From: Lachnospiraceae bacterium UBA3850
Lineage (GTDB): Bacteria > Bacillota > Clostridia > Lachnospirales > Lachnospiraceae
Direction of reading: 5' to 3'
DNA length: 64,000 bases
Assembly: GCA_002392655.1 (NCBI GenBank)
Contig: DGHK01000024.1
Span: 8,047 to 72,046 of the forward strand
Position numbers and translations under genes: made by a program. Position 1 is the first letter of the stretch. Each line of letters starts with the position of its first letter. Positions 1-64,000 of the stretch are shown here, piece after piece. The notes under the pieces were generated by a model. It was not told where the DNA came from and made no database searches. It saw nothing but the letters and a program-made list of their open reading frames with translations.

Positions 1-211
1 TACCCATGGTATCACCGACGATACGCGCACACTTACGATGTGGACTGTCAGATCTTGTCAGCTCCGAAAGTGAATAAAGAACTCTTCTCTGAACCGGTTT
101 CAGACCATCCTTTACATCAGGAAGCGCACGCTCCGTGATGACCGACATGGCATAGTCCACATAGTCCTGCCCCATCTCCTCTTCATAATCTATTGTTTTA
201 ATAGTTTCCAT
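1..211 (-). CDS. Type IIA DNA topoisomerase subunit A (gyrase A / topo IV A), N-terminal part
   Basis: The translation from the ATG at 211 begins [18 protein letters not shown] and continues with the family signature [18 protein letters not shown], then [11 protein letters not shown], which is the start of the DNA-cleavage domain of GyrA/ParC proteins just before the catalytic tyrosine region. A GAGGAG ribosome binding site sits 8 bases upstream of the ATG. Only about 70 residues are inside the window; the gene runs off the left edge. Whether it is GyrA or ParC cannot be settled from this stretch: the [11 protein letters not shown] form departs from typical GyrA, and Lachnospiraceae often carry an extra subunit A paralogue. 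Confidence 0.9.
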
Positions 212-339
212 ATATCATTTCTCCTCGACTCTTTAAATACAAAAAGAACAATGAAGTCTAAAACCCCACTGTCCACTAATTTACCACATATTGTATATAA
301 AAGCAAAGCAATTCCTTTAAATTGTGGTATGAAACTGTG

Positions 340-1296
340 TCATAGCTCAGAGATGATCATCTGCACTACATTTTTATAATCTATGAGCCTGTTTGTCTTG
401 AGAAGCTCCTTCAGCTGTCTGTCCGATAAACCTAGCCCCTTGGCAAAATAAACCCAGAGCTCCTTCATCTTCATAACAACCTGCTTCTCGTTACTCATCT
501 CATCTATATAGTTTTCTGAAAGCTCTCCTATAAAGTCCCTGAAACGCTTCTTGTCGAAGTCTGTCTCAGAAAAGCCGTTTCTTATCTGATTCGGAAGGTT
601 AGGCTTAATCAGAAGACCTCGACCGATCATTATATTCGAGTCTCCTATCTCGCTTAGGACAGCTGTGTAAGACTCTTCATCAACTATATCGCCATTATAG
701 GTGAAGGCGGTAAGTGAGGACGCTTCCGTTTTTTCTTCCCACAAGCCCATCGCCTGCTTGTAGGCATCCATATGGACCTCGCCCTTATAAAATTCATTTC
801 TGAGTCTCGGATGAATAATAAGCTCCTTTATAGGATACTTTATGTAAACCGACAAGATATCCTCCCATTCCGATAAAAACTCCATTCCTATTCTTGTTTT
901 AATCGAGATCTGTACTCCTATCCTATCGCTTCCTTCATATATTCCCTGCAGGAAACTATCCAATTCCTTCGGTTCACTCAGAAGACCCGCTCCTCTCTTC
1001 TTTGATACAACAGTACCCGACGGACAACCAAGATTAAGATTCACTTCCTTATAACCAAGCTGTGCAAGCTGACGAGCGATTTCAAGGAACTGCTCAGAAT
1101 CATTTGCAAGAATCTGAGGTACCACGTCGAGTCCCTTATTATTATCCGGATGCACATCCCTTAGCTCTCTTCCCTTCAGATGACTCGCAGTAAGAAAAGG
1201 CGTGAAATATCTATCCACGCCTCCATAGTATCTGTCATATGCATTTCTGAATATATATGTAGTTATGCCCTCCAGCGGAGCCATATATAGCTTCAT
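340..1296 (-). CDS. tRNA-dihydrouridine synthase (Dus family)
   Basis: A 318-residue protein of normal length for Dus enzymes, FMN-dependent reductases that make dihydrouridine in tRNA D-loops. It opens with the FMN-binding MKLYMAPLEGIT motif, contains NLNLGCPSGTVVSKKRGAGLL with the expected catalytic cysteine at residue 91, and has the TIM-barrel phosphate-binding segment IMIGRGLLIKPNL near residue 225 followed by a helical C-terminal domain. The gene lies upstream of the topoisomerase gene on the same strand with a 128-base gap. The ribosome binding site is weak (GGTAGGATT before ATG). Which uridine position it modifies cannot be told from sequence. Confidence 0.93.
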   Translation of the reverse strand: MKLYMAPLEGITTYIFRNAYDRYYGGVDRYFTPFLTASHLKGRELRDVHPDNNKGLDVVPQILANDSEQFLEIARQLAQLGYKEVNLNLGCPSGTVVSKKRGAGLLSEPKELDSFLQGIYEGSDRIGVQISIKTRIGMEFLSEWEDILSVYIKYPIKELIIHPRLRNEFYKGEVHMDAYKQAMGLWEEKTEASSLTAFTYNGDIVDEESYTAVLSEIGDSNIMIGRGLLIKPNLPNQIRNGFSETDFDKKRFRDFIGELSENYIDEMSNEKQVVMKMKELWVYFAKGLGLSDRQLKELLKTNRLIDYKNVVQMIISEL

Positions 1297-1300
1297 AATC

Positions 1301-1585
1301 CTACCATCTTACCGTTCCAGTTTTTCCCTGTGATAATACGTATTCACCAGAGTGCGGTATCCTTACCAGTTTTTTCGCCCTATGTCGAAGCTTCCACTCT
1401 ATCTTATCGATGGAGCTGTCAGCTATATCATACTGCCTGCCCTCTATAGCAAAACCAAGCAGTTCGAAACGTCCGCCCGGTGGCACTATTTCAGTCTTGC
1501 TCTCGTTAGAACAGTGCCTTTAAAGTCATTTATGAAATTGCCGAGTATCTCAGGCTTATAATCAAATTCATGATTTCCGCCGCCG
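1301..1585 (-). pseudogene. Possible broken small gene between CPBP protein and Dus
   Basis: On the minus strand an open frame from about 1585 reads GGGNHEFDYKPEILGNFI and on to TRARLK and a stop near 1498; a second frame then reads EIVPPGGRFELLGFAIEG and runs to a stop at 1301, just before the Dus start. Both pieces look like ordinary protein and join sensibly if one frameshift near 1500 is assumed. I recognise no family. The second piece could also be a 61-residue gene of its own, but its start has no good ribosome binding site. A decayed gene is the better guess; a chance open frame is possible. Confidence 0.35.
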
Positions 1586-1587
1586 TC

Positions 1588-2634
1588 CTATATAAGTGAA
1601 TATAAAGCTCCGAATGTTCCGAAGCAGTAGTGTACCATCCAAACTCCTATCAGATTATCCTGCTTATTATAGAGTATACCAAGTACAACTGAAAGTATGC
1701 ATGCACCTGCCATATATACCAGCCCCAGATGTATATGAAGGACGGCAAATATAATTGATGCCAGGAAAATAGCCATTGCAGACTTATGCTTGGCAGTAGT
1801 TATTCTCTTCAAATTCGACTGTATGCCGCCCCTTGCCAGAAATTCCTGAAGAAGTGCTGTAGATATATATTCAACATAATGCATGGTAAATCTGGACAAG
1901 TCTATAAAAGGGTTTCCGGGTTTGAACATACTTGGATTTACCTTCATAAGAACAAGCTTAGTTGCACCCATAAGTATAAAGAGTACAGCCACTATCACAA
2001 GCGACGTTAGGATAGTCTCTTTCAGCTTATTCGGTTTTATACCTATGTCCTTTAACTTGAGACTGGTAAAGCACATAATAAATATAAATATGATCAGACC
2101 CAGAAGATCTATCCCCTTGGTCAGATACTTTCTCGGAAAAGGCTTCCCTGTATATAGCCATATGGCAAATAATATCAGAAAGAAACACATACCCACTAGA
2201 ACTATGGAAAATGTCGCAGATGAATCATTTAGCTTAATCTTAAGCTTTTCCTCCTCTGTCACATCCTCCATGGTAATAACTATCTGTGATGACTCATCTC
2301 CTTCTAATTTCAGATAGGATGTGGTCATTTTGAGCATATATTCCTTGCCCGACGGAGATACAAATCTGCGGCTTCCAACATGCACCTCATCTTTTTTATA
2401 AATTGATTGAAGGATAAACTCGAGAAAATCATCATTGTCCTTGTTTTCGCTGAACTTCTCATTTACCCCTATATTCATTTTATCAATGCCATCGGGTATC
2501 TCCAGAATCTTGCAGGCCGGTTTATTGCAATAAACAATACTTCCTGATGTGTTTAAAACTATAACTCCTGAAGACAAATCTCGAAGGACTCGTTTCTCAA
2601 ATTGATCATTATTAACATTTGCTTCCAATTCCAT
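1588..2634 (-). CDS. PAS domain fused to CPBP (Abi) family membrane protein
   Basis: The first 130 or so residues form a PAS fold (GVIVLNTSGSIVYCNKPACK, ending in the typical ITMEDVTEE), followed by about seven hydrophobic helices (from residue 144). The membrane part carries the CPBP/CAAX-protease motifs: QEFLARGG in place of EExxxRG, then FAVLHIHLG and a late histidine in VWMVHYCFG. The first glutamate of motif 1, which is catalytic in Rce1-type proteases, is glutamine here, so it may be inactive or altered. An ATG at 2634 with AAAGGTGG before it is preferred over a GTG two codons upstream. It follows the SpoIIE phosphatase gene by 27 bases and is probably co-transcribed with it. Confidence 0.8.
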   Translation of the reverse strand: MELEANVNNDQFEKRVLRDLSSGVIVLNTSGSIVYCNKPACKILEIPDGIDKMNIGVNEKFSENKDNDDFLEFILQSIYKKDEVHVGSRRFVSPSGKEYMLKMTTSYLKLEGDESSQIVITMEDVTEEEKLKIKLNDSSATFSIVLVGMCFFLILFAIWLYTGKPFPRKYLTKGIDLLGLIIFIFIMCFTSLKLKDIGIKPNKLKETILTSLVIVAVLFILMGATKLVLMKVNPSMFKPGNPFIDLSRFTMHYVEYISTALLQEFLARGGIQSNLKRITTAKHKSAMAIFLASIIFAVLHIHLGLVYMAGACILSVVLGILYNKQDNLIGVWMVHYCFGTFGALYSLI

Positions 2635-2661
2635 TGCCACCTTTCGTATATATTTACTACC

Positions 2662-4434
2662 TTATTTATTTTTATAATCAAATATAAGCATCGTTATATC
2701 ATCAAACTGTTCTTCTTCTCCGACAAACCTGTCTATATCCGTTCTTACATCCGTAAGTGTCTGCTGCAGATCAGCATCAGGACTGTGGTTAAGAGCATCA
2801 AGCATTCTGTCAGTTCCGTAAAGCTCATTTTCCATATTTGTAGCCTCAGGCACTCCATCGGAATAACAGAAGATTCTGTCACCCGGTTCGAGCTTAAATT
2901 CGTGATCAGCGTACTTTAATCCTTCCATAACACCGAGCACCATGGAATGCTTGTACATAACAAGCTCATACTCCCCGTTTTTATGTCTGATAACAGGATG
3001 CTCATGACCGGCATTTGCAGCCACGCCCTCTCCCGTTCTTATATCTATCATTGCTATCCATACTGTAACAAACAGATTAGCTTCATTTCCTTCACGCAGC
3101 TGATTATTTACATCATTAAGTATCTCAGCCGGTCTGCCACCAAGCAGTGTCCTGTTTCTGAGAAGTGTTTTTGCAACCACCATAAACAGAGCTGCAGGAA
3201 CACCCTTTCCCGTAACGTCGGCCACTATAAGCGCAACGTGATTTTCATCAACCATAAAGAAGTCATAGAAGTCTCCACCCACTTGTTTAGCGGGATCCAT
3301 AGTCGCATATACATCGATTTCAGGATGATCAGGGAATGCAGGGAATTCTCTCGGAAGCATATCAGCCTGTATCTGAGTCGCGATATTCAGTTCAGCATTT
3401 ATCCTCTCATTTTCAGCTGTGATATTCTTGATCTTTTCCAAATGGTCATCAATCTCAATGATCATATCTCCCAAGCCATTTGCAAGAGCTCCGATCTCGT
3501 TTCTAGATCTTATCTTCTTCAGCTGCTTAAGTACCTTCTCGCTTTCTTTTGTTTCCGTATATTCATCCATGTTTTCCTTAACATGTCTGAGCGGTCTGAG
3601 TGCAAATATATTGATAAGGAACAGACAGATAGCTGAGAAGAAGAACTGTAAGAACAGGAACAGTATTACATACACTAACATCCTGTCCTCAACCTCTCCC
3701 TTTATTATAGAGATATCAAAGCTGACTCCTATAATAATAGTTTTGCCGGAAATCGTAGTAAAATAATGGTATCTGTTTACATTTTCGTTCGTTATTACGA
3801 GATGATCACCTTTTCCTTTGATCTTCTGAAAGGCCATCTGCTGCTTAGCAGAATTCTCAATGGTCGTACCAAGCAGAAAAGCCTGGCCCTTTGTATTTCC
3901 CCTGGCCACAGAAGAATCCGCCGCGCTGACAAGATTCGTCATCGTGCTTGCATCTCCTTCAGTATAGAAGAAATATACATATTTCACTTCATATGCATCC
4001 TTTATATCTTCCAGACGCATAAGTATCTTGTTGTACATAATCTCAGCAAAAGCCTTCTTGTCTTCGGGAGAAAGCTTATTAAGCTCATAATCATTTACTG
4101 TATCAAACACAATATCCGAGTGATTCTTTAAAAAGTCCTTTTCCTTAACGGCTGTATCAATATTCTTATCATACTCTACATCCATTTCATCCATATGTTC
4201 GATCCAGTAAGCTATCACCCAGTCATAGCACGGATATTGCCTTAATGAATACTTAACATCCTTCGCGATACCCTCACTTAAAATCTCCTTATCGACTTCA
4301 ACGCTACGGTCAGCTATATGACTAAGTACTATATGTGAGAGATGACCGGTGAGTACAATACTTACAAAAAAGAATATCGCCACTTCGATCAAAAGGCCGA
4401 TTTTATATTTCCTTATTCTTTTCTTTTTTTCCAT
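2662..4434 (-). CDS. Membrane sensor with SpoIIE/RsbU-type PP2C phosphatase
   Basis: A 590-residue protein: transmembrane helix near residues 12-32, a large extracytoplasmic sensor region, a second helix near 250, a HAMP-like linker and coiled coil (ENMDEYTETKESEKVLKQ), then a C-terminal SpoIIE phosphatase. Metal-binding motifs are complete: GGDFYDFF, VADVTGKGVPAALFM, NAGHEHP, YSDGVPEATN and EEQFDDITML. Such enzymes dephosphorylate anti-sigma-factor antagonists in partner-switching pathways; the target here is unknown. The start at 4434 follows AAGGGTGA and fits better than an upstream ATG at 4485. It is closely similar to the phosphatase part of the protein at 41957-44128, so the two are recent paralogues. 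Confidence 0.92.
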   Translation of the reverse strand: MEKKKRIRKYKIGLLIEVAIFFFVSIVLTGHLSHIVLSHIADRSVEVDKEILSEGIAKDVKYSLRQYPCYDWVIAYWIEHMDEMDVEYDKNIDTAVKEKDFLKNHSDIVFDTVNDYELNKLSPEDKKAFAEIMYNKILMRLEDIKDAYEVKYVYFFYTEGDASTMTNLVSAADSSVARGNTKGQAFLLGTTIENSAKQQMAFQKIKGKGDHLVITNENVNRYHYFTTISGKTIIIGVSFDISIIKGEVEDRMLVYVILFLFLQFFFSAICLFLINIFALRPLRHVKENMDEYTETKESEKVLKQLKKIRSRNEIGALANGLGDMIIEIDDHLEKIKNITAENERINAELNIATQIQADMLPREFPAFPDHPEIDVYATMDPAKQVGGDFYDFFMVDENHVALIVADVTGKGVPAALFMVVAKTLLRNRTLLGGRPAEILNDVNNQLREGNEANLFVTVWIAMIDIRTGEGVAANAGHEHPVIRHKNGEYELVMYKHSMVLGVMEGLKYADHEFKLEPGDRIFCYSDGVPEATNMENELYGTDRMLDALNHSPDADLQQTLTDVRTDIDRFVGEEEQFDDITMLIFDYKNK

Positions 4435-4554
4435 CACAAGGTCACCCTTAAAAACTTTCATTGTCAGAAAACAATTATTACACAATAAATCAGGTTAATT
4501 ATATCATAGTAAAACCCTAAGTTCCACATTCAAAGTACTTCATTAAAAGCTTAC

Positions 4555-4583
4555 TTGACATCATTTCCCATTATATATACGAT
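4555..4583 (+). promoter_or_regulatory. Promoter of the DUF2252 gene
   Basis: A perfect TTGACA at 4555-4560 is followed by a 17-base spacer and TACGAT at 4578-4583. A leader of about 35 bases then leads to the ribosome binding site AAAGGGGGG at 4609-4617 and the ATG at 4625. No other promoter-like sequence was seen in this divergent region. Confidence 0.55.
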
Positions 4584-4624
4584 GAGATATAAGTACCGAA
4601 TTAACATCAAAGGGGGGAGTACTT

Positions 4625-5992
4625 ATGGATAACAAAAAACTAAGTATAAAGGAACGAAAAGCTCAGGCAAAGCAGTATAGAAAAACCACCTCCAGGAGCG
4701 ATCTGGGATTCTGGAAGGTCGAGACAAACAGAACTCTTGTCGAAGAGCTTATAAAAAGTCAGGAGAAAACCCGTCAGTGGGGTCTACTTCCACTCAGACA
4801 CGAGCGTATGGCCACTTCTCCATTTCATTTTTTCAGAGGCTCTGCTATCGTACAGGCTCATGACCTTGCAATCACACCACGTACAGATTTCATAGTTCAG
4901 GCCTGCGGCGATGCTCATATATCAAACTTCGGAATGTTCGCTTCTCCTGAGCGAAGGATAGTTTTTGATATAAATGATTTTGACGAAACACTGCCCGCTC
5001 CATTCGAGGTAGATATAAAAAGACTCGTTGCCAGCATAGAGATATGTGGTCGCTACCGTGGTTTTGAAGCATCCAGACGTGAGGCCTGTGTCAGAGACGC
5101 CGCTTCACTATATCAGCATGCTATGCATGATTTTTCCGATATGGGAAACATGGAGGTATGGTACAAGCATCTGGATATAGAAAATGCACTTGAAAATGAT
5201 CCTCATTTATCCGAAAAGGTTCAGGCAAAGTACATACGTAATGCTATGGAAAAAGCCCTTAACAAAAACAGCGATCGTGCAATTATGAAGCTTACTGAAA
5301 CAGTGGATGGTAAACTGAGAATAAAGAGTGATCCGCCGGTAATAGTTCCCATCCGTGACATGCTTTCCGAAGAAAAGGAGCTTTACAACTTCAACTACAA
5401 TATCAGAAAAGCTCTAGATCTCTATAAGGAATCTCTTCCAATAGACAGACACAGACTGATTGATCAGTACGAACCGCTGGAGCTCGCTCACAAGGTAGTA
5501 GGTGTAGGAAGTGTCGGTCAACGTGCCTGGATCCTTGTTATGATGGGACGAGAAAACGGCGACCCTCTGGTACTCCAGATAAAACAGGCTGAAAGATCAG
5601 TTTTGGAAAACTATTACGGAAAAAGTGCATATAGCAAATGTGGCAGACGTGTTGTGGAAGGACAGCACGCCATCCAAACTGCCGGTGATATACTTCTTGG
5701 TTACCTGCGTCTTCCTGATCTTCCGGAAGGAGTGAACGATTACTATGTCCGTCAGCTCTGGGATTCCAAAGGCTCCTTTGATATAGAAAGGATGTCTGAT
5801 GATGGATTACAGGGTCTGTCCTGCGCCTGTGCCTGGACTCTGGCTCATGCTCATGCCAAAACCGGAGACCGACATGCTATCGCTGCTTATCTGGGTAAAA
5901 GTGACACCTTCACAGAAGCTATGGTTTCATATGCCAAAGCATACGCAGATCAAAATGAAGCAGACTATGAAACATTTCTTAAAATGATATAA
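4625..5992 (+). CDS. DUF2252 family protein
   Basis: A 455-residue soluble protein with the hallmark DUF2252 motifs: GDAHISNFGMF (residues 95-105) and DINDFDETLPAPFEVD (115-130), then HKVVGVGSVGQRAWILVMMG. The family (PF10009) resembles the aminoglycoside-phosphotransferase and kinase fold, with the GDAHxxNFG and DxNDFD segments in the positions of catalytic and metal-binding loops, but no substrate is established. It is the only plus-strand gene in the first 29 kb, has its own promoter and a strong ribosome binding site, and is not in an operon. Function is left open. Confidence 0.88.
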   Translation: MDNKKLSIKERKAQAKQYRKTTSRSDLGFWKVETNRTLVEELIKSQEKTRQWGLLPLRHERMATSPFHFFRGSAIVQAHDLAITPRTDFIVQACGDAHISNFGMFASPERRIVFDINDFDETLPAPFEVDIKRLVASIEICGRYRGFEASRREACVRDAASLYQHAMHDFSDMGNMEVWYKHLDIENALENDPHLSEKVQAKYIRNAMEKALNKNSDRAIMKLTETVDGKLRIKSDPPVIVPIRDMLSEEKELYNFNYNIRKALDLYKESLPIDRHRLIDQYEPLELAHKVVGVGSVGQRAWILVMMGRENGDPLVLQIKQAERSVLENYYGKSAYSKCGRRVVEGQHAIQTAGDILLGYLRLPDLPEGVNDYYVRQLWDSKGSFDIERMSDDGLQGLSCACAWTLAHAHAKTGDRHAIAAYLGKSDTFTEAMVSYAKAYADQNEADYETFLKMI

Positions 5993-6003
5993 ATATGCAA
6001 AAT

Positions 6004-6170
6004 TAAATCGTGTATATCGGAAAACGAACTGGGGTTCATTCAAGCTTTTGGGCGTCAAAAAAGTCTTCGGTCGACGACCGTCTGCATAGCCATTATATGT
6101 CGCCGCTACTTTTTCCTTGCAGACTCACCTATACAGGCGCACCCGTCCGCTTTCAGATATACACGATTTA
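6004..6170 (-). ncRNA. Candidate structured non-coding RNA with pseudoknot
   Basis: The ends of this 167-base region form a perfect 15-bp inverted repeat (6004-6018 with 6156-6170), extended inside by a further 6-bp helix (GAAAGC with GUUUUC). Within it are a 7-bp helix GUCUGCA/UGCAGAC (6119-6125 with 6080-6086), a 5-bp GUAGC/GCUAU, a GGUC/GACC hairpin and a GAAC/GUUC hairpin. AAAAAGU (6108-6114) can pair with ACUUUUU (6058-6064) outside the 7-bp helix, giving a pseudoknot. Three helices use G-U pairs only if read on the minus strand, and a perfect TATAAT box lies 10 bases upstream on that strand. No ORF fits. The class is not identified; raiA-type RNA and 6S RNA are worth testing. Confidence 0.72.
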
Positions 6171-6180
6171 TTATTAACAA

Positions 6181-6186
6181 ATTATA
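6181..6186 (-). promoter_or_regulatory. -10 box of the structured RNA
   Basis: TATAAT on the minus strand, 10 bases before the first paired base of the RNA at 6170, so transcription would begin almost exactly at the closing helix. A matching -35 element is weak (TAATTC at 17-base spacing). The box lies just after the permease stop codon, so the RNA can be made independently of that gene. Confidence 0.5.
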
Positions 6187-6206
6187 ACATCTTAACCGAT
6201 AAAGAA

Positions 6207-9200
6207 TTATGAATTAATGTCAGTGACCTTCAAGCTCTTTACCTTTCGGAACGAAAGAGCATCTATGATACCGGCAAAAGCAGTCTCCATAAATATCGCA
6301 TATACCCACGCTTTTATCGAAACACCTCTTTCATACATAGTGTATTCACTCTCGATAAAACTGATCATTATTCGGGCCATGATTATACCAACCCCGACCG
6401 CAAGAACAAAGGCTATGATTGTCGTAGCAATTGTCTCTCTGGTGAGGTAGCCTATGCACTGTTTCGAGCTAAAGCCGTTAACCCTCATAACTATAAGCTC
6501 CTTCTTTCTCCTTGAAACAAATATGTTTGTCAGGTTCGAAAGGACAAATATACTCATAAGAATAGCAAAACCAGTCAATATGAGGACTATCATGTCGTAA
6601 ATCATTTCCAGTACATGATACGAATCCTTTATTGTTTCCGACGTAGTAAGGGTGATATCAGGACATATCGCCTTAAGCGACTTTTCCAGTGATTCCGCGT
6701 CAACACCATTAAGCTTTATAAAAAATGTATTTTTCTCGGCAGGCTTTCCATTCAACTTCTCATACGCCTCTTCCGAAGTCACTATATTTCTTCCAATATA
6801 GTTGTTATATACACCCTTTATCTCAACATTTACAGGCTTAAAATCAGATGTATACATGATCAGCGTGTCACCTGCATCAAGTCCCGTAAGCTCATGAAGT
6901 CTGGATTGTATCAGAATACCCTCATCAGGGAGTTCCATCTCCTCACCAGTATTATAATCAATTACAGAATAATACTTCGGATGTGTCATATCGTTCAGTA
7001 TAGTAACGCCGGTATATTCCTTTCTGTCCCCTGCTCTGTATATAGTAAGGGCATATGCAGTCTTCGAATAAACAGCTCCACTGTCAGCTATGGCTTCTTC
7101 AAGCTTCCTTACCGTTTCCTCATCTTCATCAACCTTGTAGGTAACACTCATATCATACTTATAGACTTCTGTAAGCTGATTATCCACCATTCCGGAAAAT
7201 GCATACTTAAGCGTAAATCCTGCTCCGATCATGGCACAGCTTGCAGCTATGATAACTACGGATATGATAACACGTACGATATCGTTTACCATATTTCTTC
7301 TGATCAGTCTGGAATATGTTGAACCAGCTTTTGATCTTGCCTTCTTCTTTCTTATCCTCTTTAGACTGGCCTGACCGCTCATCAGTTCAACTGCAGTCAT
7401 CTTAAGAAGTGTGTAGCAGGCAGCAAAGGATGCAATATCCGCTACGAGAATCTCTGCAATACTGATTCCTATTGTAGGAATAAACATGAATATTGTCTTC
7501 GGCACTCCGACTACATAGAGCAGTCCTATTCCCTTCTGGAATATAACCTGCAGAAGAATATTGAGTAAAATACCCATTATTATTCCCGTAATAACTGCAG
7601 AAACTCCGTAAAGCATATATTTACGTCTGATAACCTTATTGAAGAAACCGAGGGACTTCTGGGTTCCTACCAGGTGCTTCTGCTCATCTATGATTATAGT
7701 TATAGTTGAGAAGCATACCAGTACGCCGATTATGATGAATACTATAATAAAGCAGTTAGCTGCTGCTTTTATTGTACCCAGCACAGTATATATATCCATA
7801 TAGCCTTCATTTGCTCTTCTGCTCTGAAGCACGAAATAAGTCGGCTCTAAATTGTCTATCTTATCCTGAGCCTCTGCTATCTTGTCCTCTGCTTCTTTCT
7901 TCTTTTTATCATACTCTGTTCTTGCATCTTCAAGCTTCTTAGCACCTTCATTCTTCTGTTTTTCGTACTCTGCTTCACCCTCTTCCAGCTTACTCTTATA
8001 GCCTGAAAGCTTGGACTTTGCATCTGCCAGCTGATTACGTCCGTCCTCTATCATTTTGTCAGCCTTGTCCAGTTCAGCCTGTGCTTCAAGTGTTTTCTGC
8101 TTAAGAAGTGCATCGAGATCCTCAGCCTGTTTTAAGCTCTCTTCATACTTTTTAACCGCCTCTTCGATAGCAGACTTACCTTCGCTTATCTGTTTTTCTC
8201 CTTCTGATATCTTCTTCTCAGCGGCAGCTATCTCATTACTTGCAGCTTCAAGAGCTTTAGTTATTTCTTCAATCTTGGCAGTCAGATCATTCAGAGCCTG
8301 CTGAAGAACATCAACAGATGCCATGGCCATTCCGACCTTCATCATCTTGTCCTTGATCAGACCTTCTCCGTACCCTGTTAAGTCTCCAACTTTAGTATCC
8401 CCTATTCCTATAAGCTCAGCTGAAGCATCCAGCAATTCAAGGAACTTGGTTATGTTCATATCAGGGTCAATTGCTTCCACGAAAGCTCTTATGATATCTG
8501 ATCCGGGCATACCATTTACAAACAGTGAGTCGGCCTTATCCAGAACCTCAAGAACCGTGATGTCTCCATAGTATATAATCGAGAAGTTCAGAAAATCTCT
8601 GACGTTCATCTCTCTGATAAATGGCATAAGTGGTGCTGTACCACCATACAAAGCCTCATCTACGGCAACATTCATCTGGGCGTCAGCTGCTGCCCCTGCC
8701 TCTGTAGGATCCTCCTGCTTTACCATAGCCTCTTCTACAGGCTTATAAATCTCAGTTGCTTTTTCCTTAAGGTCATAATACTGCTGAGGAACTGCCAGGC
8801 CTGTCGAAGCTGATATCTGGTTTAGAAGTACCTCGAATTTTTCCACCTCTGCCCTTGCAGTCTGAGACTCAGAAATAGCCTCCTCCAGCCTTGTTTTTGC
8901 TTCCTGTATACCGCTCTCAGCTTCCTGCTTCTTTGAATCATACTCAGTCTTTGCAGCTTCAAGCTTAGACTTGGCTGCAGCCAGTTCATTTTCTCCCTCT
9001 GCAACCTTCTGCTTCATCTCATTTATCTTGGTCAGACCTTCCTCAAGGAGTCTATAGGCCTCATCTATCTGAGCCTTGGCTTTATCAGATTCTGAATTAG
9101 CCAGCGCCTTAGCCTTGGCCAGCTTTTCCATCCCCTCCCTGAGCTCTTTTTCTTTCTTCTCTATCTCAGCATCATAGCCACTCAACTCTTTTCTTGCATT

Positions 9201-10076
9201 TTCGAGCTTCTCGCGCCCTTCCTTAAGCTTGTCATCATACTCCTTCTGTCCATCCTCAATCTTCTTCTCAGCCTTTTTAAGTTCCTCGTCCAATTCAGTT
9301 TTTTTATCGTCAAGCTCGGACTGAGCATCTGCCTTGATATCAGCATCATGCGCCTTACCCATATCATCCATCAGCTCTTCAAGCTTTTTTTCCAACGGAC
9401 TAATGGTATCAAAATACTCTTTTGAAAAAGGATAAACATCTGAAGGGTAGTCAGCCTTGATTATAGCTCTCAGATAATTTCCATTTGAACTCTTCAGATC
9501 AAATGCAGTGTCCTGTGCAACTACAAAGTTTGAATATCTGTATTTAAGATAGTCAGGATGATCTACGAGAGCCGTAACCTTGAAGGTTCTCTTCTTAACA
9601 AGTTTCGCAGATTCGCCTTCTATACTTATATCCACTGTATCGCCAACTTTGATTTTCATCTTTTCAGCCATTACATTTGATATAGCTATCTCATCTTCTT
9701 TTTCAGGTATTTTTCCTTCCTTTATCTTGGGGACACTAACCTTTTCAGTCCAATTTATGAAATCAACACTCTTGGTCTTATCCTTATAAATCAGAGAACA
9801 CTTGATCAGATTGAATGGTTCTGTTTCCTTGATACCGTCAATATCCTTCAGTTCTTCAACTTCTTCTTGTGATATACCCTTACTTGAAATGATTTCAAGA
9901 TCCTTGAAGTTATACTTCTTATAAAAATTCTCAGACATATCCGATAAGGATTTCCTGTAAAAATAGCAACCCAAATAACAACCCACCGACATCATGATTA
10001 CGATGACAATAGATATCCAAGAAACTATTTTCTTTTTGATATTTCTTACGGAATCTTTTAATCGGGTTATCTTCAT
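6207..10076 (-). CDS. Giant FtsX-like ABC permease with long coiled coils
   Basis: About 1289 residues. After an N-terminal transmembrane helix (SIVIVIMMSVGCYLGCYF) comes a MacB-type periplasmic domain, then two long heptad-rich coiled coils (about residues 220-420 and 590-760) separated by a globular segment, then FtsX-type membrane bundles: three helices, a second extracytoplasmic domain, and three final helices. This is the duplicated FtsX arrangement of Gram-positive permeases with a very large extracellular stalk inserted. The ATPase is encoded just upstream (10119-11339). The ATG at 10076, preceded by TTGAGG, is preferred over a TTG at 10088. Such systems transmit force across the membrane, as in FtsEX control of cell-wall hydrolases, or export peptides; the role here is unknown. 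Confidence 0.85.
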   Translation of the reverse strand: MKITRLKDSVRNIKKKIVSWISIVIVIMMSVGCYLGCYFYRKSLSDMSENFYKKYNFKDLEIISSKGISQEEVEELKDIDGIKETEPFNLIKCSLIYKDKTKSVDFINWTEKVSVPKIKEGKIPEKEDEIAISNVMAEKMKIKVGDTVDISIEGESAKLVKKRTFKVTALVDHPDYLKYRYSNFVVAQDTAFDLKSSNGNYLRAIIKADYPSDVYPFSKEYFDTISPLEKKLEELMDDMGKAHDADIKADAQSELDDKKTELDEELKKAEKKIEDGQKEYDDKLKEGREKLENARKELSGYDAEIEKKEKELREGMEKLAKAKALANSESDKAKAQIDEAYRLLEEGLTKINEMKQKVAEGENELAAAKSKLEAAKTEYDSKKQEAESGIQEAKTRLEEAISESQTARAEVEKFEVLLNQISASTGLAVPQQYYDLKEKATEIYKPVEEAMVKQEDPTEAGAAADAQMNVAVDEALYGGTAPLMPFIREMNVRDFLNFSIIYYGDITVLEVLDKADSLFVNGMPGSDIIRAFVEAIDPDMNITKFLELLDASAELIGIGDTKVGDLTGYGEGLIKDKMMKVGMAMASVDVLQQALNDLTAKIEEITKALEAASNEIAAAEKKISEGEKQISEGKSAIEEAVKKYEESLKQAEDLDALLKQKTLEAQAELDKADKMIEDGRNQLADAKSKLSGYKSKLEEGEAEYEKQKNEGAKKLEDARTEYDKKKKEAEDKIAEAQDKIDNLEPTYFVLQSRRANEGYMDIYTVLGTIKAAANCFIIVFIIIGVLVCFSTITIIIDEQKHLVGTQKSLGFFNKVIRRKYMLYGVSAVITGIIMGILLNILLQVIFQKGIGLLYVVGVPKTIFMFIPTIGISIAEILVADIASFAACYTLLKMTAVELMSGQASLKRIRKKKARSKAGSTYSRLIRRNMVNDIVRVIISVVIIAASCAMIGAGFTLKYAFSGMVDNQLTEVYKYDMSVTYKVDEDEETVRKLEEAIADSGAVYSKTAYALTIYRAGDRKEYTGVTILNDMTHPKYYSVIDYNTGEEMELPDEGILIQSRLHELTGLDAGDTLIMYTSDFKPVNVEIKGVYNNYIGRNIVTSEEAYEKLNGKPAEKNTFFIKLNGVDAESLEKSLKAICPDITLTTSETIKDSYHVLEMIYDMIVLILTGFAILMSIFVLSNLTNIFVSRRKKELIVMRVNGFSSKQCIGYLTRETIATTIIAFVLAVGVGIIMARIMISFIESEYTMYERGVSIKAWVYAIFMETAFAGIIDALSFRKVKSLKVTDINS

Positions 10077-10118
10077 TTTACGCCTCAAATTAACGGTAAT
10101 ATGATTAATAGAATATGC

Positions 10119-11339
10119 TTACCATGAAAGCTCAACCGCTTTGGCCGGGTCCATATTTACTCTGACACTGGAAATCATACCATTTTTAAGCTTTACAACT
10201 CTGTCGGCCATCTTGGCAATCTCCGGGTTATGTGTGATCATACAGACTGTTTTATTCTTAGATCTTACTATATCCTCGACAATCTCCAGAACCTCTATAC
10301 TTGTCTGATAATCAAGTGCGGCTGTAGGTTCATCTGCCAGTATAACTCTTGGGTTCTTAACAAGAGCTCTTGCTATCGAAACTCTCTGCTGCTGTCCTCC
10401 GGACATCTGCGCAGGGAAGTTATCTGCTCTTTCAGTCAGACCAACCATCTCAATTGCATCCTCTGACTTAATAGGATTCTTGCTGTTTTCAGCTACGAAT
10501 TCAACATTTTCTATTGCAGACAGATTCGGCATCAGATTATAGGACTGGAATATGAAACCTATATAGTCTCTTCTGTACTCAGTCAGCTCTGCATCATTTG
10601 GATGAGAGAAATCCTTTCCGTCTATCTCTATAGTTCCATCTGTCAGGAAATCCATACCGCCGATTATGTTTAGCATAGTAGTCTTGCCGCAGCCACTCTC
10701 TCCGAGTATAACCAGAAATTCTCCTTCATATATATCCAGATCAATTCCCTTCAGGACTCTTACTGTATTCTCACCGGATTTAAACTCTTTTATGATATTC
10801 TTCAGAGATATGATTGGATCCTTCTTCTTTACCATCTTTACGATATAACCCTTATCCTCTATATCAAGGGCTGATAACGTAGCTATATTTACTGCAAGAA
10901 GCTGATCCTCTTCCGTGAAATCACCATCCTGTTTATTAATGAGCTGAAGACATCCATATACTCCTATTTTGGTTTTCAAAGGAACAGCAAGCATTGACTT
11001 CGTCTTGAAGCCTGTCTCCTCGTCAAGATTAGCAGAGAATCTGGCATCGTTATCAGTATCATCTATAACAACAACCTCTTGTCTGTTGAAGGTATATCCG
11101 AGAATTCCCTGATCTGAGTCAATGCTGACTCCGGTCACATCGGTTTTTCCGGAACAGGCAACAATATAAAGTCTACTTTCATTATCGTCATATATCCATG
11201 CAAAACTGTTTTCACATCCAACAAAATCAGTCAAAATAGACAGACATGAGGACATACCGTTTTCCATCTGTATCTCATCCTGCAAAGCTGCTGTTGCATC
11301 CCATATAGCTTGTACATATTTGGATCTTTGTTTAGCCAT
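10119..11339 (-). CDS. GAF domain fused to MacB/FtsE-type ABC ATPase
   Basis: Residues 10-165 form a GAF sensor domain (CLSILTDFVGCENSFAWIY, GILGYTFNRQEVVVIDD, MLAVPLKTKIGVYGCLQLINKQDG). Residues 178-400 form an ABC ATPase of the MacB/LolD/FtsE group: Walker A GESGCGKTT at 213-221, Q-loop FIFQSYNLMPNLSAIENVE, signature MSGGQQQRVSIARAL and Walker B VILADEPTAALD. It is the first gene of a two-gene unit with the coiled-coil permease (42-base gap to its start). An N-terminal GAF on an ABC ATPase is unusual and suggests that ATPase activity is gated by a small ligand or redox signal. Confidence 0.9.
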   Translation of the reverse strand: MAKQRSKYVQAIWDATAALQDEIQMENGMSSCLSILTDFVGCENSFAWIYDDNESRLYIVACSGKTDVTGVSIDSDQGILGYTFNRQEVVVIDDTDNDARFSANLDEETGFKTKSMLAVPLKTKIGVYGCLQLINKQDGDFTEEDQLLAVNIATLSALDIEDKGYIVKMVKKKDPIISLKNIIKEFKSGENTVRVLKGIDLDIYEGEFLVILGESGCGKTTMLNIIGGMDFLTDGTIEIDGKDFSHPNDAELTEYRRDYIGFIFQSYNLMPNLSAIENVEFVAENSKNPIKSEDAIEMVGLTERADNFPAQMSGGQQQRVSIARALVKNPRVILADEPTAALDYQTSIEVLEIVEDIVRSKNKTVCMITHNPEIAKMADRVVKLKNGMISSVRVNMDPAKAVELSW

Positions 11340-11476
11340 AACCGAACCTTTCCTGAAAATGCTATTAGAAACTATGATTTTTTTTATTTTAACCTATGTA
11401 TTTTATCATATTAAATGTAATAATTAAACCTAGAGATACTACTCTCTATTCAGCATTTTGTCAAACGTAAGTTGAT

Positions 11477-11517
11477 AAAAAGATGGCAAACAAGAAGATT
11501 CTCGCTTGCCACCTTTT
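11477..11517 (-). terminator. Rho-independent terminator after trxB
   Basis: A 19-bp stem (11477-11495 with 11499-11517) that pairs fully, using three G-U pairs, only when read as minus-strand RNA, followed by a U-rich run. It lies about 40 bases past the trxB stop. Confidence 0.8.
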
Positions 11518-11555
11518 GTAACCCACCGTGATAGTCCAGGTTATCACTTCATTAT

Positions 11556-12482
11556 TTATCCCAGATATTCACACGCAGCCAGCGCTGCCACTGCTCCATC
11601 TGACGCAGCTGTTGTAAGTTGCCTGACCTTCTTAGTTCTGCAGTCTCCTGCAACGAAGATTCCCGACTTGTTTATCGTACAGCTTTCATCAGAGACGATG
11701 TATCCCTTTTCATCGAGGCTGACAAAATCACTGAAGTCCTTGTTATCAGGCTCCTGACCTATTGCGATGAAGAGTCCGGATACCGGGATTTCTTTTACAT
11801 CCTCTGTTTTTTTATTCTTAACCATTACTGACTCAAGAGCTTTATCACCTCTTAATTCAACAACAGTAGAATCAAGAACATACTCGATATTATCCTTATC
11901 CTTCAAAGCTTCTAGATTCTTCGGCTCACCTCTGAACTGATCACGTCTATGTATTATGTAAACCTTATTGCAGTAATTTGAAAGAAACAGTGCATCCTCA
12001 AGTGCTGTATTTCCGCCACCATTTACTGCAACATCCTTGCCCTTGAAGAAAGCTCCGTCACAGGTTGCGCAGTATGAAATGCCTTTGCCAAGAAGCTCCT
12101 CTTCCCTGCTGATTCCCAGATGACGATTCTTCGCTCCTGTCGCGATTATAACCGAACGTGCCTCAAAGGTTTTACCTGATTCAGTAGTAACCTTATAGGT
12201 CTTGTTTTTATCTACATCTGCAGAAGGAATCTCTTCGATATTTACGGCCTTCTCATAAACTATCTCAGCGCCAAGACCGGTTGCCTGTTCATAAAGAGCC
12301 ATCGAGAATTCAAACCCACTTGTCTTCTTGATTCCAGGATAATTCTCTATCTCAGGTGTATTTACTATCTGCCCACCGACAGTGAGTGCCTCAAGACAAA
12401 CAGCACTCTTGCCAGCTCTTTCAACATATATAGCTGCAGACAGACCGGCAGGTCCAGCACCTATAATTAAAACATCTATCAT
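11556..12482 (-). CDS. trxB: Thioredoxin reductase
   Basis: 308 residues, the usual length of bacterial low-molecular-weight thioredoxin reductase. It has the FAD motif GAGPAG (8-13), the redox-active disulfide CATC at 138-141 in GISYCATCDGAFF, the NADPH-binding GGGNTALEDALFLS and the C-terminal FAD motif GIFVAGDCR. It passes electrons from NADPH to the thioredoxin encoded just upstream (54-base gap). Last gene of the glutathione peroxidase-ohrR-trxA-trxB unit and followed by a strong terminator. Confidence 0.96.
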   Translation of the reverse strand: MIDVLIIGAGPAGLSAAIYVERAGKSAVCLEALTVGGQIVNTPEIENYPGIKKTSGFEFSMALYEQATGLGAEIVYEKAVNIEEIPSADVDKNKTYKVTTESGKTFEARSVIIATGAKNRHLGISREEELLGKGISYCATCDGAFFKGKDVAVNGGGNTALEDALFLSNYCNKVYIIHRRDQFRGEPKNLEALKDKDNIEYVLDSTVVELRGDKALESVMVKNKKTEDVKEIPVSGLFIAIGQEPDNKDFSDFVSLDEKGYIVSDESCTINKSGIFVAGDCRTKKVRQLTTAASDGAVAALAACEYLG

Positions 12483-12535
12483 ATCTTATACCCCATTTCA
12501 GAAGTCAAAAGAACTGTCGCAATTGACTAATTATG

Positions 12536-12844
12536 CTATGCAATAGTATCTACAATCTTCTGCTTCGGAACTGCACCGACTATACGGTCAGCCTCTTCAC
12601 CATTCTTAAAAAGTATCATGCACGGAATATTTGATATACCATACTTGATAGCGAGCCCCTCAGCCTCACCTACATCGACAGCTGCAAACTTTACATCAGG
12701 ATTCTCCTCTGATACCTGCTCAAGGATTGGTGCCATCATCTTGCATGGTCCGCACCAGGTTGCAAAAAAGTCTACAAGTACGGGTGCTTCACTCTTTAAT
12801 ACCTCCGTTTCGAACTGATCTTCGTTTATATGTTTAACTGCCAT
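12536..12844 (-). CDS. trxA: Thioredoxin
   Basis: A 102-residue canonical thioredoxin with active site WCGPC (residues 30-34), the conserved VDFFATWCGPCKMMAP strand-helix and the cis-proline loop GISNIPCMILFKNG. A strong AGGAGG ribosome binding site precedes the ATG. It would reduce disulfides and recycle the peroxidase encoded upstream, with TrxB encoded directly downstream. Confidence 0.97.
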   Translation of the reverse strand: MAVKHINEDQFETEVLKSEAPVLVDFFATWCGPCKMMAPILEQVSEENPDVKFAAVDVGEAEGLAIKYGISNIPCMILFKNGEEADRIVGAVPKQKIVDTIA

Positions 12845-12940
12845 TTTTATATCCTCCTATTAATTAATCTTATGATCTTATTTCTCTTATCATTCTTATT
12901 ATTATTTTCTTATTTCTTTGATTTTACTAATTTAGCATGA

Positions 12941-13390
12941 TTACTTCTTATCATCAGTCCCATCAAAATGATTCAGGATGGTATAAAGTATTCTATATAA
13001 ATCCTTTGCATCCTTCTCACTTAGATTAACACAACTACCCATAGACTCAGGAACCTTAACCATTTTATTCTTAAGCTTCTTACCTTCCTCAGTAAGTTCA
13101 ATTATAACACTTCTTTCATCATCTGTTGATCTGGTTCTATTCAGATACCCTTTCGCCTCAAGCTTTTTAAGAAGTGGAGTCAGCGTTCCGGAATCAAGAT
13201 ACAGGCACGCTCCGAGCTCTTTTATATTTATCTTCTTTCGCTCCCACATAACCATCATGGTTATATACTGAGTATATGTCAGATCAAATTCCTCAAGCAG
13301 TGGCTTATAATGACTGATAACCGCCTTGGAGCATGCATATAGTGGAAAGCACAACTGATTTTCAAGCTTCAGACAATCATATTTACTCAC
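12941..13390 (-). CDS. ohrR: OhrR-type organic peroxide sensor, MarR family repressor
   Basis: 149 residues, highly similar to Bacillus OhrR: KLENQLCFPLYACSKAVISHYKPLL at the N-terminus with the peroxide-sensing cysteine (residue 14) in the diagnostic ENQLCF context, and the winged-helix segment LYLDSGTLTPLLKKLEAKGYL followed by the DDERSV wing. OhrR binds DNA when reduced and releases it once the cysteine is oxidised by organic hydroperoxide. The start is GTG, supported by AAAGGGGTC seven bases upstream. It lies between the peroxidase gene and trxA, so it probably autoregulates the unit through the palindrome at 14087-14111. Confidence 0.93.
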   Translation of the reverse strand: MSKYDCLKLENQLCFPLYACSKAVISHYKPLLEEFDLTYTQYITMMVMWERKKINIKELGACLYLDSGTLTPLLKKLEAKGYLNRTRSTDDERSVIIELTEEGKKLKNKMVKVPESMGSCVNLSEKDAKDLYRILYTILNHFDGTDDKK

Positions 13391-13429
13391 TTTTCAAGAC
13401 CCCTTTGATATTTATAGTAAATCTTTAAC

Positions 13430-13969
13430 CTATAGTAATTCTTCTACACATTCAGCAACCTTCTTCATATCAGCTGTCGGCTCAAATCTGGCAACAACCT
13501 CTCCCTTACGGTTGATGATGAACTTTGTGAAGTTCCACTTGATTTCAGGATTATTCTTATAATCCTTATCCATCTTCTTAAGAAGTGCAGACATTGCAAG
13601 TGCCTTTGGTCCCTTTCCGAAGCCCTCGAAGCCTTTTTCAGACTTAAGGAACTTGAACAGCTCTATCGCATCCTCTCCGTTTACATCAGACTTTTTCATC
13701 TGTGGGAACTGAGTATGATACTTAAGCTGACAGAATTCATGTATCTCCTCATCTGACTCCGGCGCCTGTCCTGCAAACTGATTACAAGGAACATCTATTA
13801 TCTCAAAGCCCTTATCATGGAACTTCTCATACATAGCCTCAAGATCCTTATAATGTGGAGTAAATCCACAGCCTGTTGCTGTATTAACTACAAGTACTAC
13901 CTTGCCCTCATAATCCTTCATTGATACTTCATTTCCATCTGCTGCCATTACAGATAAATCATAAAACAT
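13430..13969 (-). CDS. Glutathione peroxidase family thiol peroxidase
   Basis: 179 residues with GPx family motifs: VVNTATGCGFTPHY with the peroxidatic cysteine at residue 34 (cysteine, not selenocysteine), IIDVPCNQFAGQAPES with the conserved glutamine, and the late tryptophan motif IKWNFTKFIINRKG. Bacterial members usually take electrons from thioredoxin, which fits trxA and trxB in the same unit. First gene of the operon; AGGAGG lies before the ATG. The OhrR-like operator overlaps its promoter. Confidence 0.94.
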   Translation of the reverse strand: MFYDLSVMAADGNEVSMKDYEGKVVLVVNTATGCGFTPHYKDLEAMYEKFHDKGFEIIDVPCNQFAGQAPESDEEIHEFCQLKYHTQFPQMKKSDVNGEDAIELFKFLKSEKGFEGFGKGPKALAMSALLKKMDKDYKNNPEIKWNFTKFIINRKGEVVARFEPTADMKKVAECVEELL

Positions 13970-14086
13970 AATATATACCTCCTTATGTTTTTAATCTGTT
14001 TTCCTTTTTTTGAAAACCGTTTTCTTACTTTGTTTAGTTACCTATTATCTCTATAAACACGTTTGTTTTGATTGTGTGCATTTATA

Positions 14087-14111
14087 TTGTGTACAATTTA
14101 ATTATACACAA
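14087..14111 (-). promoter_or_regulatory. OhrR-like operator palindrome
   Basis: A 25-base near-perfect palindrome, TTGTGTA at one end and TACACAA at the other around AATT-A-AATT, centred near 14099. Its core resembles the Bacillus OhrR operator (TACAATT-AATTGTA). It covers the -10 box and the start-site region of the peroxidase gene promoter, so bound repressor would block RNA polymerase. The regulator is encoded two genes away. Confidence 0.75.
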
Positions 14112-14128
14112 CTTAATTGTATTGTCAA
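14101..14128 (-). promoter_or_regulatory. Promoter of the peroxide defence operon
   Basis: On the minus strand a perfect TTGACA (14123-14128) is followed after 16 bases by a perfect TATAAT (14101-14106). The untranslated leader is about 125 bases long. Confidence 0.75.
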
Positions 14129-14146
14129 CTGTTTTTTAATAAAAAA

Positions 14147-14188
14147 CTCCAAAGCAGATCAAGGTTCAATCACCTATCTACTTTGGAG
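14147..14188 (-). terminator. Terminator of the NatAB-like/XRE operon
   Basis: CTCCAAAG and AGAT arms (14147-14159) pair with ATCT and CTTTGGAG (14176-14188), followed on the minus strand by TTTTTTATT. It lies about 30 bases after the XRE gene stop and isolates it from the peroxide operon promoter. Confidence 0.85.
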
Positions 14189-14216
14189 CTTTAATATCTA
14201 AGGTTATTTCAGATTA

Positions 14217-14411
14217 TCATTCCTCCCAAAAAAGCTCATCCAGTGTTTTATCAAGCACGTGACATATAGTTATGCAGAGCTTTATAGTCGGATTATAATC
14301 ACCCTTTTCTATTGAATTGATTGTCTGCCTTGAAACTCCGACAGCCTGAGCGAGGTCAGCCTGCGACATATCCTTAGCTGCCCGGGCAGACTTAAGTTTT
14401 AGATTCTTCAT
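14217..14411 (-). CDS. Small XRE-family helix-turn-helix regulator
   Basis: A 64-residue protein that is almost entirely one Cro/CI-type helix-turn-helix: SQADLAQAVGVSRQTINSIEKGDYNPTIKLCITIC, ending in the LDELFWEE typical of small YozG-like regulators. It is last in the operon with the membrane protein and the ABC exporter (13-base gap), a common arrangement in Firmicutes where the regulator controls its own transporter set. Operator not identified. Confidence 0.9.
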   Translation of the reverse strand: MKNLKLKSARAAKDMSQADLAQAVGVSRQTINSIEKGDYNPTIKLCITICHVLDKTLDELFWEE

Positions 14412-14424
14412 CTACGTCTGCCTC

Positions 14425-14961
14425 CTACTCTTCTTCTTCGTCAAGGTCATCCTTACTTATTCTACTCTTTATGAATAGGACAATACCGATAATCACAAAG
14501 CTTATTCCACAGATAAGATTCATAAATGGTGAGCTTAGCTTTCCTTCCTCTATCATCTGTCCGCGATTCATCTCTAAAATCGAGATGCCAAAATTCAGAA
14601 GTCCTATCAGTACAAACATGACCATTGCTCTTTTTCTGCTTTCATTCATACCAAAGTAACCATCATTAAGTATCGCATAGCTTGTATGAACCAGCACAGA
14701 AATCATTATGATGATAAAAGGAATCACATGCCTCTTAATCGGAATATCTATTTTAAATGCATCTATAAAGCTGTATAGCGCAAGAAGTATAACTGCAGTC
14801 CAGAAGGCTATTCTATATGCGCTTCCTCTTACAATATGCTGTCTCTCATCATACTTAGCTCTTAATGAAGAATCCTTATTTATAAACTTCAGTATAACCA
14901 GTACAAGTAAAACAGATATTACGCCTCCGACTACAACTCCGGCCAATTTAGCAGTGTTCAT
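14425..14961 (-). CDS. Small membrane protein of ABC exporter operon
   Basis: 178 residues with about five hydrophobic helices (7-27, 51-70, 79-99, 110-130, 147-166), a conserved-looking KYDERQHIVRGSAYRIAFW segment after the first helix, and an acidic tail. The YDERQ motif followed by an XRE regulator gene occurs in DUF2178/DUF3796-like Firmicute membrane proteins. No enzyme motif is visible. It sits 13 bases upstream of the XRE gene and 12 bases downstream of a permease, so a role in or regulation of that transporter is likely but unproven. Confidence 0.7.
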   Translation of the reverse strand: MNTAKLAGVVVGGVISVLLVLVILKFINKDSSLRAKYDERQHIVRGSAYRIAFWTAVILLALYSFIDAFKIDIPIKRHVIPFIIIMISVLVHTSYAILNDGYFGMNESRKRAMVMFVLIGLLNFGISILEMNRGQMIEEGKLSSPFMNLICGISFVIIGIVLFIKSRISKDDLDEEEE

Positions 14962-14973
14962 AAAATCACCCTC

Positions 14974-16332
14974 TTATTTATTACTTGCAAGCATCTTAAA
15001 TGCCTTTACAAGATCCACTTTATTTCCCTTATATAATGACATCATTGTATAAAGCTTTCCTGCGAGGAACAGAAGCAGTCCGGTTAAAACAACCATTATT
15101 CCAAGTCCTGCAAGTGCAAGTGGAGTACTGCAAAGCCCTGTACAAACACCGGATGGAAGTACAAATGCTCCGGTACAAGGGAGCAGATATATCCAGTTTT
15201 CAAATGATGTACCGTTCATGTTAAATATTACTATGTAGAAGCTCACAAGAATCAAAATAACAAATATACCCTGATTACTTGCTGCCTGCTCCCTGCTTGA
15301 AGATATAGCTCCGCAAATAGCAGAAATTGAGCAGTAGAATACTATTCCGAGAAGCAGAACAAGAACTCCTATTATTACATTTATTGGAGTGAATAAGTTC
15401 ATTTCCTTGAAGCTCTTCAGGAATGTGATAAATGCCAGCTCATTTTTCGGGTAAAGATTTTCTACCAATACATATCCTGTTACAAAGCCTCCTACGAGCG
15501 CTGCAATCCATACGAAAAGCTGAAGGAAGGCTGCCGCAAGTATTCCCATCATCTTACCGAATATAAGTGCCTGCGGATGTATGGAAACAAGCATTGTATC
15601 CATAAGCTTATTTGATTTCTCCAAAACTACATTCTGCATAATTCCGTTACCATACATAATTACTATAAAGTAAATAACTATGATGGCAAGAAATGTAAGA
15701 ACCATATTTGCAACCTTAAGGATTTCATTATTATTCTGCTCCTTAAGTGCTGCCTTGTCATTCATAAGACTTGAGTCACTTGCATATCCATCTGCAGTAT
15801 AAACATCAGACTTAACAGGAATTGAAACCTTTGCAAGCTCCTGCATAGGAAGTCCTGATGCAAGAACTGTAAATGTCTGATCTGCTTCTTCTATAAAGTC
15901 CTCGTAGTTTTCTGCTGTTGTTTTATCTATTGTACTGTTCTCAGGGATGATTATTCTCTCTGATATCCTGTCCTCATGAGTTATCTCCAGGATAAGACTG
16001 GTTTTCTCATCACCCGCCTTAACAGTGTCTAGTGCATCATCTACACTCTTTGCAGGTATATACTCTATAGCTGTGTACTCTTCAACTCCGAGAGCATTAA
16101 GAGAATTGAAGTCCTCGAGCGGTGTGTTATCTGACACAACATATATCTTATCAGCACCACAGCTTTTAATTCCCTCTTCGTCCTCTTCAGATGACGCTCC
16201 CATAAAGAATAGTACAACTGCAGGAACGGCAAAAAGGAGGATTGCAAAAAGAATAGTTCCAATCTTGTAGCCTTTTGTTGTTACCTGATTATGAAATGTA
16301 AACTTAAATACTTTACTGAAATTCTTAAACAT
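14974..16332 (-). CDS. ABC-2 type exporter permease (NatB-like), second subunit
   Basis: 452 residues: one N-terminal membrane helix (TILFAILLFAVPAVVLFFM), a large extracytoplasmic domain of about 170 residues, then five or six helices in the ABC-2 fold, including MDTMLVSIHPQALIFGKMMGI, which matches the cytoplasmic gate motif of NatB/YhaP-type permeases. A GGGGGG ribosome binding site precedes the ATG. It pairs with the neighbouring permease of the same architecture and the ATPase upstream. Substrate unknown; NatAB exports sodium, relatives export peptides or lipids. Confidence 0.88.
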   Translation of the reverse strand: MFKNFSKVFKFTFHNQVTTKGYKIGTILFAILLFAVPAVVLFFMGASSEEDEEGIKSCGADKIYVVSDNTPLEDFNSLNALGVEEYTAIEYIPAKSVDDALDTVKAGDEKTSLILEITHEDRISERIIIPENSTIDKTTAENYEDFIEEADQTFTVLASGLPMQELAKVSIPVKSDVYTADGYASDSSLMNDKAALKEQNNNEILKVANMVLTFLAIIVIYFIVIMYGNGIMQNVVLEKSNKLMDTMLVSIHPQALIFGKMMGILAAAFLQLFVWIAALVGGFVTGYVLVENLYPKNELAFITFLKSFKEMNLFTPINVIIGVLVLLLGIVFYCSISAICGAISSSREQAASNQGIFVILILVSFYIVIFNMNGTSFENWIYLLPCTGAFVLPSGVCTGLCSTPLALAGLGIMVVLTGLLLFLAGKLYTMMSLYKGNKVDLVKAFKMLASNK

Positions 16333-16347
16333 CTTACATCCCCCCCC

Positions 16348-17700
16348 TTACGCTTTAAGTGACTTGATTATAGTCATAAACTTTGGTGTACTTGAGTCAC
16401 TGAGAACAAGTGTCCTGTATGTCTTTGCGCAAAGCATAGTAACGACAACAAGCACTGCGAGCTGTATAGCCAGAGAAAGTCCTACCTCCGGCATCCCTAT
16501 TCTTCCTGTTGCATACATAACCGGCATGGAGTAATAAGAAAATGGAGGAATGTATGTAAGCACCATATTCCATACATCCTTATCTACTGTTCCAAGCATA
16601 AATGATGCGAAGTATCCTACCATTGCGATCATCATTACGGAACCGGTTGCATTCTGAGTATCCTCAGGCTTTGAACATGCACTACCGAATATACCTGCCA
16701 AAACGGAAAATGATAATACGCCGAAAACTATAGTCACAACAACAATGATTGTTGTTACAATTCCGGAATCACTGAAAAGCGACATGTTGATTACGCCACC
16801 ATTATTTATCTTGCTTAAATCGATATTAAATACATTTTCCATGATCAGATTGGAAGCCTTAGTAGCTAAAAGTCCACCAACAAGGATCATAAATACATAA
16901 GTAAGCATACCAAAGATTTTTCCCATAAGAAGGGCCATAGGTCTTACACTTACGAGTATATTTTCAGCAAGCTTTGACTGCTTCTCCTCTGTAACAGAGG
17001 TAATTACATATGAGTTTGAAAGTGTTATTACTAAAAAGATGAGTATAGAGAAACCGGTCATATAGGTTGCATATGAGGCACCTGTCATAGTTTTTTCAAG
17101 CTCATCCTTGTATTCACTCTGTAAAACTACGCCTTCATCATCTACTCCCTGTGAAAGCTTCATCATATCAGCCTCACTGATACCGGTATCCTTCATCCTT
17201 GCATCAACAAACTGACTGTTTACAAGATCGGTTATATCATTTATCTCGTTTGTTTTAACCTCTGAAGCATTACCGATTATTCCGCTTACCTTGTAGCCTG
17301 ATTCACCCAGCTTGATCACAACAAGAGAATCCTTCTTACCAAGAGAATTGATCAGTTCATCCTCAGACTTTTCGCCGGCCTGGTAAAATGTGATCATTTC
17401 CTTTTTAAGACCACCCTCTTTATCTGAGAAGTTATCTTCAGCGATCTGATCAAACTTTATATCTGTCTCATTTAAGATCATAATCTTCTCAGAAGTAAGA
17501 TCATTCAGGATATCGCCTTCCTTCATACTCTTCTCCTGAGTATTTGTCAGTAAATAGTTTATAGGTCCCATAGCACCCATAAAAATAATCATCATTATGA
17601 GTGATAATAGGTATGTTTTATTTTTCAGAGTCTGAAGGACGGTAAACCTGTAAACCTTACCGATTCCCTTCATACTGTATATATTTTCATGTTTATTCAT
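16348..17700 (-). CDS. ABC-2 type exporter permease (NatB-like), first subunit
   Basis: About 450 residues with the same layout as the next gene: N-terminal helix (LLSLIMMIIFMGAMGPINYLL), a roughly 180-residue extracytoplasmic domain, then the ABC-2 membrane bundle with the KLAENILVSVRPMALLMGKIFGM gate motif. The two permeases probably form a heterodimer. The second ATG at 17700 is chosen because AGGAAGGA ends directly at the first ATG (17709), too close to use. Only 15 bases separate it from the following gene. Confidence 0.88.
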   Translation of the reverse strand: MNKHENIYSMKGIGKVYRFTVLQTLKNKTYLLSLIMMIIFMGAMGPINYLLTNTQEKSMKEGDILNDLTSEKIMILNETDIKFDQIAEDNFSDKEGGLKKEMITFYQAGEKSEDELINSLGKKDSLVVIKLGESGYKVSGIIGNASEVKTNEINDITDLVNSQFVDARMKDTGISEADMMKLSQGVDDEGVVLQSEYKDELEKTMTGASYATYMTGFSILIFLVITLSNSYVITSVTEEKQSKLAENILVSVRPMALLMGKIFGMLTYVFMILVGGLLATKASNLIMENVFNIDLSKINNGGVINMSLFSDSGIVTTIIVVVTIVFGVLSFSVLAGIFGSACSKPEDTQNATGSVMMIAMVGYFASFMLGTVDKDVWNMVLTYIPPFSYYSMPVMYATGRIGMPEVGLSLAIQLAVLVVVTMLCAKTYRTLVLSDSSTPKFMTIIKSLKA

Positions 17701-17733
17701 TTTTATCATTCCTTCCTGTAAGATATAAGACTT

Positions 17734-18732
17734 TTACTCTTCTTCCTCGTCTATTTCTCCACCAACTGCCTTTACGAATATCTCGTGAAGTGAAAGCTCG
17801 CTAAGGTCAAATCTTACTATAGGAATTCCTGCACTTATCAGGTTTGCGAGTAGCTTGTTTGCCTGCTCATCACCTGTAACCTTGATGCTATACTCAAACT
17901 CTTTCTCTGTAACTATTTCAGCACCGACTTCTTTTATGTATGAAGATATATCCTGCTCTACCTTAAGACTTAAGTTTACTCTTCCGGTCTCTTTCTTTAT
18001 CTCATTAAGATTTCCGGATACAACTGCATTTGATCTGTGAAGGATAGTTATATCTGTACAGAACTCTTCAACAACCTCCATCTGGTGACTTGACATGATG
18101 ATATACTTTCCGGCAGCTATCTGCTCTCTGACAACCTCTTTAAGTATGTCAGCATTTACCGGATCAAGTCCTGAGAATGGTTCATCGAGGACAATCAGCT
18201 CAGGATCGGAAATCAGAGCTATAAGGAACTGTATCTTCTGCTGATTACCCTTTGACAGCTGATCAGGGCTCTGAAGCTTTGCCTTTTTCTTCTTGCCCTT
18301 CTTTGCAGCACTTACCTTCTCGCCTTTTTGCTTAGCGATTATTTCAGCAGCCTTTTCAGGATAGAGATACTCTTCAACCTTAAGTCTCTCTGACCAGTAC
18401 TTGATTCTCTCATCTATAGTTTTTCTATCTACGCCTCTCAGCTCTCCGAAGTATCTTATCTGATCGATAAGTGTGTACTTTGGATAAAGACCTCTCTCCT
18501 CTGCCAGATATCCGATATTGCAGTTATCAAATGTAAGTGGCTTACCATTCCATGTAACCTCACCGCCATCTCTATCCAGCATACCGAGTATCATTCTTAT
18601 GGTTGTAGTTTTACCTGCTCCGTTAGAACCAAGCAGTGCATACACGCCGGGCTTGTTCATCTCAAAGCTGATATGATCAACTACGACCTTTTCTCCATAT
18701 TTTTTGTAAAGATCTTTAACAACCAGTGACAT
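17734..18732 (-). CDS. ABC exporter ATPase, NatA-like
   Basis: About 332 residues with Walker A GSNGAGKTTTIRMI, signature LSKGNQQKIQFLIALI, Walker B ELIVLDEPFSGLD and a long C-terminal extension typical of NatA/DrrA-type ATPases. A lysine-rich insert (KKGKKKKAKL) precedes the signature. AAGGAGG seven bases before the ATG at 18732 decides the start; an upstream in-frame ATG at 18780 would sit at the transcription start. First gene of a five-gene operon: ATPase, two permeases, small membrane protein, XRE regulator. Confidence 0.92.
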   Translation of the reverse strand: MSLVVKDLYKKYGEKVVVDHISFEMNKPGVYALLGSNGAGKTTTIRMILGMLDRDGGEVTWNGKPLTFDNCNIGYLAEERGLYPKYTLIDQIRYFGELRGVDRKTIDERIKYWSERLKVEEYLYPEKAAEIIAKQKGEKVSAAKKGKKKKAKLQSPDQLSKGNQQKIQFLIALISDPELIVLDEPFSGLDPVNADILKEVVREQIAAGKYIIMSSHQMEVVEEFCTDITILHRSNAVVSGNLNEIKKETGRVNLSLKVEQDISSYIKEVGAEIVTEKEFEYSIKVTGDEQANKLLANLISAGIPIVRFDLSELSLHEIFVKAVGGEIDEEEE

Positions 18733-18787
18733 TTCCTTGTCCTCCTTAAATATACTTAAAAACCTAAAGTGTTTTCTCACGAATCAT

Positions 18788-18816
18788 ATAATAATACTCT
18801 TGCGACATAATGTCAA
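18788..18816 (-). promoter_or_regulatory. Promoter of the NatAB-like operon
   Basis: Minus-strand TTGACA (18811-18816), a 17-base spacer, and TATTAT (18788-18793). The start site would fall near 18781, about 50 bases ahead of the ATPase start. Confidence 0.75.
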
Positions 18817-18871
18817 GTATATATTACAAAATGTAATTAATAAGTTTACTCTTCCGTTTAGCCTGCAATAC

Positions 18872-18901
18872 AAAAGGAGACGAAACAATCCGTCCCCTTT
18901 T
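18872..18901 (-). terminator. Terminator after dacA-like gene
   Basis: An 11-bp stem with one mismatch (AAAAGG-GACG with CGTC-CCTTTT) around an eight-base loop, ending in a short U-run on both strands. It lies between two minus-strand operons and would end the SpoIIE-carboxypeptidase transcript. Confidence 0.7.
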
Positions 18902-18922
18902 GACTTGACTCGCTATTTTTGT

Positions 18923-20290
18923 TTAAGGTATTAACGATCTATAAACTCCGACATGATCATATATGGTTCGCCATGAACTGAAGGAATTTCCTGTACAACA
19001 TACATAATGCTTTCCGTTATCCGCTTCGTAATAGCTTACTGCACAGCAGCCCGCTTCATCTACGAAGCCTGTTTTTGCTGCGACAACAGTTCCATGCATT
19101 GGCTTATCCTCTATCTTACGAAGGAACCAGTTTGATAGCTCTATTGAAACAGCTTCCTCCTCTGTCGAAGGCTCCGTTCCTTCTGTCCCTTCTGCTCCTT
19201 CTGAGGTCTCAGTAGTTCCGTTTACCTCTGACGGATAGTACGAATAGTCTGTTGTATAGGTTCTGAGCGAAAGAACATCTCTCAGGAGATCATCCTGAAC
19301 AGCTACACCGAGAATTATCGCCATATCCTTCATCGTGCAGTGAAGGTTCTCATCATACATACCGACAACATTGGTAAAATGTGCTGTCTCGGAAAGTCCC
19401 AGTTGCTCAACCTTCTTATTCATAGCATTTACGAAGGTCTCCTGGTCTCCACAGCAATACTCTGCAAGCCCCATAGCAGCATCAGCACCCGATGGAAGAA
19501 TCGTACCATAAAGAAGATCCCTTACAGTCACTTCGGCATTTGGCAGAAACCCAACAGAACTGCAGTTATTTTTCCGACAGTATTCTGTTATCTCCGGGCT
19601 GATTATAAATGTATCATCAAGCTTTGATTCGTCTATAAAATCTCTTGCGGTAAGCACCGTAAGAACCTTCGTCATAGATGCAGGGCTTACCACCTTCTCA
19701 CACTCACGCTCTGCGACAATTGTATCCTCATCAAGATCCACAAGAATCATATAGGTACTGGTAAGCTGCTGAGTCTTTGTAGGATTACCGGGCTCTGTTA
19801 TGTTGATTGACCCCTCTACATTATCAAGCTGGAGCGTAACTGTATCCCATGCACTGCCGCCTCCTTCATCCTCAGATGATGTATCATGTCCTGCGCTGTC
19901 AGCTATAACCTGATCAAAAGCCTCCAGATCAGCCTTCGGAAGATGTATAGTGCTGTCCGTTGCAACAGGATTATATATCGTCTTACCTGCCATCCAACTG
20001 TCTTCATCTACAGGTACGGCATCGCCATTAGGTTCTATCTCTGATTCATCCACCTCAGCATGACCGCTTGTAGCAGTGTCCTCAGTCGTCTCTGCCAAAG
20101 TAGTTTGCTCTTCTGTAGTCTTCTTATCTCTCTCCTTCTTATCAAACATAATCTTCACGAATATGATTCCGAGAATAGTAAGCAAGATCAAGGATATAAA
20201 AACAGAAAGAATTCTTAAAATAAAAACCTTTCGTTTTCTTTTTAATCTATTTATTTCCTTCTGTCTCATTCTATTGTAATCGTCACTCAT
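18923..20290 (-). CDS. Serine-type D-Ala-D-Ala carboxypeptidase (PBP5/DacA-like)
   Basis: 455 residues. A cytoplasmic basic start is followed by a single transmembrane anchor (about 22-46), an acidic, Thr/Glu-rich linker to about 170, then a peptidase S11 domain with the three penicillin-binding motifs: SMTK at 205-208 in SPASMTKVLT, SGAD at 267-270 in the SxN position, and KTG in AAKTGFVDEAGCC. It would trim pentapeptide stems of peptidoglycan outside the membrane. An inserted low-complexity acidic stretch (TETSEGAEGTEGTEPSTEEE) lies near the third motif. The gene begins 12 bases after the SpoIIE phosphatase gene and is surely co-transcribed with it. Confidence 0.92.
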   Translation of the reverse strand: MSDDYNRMRQKEINRLKRKRKVFILRILSVFISLILLTILGIIFVKIMFDKKERDKKTTEEQTTLAETTEDTATSGHAEVDESEIEPNGDAVPVDEDSWMAGKTIYNPVATDSTIHLPKADLEAFDQVIADSAGHDTSSEDEGGGSAWDTVTLQLDNVEGSINITEPGNPTKTQQLTSTYMILVDLDEDTIVAERECEKVVSPASMTKVLTVLTARDFIDESKLDDTFIISPEITEYCRKNNCSSVGFLPNAEVTVRDLLYGTILPSGADAAMGLAEYCCGDQETFVNAMNKKVEQLGLSETAHFTNVVGMYDENLHCTMKDMAIILGVAVQDDLLRDVLSLRTYTTDYSYYPSEVNGTTETSEGAEGTEGTEPSTEEEAVSIELSNWFLRKIEDKPMHGTVVAAKTGFVDEAGCCAVSYYEADNGKHYVCCTGNSFSSWRTIYDHVGVYRSLIP

Positions 20291-20302
20291 TATAGCTCCT
20301 CT

Positions 20303-22027
20303 TTATCCTAAATATTTAACACAGAGCATTGTTGTGTCATCAAACTGCTCGGCATCAAGAACAAACCTATCCATATCCTCTGTAACACCATTTATTATGT
20401 CCTCAGGACCTGCCTCTTTATTTTTTTCTATCACATGGTTGAGTGCCAGAAGCAGTCTGTCGCAGCCATAGAATTCCTCCGATGAATTCTGTGCTTCTGC
20501 AACTCCATCTGTGTAAACAAATATGATATCACCCGGCTTAAGCTGAAGCGTTTCCTCAGGATATTTAGTTCCGAGATATCCACCTACAACTAGTCCATGT
20601 CTATCCTTGAAAAGCACAAACTGATCACCGTGATAAATAGCAGGATACTCATGACCTCCGTTGGAAGTTGTAAGTAAACCGGTTTTCAGATTCAGTATTC
20701 CAATCCATACAGTGACAAACATGTTGGAAAGGTCTCTATTTTTGATGATATCATTAAGTTTGGAAAGTATATCACTACATCCGGATCCTGTAAGTGATAA
20801 GCTTCGTATAGCTGTCGTTACTGACATCATAACAAGTGAAGCCGGCACACCTTTACCTGATACATCGGCTATGCACATACCCACGTGATCATCATCAATC
20901 ATAAAGATATCATATAGGTCGCCTCCGACCTCCTTTGCCGGAGTCATGGATGCCCATACTTCGATCTTATCGTTTATATTAAAGTCCTTAATAAGAGTAC
21001 TGTCCTGAATCTGTGATGCAAAATTAAGCTCCGACTGTACTCTCTGTTTTTCACTTGCCAGCTTGATGTTCTCATTCATATAATCATCAATCTCAACTGC
21101 AAGCTGTGAGATATCATTTGCCAGAACTCCGATTTCGTTATCAGACTTTATCTCGGTCATTTTTTGGACCACTTCATCACTGTCTTTGTTTTCCATATAG
21201 TCACGAAGTCCGCTCTTTACTTCAGTAAGAGGCGAAATGACTTTCTTTCTGAGGAAAAACAGTATTACAAAGCACTGGAAAAGAAGACTCGTTACGATAA
21301 GTACCGCAACCAGAATAAGAGTATTGTTAAATATACGACTTCTCATATAACTCCAGTCATAGGAGAGACAAAGTACCCAATCATGTTCTTCATCAAGTGC
21401 TACATATCCGACATAGTAATTCACATTGTTTGTAGGATTTTTCCAGTTTTCGAAAGCAGTATCATCACCCTTTAGTATTTTTCTGGCAGCAGGATGGTCA
21501 TCTATATCATAATCCCACTTACGTCCAAGTGAATATTCATCCAGTTTATTACCTTCAACATTATAAAAAACAAATCCCCTGTTTTTATCACTGATATCCA
21601 TGATGAATGCATGCGAGTAATCAAAAGCATTATCCTGTATCTCGCTCTCAAAAACTTCAGAATAATAATAATACAAAAAAGAGCATACATATATCCTTTC
21701 TTCTTCAGAAAGATTTTCATAATCTAAGAAATCAGTACTGTCAAACTCATCCTTGTTACTTCTATCGACATTTTTTATCTCATCTATATGACTCTCTATA
21801 AATGAAAATTCATCCTTCCATAATTGAATATCAATTGCGTGACTGGCAGCATTGAGATCAGCACTTATTGATTTTTGCTTTTCCTTCAAATAGGTATGGG
21901 TATTGGTCAGCATAAAAATAGATGAAATAAAAATAATGCCCAAAAAGAAAACAAATGTAATAAGCATTCCGACCTGTACCAGTATTTTTTTGTTTTTTCT
22001 ACTGCTATTATCAAAAGAATCGCTCAT
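20303..22027 (-). CDS. Membrane sensor with SpoIIE/RsbU-type PP2C phosphatase
   Basis: 574 residues: transmembrane helix (17-40), extracytoplasmic sensor to about 235, second helix (LILVAVLIVTSLLFQCFVILFFL), HAMP-like and coiled-coil linker, then a SpoIIE phosphatase domain with GGDLYDIFMI, IADVSGKGVPASLVMM, GGHEYPAI, YTDGVAEAQN and AEQFDDTTML. It is related to, but clearly diverged from, the phosphatases at 2662 and 41957. Pairing with a D,D-carboxypeptidase gene suggests the sensed signal concerns the cell wall; that is inference. Confidence 0.92.
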   Translation of the reverse strand: MSDSFDNSSRKNKKILVQVGMLITFVFFLGIIFISSIFMLTNTHTYLKEKQKSISADLNAASHAIDIQLWKDEFSFIESHIDEIKNVDRSNKDEFDSTDFLDYENLSEEERIYVCSFLYYYYSEVFESEIQDNAFDYSHAFIMDISDKNRGFVFYNVEGNKLDEYSLGRKWDYDIDDHPAARKILKGDDTAFENWKNPTNNVNYYVGYVALDEEHDWVLCLSYDWSYMRSRIFNNTLILVAVLIVTSLLFQCFVILFFLRKKVISPLTEVKSGLRDYMENKDSDEVVQKMTEIKSDNEIGVLANDISQLAVEIDDYMNENIKLASEKQRVQSELNFASQIQDSTLIKDFNINDKIEVWASMTPAKEVGGDLYDIFMIDDDHVGMCIADVSGKGVPASLVMMSVTTAIRSLSLTGSGCSDILSKLNDIIKNRDLSNMFVTVWIGILNLKTGLLTTSNGGHEYPAIYHGDQFVLFKDRHGLVVGGYLGTKYPEETLQLKPGDIIFVYTDGVAEAQNSSEEFYGCDRLLLALNHVIEKNKEAGPEDIINGVTEDMDRFVLDAEQFDDTTMLCVKYLG

Positions 22028-22105
22028 AACTGATTACTCTTATTTCTATGAAAAAACCATATTTCACAACTTACTTATAATAACATAAAATGATACACAA
22101 TAAAA

Positions 22106-22139
22106 GAAGCAGTGCTTATGCTTCTTTAAGCACTGCTTC
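22106..22139 (-). terminator. Terminator of the sulfur amino acid operon
   Basis: A perfect 13-bp stem (GAAGCAGTGCTTA at 22106-22118 with 22127-22139) followed on the minus strand by TTTTATTG. It overlaps the last codons and stop of the alcohol dehydrogenase gene. Confidence 0.9.
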
Positions 22140-23309
22140 AAATCCACTTGCATCTAGTGGTACATAGTGACCTACCGGCCCATTTCTTGTAGCTCTTTTT
22201 GCCATTCTTGCAAATCTGCTGTCGTTAATCTTTAACTCTTCAAGCGAAGTAGCGAGACTCAGTTCTTTGAAGAACTCACGAAGCTTATCCGAAAGAATGA
22301 GAGCTCTTTCTTCTTCTGAGTAATCGTATGCGTCGGCACCGAACACTCTTGATGCGAGAAGTGCAGGTCTCCAAGGCTTTACACCGGCTATATATTTGGT
22401 CCATGCCACAAGAACTACTGCCATTCCCTCACCATGCGTTATTCCATACTCGGCAGAGAGCTCATGCTCTATTCTGTGAGAGCCCCAATCAGCAGATCTT
22501 CCTGCATCAAGGAAATTGTTGTGTGCTACGCTTGCGAGCCACTGTACCTCAGCCTTTGCATTCAGATAATCCTCTGATTTAATAAGCTCTTCTCTACTTA
22601 GTGAATGCTGCAGATTCACTATCCTTCTGCCGTTTAAAAGGAGGGCTTTTACTGCCCCCTCGATCAGATAGTCTGTAGTGTCTGAATTCCTCTCATCTGA
22701 GAAATATCTCTCAAGCAGATGTGCAAGCACATCCGCAATTCCTACATTTGTCTGATACTCAGGGAGCCCCAGGGTATACTCAGGATTTAAAATGGCAAAC
22801 CTGGGTATGATCCTGTCATCCTCAAATCCAAGCTTCCATTCACCGCTTGAAAGGATGGCTGCGTTTGATGTTTCGGATCCACTTGAGGCTGTTGTGGAGA
22901 TTACTCCGATAGGAAGAACCTTTTCCGGAACTGTACCCTTTTCGAAGAAATCCCACACATCGCCTATATAAGGGATACCTATGGCGACCGCCTTTGCGGT
23001 ATCTATGGCGCTACCGCCTCCGACCGCCAAGATAAAATCTACCTTTGCCTCTTTACCTCTCTCAACCAATTCTCTGGCAAGCTCAATGGTAGGATTCGGA
23101 ACAACATCACCACTCTCAATGATGTTAATCCCAAGCTCCTCGGAGGCCTTATGTACTACCTCGTATATGCCCAGATCCTTAATGAAGTCACCGCTGTATA
23201 CCAGGAGCAGGGACGTCACTCCCTCAGCCTCAAGAAGATTTTTAAGTTTATTTTGACTTCCGACTCCGAAGATGATCTTCGCCGGATTATAATACTCAAA
23301 GCTTTTCAT
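22116..23309 (-). CDS. Iron-containing alcohol dehydrogenase (YqhD/BdhA-like)
   Basis: 397 residues, group III iron alcohol dehydrogenase. NAD(P)-binding GGGSAIDTAK at 97-106, the TTASSGSETSNAA segment, metal ligands Asp193 and His197 in IADVLAHLLERYF and two later histidines in HELSAEYGITHGEGMA. It reduces aldehydes to alcohols with NAD(P)H, and is closest in form to butanol dehydrogenases. It begins 23 bases after metQ with no visible promoter, so it appears to be the last gene of the sulfur amino acid operon; its link to that pathway is not obvious. Confidence 0.92.
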   Translation of the reverse strand: MKSFEYYNPAKIIFGVGSQNKLKNLLEAEGVTSLLLVYSGDFIKDLGIYEVVHKASEELGINIIESGDVVPNPTIELARELVERGKEAKVDFILAVGGGSAIDTAKAVAIGIPYIGDVWDFFEKGTVPEKVLPIGVISTTASSGSETSNAAILSSGEWKLGFEDDRIIPRFAILNPEYTLGLPEYQTNVGIADVLAHLLERYFSDERNSDTTDYLIEGAVKALLLNGRRIVNLQHSLSREELIKSEDYLNAKAEVQWLASVAHNNFLDAGRSADWGSHRIEHELSAEYGITHGEGMAVVLVAWTKYIAGVKPWRPALLASRVFGADAYDYSEEERALILSDKLREFFKELSLATSLEELKINDSRFARMAKRATRNGPVGHYVPLDASGFEAVLKEA

Positions 23310-23332
23310 ATTTCCCTCTTATAGTTTTTTTC

Positions 23333-24289
23333 TTAATATAAAGGAACTACTGCTCCATCATATGTAGCATTGATGTAATCACTGATCTCTTTACCCTGAA
23401 GAACTGATACAAGAGCCTTAAGTGCCTCATCATTTTCCTTATCCTTTGAGGTTGCTATGATATTTCCATATGTCTTAGCTGCAAGACCGTCGTTTGCTTC
23501 TACCGCAAGTGCATCCTTAACACTGAGACCACCCTCGATTGCATAGTTACCATTTATTACTGCTACGTCTACATCAGGAAGTGCCTGTACAAGCTGCTCA
23601 GGTGCAAGCTCCTTGAACTCTATGTTCTTAGGATTGTCTGTGATATCAGCTACTGTTGCTTCGATACCTGCATCCTCCTTAAGTGTTATTATTCCTTCCT
23701 GCGCAAGAAGAAGAAGTGCTCTTGCTTCATTTGTAACATTGTTAGGAACTGCTACTACTGCTCCGTCAGGAAGATCCTTCAAATCCTTAACCTTGCCTGC
23801 ATAAACACCAAATGGCTCATAATGAACTGCTCCGATTGATACGAGATCTGAACCGTTCTCCTCATTGAACTGTTCAAGATACGGAACATGCTGGAAGTAA
23901 TTTGCATCAAGACTTCCCTCGATTACTCCGGTGTTTGGTGCGATAGAATCTTCTATCTGAACTACCTCAAGTGTTATTCCCTGCTCTGCAAGAAGTGGCT
24001 TTGCCTGTTCAAGTATCTCTGAGTGAGGTGTGATGTTAGCACCAACCTTGATTGTTACAGGATCTCCTGTGTAAACAAACTCTTCTGCATCTCCTGAAGT
24101 ACTTGCCAGCTTATCAGCCTCAGTTACTTCCTTGTCCAGCTCTTCGCTGCTTACTTCCTCTGTAGCCTCAGCAACCTTCTCAGCTGTTGTTGTTTCTTTC
24201 TTGTTATCTGCATCCCCTGAGGATCCGCATCCTACAAGTCCAAGTGCCAGTACAAGTGATACTCCTAAACCATAAATCTTCTTTCTCAT
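23333..24289 (-). CDS. metQ: Methionine-binding lipoprotein MetQ (NlpA family)
   Basis: 318 residues. A signal peptide ends in the lipobox LGLVGCGSS (lipidated Cys21), followed by a Thr/Glu-rich linker and the NlpA domain: VKVGANITPHSEILEQAKPLL, VVQIEDSIAPNTGVIEGSLDANYFQHVPYLEQFN and the later VPNNVTNEARALLLLAQEG. It captures methionine at the cell surface for MetNI. The order metN-metI-metQ is the standard Firmicute one. Confidence 0.95.
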   Translation of the reverse strand: MRKKIYGLGVSLVLALGLVGCGSSGDADNKKETTTAEKVAEATEEVSSEELDKEVTEADKLASTSGDAEEFVYTGDPVTIKVGANITPHSEILEQAKPLLAEQGITLEVVQIEDSIAPNTGVIEGSLDANYFQHVPYLEQFNEENGSDLVSIGAVHYEPFGVYAGKVKDLKDLPDGAVVAVPNNVTNEARALLLLAQEGIITLKEDAGIEATVADITDNPKNIEFKELAPEQLVQALPDVDVAVINGNYAIEGGLSVKDALAVEANDGLAAKTYGNIIATSKDKENDEALKALVSVLQGKEISDYINATYDGAVVPLY

Positions 24290-24313
24290 AATTTTTCCCT
24301 CTCTTTCATTTTT

Positions 24314-24967
24314 TTATGCTTTTCTAGTTCTTTTTGACAGTTTTACACCTGCCTCCTGGATGATCATTACCATAAGTATAAGTATGGAAACTGTTATCCA
24401 GAGAACTGTTTTATCATATCTGTAATATCCATACTGGAGTGCTATTGCACCGAGTCCGCCTCCGCCGATAACTCCCGCCATGGCTGAATAACCAAGCACT
24501 GTAGCTATGTTAATTGCAGCCCCTAGAAGCAATGATGGAAAGGCTTCCGGTATGATAAAATGTATGATTATAAAAAGTGGGCTTGCTCCCATTGAGTTTG
24601 CCGCCTCGATGATTCCCGGAGGAACCTCGTTTAGTGATGACTCAACCATTCTTGCAACAATTGGTATAGTACCTATTGTAAGCGGAACGATAGAGGCCGT
24701 GGTTCCTATGGAAGAACCAACCAGAAATCTCGTAACTGGTATAAACAAAACCAGCAGTATCAGAAACGGAAGTGATCTGAACAGATTAACTATAAATCCG
24801 ATGATTGCATTTACCGGACGATTCTCATAAAGTCTTCCTTTGGAGGTAACATATAGGATAACTCCCAGAGGAAGTCCTAGGATATAAGCAAATAACGATG
24901 AGAAAAAGGTCATCTGCAGTGTTTCAAATACGCCTCGTATTATGGCGTCTCTTATATAATCACTCAT
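24314..24967 (-). CDS. metI: Methionine ABC transporter permease MetI
   Basis: 217 residues with five membrane helices and the permease EAA loop EAANSMGASPLFIIIHFIIPEAFPSL. Family-typical opening RGVFETLQMTFFSSLFAYILGLPLGVILYVTS. It lies 15 bases after metN and 24 before metQ. Confidence 0.95.
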   Translation of the reverse strand: MSDYIRDAIIRGVFETLQMTFFSSLFAYILGLPLGVILYVTSKGRLYENRPVNAIIGFIVNLFRSLPFLILLVLFIPVTRFLVGSSIGTTASIVPLTIGTIPIVARMVESSLNEVPPGIIEAANSMGASPLFIIIHFIIPEAFPSLLLGAAINIATVLGYSAMAGVIGGGGLGAIALQYGYYRYDKTVLWITVSILILMVMIIQEAGVKLSKRTRKA

Positions 24968-24982
24968 AATCTTCCTCCTTCT

Positions 24983-26032
24983 CTATGCTACTTCACTTTT
25001 GCTTTCCCACTTTATCTCTGTTACAGTGAGTCCGCTTTTTCTAAAGTATTTCAGAACTATGTCCTGATCTGACTTTGATTCAGGGAGCTCGACTACCATC
25101 TGTCCGTAGCCGATTCCTCCAACGCTCTTTGTATTTGCGCTGAGTATATTTACTTTCTTCCCGGTATCCTCAACCAGATTCGAAATGATTGGTCTGTTTG
25201 CTTCAAGTCCATCAAATACTATACGAACAAGCTTTCTGTTACTTCTGGGTACATCGAATTCATTTTCACCCAGATTGTCATCACCTCTGAATACCAGACG
25301 CTTTGCCGCTTCAGACTTAGGTGATTCAAATACATCTATGACATCCCCGATCTCTGCGAGGTTACCGTTATCTATGATGGCAACTCTGTCACATATCTTC
25401 TCTACTATGGACATCTCGTGTGTTATTATGACCACCGTCAGCTTTCTGGTCCTGTTGATATCACGGAGCAGATCAAGTATCTCTCCTGTTATCTTCGGAT
25501 CAAGCGCGGACGTAGCCTCATCACATAACAGAACCTTTGGGTCATTTGTCAGTGCTCTGGCTATAGCAACTCTCTGCCTTTGTCCTCCTGAGAGCTGCGA
25601 TGGATATGCTTTACGCTTTTCCTCAAGACCAACGACCCTCAGCATCTCCAGAGCTTTCTTCTTCCTCTCGGCTCTTCCAACTCCGGCAATTCTGAGCGGC
25701 AGCATAACATTTTCCAAAACTGTTTTCTGCATCAATAGGTTGAAGTCTTGAAATATCATCGATATCTCTTGACGTACATTCCTCAGCTCACCGGCTTTAA
25801 GTTTTCCTATATCCTTTCCATAGAAAAGAACTTCACCTGAATCAATCTCTTCAAGTCTGTTAAGAGTTCTCACCAGTGTTGACTTACCGGCACCACTCAT
25901 TCCGATGATTCCGAATATCTCTCCCTCATAGATATCCAGGCTTACGTTCTTCAGTGCGGTAAATTCTTTTCCTTCGTTTTTGTAGATCTTCGTAACATCC
26001 TTAAGTTCAAAGACCCTTTCTTTATCTGCCAT
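24983..26032 (-). CDS. metN: Methionine ABC transporter ATPase MetN
   Basis: 349 residues. Walker A GMSGAGKSTLVRTLNRLE, Q-loop MIFQDFNLLMQKTVLENV, signature LSGGQRQRVAIARAL, Walker B LLCDEATSALDP. Residues about 255-345 form the C-terminal NIL domain (RIVFDGLEANRPIISNLVE), which binds methionine and inhibits uptake when the cell is replete. Being in one operon with mccA and mccB, it would supply methionine as a cysteine source. Confidence 0.96.
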   Translation of the reverse strand: MADKERVFELKDVTKIYKNEGKEFTALKNVSLDIYEGEIFGIIGMSGAGKSTLVRTLNRLEEIDSGEVLFYGKDIGKLKAGELRNVRQEISMIFQDFNLLMQKTVLENVMLPLRIAGVGRAERKKKALEMLRVVGLEEKRKAYPSQLSGGQRQRVAIARALTNDPKVLLCDEATSALDPKITGEILDLLRDINRTRKLTVVIITHEMSIVEKICDRVAIIDNGNLAEIGDVIDVFESPKSEAAKRLVFRGDDNLGENEFDVPRSNRKLVRIVFDGLEANRPIISNLVEDTGKKVNILSANTKSVGGIGYGQMVVELPESKSDQDIVLKYFRKSGLTVTEIKWESKSEVA

Positions 26033-26050
26033 AGATTATCTCCGTTTTAT

Positions 26051-26605
26051 TTATCTTATATTCTCTCTCCATGTAGCTGGCTTAAACTCATTGATGATAG
26101 GAAGAAGTCTCTGATCAACATCTATCTTCAGTACTGAGTTGAAGTTATTAGTTGCTATCATCTGTCCTGCGAAGCCTACGATTACTACTATCTCCTGATC
26201 GTTCCAGAACTTCTTCAGTGTATCGAAGAGCTCATCTGAAACAGCCGTAGGATTCTTTACTATCTGCTGTCCAAGTGATGTAAGTGCCTGCTCTTTCTCA
26301 TCATACTGAAGATTTGCCGGATCAAGTCCAAGTCCCTTGACATCACTGATAAAGAACAGTGAGCAAAGCTGGCATGAATTTGTTGTTGATATTGAATGAG
26401 CATAGAGGATAGCATCCTTCTCTCCTATAACCTCTACCAGACGATTCCATGATGTGTACCATGCCATATATGCATCATAGGTAGCAGCATCATTCAGAAG
26501 ACCTCTCTTCATGTTTGTAACTGCATTTCTGCCTGCCAGTTCCTCGTATCTCTCCTTCTCTTTTCCGCTTGTTTCCTCAAGCTCTAAAAGTTTTACTCTT
26601 GCCAT
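26051..26605 (-). CDS. Carboxymuconolactone decarboxylase/AhpD-like protein
   Basis: 184 residues, all helical, with the CMD/AhpD core: AHSISTTNSCQLCSLFF, including a CxxC pair at 78 and 81, followed about 70 residues later by FWNDQEIVVIVGFAGQMIATNNFNSVLKID. AhpD-like proteins are thiol-disulfide or peroxide-linked; a thiol role would suit a cysteine operon. It lies between mccA (166-base gap) and metN (18-base gap). Substrate unknown. Confidence 0.8.
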   Translation of the reverse strand: MARVKLLELEETSGKEKERYEELAGRNAVTNMKRGLLNDAATYDAYMAWYTSWNRLVEVIGEKDAILYAHSISTTNSCQLCSLFFISDVKGLGLDPANLQYDEKEQALTSLGQQIVKNPTAVSDELFDTLKKFWNDQEIVVIVGFAGQMIATNNFNSVLKIDVDQRLLPIINEFKPATWRENIR

Positions 26606-26771
26606 TTTCGATATCTCCTTATATTTTTATTTTTGACTTGTAGCTATCTGAGTCGTTACAAATAATAATTCCAAAACTGCCTTCCTGTCTAATTCCTATA
26701 AATTATTGTGCTTTATAGGTTTCGCCTATAGCATACCCGGATGCATGTCATTTTGGATCCTTTATCAGGTC
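26606..26771 (-). other. Gap within the sulfur operon, possible internal promoter
   Basis: No gene. A small hairpin TATAGG-CGAAA-CCTATA lies near 26716-26732. On the minus strand TAGACA, an 18-base spacer and TATTAT could serve as a promoter for the CMD-metNIQ-alcohol dehydrogenase half, allowing it to escape the cysteine attenuator upstream. Weak evidence. Confidence 0.3.
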
Positions 26772-27680
26772 TCAGAAAAGGCCCTTGCTTATATATCTGT
26801 CGCCTCTGTCCGGGAGGATTGCAACTATGTTTCCCTCTTCTATCTCCTCAGCAAGCTTTAATGCTGCGAAAAGTGCTGCTCCTGATGAAGAGCCTGCAAT
26901 TATTCCTTCATGCAGAGCTAGACTTCTTGATGTTTTAAATGCATTCTCATCTGTTATTTTTATGACCTTATCTATCAAACTCACATCCATAGTATCGGCT
27001 ATAAAATCATTTCCTATTCCCTCTATATCATAATCAGCATGCTCTCCTCCGCCGATTATCGAGCCATATGGATCAGCGAGCACTCCCTGAATATCAGGTC
27101 TTTGCTCCTTCAGATACTTCATAACACCTGAAAATGTACCACCGCTTCCTGCACCTGCAACGAAATAATCAACCTTACCGTCAAGTTGTCTATATATCTC
27201 CGGTCCTGTTGTCTCATAGTGAGATAGCGGATTAGCAGGATTGTCAAACTGTTTCAGAGAGATAGCTCCGGGTATGGTTTTTATGATTTCCTCAGCCTTC
27301 CTGTCAGCCCCAAGCATTCCTTCTGCTCTTGGCGTATGAACAATCTCTGCGCCGAGTGCCGCCATGATTCTCTGCTTCTCCATAGAGAACTTCTCCGGCA
27401 CAGCAAATATGATCCTATATCCCTTATTAAGTGCTGCAACGGCTATTCCTATTCCTGTGTTTCCTGCAGTTGCGTCAACGATGGTACCGCCCTCCTTTAG
27501 GACTCCCCTCTCCTCTGCATCACGTATCATATAGTCTCCAACCCTGTCCTTTACACTGCCTGCAGGATTCATAAGCTCCAGCTTTACATATACATTTACC
27601 CTGGGCTTTACGCCCATATGATTTATTTTAAGGATAGGCGTATTACCTATCATTTCCTGAACACTGTTATATACTTCCAT
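26772..27680 (-). CDS. mccA: O-acetylserine-dependent cystathionine beta-synthase
   Basis: 302 residues of the cysteine synthase fold. The PLP lysine is Lys44 in NPAGSVKDRVGD, with the DATAGNTGIGIA loop and the phosphate-binding GAGSGGTFSG. Features such as PEKFSMEKQRIMAALGAEIVHTPR and the C-terminal ILPDRGDRYISKGLF match Bacillus MccA rather than CysK. MccA joins homocysteine to O-acetylserine to make cystathionine, the first step of reverse transsulfuration. Neighbouring mccB (18-base gap) supplies the next step. Confidence 0.9.
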   Translation of the reverse strand: MEVYNSVQEMIGNTPILKINHMGVKPRVNVYVKLELMNPAGSVKDRVGDYMIRDAEERGVLKEGGTIVDATAGNTGIGIAVAALNKGYRIIFAVPEKFSMEKQRIMAALGAEIVHTPRAEGMLGADRKAEEIIKTIPGAISLKQFDNPANPLSHYETTGPEIYRQLDGKVDYFVAGAGSGGTFSGVMKYLKEQRPDIQGVLADPYGSIIGGGEHADYDIEGIGNDFIADTMDVSLIDKVIKITDENAFKTSRSLALHEGIIAGSSSGAALFAALKLAEEIEEGNIVAILPDRGDRYISKGLF

Positions 27681-27698
27681 TTCCGTATCCTTTCTTCT

Positions 27699-28844
27699 CT
27701 ATGCCGTGATCGCCTGCTCCAGGTCGGCGATGATATCATCTACATCTTCTATTCCTACAGATAGTCTGATCAGCTCATCCGTGATCCCCACTTCCTCTCT
27801 TATCTCCTTCGGAATGGCTGCATGTGTCATAGTTGCCGGATGGCACAAAAGTGACTCCACACCTCCGAGACTCTCTGCCAGAGTAACCAGCTTGGTACTC
27901 TTAAAAAACTTCTTGTAGTCATATTCCTTCTTTAGCGTAAATGATATCATCGCACCCGGACCGTCAGCCTGCTTCTTCTGAACCTCATATCCGGGGTCAG
28001 ATTCAAGGCCCGGATAGTAAACCTTGTCTACGTATCCGCTTTCTGCAAGCCAACCTGCAATCTTTTTCGCATTTTCGACATGTCTGTCCATTCTGACTCC
28101 CAGAGTCTTGATACCTCTTATCATCAGGTAGCTGTCCCAAGGTCCGAGTATTCCGCCTATCGCATTCTGCAGATAATAAAGTCTGTCAGCCAGCTTCTTG
28201 TCATTTACAACTACAAAACCTGATACCACATCACTATGTCCTCCGAGGTACTTTGTTCCGCTGTGGATGACTATATCTGCTCCTAGTTCTATAGGTCTCT
28301 GTAGATAAGGTGTCATAAATGTATTGTCGACGATCAGCAGTCTACCGCTCTCCTTTGCCACCCTCGAAACAGCCTCTATATCCGTAACAGTAAGTAGAGG
28401 ATTTGCTGGGCTCTCAACATATATGGCCTTCACATCATCGTCCAGAGCTTGCTTTACTGCCTCTAGGTCAGAGGTATCAACTATCTTGTAGGTTATATTA
28501 AAGTTATTAAAAACATTATCCAGAATTCGGAAGGTTCCTCCATAGATATTGTCAGACACGATCAGCTTGTCTCCTGTTTTGAAAAGTGAGAGAACAGTTG
28601 ATATAGCCGCAAGTCCTGATGCAAATGCGAGACCATACTCTCCCTTCTCCAGATCAGCAACAAGTTTCTCGAGTGCGGCTCTGGTCGGATTTCCCGTTCT
28701 TGAATACTCCCAGCCCCCTCTGGTCTGACCCAGCCCATCCTGCTTATAGGTCGAGGTCTGATAAACAGGAACATTTACAGCCCCCGTAGTTTCATCTCCA
28801 TCGATTCCTCCGTGAATTAAAAGTGAATTGATTTTAAGTGACAT
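27699..28844 (-). CDS. mccB: Cystathionine gamma-lyase (Cys/Met metabolism PLP enzyme)
   Basis: 381 residues. PLP-binding lysine Lys198 in IHSGTKYLGGHSD, the VYQTSTYKQDG N-terminal substrate loop, YSRTGNPTRAALE and the C-terminal RLSVGIEDVDDIIADLEQAI. Context with mccA argues for gamma-lyase (cystathionine to cysteine) rather than the synthase; some members also degrade homocysteine to H2S. First gene of the sulfur operon, behind a strong CTAGGAGGAAG ribosome binding site and a cysteine-codon attenuator. Confidence 0.93.
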   Translation of the reverse strand: MSLKINSLLIHGGIDGDETTGAVNVPVYQTSTYKQDGLGQTRGGWEYSRTGNPTRAALEKLVADLEKGEYGLAFASGLAAISTVLSLFKTGDKLIVSDNIYGGTFRILDNVFNNFNITYKIVDTSDLEAVKQALDDDVKAIYVESPANPLLTVTDIEAVSRVAKESGRLLIVDNTFMTPYLQRPIELGADIVIHSGTKYLGGHSDVVSGFVVVNDKKLADRLYYLQNAIGGILGPWDSYLMIRGIKTLGVRMDRHVENAKKIAGWLAESGYVDKVYYPGLESDPGYEVQKKQADGPGAMISFTLKKEYDYKKFFKSTKLVTLAESLGGVESLLCHPATMTHAAIPKEIREEVGITDELIRLSVGIEDVDDIIADLEQAITA

Positions 28845-28878
28845 TTTTTCTTCCTCCTAGAATTTTTTGCAAAATAAA

Positions 28879-28903
28879 AACGAAGCAAAATTCTTGCTTC
28901 GTT
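28879..28903 (-). terminator. Attenuator terminator in the mccB leader
   Basis: A perfect 10-bp stem, AACGAAGCAA with TTGCTTCGTT, five-base loop, followed on the minus strand by TTTTTATTTT. It lies 35 bases ahead of the mccB start, inside the leader, so it must be conditional. Its 5' arm can instead pair with the antiterminator segment at 28965-28974. Confidence 0.9.
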
Positions 28904-28963
28904 AAGTCTCTTAGGCACGGCATAATACCGCTTTTATTTAGTCTCTAAAGGATCCTCAAACAT

Positions 28964-28974
28964 ACGAAACAAGC
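28964..28974 (-). promoter_or_regulatory. Antiterminator segment of the cysteine attenuator
   Basis: Minus-strand RNA GCUUGUUUCGU; its last ten bases pair with ACGAAGCAAG of the terminator 5' arm (one G-U pair). It begins 12 bases after the leader peptide stop codon, so a ribosome finishing the peptide would cover it, whereas one stalled on the cysteine codons would leave it free. Confidence 0.75.
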
Positions 28975-28986
28975 CATTATGAATAT

Positions 28987-29040
28987 TCATTCACAACAGC
29001 AACAACAGTTTCTTCTGAATGTCTGAACTGATCCTTTCAT
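28987..29040 (-). CDS. Cysteine-rich leader peptide (MKGSVQTFRRNCCCCCE)
   Basis: A 17-residue open frame with five consecutive cysteine codons (28993-29007: TGT TGT TGC TGT TGT) directly before the last codon and stop. AAGGAG lies five bases upstream of the ATG. It follows the operon promoter, and is followed by an antiterminator and a terminator ahead of mccB. This is the layout of amino-acid-sensing transcription attenuation: shortage of charged cysteine tRNA would stall the ribosome here and let transcription read into the cysteine-making genes. The peptide itself need have no other function. Confidence 0.85.
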   Translation of the reverse strand: MKGSVQTFRRNCCCCCE

Positions 29041-29069
29041 AGTTTCTCCTTAACTTCCTTTTCTTATTT

Positions 29070-29088
29070 ACCTACCAAGTTGATAGGT
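29070..29088 (-). promoter_or_regulatory. Operator-like palindrome in the sulfur operon leader
   Basis: ACCTACCAAGTTGATAGGT, a palindrome with ACCTA/TAGGT arms, lies 6-24 bases past the predicted start site, well placed to block initiation or early elongation. A near copy is found at 33449-33467 over a second promoter. Binding protein unknown; an Rrf2/CymR-type sulfur repressor is one possibility. Confidence 0.6.
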
Positions 29089-29100
29089 TTTACGATGTAT

Positions 29101-29129
29101 AGATTAGCACCCACTTAATATCTTGTCAA
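29101..29129 (-). promoter_or_regulatory. Promoter of the sulfur amino acid operon
   Basis: Minus-strand TTGACA (29124-29129), 17-base spacer, TAATCT (29101-29106). Predicted start near 29094, giving a leader of about 250 bases that holds the operator, leader peptide and attenuator. Confidence 0.8.
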
Positions 29130-29146
29130 GAGATTTTATAAATTTC

Positions 29147-29175
29147 TTGATTGAAAGGCTTTTTTCAATTAACAT
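29147..29175 (+). promoter_or_regulatory. Possible sulP promoter (leaderless)
   Basis: TTGATT, 17-base spacer, TAACAT at 29170-29175. The expected start site coincides with the ATG at 29182, and no ribosome binding site precedes that ATG, so the mRNA may be leaderless. Confidence 0.4.
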
Positions 29176-29181
29176 TAAACT

Positions 29182-30894
29182 ATGAATACAGATATCAAAA
29201 CCATTATAAAATCTAAATTTCCGGAAAACTACAAAGCGGGACATGTATTCAAGGATCTCATATCGGGCTTCATAGTAGCACTTGTCTCCATACCCATCTC
29301 GATGGGGTACGCACAGATAGCCGGACTGCCTATGATCTACGGGCTATACGGCTCTCTTTTTCCTATACTTATTTTCGGAATCTTCACAACCTCTTATGAT
29401 TTTGTATTCGGAGTTGATGCTGCACCTGCAGCACTGACAGGTGGAACTCTAGCCTCACTCGGTATTATGTCCGGTTCAAAGGAGGCTATGCTGACCGTCC
29501 CTGTTCTGACTGTGCTTATAGGTCTATGGCTTCTTCTATTCTACTTCCTGAAGGCCGGCCGTGCAGTAAAATATATATCTGTACCTGTTATGGGAGGCTT
29601 CATCACCGGCATATGTCTGGAGATAATCCTTATGCAGTTTTCAAAGCTGATGGGCGGAAGCGCAGGAACAGGCGAGCTTCCTGATCTGCTGCTCCATATA
29701 TTTAATCAGCTGAAGTCCTTCCACACACTTTCATTTATCCTCGGAATATCCACGGTAATCATAATACTTTTATTTAGAAAGCTCTTACCCAAGCTTCCTA
29801 TGTCCGTTATCATGCTGATAATAGGCGGCATACTTAGCCAGTGGCTTGAACTCGAAAAAAAAGGCGTTAAGCTTCTTCCTGAAGCTAGAAGCGGACTTCC
29901 GGTACCAAAACTTTTACATATCAATTTTCATATACTTCCTGATCTTGCATTCTCAGCACTTACCATATCACTTGTCATTATGTCTGAAACGATCCTAGCA
30001 TCCAGGTCAAATGCGATCAAGGACGGTTATGATCTCGATACCAATCGCGAAGTGCTCGGCTATTCGCTTGCCAACATAACCTCAGGTGTATTTGGAAGCT
30101 GCCCTGTAAATGCAAGTGTTTCCCGTACATCAATCGTCAGACAGTTCGGTGGTCATTCACAGCTGATGAGTGTGGCAGCCTCAATCACTATGGCTATAAT
30201 ACTTATCTTTTTCACCGGATATATACCATACCTTCCCGTTCCGATTCTGACCGGAATCATCGTTGCTGCTCTTCTGTCAGCATGTGAATTCAGTCTGCTG
30301 AGAAGACTTATTAAAAACAGCAGGTCCGACATGATCATATTTATCTCAGCTATGCTGGGGGTACTTTTCTTCGGAACGGTTTACGGAGTTGTAGTCGGAG
30401 TTATCCTCTCCTTCTTCGCTGTGATCAGACAGGCAGTTTCTCCACAAAGAACCTATGTCGGAATCCGTGAAGGTCACGAGGGCTTCTACTCTCTGAGAGC
30501 TCACGGAGATGCTCGGCCTATACAGGGAACTGTTATATATCGTTTTGGAGGAAATCTGTTTTTTGCGAATATAGATACATTTGTAAATGATATAGAGGAT
30601 GCAATAGATGAAAATACCAGAGTCGTGATTATATATGCAAGCGGAATTAACAACATAGATCTGACCGCCACAGACAGAGTGATGGCATTAAATAAGAGTC
30701 TCAGAAAACGCGGAATACTCTTCTTTGTCACTCATAATGACGGAGTCGTTAATAAAGAGCTGATAAGCTACGGTGCTGAGGAGCTTATTAGCTCAGGAGT
30801 TATCCGTAAGGACGAAGAAGAGGTCTTCGATTTTATCAAGTTGAAGCCGCCCTACCCACTAGCCGAAACTAATCCGTATCATATAGACGAATAA
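29182..30894 (+). CDS. SulP family anion transporter with STAS domain
   Basis: 570 residues. About twelve to fourteen membrane helices start with the SulP signature DLISGFIVALVSIPISMGYAQIAGLPMIYGLY; the NASVSRTSIVRQFGGHSQLMS segment is also family-typical. A C-terminal STAS domain (about 445-550: GTVIYRFGGNLFFANIDTFVNDIEDAI) follows. SulP proteins carry sulfate, bicarbonate or other anions. Divergent pairing with the cysteine operon favours sulfate or a related anion, but no sulfate reduction genes are visible, so the substrate is uncertain. Confidence 0.9.
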   Translation: MNTDIKTIIKSKFPENYKAGHVFKDLISGFIVALVSIPISMGYAQIAGLPMIYGLYGSLFPILIFGIFTTSYDFVFGVDAAPAALTGGTLASLGIMSGSKEAMLTVPVLTVLIGLWLLLFYFLKAGRAVKYISVPVMGGFITGICLEIILMQFSKLMGGSAGTGELPDLLLHIFNQLKSFHTLSFILGISTVIIILLFRKLLPKLPMSVIMLIIGGILSQWLELEKKGVKLLPEARSGLPVPKLLHINFHILPDLAFSALTISLVIMSETILASRSNAIKDGYDLDTNREVLGYSLANITSGVFGSCPVNASVSRTSIVRQFGGHSQLMSVAASITMAIILIFFTGYIPYLPVPILTGIIVAALLSACEFSLLRRLIKNSRSDMIIFISAMLGVLFFGTVYGVVVGVILSFFAVIRQAVSPQRTYVGIREGHEGFYSLRAHGDARPIQGTVIYRFGGNLFFANIDTFVNDIEDAIDENTRVVIIYASGINNIDLTATDRVMALNKSLRKRGILFFVTHNDGVVNKELISYGAEELISSGVIRKDEEEVFDFIKLKPPYPLAETNPYHIDE

Positions 30895-30899
30895 AAAAA

Positions 30900-30927
30900 T
30901 GAGTCAACAAAGTAATTTGTTGACTCA
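30900..30927. terminator. Bidirectional terminator between sulP and vanZ-like gene
   Basis: A perfect 12-bp stem, TGAGTCAACAAA with TTTGTTGACTCA, four-base loop. The minus strand continues into a run of T; the plus strand has CTTATTATT. It sits between two converging genes. Confidence 0.85.
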
Positions 30928-30940
30928 CTTATTATTCAGA

Positions 30941-31453
30941 CTAAAATACCGAAAGTATCTTTCGAACGATTATTATATTCAGACCTGCGAGCAGGATTCC
31001 TGCCATGACACCGCCGCTGTCAATCAGAATATCCCTGAACTGACAAGCCCGCCCCAGTCCTACGAACAGCTGATGCAATTCATCACTCACGGCATATAGC
31101 GTGCCTATCAAAAACGGGATCAGTACCTTCTGCTTCTTGGGTCTCTTTTTCTCATAGAACACTCCTGTAAGCAAGATTCCGAGCATCATATATTCCAGAA
31201 AATGTGCTGTCTTCCGAATAGGAAAATCAAGCTTGGCTGCATATCTCTCCTGCGCATCCGGTGACCAGTCCTGGAAATCATACTCAATCATATAGCCGAT
31301 GAATTTTCCGATCTTGTGACTCTCTTTTGTTGATGTATCAGCATTCTGCGATGAGAAATAAAAAATCATAGCCATGCAAAGCAGCGTCAGAAATACAAAT
31401 ATCGTTTTTCTTATATTCAATTTGTCGTCTTTTTTAAATATATAATCAATCAT
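30941..31453 (-). CDS. VanZ-like membrane protein
   Basis: About 170 residues from the ATG at 31453 (an in-frame ATG at 31519 would add 22 residues but overlaps the rlmH promoter and has no ribosome binding site). VanZ motifs are clear: FYFSSQNADTST after the first helix, FPIRKTAHFLEYMMLGILL, SDELHQLFVGLGRACQFRDILIDSGG. Four membrane helices. VanZ itself gives low teicoplanin resistance; the wider family, common in Firmicutes, has no settled role. Confidence 0.88.
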   Translation of the reverse strand: MIDYIFKKDDKLNIRKTIFVFLTLLCMAMIFYFSSQNADTSTKESHKIGKFIGYMIEYDFQDWSPDAQERYAAKLDFPIRKTAHFLEYMMLGILLTGVFYEKKRPKKQKVLIPFLIGTLYAVSDELHQLFVGLGRACQFRDILIDSGGVMAGILLAGLNIIIVRKILSVF

Positions 31454-31479
31454 AGTGTCTAGAATACCACAAAATTGAT

Positions 31480-31507
31480 TTGAATAAAACATAAAATATT
31501 TTATAAT
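31480..31507 (+). promoter_or_regulatory. Promoter of rlmH
   Basis: TTGAAT (31480-31485), 16-base spacer and a perfect TATAAT (31502-31507), 33 bases ahead of the rlmH ATG, which has AGAAAGG before it. Confidence 0.65.
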
Positions 31508-31539
31508 ATCTGTGAACATGACTACAGAAAGGAAAAATC

Positions 31540-32037
31540 ATGAAGATAGATATACTATGTGTCGGAAAAATCAAAGAAAGCTTCTACAGGGACGCAATCG
31601 CTGAGTACAGTAAACGCCTAAGCCGCTACTCCTCTTTGGATATAATTGAGGTAGCTGACGAGAAAACTCCTGATAAAGCAAGTGATGCAGTTACTGATAT
31701 GATACTTCAGAAGGAGGCAGAACGACTGGGCAGATACTTACCGGACAGCTCAGGAATCGGAACTGATACATATATAATAACTCTCGAGATTAATGGTAAA
31801 AAAATGACCAGCGAAAAACTCGCTGATCATATAAATAGTCTCGGAATAGATGGAATAAGCCATATCATATTTGTAATCGGAGGTTCACTTGGTTTACATA
31901 ACTCCATTACCTCAAAGGCTGATTTTCATCTGAGTTTCTCAGATATGACATTTCCTCATCAGCTGATGAGAGTCATACTGCTGGAGCAGATCTACCGCTC
32001 CTATCGGATAATCAATAACGAACCATATCATAAGTAA
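31540..32037 (+). CDS. rlmH: 23S rRNA pseudouridine-1915 N3-methyltransferase
   Basis: 165 residues, the family size. SPOUT-fold motifs are complete: MKIDILCVGKIKESFYRDAIAEYSKRL at the start, FVIGGSLGLHNSI forming the SAM-binding knot, and FSDMTFPHQLMRVILLEQIYRSYRIINNEPYHK at the end. It methylates the pseudouridine in helix 69 of the large subunit. Single gene with its own promoter. Confidence 0.97.
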   Translation: MKIDILCVGKIKESFYRDAIAEYSKRLSRYSSLDIIEVADEKTPDKASDAVTDMILQKEAERLGRYLPDSSGIGTDTYIITLEINGKKMTSEKLADHINSLGIDGISHIIFVIGGSLGLHNSITSKADFHLSFSDMTFPHQLMRVILLEQIYRSYRIINNEPYHK

Positions 32038-32042
32038 ATGAC

Positions 32043-32954
32043 TTATTTATTATAAGCCTTGTCACTGTACTTACTCAGTTGATCGATATAGAGCTGACCG
32101 AGTTCGGATATCTTCGAATCCTTTCTCTTTATATAACCAATACGCATCTTCTCACTCTCTTTAAGAGGTATGGCAGCATAGCCGGAACCATTCAGATCCT
32201 CACTGATAATACCGGAGCAAAGTGTGTAGCCATTCAGTCCGACCATGAGATTCAGCATGGTCGCACGATCATTGCCCTTGATTATTTTATCATAATCATA
32301 GGTGCTGAGCTGCTCTTCCGCCAGGAAAAGAGAACCGGATTTACCCTGATCAAATGAAAGAACAGGATAATCCCTGAGCTCTTCAATCGATAGCTCCTTC
32401 TTTTTCGACAGGGGATGTCTGTCGCTCAGATAGACAAATGTATCACAGGTGAAAAGCTCTCTGAAGGAAAGTGAATTCGCACTTAGAAGCTTCTTTATAA
32501 CCTTCTCATTAAAATCATTTATATAAAGAATTCCCAGCTCCGACTTGAAGTTTTTTACATTTTCTATAACCTCATCCGTTCTGGTTTCATAAACAGCAAA
32601 CTCAAACTTCTCCATACCGTACTGTTTTACTACTTCAACAAAAGCTTCCACGGCGAAGGAATAATGCTGCATAGATACGCTGAATTTCTGCCTGCTCTTC
32701 TTCCCCAGGTAATGGTCTGAAAGCAGATCGAACTGATCATTCACCTGTCTGGCATAGCCTAGGAATTCTTCTCCTTCTGAACTGATTATCATTCCCTTGG
32801 TGGATCTGATGAATATCTCAAAGCCCAGTTCATTTTCCAGTTCCTTAATGGCACCCGAAAGACTCGGCTGTGATATAAAAAGTTTCTTCGCCGCCTCATT
32901 CATAGAACCACTATCTGCTATCTCTATCGCATATTTTAATTGCTGTAATGTCAT
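32043..32954 (-). CDS. LysR family transcriptional regulator
   Basis: 303 residues. N-terminal winged helix-turn-helix MTLQQLKYAIEIADSGSMNEAAKKLFISQPSLSGAIKELENELGFEIF and a periplasmic-binding-protein-like effector domain (about 90-300). It resembles the CysB/CmbR-like branch in general form, but the ligand cannot be told. It lies just downstream of a decayed gene (32970-33440) that shares an operator with the cysteine operon, so a sulfur link is possible. Confidence 0.92.
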   Translation of the reverse strand: MTLQQLKYAIEIADSGSMNEAAKKLFISQPSLSGAIKELENELGFEIFIRSTKGMIISSEGEEFLGYARQVNDQFDLLSDHYLGKKSRQKFSVSMQHYSFAVEAFVEVVKQYGMEKFEFAVYETRTDEVIENVKNFKSELGILYINDFNEKVIKKLLSANSLSFRELFTCDTFVYLSDRHPLSKKKELSIEELRDYPVLSFDQGKSGSLFLAEEQLSTYDYDKIIKGNDRATMLNLMVGLNGYTLCSGIISEDLNGSGYAAIPLKESEKMRIGYIKRKDSKISELGQLYIDQLSKYSDKAYNK

Positions 32955-32969
32955 ATCTTCATCCTTTAA

Positions 32970-33425
32970 AGCTGCCTTTTATCTGACAGCTGCATAATCC
33001 TTTATAATCTCTGTTATTGATTTTCCGGACTTCTTCGCTCTCACAAAATCTATGGCAGGATTGACAGATCCTTGGTCTTCTTCTTAAGTCCAGCATGAAA
33101 TGCAGCCGAAGCCATTACATCACGTACAGGCTGTTCGAACACATTTCATTCGAGAAGTATTCACCCTTTACTCTGTCAGACTTAAAATAATCATCAACGT
33201 TGTGAGGATTCAGTCCATGTAAACTATATTTCCACAAATAGTCCCTGCTTGCAAGATATTTTTTGTTCTCGTCTATCTTAAATGCAGAATTTGCCAGAAT
33301 AACAGCCTTCATAGGTTCAAGCTTAGTAAATGTATTCAACGTTTCTTTATATAATCTGTTATAAGGTTCAAACCATCCATATATTTTATATCCTTTACCT
33401 ATACTACTTACCGGGCATTGTTTAC
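32970..33425 (-). pseudogene. Frameshifted gene with sulfur-type operator
   Basis: Three minus-strand reading-frame pieces join in order: one through KGYKIYGWFEPYNRLYKE and KYLASRDYLWKYSLHGLNP to YFSNEM (33425 to about 33150), then FEQPVRDVMASAAFHAGLK (to about 33065), then NPAIDFVRAKKSGKSITEII ending at a stop near 32970. Two frameshifts are needed. I do not recognise the family. A promoter and operator-like palindrome lie just upstream, so it was once a regulated gene. No good start codon remains. Confidence 0.6.
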
Positions 33426-33432
33426 TTTGACG

Positions 33433-33467
33433 ATGATACCATCTATTTACCTACTATGTCAATAGGT
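33433..33467 (-). promoter_or_regulatory. Promoter and second copy of the sulfur-operon operator
   Basis: Minus-strand TTGACA (33457-33462), 18-base spacer and TATCAT (33433-33438). The palindrome ACCTACTATGTCAATAGGT (33449-33467) covers the -35 box and matches the one at 29070-29088 in both arms. It now drives only the decayed gene. Confidence 0.6.
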
Positions 33468-33480
33468 TTATAACGGTAAT

Positions 33481-33540
33481 AATAAGTCAGTGGGGACGGT
33501 TCTCATTTGCTTCATAGAGAACCATCCCCACTGACTTATT
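33481..33540. repeat. REP-like palindrome, also a likely terminator
   Basis: A 24-base arm (33481-33504) pairs with 33517-33540 with one mismatch around a 12-base loop; the arm includes GTCAGTGGGGACGGTTCTC. Palindromes built on GTGGGGACGGTTCTC are, from general knowledge, widespread in Firmicutes near REP-associated tyrosine transposases. Only one copy is seen here and no transposase. Its position just after the PurF-like gene means it may also end that transcript. Confidence 0.65.
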
Positions 33541-33545
33541 ATTCT

Positions 33546-34964
33546 TTATTCTCTTCCGTCCCAGCAATATGTGCAGAGGTTTTCTTTGTCAATTCCCGTA
33601 GCTGCTATCATATCGTCCAGACGATTGTACTTAAGTGATGTGAAGTTCAGCTTCTGTCTGATCTTCTCAAGCATCAGATGGTATCTGTCGGAATCAGGAT
33701 TAGCATAATCATCAAGTACAGTTCTCTCGACCTGCTCTCCCTCTTCTTCTGCGATAACCTGTCTGGCTATAAGCTCCATATCACTGTTTGATCTGGAGAA
33801 GTTTATGTACTTACATCCAAACAGAAGTGGTGGACAGGCAGGTCTGATGTGAACCTCCTTCGCACCGCTGTCATATAGAAATTCTGTAGTCTCACGAAGC
33901 TGTGTTCCTCTGACTATGGAATCATCTATAAGGAGCAGCTTCTTACCCTCTATCAGTTCATGTACAGGTATCAGCTTCATCTTAGCTATAAGATTACGCT
34001 TATCCTGATGAGTCGGCATAAATGAACGTGGCCATGTCGGTGTATACTTTACGAATGGTCTGGAGAATGGTACTCCTGATTCATTTGCATATCCCATGGC
34101 ATGTGCAGTTCCTGAATCCGGAACTCCGGCAACCGCATCTATCTCTTCTTTAGTGAATCCATCTCTTTTTGCCAGAGATGCTCCACAGTTATATCTCATC
34201 TCCTCAACAGATACTCCCTCGTATCTTGATGACGGATATCCATAATAAACCCAGAGGAAGGTACATATCCTTAGATCTTGTCCGGGCTTAACCATACAGG
34301 TCACTGCCTCAGGAGTCATAACATCTATTTCTCCGGGGCCAAGTTCCTTGAAATCTTTATATCCCAGGTTCAGGTAAGAGAATGACTCAAAAGCTGCGCA
34401 GAAGCCTTCATCCTCCTTATATCCGACCACAACCGGAGTACGACCGAATCTGTCTCTTGCCAGATATACTGCATCCTGAGTAAGCAGCAGTATCGTCATT
34501 GACCCGTCTATGGATTCCTGAGCATACTTAATTCCTTCAATGATGTTATCCTTTTGGTTAATAAGTGCAGCTGTAAGCTCCGTCTTATTAACCTCTCCGG
34601 TGCTCATCATCTGAAAATGTGATCCACCGTTTTTAAATACATTTGCAATAAGCTCATCGGTGTTATTAACCTTTCCGACGCAGACTATGGCATATGTTCC
34701 GTGATGAGAACGAACAAGTAGTGGCTGAGGATCATAATCGGATATACAACCTATACCGAGGTTACCCTCCATCTCATGTACGTCTCCGCTAAACTTACTT
34801 CTGAACGGTGCATTCTCGATATTATGAATAGCTCTGTTAAAGCCCTCTCTTCCGTGAACCACCATTCCGGCTCTTCTCGTACCGAGATGTGAATGGTAGT
34901 CTGTACCATAGAACAGGTCAAATACTGAATCACCCTTTAATGCTGTTGCAAAAAATCCACCCAT
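33546..34964 (-). CDS. PurF-like amidophosphoribosyltransferase homologue lacking the N-terminal cysteine
   Basis: 472 residues. An Ntn glutaminase-like domain (GTRRAGMVVHG, NLGIGCISDYDPQPLLVRSHHGTYAIV, RDRFGRTPVVVG) is followed by a PRTase domain with the PRPP motif KLLLIDDSIVRGTQLRE and cysteines at the C-terminus (NLCTYCWDGRE). True PurF begins with the nucleophile Cys after the methionine; here the start is MGGFFATALKGD, with AGGAG before the ATG fixing it. Glutamine cleavage is therefore unlikely; it could use ammonia or have another role. It lies 18 bases after the flavodiiron gene, not with purine genes. Confidence 0.88.
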   Translation of the reverse strand: MGGFFATALKGDSVFDLFYGTDYHSHLGTRRAGMVVHGREGFNRAIHNIENAPFRSKFSGDVHEMEGNLGIGCISDYDPQPLLVRSHHGTYAIVCVGKVNNTDELIANVFKNGGSHFQMMSTGEVNKTELTAALINQKDNIIEGIKYAQESIDGSMTILLLTQDAVYLARDRFGRTPVVVGYKEDEGFCAAFESFSYLNLGYKDFKELGPGEIDVMTPEAVTCMVKPGQDLRICTFLWVYYGYPSSRYEGVSVEEMRYNCGASLAKRDGFTKEEIDAVAGVPDSGTAHAMGYANESGVPFSRPFVKYTPTWPRSFMPTHQDKRNLIAKMKLIPVHELIEGKKLLLIDDSIVRGTQLRETTEFLYDSGAKEVHIRPACPPLLFGCKYINFSRSNSDMELIARQVIAEEEGEQVERTVLDDYANPDSDRYHLMLEKIRQKLNFTSLKYNRLDDMIAATGIDKENLCTYCWDGRE

Positions 34965-34982
34965 TTTTAAACTCCTGTTTTA

Positions 34983-36173
34983 TCATTTGCCGGCCGCAAC
35001 TATAGCGTCAGCCAGTGCTTCTATGTTTGGAATATCGCTGTCCTTTACAGTACTCTTTATTGTAACTACAGGATCCAGCAGCTGAACATCCTTCCAGCCC
35101 TCAATTATTCCCTTTGCGGTTCTTGCTGCACTTGGAGCCCATGAACCGTTCTCAAGGATAAATACCTTACGGTTCTGGTAGGTCTTGACTGTCAGATGAT
35201 TCAGGAAATCAAACATCGGAAGGAAGATACCGCCGTCATAGCTGGATGAGCAGATGACCATACGGTCATATCTGAAAGCATCCTCTACGCACTCTGCCAT
35301 ATCCTCTCTGCAGATATCGGAAATCGCAACCTTCTCACCCTTAGCCTCGAGCTTCTCTGCAAGAAGCTTTGCTGCCTTGGCTGTATTTCCATGGATTGAA
35401 GCATAAGCAACAAATACACCATGGGACTCAGCCTCATAGCTGCTCCATGTATTATATGTATCAAGATAGTAGCTGAGCTCGTCGCCCGGCATAGGAAGTA
35501 CCGGTCCGTGAAGTGGAAGTATCTTCTCTATCTCAAGTGCTGAAGCCTTCTTCAGAAGAGTCTGTACAGGAGTACCGTACTTTCCGACTATCCCGAAATA
35601 ATATCTCCTTGCTTCGCATGCCCATCCTTCAGGATCATCGAAATCAAGTGCACCGAATTTGCCAAATGCATCCGCTGAGAAGAACAGCTTCTCGCTCTGC
35701 TCATAGGTCATCATAACCTCCGGCCAGTGTATCATCGGAGCAAGAATAAACTGAAGTGTGTGAGTACCGAGAGACAGTGTGTCGCCCTCCTTAACTTCAA
35801 TCTTTCTGTCATTGACACCGAGACTGTCTATATCAAAGAACTGTCCCAGCATAACAAATGTTTTCGCGTTTCCCACTATCTGAGCATCAGGGAATTCCTT
35901 CACTGCTGCTGCAAAGCTACCTGAATGATCAGGCTCTATATGCTGAACGATTATATAATCAAGTGTACGACCACCAAGCGCTTCTTTTACATTTGCAAGC
36001 CACTCATCAGTTTTACTGGCATCGACTGTATCGAATACGCAGGTCTTCTCATCAAGCACTACATATGAGTTATATGCCATTCCTTCAGGAACGATATACT
36101 GGCTCTCAAAAAGATCTAAATCATGATCATCTACACCAACATACTTAATCGCATCGGATATACTAGTAACCAT
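34983..36173 (-). CDS. fprA: Flavodiiron protein (A-type flavoprotein)
   Basis: 396 residues. An N-terminal metallo-beta-lactamase-like diiron domain with the ligand motif HIEPDHSGS and later MIHWPEVMMTY and LPLHGPVLPMPG, then a C-terminal flavodoxin domain (VFVAYASIHGNTAKAAKLLAEKLEAKG). Such proteins reduce oxygen to water or NO to N2O and protect strict anaerobes. AGGAGG precedes the ATG. Transcribed with the PurF-like gene. Confidence 0.94.
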   Translation of the reverse strand: MVTSISDAIKYVGVDDHDLDLFESQYIVPEGMAYNSYVVLDEKTCVFDTVDASKTDEWLANVKEALGGRTLDYIIVQHIEPDHSGSFAAAVKEFPDAQIVGNAKTFVMLGQFFDIDSLGVNDRKIEVKEGDTLSLGTHTLQFILAPMIHWPEVMMTYEQSEKLFFSADAFGKFGALDFDDPEGWACEARRYYFGIVGKYGTPVQTLLKKASALEIEKILPLHGPVLPMPGDELSYYLDTYNTWSSYEAESHGVFVAYASIHGNTAKAAKLLAEKLEAKGEKVAISDICREDMAECVEDAFRYDRMVICSSSYDGGIFLPMFDFLNHLTVKTYQNRKVFILENGSWAPSAARTAKGIIEGWKDVQLLDPVVTIKSTVKDSDIPNIEALADAIVAAGK

Positions 36174-36288
36174 GTTTATGTCCTCCTATCCTTAAAAGTG
36201 TACGATACTACTCTACTATATATTCACTACTGGGTGCAACTAAAAATATTTGCTATTTTTTATGAATTTTTGTCTATTTTGATGGGCA

Positions 36289-36498
36289 TTATTTTATGTC
36301 AACTACAGTGTAATCCTTGTCCTGAACAGCCTGCTTTAACACCTCATCAGATACGTCACTTTCCAGCTTAACAACTGCTGTTCCTTTCTTGTGACTTACC
36401 TTGACTCCTGACACACCTTCAATTGCTTCAAGAGCCTTCTGAACAGTTGCCTCACAATGCTCACACATCATTCCTTCGATAGTCATGGTTTTCTTCAT
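36289..36498 (-). CDS. Possible internal CopZ copper chaperone within copA
   Basis: Inside copA, in the same frame, an ATG at 36498 is preceded by AAAAGGGAGG with a seven-base spacing, encoded as the GlyGlySerGly linker. The 69-residue product would be a complete CopZ-type HMA protein with MCEHC copper ligands. Copper ATPases and CopZ are often separate genes in Firmicutes, and in E. coli a CopZ-like product comes from copA by frameshifting. Here separate initiation would give both a fused and a free chaperone. Sequence-based inference only. Confidence 0.5.
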   Translation of the reverse strand: MKKTMTIEGMMCEHCEATVQKALEAIEGVSGVKVSHKKGTAVVKLESDVSDEVLKQAVQDKDYTVVDIK

Positions 36499-38883
36499 AC
36501 CGCTTCCTCCCTTTTTGTTTTCTTCTATCTCATTTCTTATATCATCTATCTTATCCGTAAGTCTCTGTCTGAAAGCCTTATCAATCAGAGCTTTCGACGC
36601 CCTGTCATGACTCGCATCATGTATACGCACTCTGTTAAGTCTAAGCGCATTCATACATACAAAGAAGCTTGACAACGCCATAGCTGCCGCTCCATACATA
36701 GGCTTCATGGCTACCCCGTAAAGCCCCATGGCAAGAGGTATACACAGAGCATTATAGAAAAATGCCCAAAACAGATTCTGATGAATATTCCTTATAGTAG
36801 CTCTGCTCATACGAATAGCTGCCGCCGTATCTCTTATGGAATTCCTCATCAGTACAACATCAGCTGCATCCACAGCCACATCAGTTCCCGCACCTATTGC
36901 AAAGCCTGTATCGGCTCTTGTAAGTGCTACTGCATCATTGATACCATCTCCTACCATCGCAACCTTTAGAGTCTTCTTGTCAGTTAACATAACTTCTTTA
37001 AGGGAGGCTATCACTTCATCCTTATCATCCGGCATAACCTCTGCAATCACACTATTTACGCCAGACTGACGTGCTACAGCCTCTGCCGTACCCACATTAT
37101 CTCCGGTTAACATAACTGTATAGATTCCCATTCCCTTCAGCTCGTTTATAGCTTCTTCGCTGTCCTCTTTAATCCTGTCTGCTACAGCTATAAGTCCCAG
37201 ATATCTGTCAGAGAGCATAAACAAAAGCGGAGTTTTACCTTCTGATGTAAGTCGCGTTATCTCTTCTGACCTTACAGATACTTTATCTCCAAAACGATTC
37301 ATTATAAAGCCATAGCTTCCGCCGACTGCCTCGTAGCTTGCGTCACCTGTCTCTATCTCTCCTCTCACGCCTGCCCCGGGCAGTGTTTCAAAATTCTTAA
37401 CCTTATAGGAAGAAGCTTGGTCACCGACATATTCCACGACAGCTTTCGCCAGAGGATGTTCCGACAGCTTCTCGAGACTATAGGCTGCAGACAAAAGCTC
37501 TTCTTCAGCTACGCCCTCTGCAGGACAAATATCTGTAACACCGGGCTCTCCCTTTGTTATGGTTCCTGTCTTATCAAGTACTACTACACCTACTCTTCCC
37601 GCGCTCTCCAACGCCTCTGCAGTTTTATAGAGTACAGCGTTTTTAGCGCCCATTCCATTTCCGACCATAATTGCAACCGGTGTTGCGAGTCCGAGTGCAC
37701 ACGGACAGCTGATAACCAGAACTGAGATTCCTCTCGCAATTGAATAAGCGACAGTCTGACCTGCTATCATCCATCCTGCAAATGTAAGAACAGCCAGTAG
37801 TATAACAACAGGAACAAAAACAGCCGAGACCTTATCAGCTATCCTTGCAAGTGGAGCCTTGGTAGTTGCCGCATCCTCAACCATCTTAATTATCTGTGAA
37901 AGTGTCGTATCCTCTCCCACTCTCGTCGCCTTACAGCTGAGGAAACCGTTGCTGTTTATTGTACCTGCTGATATGCTATCCCCTGCAGCTTTATCAACAG
38001 GTATACTCTCACCTGTAAGTGCAGCTTCATTTACTGCAGATACACCTTCCAAAACCACTCCGTCAACCGGTACTATATCACCGGCGCGAAGTAAATATAT
38101 ATCACCTATCTGAACCTCCTGGACAGGTATAGTCTGTTCCTTACCCTCACGCAGAACTGTAGCCTCCTTAGGTGATAGTCTGAGCAGACTCTTCAGTGCA
38201 TCTGTAGTTCTTCCCTTCGATTTAGCTTCAAGGAGCTTTCCCACTGTGATCAGCGTAGGAATCATAGCCGCCGACTCGAAATAAAGATTCATCATATGTG
38301 AGTGAACTGCTGCCATATCCCCTGCTCGATATGCTCTGAACATGAGAATCAAAACAGCTAAGCTATATCCAAAGGATGCTGTACTTCCCAATGCCACCAG
38401 GGTATCCATATTCGGAGCACCACTGAAAAGCGTCCTGAAGCCACTTGTAAAAAACCTCTTATTTATCACCATAACGATAATCGCAAGTACCATTTCCGTC
38501 ACTGCAATTACCAGATGATCATCCATAAATGAAAAAACGGGCCATCCCCACATAGTATGCCCCATAGACAGATACATCAGACATACAAGCACCGCGCAGG
38601 AGCTTATAAGTCTGCGTACCAAAATCGGACTCTCCTTATCCTTTAGAGAGTTCTCTATATCTGATTTATCACCAGAGCTATCTCGTCCAAACACAGACGC
38701 TCCATAGCCTGCTTTTTCAACTGCTTCTATTATTTCCTCATCACTTGCCGTACCCTCAACTCCCATAGAGTTGGTAAGTAGGCTCACAGCACAGGACTCC
38801 ACACCTTCCAGTCCCGAAACCGCTTTCTCTACTCTGGCCTGACATGCTGCACAGCTCATTCCGGTTATTTCGTACTTTCTCAT
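36289..38883 (-). CDS. copA: Copper-exporting P-type ATPase with N- and C-terminal metal-binding domains
   Basis: 864 residues. An N-terminal HMA domain (GMSCAACQ, Cys11 and Cys14), the P1B ATPase core with CPC in VISCPCALGLATP, phosphorylation site DKTGTITKG, actuator TGES, hinge GDGINDAVAL, and an extra C-terminal CopZ-like HMA domain (MTIEGMMCEHCEA). It pumps Cu(I) out of the cytoplasm. The C-terminal domain appears to have its own ribosome binding site and start codon (see 36289-36498). No CsoR or CopY gene lies beside it. Confidence 0.95.
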   Translation of the reverse strand: MRKYEITGMSCAACQARVEKAVSGLEGVESCAVSLLTNSMGVEGTASDEEIIEAVEKAGYGASVFGRDSSGDKSDIENSLKDKESPILVRRLISSCAVLVCLMYLSMGHTMWGWPVFSFMDDHLVIAVTEMVLAIIVMVINKRFFTSGFRTLFSGAPNMDTLVALGSTASFGYSLAVLILMFRAYRAGDMAAVHSHMMNLYFESAAMIPTLITVGKLLEAKSKGRTTDALKSLLRLSPKEATVLREGKEQTIPVQEVQIGDIYLLRAGDIVPVDGVVLEGVSAVNEAALTGESIPVDKAAGDSISAGTINSNGFLSCKATRVGEDTTLSQIIKMVEDAATTKAPLARIADKVSAVFVPVVILLAVLTFAGWMIAGQTVAYSIARGISVLVISCPCALGLATPVAIMVGNGMGAKNAVLYKTAEALESAGRVGVVVLDKTGTITKGEPGVTDICPAEGVAEEELLSAAYSLEKLSEHPLAKAVVEYVGDQASSYKVKNFETLPGAGVRGEIETGDASYEAVGGSYGFIMNRFGDKVSVRSEEITRLTSEGKTPLLFMLSDRYLGLIAVADRIKEDSEEAINELKGMGIYTVMLTGDNVGTAEAVARQSGVNSVIAEVMPDDKDEVIASLKEVMLTDKKTLKVAMVGDGINDAVALTRADTGFAIGAGTDVAVDAADVVLMRNSIRDTAAAIRMSRATIRNIHQNLFWAFFYNALCIPLAMGLYGVAMKPMYGAAAMALSSFFVCMNALRLNRVRIHDASHDRASKALIDKAFRQRLTDKIDDIRNEIEENKKGGSGMKKTMTIEGMMCEHCEATVQKALEAIEGVSGVKVSHKKGTAVVKLESDVSDEVLKQAVQDKDYTVVDIK

Positions 38884-38952
38884 TTTCCCATCCTTGAATA
38901 GTTAAATATATCTAACTCATTATAGCATAATATATCAAAAATGACAAAGCAG

Positions 38953-40554
38953 TCAGAAGTCTTTTTTCAGAAGCTTGAAAGAATATGCTCCGACTGAAAC
39001 ACCCTCTGCCGGCATGGTCTCACCGGAAATCAGTTCGTAATAATCACCGTCGTTTTCATTTATCCAGGCTGTTCTGTCTGTATCAGAGAAGTTGAATACT
39101 GCTATCAGCTTCTGTCCATCAAAGTAACGACCAAGTGCCAGCGTTCCGCCATCCCATGTATCCATGGTCCAGCGATCTGCAAACGTATTAAACACCTTCA
39201 GCTCCTGCCTGAAACGCTCTAGTTTACATAATATCTCGTGAACCTCAGGAAGGAGATTTTCATCTCTCTCACATATAACAGGCATCCCACATTTGAATAT
39301 AAGAAAAGCGTATATTAGTACGTACTTTTTCTTAGCAATATCCAGCGCATCACCATCAGATTCTTCTATCGCCTGAAGGATTCCCGTCATAGCAGGTGCA
39401 CTGCCCAGCCGTCCTTTATAGTATTCCGCGAGAAACTCCTTATGCGACCTCTCTCCTATAGCTTCCTCTGCAAGAAGGCCATAATCCAGATTCCACCTGA
39501 TGGGGTCACTTACGAGAGATACATTTGAATATATAAGCTCTTTGGGCTGCTGACATACCATATCCATATGAGACTTTATAAGCCTGCAGTTCTGTACTGC
39601 CAGAGTGTGCCATATGATATCAGCCGCTCTGCCGTCACATACTATATGTCCCTGATAAGAGCTTTCGGTCCATAGAAGTACGCCCGGACAAACTATATCG
39701 AAGGCCAGTCTGTATAGCCTGATAACCTTATCTGACTTATCATGATTAACACATCCACTCTCCAGATCCTTCCATACATACTTATCATCATGTATCCTAA
39801 AAACATCTACGCCGTTATTTGCAAGAAACAGCAGGTTGCGTATCATCTTGTTCAACACCATGGGATTTTTATAATTCATATCCCAGGAATGTTTATTGTT
39901 AGTAGTAAGTACATACTCCTTCTTATCTGGAAGGTAGGTGAACGCACCCCTCAATCTGTCATCAAACTCCTGTTCCAGCAGATCATCGTAGCTGTTGGCA
40001 ATGTCTCCATTATCTGTTATCACATATCTGCTCTTATAAACAGGATCATCAATAAGAGTTTTCTTTACCCACTTATGATTATCTGCAGTATAGCTGATAT
40101 TTACATCTATGCAGAGCTTCATCCCTTTCCTATGACATGAAGTCGAAAGAGAAAGCAGATCTGACATACTTCCGTACTGTGACTGAAGCTTCCTGTAATC
40201 AGTTATTGCACCTGAATCCATAAGCTTCTTGGAATTACTGAGAATAAAACCGAGGTCCAGTACATTATAACCATTTTTATGGTAATACCCCAGCTCACTT
40301 TGGACATCATGAAGATTCCGGACGTCGCTCTCCATATGGAGTTCGAGTCCGGAAAGAACTTTATCCAGATACCTGTTGGGAGCTTTATCTCTTTTTATAT
40401 CCAGATTCTTCAGTGCTTCCGGTCTTTTATCATAATACTTTTCAAGCCTCTCACAAAACTCACTGAAGCATTCCTCATCATCATAAAGCTCACTATATAA
40501 AGTTTTCATCTCATCATAACATGCAAAAAATCTTTTTCTGAAAACCTTATCCAT
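38953..40554 (-). CDS. GH13 (amylosucrase-like) protein with altered catalytic residues
   Basis: 533 residues with the GH13 barrel layout of amylosucrase-type enzymes: DVQSELGYYHKNGYNVLDLGF, GMKLCIDVNISYTADNHKWVKK and a C-terminal beta domain (GGTLALGRYFDGQKLIAVFNFSDTD). The nucleophile motif, normally RxDAxxFIWK, reads RIHDDKYVWK, so the aspartate is a histidine; the general acid survives in LLWTESSYQ; the third site, usually HDD, reads VSDP. It is probably not a working glycosidase. It may be a binding protein or act with the neighbouring lipid kinase, 12 bases downstream. Confidence 0.75.
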   Translation of the reverse strand: MDKVFRKRFFACYDEMKTLYSELYDDEECFSEFCERLEKYYDKRPEALKNLDIKRDKAPNRYLDKVLSGLELHMESDVRNLHDVQSELGYYHKNGYNVLDLGFILSNSKKLMDSGAITDYRKLQSQYGSMSDLLSLSTSCHRKGMKLCIDVNISYTADNHKWVKKTLIDDPVYKSRYVITDNGDIANSYDDLLEQEFDDRLRGAFTYLPDKKEYVLTTNNKHSWDMNYKNPMVLNKMIRNLLFLANNGVDVFRIHDDKYVWKDLESGCVNHDKSDKVIRLYRLAFDIVCPGVLLWTESSYQGHIVCDGRAADIIWHTLAVQNCRLIKSHMDMVCQQPKELIYSNVSLVSDPIRWNLDYGLLAEEAIGERSHKEFLAEYYKGRLGSAPAMTGILQAIEESDGDALDIAKKKYVLIYAFLIFKCGMPVICERDENLLPEVHEILCKLERFRQELKVFNTFADRWTMDTWDGGTLALGRYFDGQKLIAVFNFSDTDRTAWINENDGDYYELISGETMPAEGVSVGAYSFKLLKKDF

Positions 40555-40566
40555 ATATCTACCTAT

Positions 40567-41502
40567 TTATGCAAGTACACGCAGTACATCATGTATAACA
40601 AACATCTCTATGCGCGTTACATCTCCGACATATTCCCCATCAGCATGAAGCACCATCGGAAGCTCAGATTCAAAAACCATTCCCTCCAGATCCTTAAGCA
40701 TAAAGCCTTTTTTCTTGCCATGCTTTCCTCTGCAAAGAGTCGGAAGCAGGAAGAAGGTTTTCCACTTTGGAATACCGGAAACTGCACATATGGACAGCTT
40801 ACCATCATCCAGCTTCGCCCCGGGATTCATAGGTACACCACCGCCCTCCGCAGGACAGTTCATAGAAGCCAGGAATATGAGATCATCAAGCTTCAGCTCC
40901 TCATCATCCTTTGTCAGATCATCCATCATCTTGACCTTTACCTTGTAGGTCTTCATCTTAAATAGAGTTGTTATGGTCAGGATGATATAAGACAGATTCC
41001 CCAGCTTGAGTTTATTAAGACCATTCTTAATCTTGGAATTCTGATTCTTCTTGCATACTATAGCATCCAGACCGATTCCGGAGCTAATGAGAAATCTTCT
41101 TCTTACATCTGAATCAGTAATAACCTCACCGACATCTATCCTTCTGCCCTTATCAGCACTGAGTATTACATCCAGTGCCTTCTCAGGATCCTTCGGCATA
41201 TTTATACCCCTGGCAAAATCATTTCCCGAGCCTGTGGGAATAATGCCGAAGCTCACCCTGTCAAAATCCTTAATTCCATTTACGGCCTCGTTGATGGTTC
41301 CGTCTCCGCCTACAACGATCATACGGATATCATCATCCTCGAGAGTGGATATGCGTTCAGCCAGATGGCGTGCATGCCCTGCCTTCTTCGTGACATAGGC
41401 CTTGTATTCTATGTTCTTCTTCTTGAGAAGGAAATTAACCTTATCCCAGGTACGCTTCGCATTTCCACTTCCACCATAATAGTTTACTATAAAATAATAC
41501 AT
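40567..41502 (-). CDS. Diacylglycerol/lipid kinase family protein (DagK/YegS type)
   Basis: About 311 residues. DAGK catalytic motif VVGGDGTINEAVNGI, IIPTGSGNDFARGI, IDVGEV and the later MNPGAKLDDGKLSICAV metal-site region. It phosphorylates diacylglycerol or a related lipid with ATP, recycling lipids from cell-envelope synthesis. The ATG at 41502 after GGAGGAA is chosen rather than a TTG six codons earlier, which lies inside that ribosome binding site. Confidence 0.93.
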   Translation of the reverse strand: MYYFIVNYYGGSGNAKRTWDKVNFLLKKKNIEYKAYVTKKAGHARHLAERISTLEDDDIRMIVVGGDGTINEAVNGIKDFDRVSFGIIPTGSGNDFARGINMPKDPEKALDVILSADKGRRIDVGEVITDSDVRRRFLISSGIGLDAIVCKKNQNSKIKNGLNKLKLGNLSYIILTITTLFKMKTYKVKVKMMDDLTKDDEELKLDDLIFLASMNCPAEGGGVPMNPGAKLDDGKLSICAVSGIPKWKTFFLLPTLCRGKHGKKKGFMLKDLEGMVFESELPMVLHADGEYVGDVTRIEMFVIHDVLRVLA

Positions 41503-41529
41503 ATAGTTTAGTTCCTCCAAAAGGCCGGC

Positions 41530-41886
41530 TTACTTATAAAGTTCGAGATTATAGATCTTGCCGAGCTCCATCAGATATTCAGATATATTATCAAAAGCAT
41601 ATGTCAGTCCTTCTGTAATAAATACATCCGGAAGCCTGCCATCTTCCTTGTAAAACTCAGGGAATATACTCGTGAGCTCTACAAGTGCTGTAGTAGACTC
41701 CTCATATACAAAATCCTTAAGAACTTTCTCAAACTTGAGGACGAGATCATAATACTTTGAGTTTCTTACTGCTCTGTTACCTCGGATTATTTTATGATAA
41801 TACTTTACTCCTTCTGCATAACCCTTCTTGGCAGAGTATTCCTCCACTGCCTTTCCTATATCAAACTTCTGAAGTTCGTTAGCCAT
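41530..41886 (-). CDS. Small soluble protein of unknown function
   Basis: 118 residues, helical and without membrane segments or metal motifs; I do not recognise the family. AAAGGAG lies eight bases before the ATG. It follows the SpoIIE-HATPase gene by 70 bases and precedes the lipid kinase by 27, so it may join either transcript. The charged DLVLKFEKVLKDFVYEE and LMELGKIYNLELY segments look like a small helical bundle. Confidence 0.6.
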   Translation of the reverse strand: MANELQKFDIGKAVEEYSAKKGYAEGVKYYHKIIRGNRAVRNSKYYDLVLKFEKVLKDFVYEESTTALVELTSIFPEFYKEDGRLPDVFITEGLTYAFDNISEYLMELGKIYNLELYK

Positions 41887-41956
41887 TTTTAGTCTGCTCC
41901 TTTCACCTTAGTATAATTATCCTAAAATATTATTATGATGCTATTTTTCAGCACCA

Positions 41957-42361
41957 TTAAAAATGTTTAACAATTGTCAGATGGTTCTGGCCATCCTTAT
42001 ATTCATAGAACATATCATCCATACTCTTCTTCACCATAAAGATTCCCAGGCCACCTATCTGTCTCTTTTCTGCAGACAGAGTAACGTCAGGATCCTTCTT
42101 TTTAAGAGGATCATACGGACTTCCACTGTCAATAAATGAAACTATAACCCCCTTAGGTTCATCCTGAGGTTCAACCCTTATTATAGCATCGCCCTCTCCA
42201 TCTCCGTAAGCATAACTAGCTATATTAACGAATAATTCCTCAACTGCCACATCAAGCTGCATCATTACTCGTGGCGGGCAGTCCATTGCCTCGACGTTTT
42301 CATTTATAAACTTAATCACATCATCAAGTTTATCCTTTTTTGCTGCGAATCTAAGTTCCAT
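41957..42361 (-). CDS. Possible separately translated HATPase domain
   Basis: An in-frame ATG at 42361 (MELRFAAKKDKLDD) follows GGAGAAGTT, a usable ribosome binding site, at the exact boundary where the phosphatase linker ends and the RsbW-like domain begins. The 134-residue product would be the size of a free anti-sigma factor. The site could be chance; it is suggested because the boundary fits well. Confidence 0.3.
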   Translation of the reverse strand: MELRFAAKKDKLDDVIKFINENVEAMDCPPRVMMQLDVAVEELFVNIASYAYGDGEGDAIIRVEPQDEPKGVIVSFIDSGSPYDPLKKKDPDVTLSAEKRQIGGLGIFMVKKSMDDMFYEYKDGQNHLTIVKHF

Positions 42362-44128
42362 AACTTCTCCATCTTTCTTTGACTTATTATGTTCTATATC
42401 TGTTCCTGCTTCCTTTTTTCCATCTTTACCATAATATATAAACGACATCATGGTAGTATCATCAAACTGTTCAGCGCCTGCAACAAATTCATCTATAGAC
42501 TGATTTACATTATTAAGCACTTCCTCCGGCTCAGCATCCGGATTCTTGTTAAGTGCCGCAAGCATTCTTTCAGAACCCATAAGCTCATCATTTGAATTCG
42601 TTGACTCAGGTACTCCGTCTGTATAAACAAATATACTATCACCCGGATTAAGATGGAATTCATGCTCTCTGAATTTCATCCCCTCCATTACTGCAACAGC
42701 CGGAGAATGCTTGTATATAACAAACTCATAATTTCCGCCTGCTCTTCTGAGTACCGGATGCTCATGACCAGCATTTACCGCTATTCCATCTCCGGTCTCC
42801 AGGTCGATGACAGCCATCCAAACTGTTACAAAAAGTTCTGCATCATTCCCTTCACACAGCTGTTCATTTGCATAAGCAAGTATCTCTGAAGGAGATCCTC
42901 CCATATAAGCCTTGTTCTTTATGAGTGTTTTTGCAATTACCATAAAGAGCGCCGCCGGAACTCCCTTTCCGGATACGTCTGCCATAACCAGAACTAAGTG
43001 TTTTCCGTCTATCATGAAGAAATCATAGAAGTCGCCACCAACCTCTTTAGCCGGATTCATAGAAGCATATAGATCAAAATCACATCTCTCAGGGAACGGC
43101 GGGAAGATTCTCGGCAGCATATCGGCCTGTATCTGTGTTGCTACATTCAGCTCTGCTCCTATCCTCTCCTTCTCAGATGTAACCCGAGTCAGATTCTCCA
43201 TATACTCTATTATATTTCTCTGCATCTTATTTGTCGACTGATATAGTAGTTCTATTTCATCTCCGGTATTAATATTCAGTTCTTTTATAGAATTCTTATC
43301 ATATTCGTCGCTGTTTGCAAATCTGTCTACCTCTTCGGTAAGCTCCTCCAGAGGCGATGCAACTCTACGTTTAACATATTTGATTACAAACAAGATTATC
43401 AGTACAACAAATACAGCTGAAAGGATTATCTCAACTACCACGAAAATGGCAATAGATGAAACAATATCCATTACACTTATATCCACAAAAACAACGGCAA
43501 CAGGTTTTCCATCGGAATTATATATCGGATATCCACCGGTCGACAGCCATCCATATGATCCATTCGTTATTATAGGAGAAACCTTTGCATTTGAATTAAC
43601 TCCATTTGTTCTGAACTCATCCATAAGAACAGATTCATACCCCAGTGCACCGAGGAGATTTTCGGAATCCACCAGATCCATACTTACATTACCCTTGATA
43701 TAACTGATATAGATAAACTCTGCTCCCATAGTATCCTTGGTATGTTCCAGGACCATAGCGAGCTGAGTTATCCCATCCGTATAATTATTAAAATCGAGCC
43801 ATCTCCTTGCTGCTTCCTCCCTTTCAGTTCCGGTCGGCATACTCCTTACATGATCAAAGGAAGGCGAACTTAGGTCTTTTCTAAGCTTTTCTATAAAATC
43901 TCCATTTATCATACCTGAGCAGAGATTTGCTGTCTGATCAGTTTTTTTGTAATAGATATTAAAGCTAAGCGTGAGTGCTGCAATAACCCCCGCTGTTATA
44001 AGTATCAAAACAAGCAACGTCATTCCGATAGAAATGATAAGTGACAGTCTGGTGGATATCTTCTTCACCTTTCTGACCTTTCTGTTATTCAGTTGTATCT
44101 TCTTACTTTTTTCAGGCCTGTTGCTCAT
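41957..44128 (-). CDS. Membrane sensor, SpoIIE phosphatase and RsbW-like HATPase fused
   Basis: 723 residues: two membrane helices (about 27-52 and 225-250) around an extracytoplasmic sensor, a HAMP-like linker, a SpoIIE phosphatase (GGDFYDFFMI, MADVSGKGVPAALFM, YTDGVPESTN, AEQFDDTTMM) and, from about 590, an RsbW-like ATPase domain (QLDVAVEELFVNIASYAY as N box, FIDSGSPYDP and GGLGIFMVKK as G boxes). A protein holding both the phosphatase and the anti-sigma-type kinase could set a partner switch alone. Its start overlaps the preceding gene by 17 bases, implying coupling. Confidence 0.9.
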   Translation of the reverse strand: MSNRPEKSKKIQLNNRKVRKVKKISTRLSLIISIGMTLLVLILITAGVIAALTLSFNIYYKKTDQTANLCSGMINGDFIEKLRKDLSSPSFDHVRSMPTGTEREEAARRWLDFNNYTDGITQLAMVLEHTKDTMGAEFIYISYIKGNVSMDLVDSENLLGALGYESVLMDEFRTNGVNSNAKVSPIITNGSYGWLSTGGYPIYNSDGKPVAVVFVDISVMDIVSSIAIFVVVEIILSAVFVVLIILFVIKYVKRRVASPLEELTEEVDRFANSDEYDKNSIKELNINTGDEIELLYQSTNKMQRNIIEYMENLTRVTSEKERIGAELNVATQIQADMLPRIFPPFPERCDFDLYASMNPAKEVGGDFYDFFMIDGKHLVLVMADVSGKGVPAALFMVIAKTLIKNKAYMGGSPSEILAYANEQLCEGNDAELFVTVWMAVIDLETGDGIAVNAGHEHPVLRRAGGNYEFVIYKHSPAVAVMEGMKFREHEFHLNPGDSIFVYTDGVPESTNSNDELMGSERMLAALNKNPDAEPEEVLNNVNQSIDEFVAGAEQFDDTTMMSFIYYGKDGKKEAGTDIEHNKSKKDGEVMELRFAAKKDKLDDVIKFINENVEAMDCPPRVMMQLDVAVEELFVNIASYAYGDGEGDAIIRVEPQDEPKGVIVSFIDSGSPYDPLKKKDPDVTLSAEKRQIGGLGIFMVKKSMDDMFYEYKDGQNHLTIVKHF

Positions 44129-47081
44129 TTAAATTACCTTTACTGCTATAAACATCCTTATCAGTTTTTCTATCTCTGCTGAATAATACAAATATTACAC
44201 CCATTATTATAATACTAATTGCTAATATTATCAGTCCTTTTTCTGTTCCGCCAATAAGAATAAGACCAAAAACGAAGGAACCAAGTGACATAGCACCATT
44301 TCCGATCAGACTATATAATCCTATACTCTTGTCGTAACCAAAACGCTCCACCTCTTTAAGGTCTGTATAATAACCAGATAAAAGCGGTGTTCCGAAGCTA
44401 TCTGCAAGCCCTATCAGAACAAGCGCAATGATTAGTGACAGAACTGACATATATGCGGAAACAAGCAGGAAGCTAGCAGCAAAAAGCGATATGCTCAAAA
44501 ACAGTCCCATAACCTTCTTCTTATTAACAGAGAAATACCTCGTCATTTTACTTCCGATTGTTATAGCACATATACCATTAAGTATATATGAATATCCTAT
44601 ATATGTTTCCGAAAGCCCCCAATTCTCACCGAGGATAGGGAACAGATATGACAGGAAGAATGTGCATATGAAAACAGGCATCAGAAGGAAAAGAAAAAAT
44701 GTGATAACGCGTCTGCTAAACAAAAATTTAAACAGGCTTATCTCTTTTGTTTCCTTCTTATTCTCTTCTTTTACTTCCTTGTAATCCAAATGAATCAGGT
44801 ATTTATATGATACAAAAATCAGCGCAATACTGAGCACTGCTGTTATGGCAAAAAGCGTACTATACGGAACCCATTGGATCCAAAAACCACCAAGTACTAT
44901 AGCTATATTGGAGCCTGAAAGAGATGCTGCATTCTGATGTGCATATCCCACATCCTTTTCTGTTTCCGGAAGTCTGGCAGTCAGAACTTCAACCATAAAG
45001 AGTTCAACTCCCCAGCCCATTCCGAGAAGCAGCGAACTAAGAGAAAGGACCCAGATATTCGGGATAATTCTCAGGAATAAACTGCCTGTAAAAAGAAACG
45101 AACTCAGGATAACTGTTTTTCTGACACCTAGCTTTCTTACAATCTTTCCACCCAGAGCTCCTGTCAACGCTCCGGAAAAAACTTCAGCGGATATAGGTAT
45201 CGCCGCCAGTATCTCAGGTGACAAACCGAAGGCTGACATATTTTTCGATATTTTAATAGCATATATCGGAAGTATTGCAGCTGTAAGGTTTGTAAAAAAG
45301 TATATCAAAAATACAACAAATCTGTATATCTCAGAAGGAAATTCTCCTTTGTTTCCTCCTTTTCTGAGAAGGTCACTGTATTTTTTCTTACCACGTGTGT
45401 AATAAAGCAGCTCCACCACAAGCATATTTATTATCATAGTTACTGCGGCGACGTTAATGATCAGATTTATAAGAATCTTACCATTCTTTTCGTTAATGTT
45501 CGTCATATCGGTACCAACCTCGATAATACCGATAGTATTTCCGTTCTTGTCCTTTATAGGACACATAACATATAAGTAACTACCCTGGCTTGTATTACTG
45601 CTCAGCCTTTCAAAAAACCCCTTTTCTATAACAGCGTCCATCTCTTCTACAGTGAGTCCAGATGGGTAACCGCAATAGATATCCTCCAATGTATATACAA
45701 TTGATATCTTATCCCCCCTGATCTTATATACCTCACAATACAGATCATCACTTCTTCCGGACAAGAATATATCTCTTGCAGCAGATCTTACTTCTCTGTA
45801 TGATTCACCCATAAAATCCGATGGTTTTGAAAGCTCCATAAAAGCATTTGTATCGATCCACTGAGCAAGTGTTGCTGCAGCCAGCTCTTCTCTGGCATAT
45901 ATCTCCTGTAGATACTGCTCGCTGAAGCTTGGGAAAAGTGTACCAAGAAAAAGCACTCCTATCAATACGACACTTACGATAATGGAAAATGCTATTCTGG
46001 TAGTCATATCCCTCTTTCTTATAACCTTGATGACGAATACGCTCATTTGAAAAAATATAATCAGAATGACGAAAGCAAGCGATATCCATAACAAGATACA
46101 TTTGACTACGATCGTATTACTGAGCCTGACTTCATCGAAAAAAGTTCCTTTTCCATCATTCCAGATAACTACACCCTCTTCTGAGACACTGCAGAGTCCA
46201 CCGGAATCACATGTAAGGACATCCGAAACCATAATATCATCGTAATCATCAGGATATTTGATTCTTGAGACTTCTTTTGTATTCATATCTATGCATATGA
46301 TGTCATTATTACCAACATCAGCAACATAGATGTTATTAGCATCCGCACATACATCTACAGGAACACTATCCTCTGACTCGTCACTGTTATACAGAAGCTT
46401 TCTACCGCCGTCTTCTCCACACTCAAATACCTCACCCCTGTACGTAGAACAATAAATCTTTTCAGTAGCAGGTACATAAGTAGCTCCGAAAATCCACTTA
46501 CTGGTATCCAAGAAAGGAAAACTCTTTATCAACTGATTATTGTGATTATATACATCCAGTGAATTATGTTCCTTCTTAATGATATATACAGAATCCTCAG
46601 TACCTTTAATTCCGGCTAGAGAAACTCTCATGGAATATATAGTCTTTTTCTTTTCATCAAGAGTCTCCTGACGCTTTCCGAAGCTGTTAAGTCTGAGAAT
46701 CCTCTCGGATTCAATCCTGACACCCTTGTCGTATATAACCTCATATACGTACATATTCTTATCAGGCCCGTCGAGTGCATAGGTTGCAACATCAAATGTA
46801 CTGTTTCCATTTTTAATTTTGTCAAGCAGTACTCCAGCTTCATTAACTCTGAGAAGTTCCTTACCAGATTTATTGGAAATAAGCATCTCTCCACTTATGT
46901 TTCTTGAAGCATATGCAACATCCTTAAACTGGTATGGTTTAAATGGATTAACAAATAGCCATTTCCTGAATAAAAATATGATGGCAACAGCCAGGACAAA
47001 AAAGAAAACATTTGTGAGCTTAAAAGCTTTTTTTCTGAAGCCTCTCTTTTTTCCTTTAGCCGACTTATTTTTATAAATCAT
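44112..47081 (-). CDS. Propeller-like sensor, membrane sensor and MFS transporter fused
   Basis: 989 residues. Helix 1 (23-40) is followed by an extracytoplasmic repeat region (about 55-320) with recurring IYVADVGNNDIICIDMNTKEV-like beta blades, resembling an NHL/SMP-30 propeller. Helices at about 324-353 and 362-384 are followed by a second sensor module (390-530, ending IKDKNGNTIGIIEVGTDM, Cache-like), a helix at 536-561, then twelve MFS helices (585-975) with GGKIVRKLGVRKTVILSS as the MFS loop. It could sense or bind an extracellular ligand and either carry it or signal to the phosphatase encoded next, whose start it overlaps. Fusion is unusual; function unknown. Confidence 0.8.
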   Translation of the reverse strand: MIYKNKSAKGKKRGFRKKAFKLTNVFFFVLAVAIIFLFRKWLFVNPFKPYQFKDVAYASRNISGEMLISNKSGKELLRVNEAGVLLDKIKNGNSTFDVATYALDGPDKNMYVYEVIYDKGVRIESERILRLNSFGKRQETLDEKKKTIYSMRVSLAGIKGTEDSVYIIKKEHNSLDVYNHNNQLIKSFPFLDTSKWIFGATYVPATEKIYCSTYRGEVFECGEDGGRKLLYNSDESEDSVPVDVCADANNIYVADVGNNDIICIDMNTKEVSRIKYPDDYDDIMVSDVLTCDSGGLCSVSEEGVVIWNDGKGTFFDEVRLSNTIVVKCILLWISLAFVILIIFFQMSVFVIKVIRKRDMTTRIAFSIIVSVVLIGVLFLGTLFPSFSEQYLQEIYAREELAAATLAQWIDTNAFMELSKPSDFMGESYREVRSAARDIFLSGRSDDLYCEVYKIRGDKISIVYTLEDIYCGYPSGLTVEEMDAVIEKGFFERLSSNTSQGSYLYVMCPIKDKNGNTIGIIEVGTDMTNINEKNGKILINLIINVAAVTMIINMLVVELLYYTRGKKKYSDLLRKGGNKGEFPSEIYRFVVFLIYFFTNLTAAILPIYAIKISKNMSAFGLSPEILAAIPISAEVFSGALTGALGGKIVRKLGVRKTVILSSFLFTGSLFLRIIPNIWVLSLSSLLLGMGWGVELFMVEVLTARLPETEKDVGYAHQNAASLSGSNIAIVLGGFWIQWVPYSTLFAITAVLSIALIFVSYKYLIHLDYKEVKEENKKETKEISLFKFLFSRRVITFFLFLLMPVFICTFFLSYLFPILGENWGLSETYIGYSYILNGICAITIGSKMTRYFSVNKKKVMGLFLSISLFAASFLLVSAYMSVLSLIIALVLIGLADSFGTPLLSGYYTDLKEVERFGYDKSIGLYSLIGNGAMSLGSFVFGLILIGGTEKGLIILAISIIIMGVIFVLFSRDRKTDKDVYSSKGNLNEQQA

Positions 47082-47085
47082 ATAT

Positions 47086-48045
47086 CTATTTTACCTTTAA
47101 AAATAATTTGGAATAAAGTGAAAACTCCGGAGCCATATGTTCCTTATATCTTCTCAGATTCTCATGTCCCAGATCCTCTGTGTAGTTTATTATCTCAGCT
47201 CCTGACATATATCTCTCAAAGCATTCCCTGAGCAGATATTCATTTATGCCTTTTATTTTATTCTCAGCATTTTTATACTGATATACTCCCATTTTATACT
47301 TCTCGGAGACAATTGAAATTCCCTGAGCAACTCCGTCTACTCTTACGAGTATCCCCTGGATGTTAAGCTTATCAAAAGCCTTCACAAGCTTTACCACTAC
47401 ATCCTTCAGACATCCATAGGCGCACTCCTCACAATCACCCATCTTCACACACCAGACTCTTTCCATAAGCTCAGTTACTTCGTCCACCATATCGGGTGTT
47501 ATCTCGACTGTTTCATAATTATTCTTTCTCTTGAAATACTTATATCTGTATCTGTCGTCCTGTGTATTCATTCCTGCCCAGAAGCTTTCCGGTGTAAATA
47601 TATAGTCCATCTCCTGACGAAGGTCTATCACTTCTATCTCAGCTCCTGTAGCCTCATAGTATGGACGCATCCAGCTAGAAACATCACGTATGATATATGG
47701 AACTCCCAGATACTCCATATCTGATCGAACCATTTCAAATACCTTTGCTATACCTTCATTTGTATACTTTCCCATAAAAGGATATACAAATATCTCACCC
47801 GACATAAAGTCGTAGCATATATCCACTAGGAAGCCTTCATACTCCTTGAAATATGTGGGCAGCGTATCCTCCCAGCAGTACAGATTCAGAAAACAGAGAT
47901 TGGAACTGTAATGCCCATCCAGCATCGAATAATACTTATCAAAAAGTGCTTCGTCATCTAATAATAGCTGTCTGTACCCAAGAGCTTCTATATCATTTTT
48001 CAACTTATCATTGGGGGTTATATACTGTTTAGTGTCTGTTTTCAT
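47086..48045 (-). CDS. DUF2156 protein (phosphatidylglycerol lysyltransferase-like domain)
   Basis: 319 residues, two GNAT-like halves, with the DUF2156 start (NLCFLNLYCWEDTLPTYFKEYEGFLVD) and end (GINEYLLRECFERYMSGAEIINYTEDLGHENLRRYKEHMAPEFSLYSKLFLK). It matches the C-terminal catalytic part of MprF-type lysyltransferases but lacks their membrane domain; the acceptor is unknown. A GAGGAA site precedes the ATG. It is tightly placed between GH36 (7 bases) and the sensor-MFS gene (4 bases). Confidence 0.82.
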   Translation of the reverse strand: MKTDTKQYITPNDKLKNDIEALGYRQLLLDDEALFDKYYSMLDGHYSSNLCFLNLYCWEDTLPTYFKEYEGFLVDICYDFMSGEIFVYPFMGKYTNEGIAKVFEMVRSDMEYLGVPYIIRDVSSWMRPYYEATGAEIEVIDLRQEMDYIFTPESFWAGMNTQDDRYRYKYFKRKNNYETVEITPDMVDEVTELMERVWCVKMGDCEECAYGCLKDVVVKLVKAFDKLNIQGILVRVDGVAQGISIVSEKYKMGVYQYKNAENKIKGINEYLLRECFERYMSGAEIINYTEDLGHENLRRYKEHMAPEFSLYSKLFLKVK

Positions 48046-48052
48046 CTTTTCC

Positions 48053-50425
48053 TCAATTCTTTACCTTCTCCATAATGTACAGCCTGGAAGCAAAGTCCGA
48101 GAACAGTCTGGTTCTCTCATTATATCCGGTACCGGCATATGCGGGAAGTAGTTTTATTCCGGCATTCATTATTGCACTTCCGAACATATTCATATCCTCT
48201 ATATCACCGGACAGCTTGTAAAATCTGGAGATAGTCCTTTGCATTATGGAATTCTGTTTTATATGGATTGGTGAAACTGTGTTGATCAGGTCTCCGAAAT
48301 CTTCTATATTAACCTTGATCTCTCGGTTGTATATATGATAGAGCTTCTCAGGATCCAGCCCTCTTCCTCTGAAATAGTGGAAGCTGGTATTCGGGGTTGC
48401 AAGAAGCTGCACTATTACTCCAATTGCCGTATTACTATTCTTTGAAACAACCGTCCACTCGGTTATATTTCCATCATTATCAGAATATTTGGTATCGCCG
48501 GTAAAGCTCCGTCCTCTGTAGAGCTGACCAAACTGCAAAACCTCTCTGTATTTTTTATAGGTTGCTATCTGTTCCCTGATCATCTCTATATCTGTGGCGG
48601 ATAAGTCTCTCAGATTCAGTTCATATCCGAGACAGCCTACTGCTGCCACATCGAAACGTGTCTCAAGCGGAGTTTTTCTGAGAGTCTGATGATTCGGAAC
48701 TGAGGATACATGCGAGCCCCATGTGCTCTGAGGATAACCATAGCTGTATCCCGTCTGTATACGTGTTCTTTCAACAGCATCAGTGTTATCACTTGCCCAT
48801 ATCTGGGGGAAGTAACACAGCATGCCGAGATCGAATCTGTTTCCACCTGATGCACAGCCTTCAAAAAGTATATGCGGAAACTTCTTTCTAAGAGCCCTTA
48901 TTATCTTGTAAAGTCCCACAACATATCTATGGCATATCTCTCCCTGTCTGTCCTTATCAAGTATACTGCTATACATATCAGACATGGTACGATTCATATC
49001 CCACTTTACATAGCTGATGTTTGCACTGCTGAAAACATCAGTCATGGCATCTATTATATAATCCTGGACTTCAATCCTGCAGAGATCCAGAATCCTCTGA
49101 TTCCTTCCTTCACTCTGATCAGATCCGGGTACCTGAATCACCCACTCAGGATGATTACGATAGAGCTCGGAGTTTACATTTACCATCTCCGGCTCAACCC
49201 ATATACCAAAGTCCATTCCCATCTTGTTTATCTTGTCTGCAATCCCCTTCAGACCTCCGGGAAGTTTCTTTTTATTTACTGTCCAATCTCCGAGTGATGA
49301 GCTGTCATCGTTTCTTTCGCCGAACCATCCGTCATCCATAACAAAAAGTTCGATTCCGACATCCTTACCTGCTTTTGCAAGCTTCAGGAGTCCTGTTTCA
49401 TTTATATCGAAGTATGATGCCTCCCAGCTGTTAAGCAGAACCGGGCGCTCTTTTTTCGCCCACTCGCCACGCACGACATGCTTTCTTACAAAACTGTGCA
49501 TGTTACAGCTCATTCCATTGAAGCCCTCATCTGAAAATGTCATAACAGCCTCCGGGCTTTCAAAAATCATACCGCTCTCAAGCTGCCAGCTGAAGCCTCT
49601 CGGATTTATACCCCAGAGCACTCTGGTTTTTCCAAACTCACTTACCTCGACCAGCTGCACATGGTTTCCACTGTACATGAGGTTGAAGCCATATACGATT
49701 CCACTATCCTCGGTGGTATGCTTTGATGACATCATAAAGAAAGGATTTGCAGTATTCGAAGAGGTACCGGTATAGCTGGAATTCATATGTTTACCCGCTA
49801 TAAGAGGTGTGTCATTTCTCTTCATCTCTCGCGCCCAGGCACCGTTAAATGTAGACATTATATATCCGTTCTCATAAAACTCAAGCTGAGCAGACATAAA
49901 CCTCCTGAGTCTGACCGGAACATCACTTTCATTTAATATCCTTGCAGTCCTGGTTATAACATTTTCTTCTTCAAAAACATAATAATCAATAAACAGACGC
50001 AGGCGATTCTTCTTGTCATACAGGACTATTCCCAGATGTTCAGCCGGACCATCATAATACGAAGAAGGCATATAGGTCTGCTCTTCCTTCTTATCATCAA
50101 TCACTGTACTTTCGTACACGAAATCAGAGGTTTTACTTCCATCCGAATTTTCAACAACTATAAAGCTCTCCCTGTTGTCACCTTTACCTTCAAATGCAAC
50201 CTCAAGACACATATCATTCAGCGTCATGTTGGAGTAGTCAGAGCTGTAAACATTGTTGTTTCCGGGCACAAACTCTCTTCTTTCAACAAGTCCGTCGAGA
50301 CCATCCGAAACCTTGATGCTCTTACCATAGTATAGATGTTCCAGATGACCCGAATCAGTAACCCGAAATACATATGACGTTTTCTTTGTATTTAATACAT
50401 AGTAATTCCCGCCGTCTATTATCAT
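48053..50425 (-). CDS. Alpha-galactosidase (GH36)
   Basis: 790 residues, usual for GH36. N-terminal beta-supersandwich domain, catalytic barrel with FVMDDGWFGERNDD, nucleophile motif YVKWDMNR, GCASGGNRFD and the acid/base aspartate in WASDNTDAVER, then a C-terminal beta domain. No signal peptide, so it is cytoplasmic and acts on imported raffinose-family or galactomannan oligosaccharides to release galactose. Downstream of the GPH symporter in the galactoside operon. Confidence 0.95.
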   Translation of the reverse strand: MIIDGGNYYVLNTKKTSYVFRVTDSGHLEHLYYGKSIKVSDGLDGLVERREFVPGNNNVYSSDYSNMTLNDMCLEVAFEGKGDNRESFIVVENSDGSKTSDFVYESTVIDDKKEEQTYMPSSYYDGPAEHLGIVLYDKKNRLRLFIDYYVFEEENVITRTARILNESDVPVRLRRFMSAQLEFYENGYIMSTFNGAWAREMKRNDTPLIAGKHMNSSYTGTSSNTANPFFMMSSKHTTEDSGIVYGFNLMYSGNHVQLVEVSEFGKTRVLWGINPRGFSWQLESGMIFESPEAVMTFSDEGFNGMSCNMHSFVRKHVVRGEWAKKERPVLLNSWEASYFDINETGLLKLAKAGKDVGIELFVMDDGWFGERNDDSSSLGDWTVNKKKLPGGLKGIADKINKMGMDFGIWVEPEMVNVNSELYRNHPEWVIQVPGSDQSEGRNQRILDLCRIEVQDYIIDAMTDVFSSANISYVKWDMNRTMSDMYSSILDKDRQGEICHRYVVGLYKIIRALRKKFPHILFEGCASGGNRFDLGMLCYFPQIWASDNTDAVERTRIQTGYSYGYPQSTWGSHVSSVPNHQTLRKTPLETRFDVAAVGCLGYELNLRDLSATDIEMIREQIATYKKYREVLQFGQLYRGRSFTGDTKYSDNDGNITEWTVVSKNSNTAIGVIVQLLATPNTSFHYFRGRGLDPEKLYHIYNREIKVNIEDFGDLINTVSPIHIKQNSIMQRTISRFYKLSGDIEDMNMFGSAIMNAGIKLLPAYAGTGYNERTRLFSDFASRLYIMEKVKN

Positions 50426-50433
50426 ACCTGTAC

Positions 50434-51060
50434 CTATACGTTCATGTTCTCGAATCCTCTACCACAGAACTTGAGAGTCTTCTCTACTATAACCTCGACA
50501 TTATCTCCTGCTATTCCGACACTTACTTCATCAGCAAGATTAGCGATTATTGACTTCTCCAGGTCATCTCTCTCCTCTTCAGTACCGGCCGTTCCATAAA
50601 GCACATCTGTATAGTTTGACATACTCCACATAAGGTTTGTAGAGGAAGAATATGCTGAAGATCCACCTATACCTGCTGAACTGAAGACCATTTCTGCTGC
50701 TGTCCTTTCATCCTTTGGTGACAGCGCTTTCTCATATGCCTCAACTATTTTGCCCAGAACTCCTTTTCTTTTTATGTTTTTACCAGTGGTCGAAACATCT
50801 AAGAATTCTTTTCTTTTTTCAGCATACATAAGTGTGTTTGTAGATAGATGCAGATAAACCTTCTTATCTACTCTCTCTACCCAGAAATCAGCTTCCATAT
50901 CTCCGGATATCTCATTCACGAGACACATGAGTTCTTCTCCGAGAAGCCTGACTCTGCGTTTTTCCTTCTGTCCGCAATCAGCCATAATCTGCTCGATGGA
51001 GGCAAGTGCTTCTTCTCTTCCCTTTCCGTTACCATTAACAATAACTACATCTGTCTTCAT
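50434..51060 (-). CDS. Unknown protein in galactoside operon, faintly HATPase-like
   Basis: 208 residues, no membrane segment. RRVRLLGEELMCLVNEISGDMEADFWVERVDKKVYLHL resembles the N-box helix and next strand of RsbW-type ATPases, and NIKRKGVLGKIVEAYEKAL follows, but no clear G box is seen. Serine- and glycine-rich middle (SSAGIGGSSAYSSSTN). GGAGG precedes the ATG. It lies between the symporter (33 bases) and the alpha-galactosidase (8 bases). If the resemblance is real it might partner the SpoIIE-HATPase protein; otherwise unknown. Confidence 0.5.
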   Translation of the reverse strand: MKTDVVIVNGNGKGREEALASIEQIMADCGQKEKRRVRLLGEELMCLVNEISGDMEADFWVERVDKKVYLHLSTNTLMYAEKRKEFLDVSTTGKNIKRKGVLGKIVEAYEKALSPKDERTAAEMVFSSAGIGGSSAYSSSTNLMWSMSNYTDVLYGTAGTEEERDDLEKSIIANLADEVSVGIAGDNVEVIVEKTLKFCGRGFENMNV

Positions 51061-51093
51061 CTGCTGTATTCCTCCGATTTCATAATACTTCTT

Positions 51094-52542
51094 TTATTCA
51101 GACTGCTGCTTTGATTCAGCAGCTTTATTTCTCTGTGACAGTTCGATTGTAATTTCATCCATCTTCTTTTCAGTAAGAATGAACTTCTTCTTGAAAACAA
51201 TGACTGCAATGATAAGTCCTATAACCGGAATAATAGTCATCGTCATTCTGAGACCGAATCTGCTGCTATCCGAAACCGTCTTTGAAAAATCAAACTCCTG
51301 ATTTGCGGTCTCGCCCGCAGCCTCCTTAAGATTCGTTATCGAAAGTGCTATGGATGCTATAAGAGCCGAAATACCCGAACCCAGCTTTACGACAAAGGTC
51401 TGCATGGAGAATATGACCGACTCGTCTCTTCTGTTATTCTTCAGATCGCCGTAGTCAACTGTGTTAGCAAGAAAAACCGTAGTAAGTACATTTAGCACAC
51501 CATTGGCTGAGAATATGAAGAATGCAGGAACAAACAGAACCATAACATTTGACATATTCAGAAATGTAAGTCCAAAGAGAATAACATATCCAGCTACGGC
51601 ACTCACGAGACATATATAGAATATGCGTATATTTGACTGGAACTTTCTCAGGATCGGATACATCACCATCATCGCAAGTATCTGTATACCACCGCCAAAT
51701 GTGTTGAACAGCGTGTAGCTGCCCTGCCAGCCAGTTCCTCCGAAATCATACTTGAAAAAATAAATAACAAGATTCGAAGTGGTATATATAGCCATATTTA
51801 TAAGTACGATTGTAAGAACTATAGTCATAGCCTGATCGTTACTTATAAGAGCCTTGAACATCTGTTTAACGGAAGGCGACTGCATATCTACGGTGGCCTT
51901 CTCCTTGATATTCACGCAGGTGATGGTTATAAATACGACAAAGATAACAGCGATAATAAACGCAAACCACTTAAAACCTGCAATCTCTACTTCCTTGGAA
52001 GTGGCCTTACTACCGGCTATCAAAGTACCGAGCTTCTTAACTATGATCACAGTGAATATAGTAATCAACGCCGATCCGACTCCGGCACAGGAACGAGCCA
52101 ACGTCGTCAGACCTTCTCTTTCCCTTCCGGACTTTGTAAATGCCGGTATCATCGACCAGTACGGAATATCCATCATCGTATATGTAACACCCCAGAGTAT
52201 ATATGTTATTGCCGCATATGCCACTAGACCTCCGGGACTCAACGAAGGCGGACACGCAAACATCAGAAACAGTATAGCTGAATTGGTAAGCGTACCTATC
52301 ATCAGCCATGGTCTGAACTTACCCCACCTCGTTTTCGTTTTTGCAACTACTATTCCCATAATGGGATCATTAAATGCATCAAATACTCTGGCTACCAGAA
52401 GTATGATTCCCATCGCTATTGCTTTTACCCCTAAAACATCCTGGAAATAATACAGAACGTAGCTCGCACTAAGCATATAAACCAAGTCTTTTCCTACTGC
52501 ACCAAGACCATAAGATACTTTTTCTTTAAAACCCAGTTTCAT
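51094..52542 (-). CDS. GPH family sugar:cation symporter (MelB-like)
   Basis: 482 residues, twelve membrane helices. MelB-type features: GAVGKDLVYMLSASYVLYYFQDVLG, the cation-site loop FDAFNDPIMGIVVAKTKTRWGKFRPWLMIG and DIPYWSMIPAFTKSGREREGLTTLAR. Imports galactosides or melibiose-like sugars with Na+ or H+. Lies between GH2 (12 bases) and the unknown gene, so it feeds both galactosidases. Confidence 0.93.
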   Translation of the reverse strand: MKLGFKEKVSYGLGAVGKDLVYMLSASYVLYYFQDVLGVKAIAMGIILLVARVFDAFNDPIMGIVVAKTKTRWGKFRPWLMIGTLTNSAILFLMFACPPSLSPGGLVAYAAITYILWGVTYTMMDIPYWSMIPAFTKSGREREGLTTLARSCAGVGSALITIFTVIIVKKLGTLIAGSKATSKEVEIAGFKWFAFIIAVIFVVFITITCVNIKEKATVDMQSPSVKQMFKALISNDQAMTIVLTIVLINMAIYTTSNLVIYFFKYDFGGTGWQGSYTLFNTFGGGIQILAMMVMYPILRKFQSNIRIFYICLVSAVAGYVILFGLTFLNMSNVMVLFVPAFFIFSANGVLNVLTTVFLANTVDYGDLKNNRRDESVIFSMQTFVVKLGSGISALIASIALSITNLKEAAGETANQEFDFSKTVSDSSRFGLRMTMTIIPVIGLIIAVIVFKKKFILTEKKMDEITIELSQRNKAAESKQQSE

Positions 52543-52554
52543 AAGTCCTTCTCC

Positions 52555-54996
52555 TTATCTGATTTTAAACTCAATCACACTTGATACCCCTTCTGCTGTT
52601 TTTATTGTCAGTTTAGCTTTACCCGTTTTGCCGGTGGTCTTAACATATGTACCTCCCATTCCACCGTTCAGAGTTATTAAGCTCGGACCTATAAGCTCGA
52701 TAGGTCCTGTAGTCTTAAGCGAAAGTGGAGCATTTGAGAACGGAAGGATATTTCCGTTTTCATCCCTGTCAGTTATTCTGACTTCCGCAACATCATATGT
52801 ATGTCCTTCTACAAGTTCAGTGCTGCTCACATCTACACTAAGCTTATGAGATGTCATCGGTCCTATTGTTACAACCTTGACTATCTCCCCATCCTTTATA
52901 GCTTCAAATCTATATTCTGTAGATTTGCTTCCCCAATTTCCAACGTATTTGTTATAGTATGCAACTGCATCATTTTGAGTCAGTCTGTACTTTACACTTA
53001 TGAATCCGGCCTTCGCAAACATCTTCTTTGACATTCCGTAAAGCCCGACTCTTGCCACCTCGTTCAGAAGAAGCTTTAAATCCTCAGCTTCCTTCTTCGG
53101 CATATCAGGCTCTCCCTCAGTTATAGCATCACCTATGTAATCATCAATTCTTATCGGTCCTCTGCCCAGATACCTAAACTCTGAGTCAGCTTGATTATAT
53201 TCCTTTATGAATCGACCGTTCTTATACATCTTGACACTGTCAGCGTTTGTAAGGATATATACCTCACCTCTGTTACTTCCGGGATGCTCACCTATATCCA
53301 TGCTGGAGCTTATTTCGAGAACCGGAACCTCAGACTGCTGAATACTGTATACAGCAGCTGCCATTTTAGGATTCCTGAACATATCCATCACTCCGTGATA
53401 GCATATCCTGTCTCCGCTTCCGAAATCCTTATGAGTATTATAGTCGAACATACACCATCCAAAGCTGCCGGCTATATCACTCTGCTTTGAAACCTCATTA
53501 AGCACACGGGCATGTCTCAGCATATGCTCCATCCTGTGTTCTTCCCAGTCAAAGGCTTTGGTTGGATACATATGTCCATTGTACTCACTAATAAGATACG
53601 GCTTGTCAGTATTCGATGTAACATCTGACTTTCTGTCGCAGCCCTTATTTTTACCTGTATGAGAGAAATCATTGTAGGTATAAACATCCTCGAGAAGACT
53701 TCCCTTCTTATAGCATCTGACTCCTCCTGTCTGACGACTCGGGTCAAGCTCTCTGCAGAGATTATTTGTTTTGGTATAGAATTCATCATCATCTACTGAT
53801 TCATTTATACGTACTCCCCATAGCATAATAGACGGATGATTTCTGTACTGTGTAACCATCTCCTTCAGATTTACCAGAGCCTGCTGTTTCCACTCTTCAT
53901 CTCCGATATGCTGCCAGCCCGGAAACTCTGTAAATACCAGAAGTCCGATTTCATCACATCTGTCAATAAAGCTCTGTGACTGTGGATAATGTGATGTCCT
54001 GACTGCATTAAGGCCAAGTTCATTCTTGAGGATATCTGCATCCAGCTTCTGCATGCTTTCCGGCATAGCATATCCCACATACGGATAACTCTGATGACGA
54101 TTAAGTCCCCTGATCTTGATCTTCCTTCCGTTCAGGAAGAAACCACTTACCTTGAAGGATGCTCTTCTGAAACCGAAGGTCGTGATAACTTCGTCAGCCA
54201 CCTCTGTACCTTTATCTCTGATAAGCTCAGTCTTCATCTGATATCTGGCAGGACTGTTTATATCCCAAAGCTGAACATCTCCCGTCATGGTTGCCAGTTC
54301 ATAAACACCTTCCTTTTCACTCTTCAGGTGTTCGATCAGTACATCTGATATAAGACTGAAATCATCCTCTCCCACTTTTCTGATGGACTGGCGTATCCTG
54401 TAGCCATGTGCATCTGAACTTAGTGTTATCGAAGAAAGTGTCTGTGAATACTTAACTCTGATCTCGTTGCCTTCTTCATACTTATCTGCAAGCTTAGTGC
54501 TTATAAAAACATCCTTGATATGCAGCTTTTCCTTAACGTCTATATATACATCTCTATAGATACCACCATAGGTCATATAGTCTATAACAAAACCAAACGG
54601 AGGCACATTCAACGATTCTCTGCTATCACAGCGAACTGCAATTATATTCTTTTCTCCATATACGAGGAAGTCTCCGATGTCTATGGTAAATGCAGTGTAA
54701 CCACAACTATGTCCCCCGACTTTAACTCCATTTACATAGACGGAAGCTTCATGAGCAACACCCTCAAATGTCAAAAGGATTGACTTATCCTTCCAATAAA
54801 CAGGAGCCTCGAATTCTTTTCTATATCCACTTACCATCTGATATATACTCTCATCAAAATAATGATAAGGCATATCCTTCACATTATGAGGAATTCTGAC
54901 ATCGATCATCTCTGAAGTATCATATGTATCCTTAGTCATATCCTCACTGAAGCTTTCCTGAAATTTCCAGTCATTATTCAGATAAACTCTATCCAT
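52555..54996 (-). CDS. Glycoside hydrolase family 2, probable beta-galactosidase
   Basis: 813 residues. N-terminal jelly-roll sugar-binding domain, an immunoglobulin-like domain, then the barrel with IRGLNRHQSYPYVGYAMP, acid/base Glu399 in LWGVRINESVDD and nucleophile Glu471 in YLISEYNGHMYPT, and C-terminal beta domains. No signal peptide. The specificity could be beta-galactosidase or a related exo-activity; the alpha-galactosidase and MelB-like neighbours favour galactosides. First gene of the operon, with GGAGGAGGG before the ATG. Confidence 0.9.
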   Translation of the reverse strand: MDRVYLNNDWKFQESFSEDMTKDTYDTSEMIDVRIPHNVKDMPYHYFDESIYQMVSGYRKEFEAPVYWKDKSILLTFEGVAHEASVYVNGVKVGGHSCGYTAFTIDIGDFLVYGEKNIIAVRCDSRESLNVPPFGFVIDYMTYGGIYRDVYIDVKEKLHIKDVFISTKLADKYEEGNEIRVKYSQTLSSITLSSDAHGYRIRQSIRKVGEDDFSLISDVLIEHLKSEKEGVYELATMTGDVQLWDINSPARYQMKTELIRDKGTEVADEVITTFGFRRASFKVSGFFLNGRKIKIRGLNRHQSYPYVGYAMPESMQKLDADILKNELGLNAVRTSHYPQSQSFIDRCDEIGLLVFTEFPGWQHIGDEEWKQQALVNLKEMVTQYRNHPSIMLWGVRINESVDDDEFYTKTNNLCRELDPSRQTGGVRCYKKGSLLEDVYTYNDFSHTGKNKGCDRKSDVTSNTDKPYLISEYNGHMYPTKAFDWEEHRMEHMLRHARVLNEVSKQSDIAGSFGWCMFDYNTHKDFGSGDRICYHGVMDMFRNPKMAAAVYSIQQSEVPVLEISSSMDIGEHPGSNRGEVYILTNADSVKMYKNGRFIKEYNQADSEFRYLGRGPIRIDDYIGDAITEGEPDMPKKEAEDLKLLLNEVARVGLYGMSKKMFAKAGFISVKYRLTQNDAVAYYNKYVGNWGSKSTEYRFEAIKDGEIVKVVTIGPMTSHKLSVDVSSTELVEGHTYDVAEVRITDRDENGNILPFSNAPLSLKTTGPIELIGPSLITLNGGMGGTYVKTTGKTGKAKLTIKTAEGVSSVIEFKIR

Positions 54997-55082
54997 TTCC
55001 CTCCTCCTTCTCTTATAACAAGAAGCACTACAATCCCTATCTGGAACAGCAATTTTCTATTTCTCAAATTCAGCCCTATAAC

Positions 55083-55117
55083 GCATAAAAGAAAGCCCAT
55101 AAGAGCTTTCTTTATGC
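55083..55117 (-). terminator. Probable terminator after zinc ribbon gene
   Basis: GCATAAAAGAAAGC pairs with GCTTTCTTTATGC around an eight-base loop. The U-run is inside or beside the stem rather than a clean tail, so termination strength is uncertain. It separates the zinc ribbon gene from the GH2 operon. Confidence 0.5.
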
Positions 55118-55130
55118 ACTTTTCATATTT

Positions 55131-55286
55131 TTATTTTTTGTTTTTAATTTTGGATTCCTTACCGCAGTTCTGACATACATATATCATCGCTCCCATTTTT
55201 CCGGAAAGGCCTCTGGCCTGTTTTACAGGCTCAAGTCTGTTTGACCCGCATTTCGGGCATTTAACCAGTGCAGCCATATTACCCAT
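55131..55286 (-). CDS. Small zinc ribbon protein
   Basis: A 51-residue protein (MGNMAALVKCPKCGSNR to the stop) with two CxxC knuckles, CPKC and CQNC, 30 residues apart, and a lysine-rich tail (KESKIKNKK). This is a treble-clef or zinc ribbon fold, perhaps binding nucleic acid or serving as a small metal-binding protein. AAGGGGG lies four bases before the chosen ATG; a second ATG three codons on is possible. Confidence 0.8.
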   Translation of the reverse strand: MGNMAALVKCPKCGSNRLEPVKQARGLSGKMGAMIYVCQNCGKESKIKNKK

Positions 55287-55466
55287 ATTACCCCCTTCAT
55301 ATCTGGACTAATTATCCAAATAACCGTCACTAAGACATTTATTTACATATTTATATGATACCATCATATACCCTATGTATCAAGGAAAATCCCTTAATAA
55401 AATAATAATTTTCCTGTTTTAGCTTAAGTATTTTTATGATATTATGTCTTTAATATATTAATATAA

Positions 55467-55493
55467 AATGTATCCGAATAAATGGGATACATT
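55467..55493. promoter_or_regulatory. Inverted repeat upstream of the GGDEF gene
   Basis: AATGTATCC and GGATACATT, perfect 9-bp arms around a nine-base loop, end 22 bases before the start codon and lie just after AT-rich promoter-like sequence (TATAAA near 55462). It could be an operator or a leader hairpin. Confidence 0.45.
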
Positions 55494-55514
55494 CTCTATA
55501 CAAGGGGGAATAAT

Positions 55515-56525
55515 ATGAGTATAACTTTTGAACAGACATTATCAGACATTCTAAATGTATCCGAGCTTATTTACAGAAATATGAGCAGCCCGGACGGCGC
55601 TGATCATGCAGATATTTTCAATCTTCTCACAACTCTGGGCAAGGTTCTTGTAGACGCTGACAGAGCAAGTTTCTGGAAATGGGACAAAGCTTCACACACT
55701 CTGTGGACTACTGCAGCTACAGGAACAAGCACAATTACCATCCCTGATACGACAGGTCTCGTTGGCAAGGCTCTTGCCGAAGGAAGGGTTATAACAACCA
55801 ACGATCCTTATAACGATCCTGATTTTAACTCAGATGTCGATAAAAAAACCGGATATGTGACAAAATCAATCCTTACAATGCCGGTTTCAAATATGAACGG
55901 AGAGTACATCGGTGCATATCAGGTTATAAATAAACTCAGCGGAGACGGAAAGTTCCACAGAGCAGAGGACTGCCGCAAGCTCTCACTTGCTGCCGTAATA
56001 TGCGGTCTTGCTCTCGAATCAGATGTATTCCTGGAGGAATCACATACAGACAAGCTGACCAAGCTCAGAAACCGTATGGGCTTCTTCAATGATTTTGACA
56101 AGATGTACGACAACATAATAGCTGACCCGAACAGAAAGCTCTCACTCTTCATCTGCGACATAGATAAATTCAAGTCAGTAAATGATACCTATGGCCATAA
56201 CACAGGTGACGAGGTGCTGAAGCACGTAGCTTCTATCCTCAAGAAAAACACAAGCGCCGGAGACGGAATATACCGTTGGGGCGGCGAGGAATTCATCATG
56301 ATCATGGTTGATACTGATATGGATGGCTGCGCTGCAAAAGCTGAGAAGATACGTCTCGAGATTGAAGCAAATGACTGTGTAACTGACCAGTACACCGTAC
56401 ATCACACTATGAGCTTCGGTGTAACTGAGTTTGACTCTAAGAAAACAATCGAGCAAAATGTAAGCGACGCCGACGAAAAGCTGTATGCAGCAAAGGAAGG
56501 CGGAAGAAACAGAGTTATCAAGTAA
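55515..56525 (+). CDS. GAF-GGDEF diguanylate cyclase
   Basis: 336 residues from the ATG at 55515, which has AAGGGGG before it. GAF domain at about 10-165 (RASFWKWDKASHTLWTTAATG, GLVGKALAEGRVITTNDPYNDP, MLTMPVSNMNG-like) and a GGDEF domain from about 175 with TDKLTKLRNRMGFF, FICDIDKFKSVNDTYGH and active-site GGEEF. The inhibitory RxxD site is absent (SAGD in its place), so product inhibition is probably lost. It makes the second messenger c-di-GMP in response to a GAF ligand. Cytoplasmic; monocistronic. Confidence 0.92.
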   Translation: MSITFEQTLSDILNVSELIYRNMSSPDGADHADIFNLLTTLGKVLVDADRASFWKWDKASHTLWTTAATGTSTITIPDTTGLVGKALAEGRVITTNDPYNDPDFNSDVDKKTGYVTKSILTMPVSNMNGEYIGAYQVINKLSGDGKFHRAEDCRKLSLAAVICGLALESDVFLEESHTDKLTKLRNRMGFFNDFDKMYDNIIADPNRKLSLFICDIDKFKSVNDTYGHNTGDEVLKHVASILKKNTSAGDGIYRWGGEEFIMIMVDTDMDGCAAKAEKIRLEIEANDCVTDQYTVHHTMSFGVTEFDSKKTIEQNVSDADEKLYAAKEGGRNRVIK

Positions 56526-56530
56526 AACAA

Positions 56531-56556
56531 GAGCCCGGCTTTATTGTGCCGGGCTC
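56531..56556. terminator. Bidirectional terminator between GGDEF and CHASE2 genes
   Basis: GAGCCCGGC and GCCGGGCTC, a perfect 9-bp GC-rich stem with an eight-base loop and TTTTC on the plus strand. The stop codon of the minus-strand cyclase gene (56541-56543) lies in the loop, so the hairpin also encodes its last residues. Confidence 0.85.
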
Positions 56557-58334
56557 TTTTCTACACTTGTAACCTCGTAAACCATAACTCCGTTACTTTT
56601 TCCTTTAAGTGGTATCTGACCTATCTCATTTACCTCTATTCTGTCCTTTAGTCTTTCATAAAGAACATCACTTATAAGCACCTGTCCCTTCTTAGCATTT
56701 GCCTCAAGTCGGGCTGAGGTATTAACCGTATCTCCAATCGCCGTAAAATCCATTCTGAATTCACAGCCGACATTTCCAACGACTGCAGGACCACAGTGTA
56801 CACCAACACCGAAGCCGACGCTTCTGCCATACTTCTCGAGAAGTTCCTTTTCAAGCGCTTCTCCACCCTTTACGATATCCATGGCAGCACATACTGCCTT
56901 ATATTCATAGTCATCAAGATCAAAAGGCGAATTGAACACTGCCATCGTCGCATCACCGACAAACTTATCGAGGGTACCGCTGTTATCAAAGATCGACTTT
57001 GTTGTAAGACTCAGATATTCGTTAAGAATCTCCACTACCCTCTCAGGTTCCAGAGCCTCTGACATAGTTGTAAAACCGCGGATATCAACAAATAAAACAG
57101 CTATATCTCTGTTCTCTCCGCCAAGCTTTATCTCGAAGTCACCCTTCTTGGATATCTCATCAACTATCTGAGGTGCCACATACTTTTTAAAAGCTGTGAG
57201 CACTCGTCTCCTCTTTGCATTTTCAAGTATATAATGTATACCGACAGAATATATGAACGAAATTATCAGCATAAGCGGGAGGTAAATGATAAAAAACGAT
57301 GTTCCCGCTTCGTTGATTTTGACGAGCGAAAATACTTCAACAGCTATAACCAAAACCAATATTATGACTGACTGCCATATCCTGAGCTTTCTGAACAGCA
57401 GATGAACAAGCATCGCTGCAAGCGCAAATACCACTCCGAGTACGAGCGGCGATCCATTCACAGCAAATCTTCCTTCCATGAACGACTGGAATATATTGGC
57501 ATGAATCTCGACTCCATACATCTGAGTATTTCCGCCATTCGGCACGATGAAATCGTCTCGCATTCCTTGTTCATATGCACCGACAAACACAATGCTATCC
57601 GAAAAAGCTCTCGGGTCAATCCTGCCCTCCAGCACATCACATAGAGGAATAAGTTCGTAGTCACCGGGCTTTCCTGAGTAATTGATTATAGATCTACCTG
57701 TTTTATCAGTCGGTATCTCATTTGGAGCAATACCTTTTTTATTCACATACTCATCGTACATGACCTTTGAGAACATCTGACACTCTTTACCTTCAAAGCT
57801 CTGTGTAGGCAGAGTACGTCTCACCGTTCCATCTGAGTCCGGTGATACATTACTGTATCCGGTTTTTACTACAGCATCCAACTCACTATATGGACGTGCT
57901 ACTTCCTCAATAGGTGTGTATAAAACTCCATTTTCATCTCTTTCACTGCGCTTACTGTAGATAAGCTGATCAACAACAACAACATTATCATACTTCGCTG
58001 CAGCTTCAGCAAACAAATGATCACCGTCGTCAATCTGACCCGAGAAAAGGATATCGAAGCCTATAACATAAGGCTTCGATGTCTCATCTGCATTCAGCTT
58101 ATCCAGCAGATCAGCATATTTACTTCTGGACCAGGTCTGAAGAGGTCCATACTCCTCAAGCGTCTTTGTATCTATACCGATTATCTTGATATCATTATCG
58201 ATACCTCTCGGCATCTGATATAGCATATCTCTTGCCATATAATCAATCTTACTCAGAGCATTGGTATAGGTCAGCAAAAATGTTATTACGCCGATTAAGA
58301 TTATTTCTATGATCACTAAGAATTTCTTTTTCAT
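56541..58334 (-). CDS. CHASE2-domain adenylate/guanylate cyclase
   Basis: 597 residues. Membrane helix (5-27), extracytoplasmic CHASE2 domain (about 30-300: ARDMLYQMPRGIDNDIKIIGIDTKTLEEYG, VIGFDILFSGQ, DSIVFVGAYEQGMRDDFIVPNG), three membrane helices (about 305-380), then a class III cyclase: VLFVDIRGFTTMSE and FVGDATMAVF metal aspartates, GVHCGPAVVGNVG, FTAIGDTVNTSARLEANAK. It would turn an outside signal into cAMP or cGMP. Last gene of the operon, 12 bases after the surface protein. Confidence 0.94.
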   Translation of the reverse strand: MKKKFLVIIEIILIGVITFLLTYTNALSKIDYMARDMLYQMPRGIDNDIKIIGIDTKTLEEYGPLQTWSRSKYADLLDKLNADETSKPYVIGFDILFSGQIDDGDHLFAEAAAKYDNVVVVDQLIYSKRSERDENGVLYTPIEEVARPYSELDAVVKTGYSNVSPDSDGTVRRTLPTQSFEGKECQMFSKVMYDEYVNKKGIAPNEIPTDKTGRSIINYSGKPGDYELIPLCDVLEGRIDPRAFSDSIVFVGAYEQGMRDDFIVPNGGNTQMYGVEIHANIFQSFMEGRFAVNGSPLVLGVVFALAAMLVHLLFRKLRIWQSVIILVLVIAVEVFSLVKINEAGTSFFIIYLPLMLIISFIYSVGIHYILENAKRRRVLTAFKKYVAPQIVDEISKKGDFEIKLGGENRDIAVLFVDIRGFTTMSEALEPERVVEILNEYLSLTTKSIFDNSGTLDKFVGDATMAVFNSPFDLDDYEYKAVCAAMDIVKGGEALEKELLEKYGRSVGFGVGVHCGPAVVGNVGCEFRMDFTAIGDTVNTSARLEANAKKGQVLISDVLYERLKDRIEVNEIGQIPLKGKSNGVMVYEVTSVEKSPAQ

Positions 58335-58346
58335 AATTATCCTTTA

Positions 58347-61300
58347 TCAGTCAACCTTTGAGAAGGTATAGCTTCCATCCTTCTTTACATATACATCTCT
58401 TCCACCAGAATAAACGGTAGAATCGCCATTTACCTTCCACTTTCCGCCGCTCAGCTTATAACCCTCGTTTCCGACAAGAGGAAGAACCTTGTCAGCCGGT
58501 ATAACACGATCCTTAAGCCACGTGGCTGATACTTCAACACTTACAGAATTTATATTTCCGGCCTCATCCTCAGCCTTGATGCTAAAGGTCTTGATTCCGT
58601 TTTCAGGATTTAGTTTGGCGGTTGCTTTTCCTCCCGCTACATCTATCTCATTTCCATCAACCAGAACCTTCTCCAGATGTTCATCTGAGATTGATACAGA
58701 ATACTCATCTGAGTAAACCTTTCCCTGCACTCCTGAATTCTTTCCGACATATTCACTTGCTGCAAAAACAGGCATATCCTTATCTATCTTCAGCTTCTCA
58801 GAAACAGTAATGGCATTTGTAAGAGCTCCATCACTTTTTCTCCTGAGATATATGAGCTGTCCAGCAGCTGAGTATGGAACTCTGGCTCCATAAGCACCTC
58901 TGAAGGTAGAGGATATACTGTAGTCATCATCTGAAGTGAGATAAACATCTGTTATGTAATAATCCTTTTTGCCCTTTGTTCCATTTATGATATACGGATT
59001 TTTCGGAGCATCCAGGAATGATAGTTCATATTCATCTGTACAGCTGATTCCCTTGTAAGTTGCTGTTTCCGGAATCGTAGCACGAACCATATATGTTCCA
59101 GCTTCTATAGGCTTAGCTGTCGAGTATTCACTTTCTATATTGCCGGTCTTCTTATATTCATAGATAACACTGTCCTTTCCGTCAGAATCGGTTGTCAGTG
59201 TCGGCTCGTATACCTGTCCTACATAATAGTCATCCAGAGAAACAGATGCTGTAGGAACAAGCTTCTGTCCGTATTCCAGAGTGAAGCTCAGGCTTGATGT
59301 ATTGCCCGCTTCATCCTCCGCCTTTATCGCGAAGCTTTTTGACACGTCAGGTGATGCATAAACTTTGATATCTGCCTTACCTTCTGATACAGTTACAGCT
59401 TCACCATTTACAGTTACACTCGATAGATTATCATCAGTAACACTAAAGCTGAGAGACTTCGCTTTTATAGTCTGTCCTTCCCCCATCTCAAGCTCATATC
59501 CGTCACTGTCCAATCCCTTGTCAGGAATATAAGGTGCAGTTTTATCTATCCAGACTTTTTCTACTGCTATATAATTCGTAGTTGCACCATCAGATATTCT
59601 CCTCAGGTATATGCCATCCAGATTATCATTATATGAAACATACTCTCCATATGTTCCGTCAATCAAAGAGCTTATCTCATATCCATCCGGTGCATAGAGA
59701 TATACATCACTCTTATAATAACCATTATTTCCTTCTGTTCCCGAAAGCGTATATGCAACCTCAGGTCTTGGAAGATATGATATGGAGAAATCAGCCTCAG
59801 CCTGCGTAGCAGCATATTCATCTGTAAATGGTATCTCCACCTTTACTGTATAATCTCCCACTTCCGTCGGCTTAGTCTCAGAATACTCGTCGTCACTTGC
59901 ACCCTTCTTCTTGTAATAGTAAGTATACTCAGATTCATCCTGATCCGAATCAGTCGTAACAGCAGGTGTAGCTAAAACTGTTCCATAGTATGAATCTGAC
60001 ATAGTAAGAGAAGTAGTCGGAACTGTTTTTCTGTACTCTATGGAAAGTGTCATAGAAGATACATTTCCCGCCTTATCTGTTGCAACTATATCATAGGACT
60101 TAGTACCCTTGGTTGTGGACATCACGACGTGAGCAACTCCATCGGTTATATCAACACCTTCGCCATTCACAGTCACAGAGCTGAGCGCATCATTGAAAAT
60201 GCTTTCATCATTACCCCATATATCATGGATATCAAACTCTATTTTTTTAGCATGGAACTCTGCTCCGTCTACAGGATCAACATCAGGAGTATCACCATTT
60301 TCATCAACTACAGTGCTCTTATCGACCTCAGGTGCAAGCTGATCCACATAAAATGCAGTATATTCAAAATAAGTAGTATTTGAAGTGGCATTATCACTGC
60401 TTCTTCTAAATACTCCCATGACACCGTTATAGTAGCCATCTTTATCTATATAACACTTATCCTTAAATGTTGTATCCCCTTCATCAGGATATGTAAGATA
60501 CATCTTAAATCCTTCGTTTGGAGTAACTGTCACAGGTGTATTATAATAACGATATGTACCATCAGTTGTATAAGTACCATCTAATTCAGCATCCATGTCT
60601 GAATCATCTGATTTAGTCAGATATCTTATTTCAAAATCATTAGAATAGCCATCTATATCTCTATAGGTATCAGTTTCTGCGACATAGTAATAGGCCCTGT
60701 ATGTAGCTACTTCAGTTGGTTGCTCTGAATACGGTGTACCGGGTTCATCTGAGCCTTCAGGGAAGTCTGCATACATAACAGAAACCTCACCATCAGAGCT
60801 TGTGGTGAAATAGTTCTTCATATTGTACTCTGTTCCATAAAATATGGATACTCCGCCAACAGAGTTAACATCCGGTGCCGCCTTATAAGCCCAGGCAGCT
60901 GTCTTATCCTCAAACCACTCAGCATCGATATGATGGATCTCTTCACCTTCTATCTGAAGCGTGAAGGTTCCACCTTCAGAGGTCACAAGAGTATCAGCAT
61001 TAACTTTAATACTCGGACCATAATTAGTAATACTTGATACTTTGAGACTACTAGTAGCTGTAGCCACAATACCCGAATCGCATCCATCAATAACAAGATT
61101 ATCAGCGTATAAATATCCGGTACCTGAAACAGTTGAATCCATAGTAAAATCACTTACATGGATCTCAGCGCTTTCATTTGAATTCTTGAGTTCATCCATA
61201 TCGAAATCATCAGTCATTATATTTAATACATCCCAGTTATCAAATGATGATCCGCTTACTGATCCTGTAATGCTAATCTCTCCGGAACGATTAAGTATGT

Positions 61301-61766
61301 CACCGGTATTAGAGCCTGAGACAGATATGATTCCACCCTCATTATCAAGAGTTCCCGTATTGGAGCCTTCAATGCTTGCCACGCAGCCTGAAGCTACAGT
61401 GATGTTAACCTCTGATTCCACCGAGGAGTCAAGTATTAGATCTGCATCAGCGGACGCATGTATAACTTTACCTGTTTCAATGCTTATTTCCTGTTCCTCT
61501 TCATCTTCATTTAAAAAGCTTAAGACCAATCCACTACCATTATCTGACAGGGTAAAAGTTTCCTGACCATCTATACCCGTCAAAGTATATTTTGACCCAT
61601 TGTAAGAGACAGCACCTGCCGCTTCAGTTTCAATAGTAAACCCATCAGAGTAAAAGCAGGTGATGGCCATAGCAGCTACAGTTGCAAAGCAAACTGCTTT
61701 TTTAGCTATATTACTTTTTTCTATATCTATTTTTTCTTTTTTTATATCTCTATTTATTTTTTTCAT
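58347..61766 (-). CDS. Large secreted protein with repeated beta domains
   Basis: 1139 residues. A long N-terminus ends in a signal-like helix (AKKAVCFATVAAMAITCFYSDGF) cut near ETEAAGA. Residues 60-290 are beta-helix-like (repeated SGSVSGSNTG-type turns). From about 380 three modules repeat: a YxLSGTxGxxGYYxSDVYL block, WIDKTAPxxP, then VTVNGE...SFAIKAEDEAGNTSS, similar to bacterial Ig-like adhesin repeats. No LPxTG anchor or S-layer domain is seen, so attachment is unclear. AGGAGG precedes the ATG. Possibly an adhesin or envelope protein served by its operon neighbours. Confidence 0.82.
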   Translation of the reverse strand: MKKINRDIKKEKIDIEKSNIAKKAVCFATVAAMAITCFYSDGFTIETEAAGAVSYNGSKYTLTGIDGQETFTLSDNGSGLVLSFLNEDEEEQEISIETGKVIHASADADLILDSSVESEVNITVASGCVASIEGSNTGTLDNEGGIISVSGSNTGDILNRSGEISITGSVSGSSFDNWDVLNIMTDDFDMDELKNSNESAEIHVSDFTMDSTVSGTGYLYADNLVIDGCDSGIVATATSSLKVSSITNYGPSIKVNADTLVTSEGGTFTLQIEGEEIHHIDAEWFEDKTAAWAYKAAPDVNSVGGVSIFYGTEYNMKNYFTTSSDGEVSVMYADFPEGSDEPGTPYSEQPTEVATYRAYYYVAETDTYRDIDGYSNDFEIRYLTKSDDSDMDAELDGTYTTDGTYRYYNTPVTVTPNEGFKMYLTYPDEGDTTFKDKCYIDKDGYYNGVMGVFRRSSDNATSNTTYFEYTAFYVDQLAPEVDKSTVVDENGDTPDVDPVDGAEFHAKKIEFDIHDIWGNDESIFNDALSSVTVNGEGVDITDGVAHVVMSTTKGTKSYDIVATDKAGNVSSMTLSIEYRKTVPTTSLTMSDSYYGTVLATPAVTTDSDQDESEYTYYYKKKGASDDEYSETKPTEVGDYTVKVEIPFTDEYAATQAEADFSISYLPRPEVAYTLSGTEGNNGYYKSDVYLYAPDGYEISSLIDGTYGEYVSYNDNLDGIYLRRISDGATTNYIAVEKVWIDKTAPYIPDKGLDSDGYELEMGEGQTIKAKSLSFSVTDDNLSSVTVNGEAVTVSEGKADIKVYASPDVSKSFAIKAEDEAGNTSSLSFTLEYGQKLVPTASVSLDDYYVGQVYEPTLTTDSDGKDSVIYEYKKTGNIESEYSTAKPIEAGTYMVRATIPETATYKGISCTDEYELSFLDAPKNPYIINGTKGKKDYYITDVYLTSDDDYSISSTFRGAYGARVPYSAAGQLIYLRRKSDGALTNAITVSEKLKIDKDMPVFAASEYVGKNSGVQGKVYSDEYSVSISDEHLEKVLVDGNEIDVAGGKATAKLNPENGIKTFSIKAEDEAGNINSVSVEVSATWLKDRVIPADKVLPLVGNEGYKLSGGKWKVNGDSTVYSGGRDVYVKKDGSYTFSKVD

Positions 61767-61779
61767 ATAGCCATCCTCC

Positions 61780-62685
61780 TTACTTCCATTCTATTGTTAT
61801 ATCTCTTTCAACAGGCTTACTGAAGTCGTAGTCCCATTTACCGCTTGCTGCAGGACTGAGAATTGGCTCTTCAGCCTTTTCACCCTTCTTAACAGTCTGT
61901 GTTCCGAAGACCTCTCCTTTATACATAAATGTTACATAGTACGGTCCTTCAAGTATTCTTGTAATTTCAGGATTTGTAATCGACAGTTCCTTACCTTCAT
62001 CATTTATTCCCTTGAGCTTCAGAAGCACACTATCAGGAAGTGTTGAGTAGTCGATATCAGTCGGCTCAGATACATAGTCAGTCGTTGTTCCATCCTCATA
62101 GATAGTTACTTCCTTACCCTTCATAACACTAACAGAATTCTTATCAATCGTGCCATCCTTAAAGAGAAGTCTTGTATCAACCTGTCCATCAAAGACACAT
62201 ACCCTTGTGTACTTAACGCCATCTACCTCATATGTCATAACAAAGAAAACAGTTCCACGGACAGACATCGTAGAGTTTGGGGTATTTACCTCATACGTTG
62301 AATCCTCAGAAAGTTTATTCTGTATATCATTCGTAATCGACCCCTTCAGAACTTCTATTTTAGTTTTGCTGTCTGATGCATCTCCTGACGCTTTAAGAAG
62401 TATCTCAGTCTGCTCCTCAAGATATATAAACTTATCATCATCAGCCTGGATTGAGAGCTTACCGGCATCTAGTGAAACCTTATCACCGGATTCAAGCACC
62501 ATATTGACATATGGAGCTATATCCCCCTTCTCTTCACGAAATACATTGGCAGTACCATCCACCTCAAAGATTTTAAGTAAACGATACTCCTCTTCTTTGT
62601 TTCTCAAAAGAAGTACTACAGCAGTTACTGCCGCAATAACAAATATTAAAGAAATAATAATAATGATTTTTTTCTTACCTGCCAT
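61780..62685 (-). CDS. FecR-domain membrane-anchored protein with C-terminal InlB-type repeat
   Basis: 301 residues. An N-terminal anchor helix (6-27), then a FecR domain (about 40-190: VDGTANVFREEKGDIAPYVNMVLESGDKV, EVNTPNSTMSVRGTVFFV), and at the end one InlB B-type repeat (VTFMYKGEVFGTQTVKKGEKAEEPI... WDYDFSKPVERDITIEW). Extracytoplasmic. It lies 13 bases before the surface protein gene; FecR domains are often encoded beside CHASE2 cyclases, as here. Confidence 0.85.
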   Translation of the reverse strand: MAGKKKIIIIISLIFVIAAVTAVVLLLRNKEEEYRLLKIFEVDGTANVFREEKGDIAPYVNMVLESGDKVSLDAGKLSIQADDDKFIYLEEQTEILLKASGDASDSKTKIEVLKGSITNDIQNKLSEDSTYEVNTPNSTMSVRGTVFFVMTYEVDGVKYTRVCVFDGQVDTRLLFKDGTIDKNSVSVMKGKEVTIYEDGTTTDYVSEPTDIDYSTLPDSVLLKLKGINDEGKELSITNPEITRILEGPYYVTFMYKGEVFGTQTVKKGEKAEEPILSPAASGKWDYDFSKPVERDITIEWK

Positions 62686-62706
62686 AACATAATTCCTATA
62701 TTAAAA

Positions 62707-64000
62707 CTAAATTTTAACCAGATCCCTCTTTATCTTCTTGGTCGAGCTTCTCTCAAATGGCTTATCTCTTAATTCAAGACCAGCTATTGAACGATACGTC
62801 GGCTGAGTACTGTTATATTCATCAAGAAATTTCTGAATCTCTGCTCTCACAGCTTCATCATCTAGTCCTCTTTGCTCTGCAACAGCCTTATCAGGGTATA
62901 CAACTGCAACCAAACCATACTTTCCACCAACTACAACTATCTCTCCGATAAGCGGACAGACTCCAAGTTTGTTTTCCAATTCCTCAGGCGATACATTTTC
63001 ACCATTTGAAAGAATGATCAGATTCTTTATACGACCACTCAGGAATAAGAATCCATCCTCATCCATATAACCCTTATCTCCGGTATGAAGCCATCCATCT
63101 CTCAGAACCTCAGAGGTTTCCTCAGGCATCTTATAGTACTGCTTCATTACACTCGTGCCCCTGACAAGGATTTCTCCTTCAGGAGAGAAGGATACCTCAA
63201 CGTTTGGAAGAGGTTTCCCTACAGAGCCATACTTATAATCCAGAGGAGTATTCGCACTGATTACAGGCGAGCATTCTGACATACCATAGCCTTCAAGAAC
63301 CTTGATATCCAGATCACGGAACTGATCCAGATAATAATCATCCAGATGCGCACCACCTGTAAAGATATATCGCATACGTCCGCCAAATATCTGTAAAGCG
63401 GTTTCTCTTCTTTTCTCCGGATCCTCAACTGCATTTACCCTCTTGAATATAGTTTCAATCATAAGCGGAACCATAAGCATAGTTTGAGGTTGGAATATAC
63501 TCATATTACGTATCATATGCATAAAGCTGTCGTTTACACATATAACCGCACCTCGGGCAAAGCCTCTCAGCCAGTCCATAACCAGACAGAAAGCATGATG
63601 CACCGGAAGAACATTCAGTAGCACAACTCCGGGTGCCGTCGAAAATGACATAGCCTCCAGGTTTGATGCCAAGTTATTCTGTGTAAGCATAACGCCCTTA
63701 CTTTTCCCTGTAGTACCGGACGTAAACATGATCATGGCTATATCATCAGGCTCCGGTCCGTTAACGTCTTCAGATTCTTCTCCGACACGCTTAAGAATCG
63801 CAAGATTTTCCATATTATCAGAGGCAAATGCTTCTTCAGGTTCATTCTCATCCAGAAGCCATATCTTTTTTACGGCTTTACATTTATCAAATATTAAATC
63901 TGCAAGGTCCTTCTTATCTACATCCAGAAAAACACCCTCAGCATCCGCTCGATTTACCAGTTCAACAAGCTCTTCTCCCGGAAACCCCTTATCAAGTGGA
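62707..64000 (-). CDS. AMP-dependent synthetase/ligase (acyl-CoA synthetase-like), partial
   Basis: The frame is open to the right edge, so the start is missing; about 430 residues are visible. Adenylation motifs: MFTSGTTGKSKGVML, GYGMSECSPVISANTPL, GWLHTGDKGYMDEDGFLFLSGRIKNLIILSNGENVSPEE and the C-terminal ERSSTKKIKRDLV with the catalytic lysine. It activates an acyl or aryl acid through an AMP intermediate; long-chain acyl-CoA synthetase is the nearest form. It is upstream of the FecR gene by 21 bases. Confidence 0.92.
   Translation of the reverse strand, partial: PLDKGFPGEELVELVNRADAEGVFLDVDKKDLADLIFDKCKAVKKIWLLDENEPEEAFASDNMENLAILKRVGEESEDVNGPEPDDIAMIMFTSGTTGKSKGVMLTQNNLASNLEAMSFSTAPGVVLLNVLPVHHAFCLVMDWLRGFARGAVICVNDSFMHMIRNMSIFQPQTMLMVPLMIETIFKRVNAVEDPEKRRETALQIFGGRMRYIFTGGAHLDDYYLDQFRDLDIKVLEGYGMSECSPVISANTPLDYKYGSVGKPLPNVEVSFSPEGEILVRGTSVMKQYYKMPEETSEVLRDGWLHTGDKGYMDEDGFLFLSGRIKNLIILSNGENVSPEELENKLGVCPLIGEIVVVGGKYGLVAVVYPDKAVAEQRGLDDEAVRAEIQKFLDEYNSTQPTYRSIAGLELRDKPFERSSTKKIKRDLVKI

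What the first reader, a model, noticed from the sequence alone, without database searches (positions are those of the whole stretch)
28879..29129. Cysteine attenuator: five-Cys-codon leader peptide, antiterminator and terminator ahead of the mccBA-met operon
The sequence shows, in order on the minus strand: a consensus promoter, AAGGAG, an ATG starting a 17-residue peptide with five successive Cys codons, a stop, an antiterminator segment 12 bases on, and a perfect terminator 35 bases before mccB. The antiterminator pairs over ten bases with the terminator arm, and the ribosome footprint geometry fits classical attenuation. Firmicutes are known to control such genes mainly by T-box, S-box or CymR; ribosome-mediated cysteine attenuation is known to me mainly from actinobacteria, so this may be little described in Clostridia. 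The whole operon makes cysteine from methionine.
Basis: partly seen in the sequence, partly recalled or inferred. Interest (0 to 1): 0.88.

Follow-up and report, generated by a model that had tools for sequence, protein, structure and literature searches.

The report
Cysteine attenuator of a cysteine-making operon
A gut bacterium appears to switch on its cysteine-making genes by letting ribosomes stall on five cysteine codons in a tiny upstream peptide gene, and relatives in several bacterial groups carry the same kind of switch where some better-known clostridia use a different RNA sensor.

Summary
On the minus strand a promoter, SD and 17-codon ORF (MKGSVQTFRRNCCCCCE) precede a ten-base region 2, and a terminator ends 35 nt before mccB. 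Leader codons 2-12 form region 1, which pairs with region 2 (-21.3 kcal/mol, shuffle p=0.003). In constrained folding, a ribosome at Cys codons 1-2 lets region 2 pair with the terminator arm before the terminator is made (P=0.97); at the stop, or without a ribosome, that pairing is 0.00. This is the classical attenuator layout. It is conserved: 19 of 21 readable upstream regions of genus mccB genes hold a Cys-cluster ORF. Region 2 and the terminator arm changed together (own partner -15.2, foreign -10.8 kcal/mol, permutation p 5e-5). Similar leaders precede mccBA operons in other Lachnospiraceae, Ruminococcus, Fibrobacter MAGs and a Treponema MAG. Five Clostridium loci carry a T-box there. I found no description for Clostridia in the papers searched; Cys leaders are published for Actinobacteria and for cysS in Rhodobacterales. 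Cysteine response is inferred; I have no expression data. Verdict: a well-supported prediction, new member of a known kind.

The parts
29101..29129 (-). sigma-70-type promoter (TTGACA-17-TAATCT)
   Evidence: sequence only
29065..29087 (-). inverted repeat CCTATCAACTTGGTAGGTAAATA just after the promoter; operator-like; second copy at 33444-33466
   Evidence: 2 matches in the window, 0.07 expected; similar repeats by eye in relatives
29046..29051 (-). Shine-Dalgarno AAGGAG of the leader ORF
28987..29040 (-). leader peptide ORF MKGSVQTFRRNCCCCCE, stop TGA
   Evidence: Cys-cluster ORF in 19 of 21 readable genus loci
28993..29007 (-). five consecutive Cys codons TGT TGT TGC TGT TGT
29008..29037 (-). 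region 1 (leader codons 2-12), pairs with region 2
28947..28974 (-). region 2: CTTGTTTCGT (28973-28964) pairs with region 3; 28970-28947 pairs with region 1
28893..28902 (-). region 3 ACGAAGCAAG, shared by antiterminator and terminator
28880..28888 (-). region 4 TTGCTTCGT, 3' arm of the terminator
28871..28880 (-). T tract TTTTTATTTT of the terminator
27699..28844 (-). mccB-like gene (cystathionine gamma-lyase/homocysteine desulfhydrase)
   Evidence: PRK07671, 560 bits, below its cut-off of 594
26772..27680 (-). cysK/mccA-like gene
   Evidence: TIGR01136, just above its cut-off; the name mccA is by context
26051..26605 (-). 184-aa protein, weakly YciW-/peroxidase-related
   Evidence: weak, far below cut-offs; no Pfam match
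24983..26032 (-). MetN-type methionine ABC transporter ATPase
   Evidence: best match, below its cut-off
24314..24967 (-). MetI permease
   Evidence: above cut-off
23333..24289 (-). MetQ/NlpA-type lipoprotein
   Evidence: best match, below its cut-off
22116..23309 (-). iron-type alcohol dehydrogenase, last gene of the run
   Evidence: below cut-offs

Best explanation
It is a classical four-segment ribosome-mediated transcription attenuator that reads charged tRNA-Cys and controls an operon for cysteine synthesis from homocysteine plus methionine uptake. With cysteine plentiful, the ribosome runs through the five Cys codons to the stop; region 1 is uncovered and pairs with region 2; region 3 then pairs with region 4 and transcription stops before mccB. 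With cysteine short, the ribosome stalls at the first Cys codons and covers region 1; region 2 pairs with region 3, the terminator cannot form in time, and the operon is transcribed. Shown here: the parts, the three pairings, their conservation, and their predicted dependence on ribosome position. Inferred: translation of the leader, stalling, timing, and the response to cysteine.
For: All parts present and in order. Region 1:2 -21.3 kcal/mol, p=0.003; the relatives L010-L012 fold with a similar hairpin around the Cys run. Constrained folding of the window: P(2:3) before region 4 is made is 0.97, 0.97, 0.33, 0.31, 0.14 at Cys codons 1-5 and 0.00 at the stop or without a ribosome. Cys-cluster ORF in 19 of 21 readable genus loci, with the flanking peptide free to change. 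Own region 2 beats foreign region 2 for the terminator arm on average: 19 genus leaders -15.23 against -10.81, permutation p 5e-5; 49 leaders -15.06 against -11.08, same p. Region 2:3 pairing reaches shuffle p<=0.05 in 28 of 51 non-duplicate leaders tested, 13 of 19 in the genus. Of 51 leaders simulated, 44 reach P(2:3)>=0.5 at a Cys codon, and 42 of those fall below 0.25 when the ribosome is further on. No Rfam T-box or riboswitch in the window at gathering score. The own genome's six T-box matches precede leuA-type genes (two), thrS, trpE-type and pheS genes and one gene named aspS by eye, none a cysteine gene.
Against: No transcript, ribosome-profiling or reporter data. Once region 4 exists, equilibrium folding favours the terminator even with the ribosome at Cys 1 or 2 (2:3 0.36 and 0.18; 3:4 0.61 and 0.80), so antitermination depends on 2:3 forming first. 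In the swap test a leader's own region 2 was the single best partner in only 3 of 19 genus leaders and 3 of 49 overall, since near relatives share sequences; the seven Fibrobacter-type leaders give no signal (p 0.51). Region 1:2 is not general: p<=0.05 in 6 of 14 genus leaders tested, and only 14 of the 44 leaders that respond in the model have P(2:3)<0.25 without a ribosome. In the window's own class L011 and L012 keep 22 and 23 of its 34 pairs, with region 1:2 p 0.106 and 0.156, and L011 stays antiterminated at the stop in the model. 23 of 51 leaders miss p<=0.05 for 2:3. The terminators were picked by energy. In L016 and L020 no Cys leader was found before mccB or in the 3.2 and 6 kb read upstream.
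Confidence: 0.86

Rival explanations
1. The leader type senses sulfur amino acids in general (Met as well as Cys). In many relatives Met codons stand next to or between the Cys codons, so shortage of either charged tRNA would antiterminate.
For: In a mixed group of 25 leaders apart from the genus's own mccB leaders, Met is 10.8% of non-start residues (binomial p 4e-27 against an assumed 2.8%) and stands just before the first Cys pair in 18; likewise in 4 of 6 leaders of the Fibrobacter type. Examples: MCMCMCCC, MCCRM, MCCCM. Many of these operons carry metN and metI.
Against: The window leader has no internal Met codon. The 13 methyltransferase-operon leaders show no excess (3.4%, p 0.28). The Fibrobacter-type loci have the Met codons but no clear metN in the stretch held (several contigs end early). 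Related leaders are not independent, so the p values overstate. Met shortage would also switch on Met consumption.
Confidence: 0.2
2. Translation of the leader works through Rho, mRNA stability or translational coupling rather than through the intrinsic terminator, as suggested for actinobacterial Cys leaders.
For: Cys leaders in Actinobacteria lack obvious terminators, and Rho was suggested as one possibility (PMC1262725, passages).
Against: A U-tailed hairpin was found after the Cys run in the window and in all but one (L139) of the 58 leaders annotated, L046 aside; in the window it shares region 3 with the antiterminator.
Confidence: 0.06
3. The Cys run is a functional Cys-rich peptide (metal or redox) or a chance ORF, and the hairpin a mere upstream terminator.
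For: A MAGVLxCRC stretch after the run is kept mainly by synonymous change in seven leaders (39 synonymous, 17 non-synonymous pairwise codon differences).
Against: Chance is excluded by shuffles. In the window's class the peptide ends just after the run; peptides differ among genera while Cys codons and pairing stay.
Confidence: 0.04

Closest known systems
Ribosome-mediated transcription attenuators of amino-acid operons (trp, his, leu type; recalled), including His leaders predicted in Firmicutes (PMC9413887, PMC2965389; passages seen)
   Same: Short SD-led ORF with tandem cognate codons, mutually exclusive 1:2, 2:3 and 3:4 helices, intrinsic terminator before the first gene
   Different: Cysteine codons, mccBA operon; many relatives lack a clear region 1 and translate through region 2
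Cys leader peptides of Actinobacteria (PMC1262725, passages; Canestrari 2020 known only from its title and citing passages)
   Same: Runs of Cys codons before cysteine genes
   Different: There no conserved terminator, and leaderless starts in mycobacteria; here SD, antiterminator and terminator
uORFC-8-2 motif before cysS in Rhodobacterales (PMC8632094, passages)
   Same: Tandem Cys codons, intrinsic terminator, same proposed logic
   Different: Two Cys codons, tRNA-synthetase gene, alphaproteobacteria; no link in sequence was tested
Cys-specific T-box of ubiG-mccBA in Clostridium (PMC2940859, passages; T-box matches in L085, L096, L118, L126, L128, specifier codon not checked here)
   Same: Same enzymes, same signal (charging of tRNA-Cys), same output (terminator readthrough)
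   Different: tRNA bound directly by the RNA; no leader peptide; no Rfam T-box match in this window

Membership tests
Ribosome-mediated transcription attenuator | Short ORF with SD and tandem codons for the product amino acid | tested here: met
Ribosome-mediated transcription attenuator | Intrinsic terminator between leader and first gene | tested here: met
Ribosome-mediated transcription attenuator | Antiterminator (2:3) exclusive with the terminator and conserved | tested here: met
   28 of 51 leaders individually at p<=0.05
Ribosome-mediated transcription attenuator | Protector helix 1:2 masked by a ribosome stalled at the regulatory codons | tested here: met
   window; only 6 of 14 genus leaders at p<=0.05, not general in relatives
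Ribosome-mediated transcription attenuator | Readthrough rises when the cognate tRNA is uncharged | not testable with these tools
   needs reporter or RNA data
T-box (RF00230) | Match to the T-box covariance model | tested here: not met
   no match in the window at gathering score
SAM riboswitch (RF00162) | Match to the model | tested here: not met
   none in the window; none in the genome at E<=0.001
Actinobacterial Cys leaders | Cys run without an intrinsic terminator; leaderless start in mycobacteria | tested here: not met
   terminator and SD present
uORFC-8-2 (Rhodobacterales cysS) | cysS directly downstream | tested here: not met
   downstream gene is mccB-like
uORFC-8-2 (Rhodobacterales cysS) | Sequence and structure consensus of the motif | not tested
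   consensus not at hand

The most novel reading that the evidence does not exclude
A so far unnamed, widespread family of sulfur-amino-acid attenuators: Cys-run leaders (in many lineages Cys plus Met codons) control reverse-transsulfuration operons across Bacillota, Fibrobacterota and Spirochaetota, standing where some Clostridium species use a T-box, and some integrate both cysteine and methionine supply.
Probability: 0.3. Interest if true: 0.75.

Novelty: new member of a known kind. Interest (0 to 1): 0.62.

Why it matters
It suggests that clostridia and other gut bacteria read cysteine charging in two unrelated ways for the same operon, by T-box or by translating ribosome, which makes the swap between RNA sensors directly testable. 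It also flags many unannotated short genes as regulatory, and gives a sharp prediction: in the window Cys codons 1 and 2 should matter most.

Tried and rejected
Rejected: T-box or riboswitch; chance ORF; other TGYx4 sites of the own genome as leaders (SD not scored there). I first thought the window's stop lay too early for attenuation, because region 2 starts 12 nt beyond it; the free fold then showed region 1. One search tested 15 leaders set before other first genes: no terminator was found for L169, L170 and L074's second leader (the finder takes hairpins up to 45 nt; L169 and L170 show longer ones by eye); of the 12 with a p value, 7 reach p<=0.05 (L072, L088, L100, L102, L113, L114, L119) and 5 do not (L099, L123, L133, L171, L175). 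In one search the misses include L018, L022, L023, L024, L026, L029 in the genus and L039, L043, L050, L052, L058, L060, L062, L066, L067, L073, L074, L089, L093, L097, L098, L105, L137 outside; L046 was too short and L139 had no terminator. The 11 pairing classes were grouped by eye, so that p value (2e-5) is secondary; own partner was best in 5 of 11 classes. Seven genus loci matching mccB at only 46-48% identity (L032-L038) were left out of the counts, as were six loci fetched twice (L064, L065, L068, L069, L072, L078); one search also left out L089, L137 and L139. L112 was left out (79 of 80 loci read). The group called Fibrobacter includes L098, whose record is titled Clostridiales bacterium Firm_16. 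Alignment A1 used wrong coordinates for L010 and was replaced by A2.

Full report
Observation. Searches confirm every stated part at the stated place. On the minus strand these are the promoter TTGACA-17-TAATCT, AAGGAG, an ATG at 29040 opening MKGSVQTFRRNCCCCCE, a stop ending at 28987, GCTTGTTTCGT twelve bases on, and the terminator ending at 28880, 35 bases before the mccB start at 28844. No Rfam family reaches its gathering score anywhere in the window.

Genes. Downstream lie an MccB-like lyase (PRK07671, 560 bits, under its cut-off of 594), a cysteine-synthase family enzyme (MccA by context; the name is recalled), a 184-aa protein weakly like YciW, MetN-, MetI- and MetQ-type proteins and an iron-type alcohol dehydrogenase. 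Upstream, on the other strand, is a SulP-type permease (below its cut-off). The operon fits cysteine synthesis from homocysteine plus methionine uptake, but none of its seven genes matches MetK or SAH recycling.

The missing segment. Folding the leader showed that codons 2-12 (29037-29008) pair with 28970-28947, which overlaps the antiterminator segment. The duplex is -21.3 kcal/mol with p=0.003 against 300 shuffles of region 1. In constrained folding, with the ribosome masking 18 nt before to 12 nt after the A-site start, pairing of region 2 with region 3 before region 4 exists is 0.97 at Cys codons 1 and 2, 0.33 and 0.31 at 3 and 4, 0.14 at 5, and 0.00 at the stop or without a ribosome. A second set-up with other transcript ends gave 0.93, 0.87, 0.02, 0.01, 0.01, and 0.00 at the stop. 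This is the textbook logic, and it answers the problem that a ribosome at the stop barely reaches region 2. Against it: with the whole leader present, equilibrium favours the terminator even with the ribosome at Cys 1 or 2 (2:3 0.36 and 0.18, 3:4 0.61 and 0.80), so the switch needs 2:3 to form first. The three nearest relatives fold similarly, though L011 and L012 keep only 22 and 23 of 34 pairs and their region 1:2 p values are not significant; over 14 genus leaders 6 reach p<=0.05 for region 1:2.

Conservation in the genus. Of 61 genomes searched, 24 have an mccB stretch of 60% identity or more. Three of these could not be read upstream (L028 and L030 at contig ends; the fragment of G039 was not fetched). 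Of the 21 readable upstream regions, 19 hold a Cys-cluster ORF; L016 and L020 do not, have another gene before mccB, and show no convincing leader in the 3.2 and 6 kb read further upstream. Under stricter rules (three consecutive Cys codons and a strong SD) the count is 13 of 21. Over all 118 upstream regions in that call it is 31, against a shuffle mean of 0.07.

Co-change of the helices. The antiterminator/terminator pair differs wholly between relatives yet still pairs: CTTGTTTCGT with ACGAAGCAAG in the window, CATTCTTCGC with GCGAGGAATG in L015, CCGGACA with TGTCCGG in L018. Swapping region 2 among 19 genus leaders weakens the pairing from -15.23 to -10.81 kcal/mol on average, and none of 20000 permutations does as well as the real pairing; the result is the same for 49 leaders. 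A leader's own region 2 is the single best partner in only 3 of 19 and 3 of 49, because near relatives share sequences. Seven leaders of the Fibrobacter type share one sequence type and give no signal (p 0.51). Individually, 28 of 51 non-duplicate leaders pass p<=0.05 for 2:3, and 13 of 19 in the genus.

Wider spread. A search of 397 family genomes found mccB at E<=1e-140 in 25. Of the 25 loci this added, 13 have a Cys-cluster ORF within 500 bases of mccB, and four more (L053/L175, L054/L170, L055/L171, L063/L169) have one before an earlier gene of the operon. Of the other stretches read further upstream, none showed a convincing leader. Among 79 of the 80 named loci read, leaders were seen in records titled Lachnospiraceae, Oscillospiraceae, Saccharofermentans, Mageeibacillus and others, and in 6 of 8 Fibrobacter records (L093, L097, L103, L105, L107, L108; not L091, L109). 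Where mccB is not the first gene, Cys leaders often stand before a TIGR00027/LCM methyltransferase gene, fused to MetK in L114 and L169. Such cases include Ruminococcus bromii (L102, 2:3 p 0.010), R. flavefaciens (L123 p 0.945, L133 p 0.075: weak) and a Treponema MAG (L088, p 0.005); the other four Treponema or Spirochaetes loci have none (L087, L092), a borderline one (L089, p 0.055) or a doubtful one (L090). The recurrent peptide 'DTGG' there reads as the coding image of region 2 (my reading). Most of these records are MAGs, so mis-binning of single cases is possible. In the loci held at that point, SD-preceded short ORFs with a CCC run were commoner than with any other triplet run: 56 for Cys, 31 for Leu, 16 for Ser (overlapping loci counted more than once, and the loci were chosen around mccB).

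T-box swap. Rfam search of 13 loci, L102 with a Cys leader and 12 without a convincing one, found T-boxes upstream of mccB in 5 (C. ljungdahlii, C. luticellarii, C. yunnanense, C. manihotivorum, Clostridium sp. UBA1056). In the other 7 (both Acetobacterium loci, C. aminobutyricum, C. carboxidivorans, Hungatella, L116, L087) no T-box reached the cut-off, so what controls them is open; the C. carboxidivorans locus holds SAM riboswitches. C. perfringens has a Cys T-box before ubiG-mccBA (PMC2940859, passages). The own genome has six T-box matches, three over the cut-off, before leuA-type genes (two), thrS, trpE-type, pheS and, by eye, aspS genes, none of them for cysteine, and no SAM riboswitch at E<=0.001. 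So two sensors of the same signal appear to stand in for each other; a full census was not made.

Diversity and doubt. Most relatives outside the window's class have longer ORFs that run through region 2. Only 14 of 44 responsive leaders need a ribosome for antitermination in the model, while 42 of 44 lose it once the ribosome has moved on. So the non-starved state is classical in the window and probably rests on translation through region 2 in many others. This is inference.

Met codons. In a mixed group of 25 leaders Met makes up 10.8% of residues and precedes the first Cys pair in 18; in 13 leaders of methyltransferase operons there is no excess. The background of 2.8% is assumed and the leaders are related, so the p values overstate. 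Dual sensing is possible and unproved.

Literature. Nine paper searches, in open-licence PMC papers only, found no Cys attenuator described for Clostridia, Fibrobacter or Treponema in their listings or in the passages I opened. They found Actinobacterial Cys leaders without obvious terminators (PMC1262725, passages), a Rhodobacterales cysS leader with terminator (PMC8632094, passages), and His leaders in Firmicutes (PMC2965389, PMC9413887, passages). Canestrari 2020 was not held and is known here from citing passages. Subscription journals were not searched.

Verdict. A real, conserved and mechanistically complete predicted attenuator; a known kind of switch in a new place, with a wider family behind it. 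The cysteine response itself is untested.

Noticed in passing
window 29065-29087 and 33444-33466, minus strand: Inverted repeat CCTATYNACNNNGTAGGTAAATA near the mccB promoter and again overlapping a promoter-like TTGACA about 490 bases before a LysR-type gene (32043-32954; type by eye). Two matches against 0.07 expected; with up to 3 mismatches each copy finds only itself in the genome. It fits the T-N11-A spacing recalled for LysR regulators; in L010 and L080 a LysR-like gene end lies directly upstream of the mccB leader or gene (by eye).
   Followed up: partly
L018, L019, L021, L022, L023, L026, L042, after the Cys run: Leader peptides share MAGVLxCRC with mostly synonymous change (39 against 17 pairwise codon differences; pairs not independent), which suggests selection on the peptide or on a second Cys cluster, not only on RNA pairing. 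Unexplained.
   Followed up: partly
L066, L067, L070, L071, L073, L075, L076, L081, L082 and others: Met codons flank or alternate with the Cys codons (MCCRM, MCCCM, MCMCMCCC); possible dual Met/Cys sensing.
   Followed up: partly
L113, L114, L169: LCM/TIGR00027 methyltransferase fused to MetK as first gene of a Cys-leader operon with mccB (L114 and L169 by family search; L113 by length and score): a possible one-protein Met to SAM to SAH step in the place that UbiG holds in Clostridium.
   Followed up: no
L074:4025-4144 and L072:204-311: Further Cys leaders before a metQ-type gene inside the operon (L074, no terminator found) and before an O-acetylhomoserine sulfhydrylase gene (L072; region 2:3 -23.1 kcal/mol, p 0.005), so the switch may not be limited to mccB.
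   Followed up: partly
window 33480-33535: Long perfect hairpin (GTGGGGATGGTTCTC...GAGAACCGTCCCCAC) after a purF-like gene (named by eye), ahead of the second inverted repeat.
   Followed up: no
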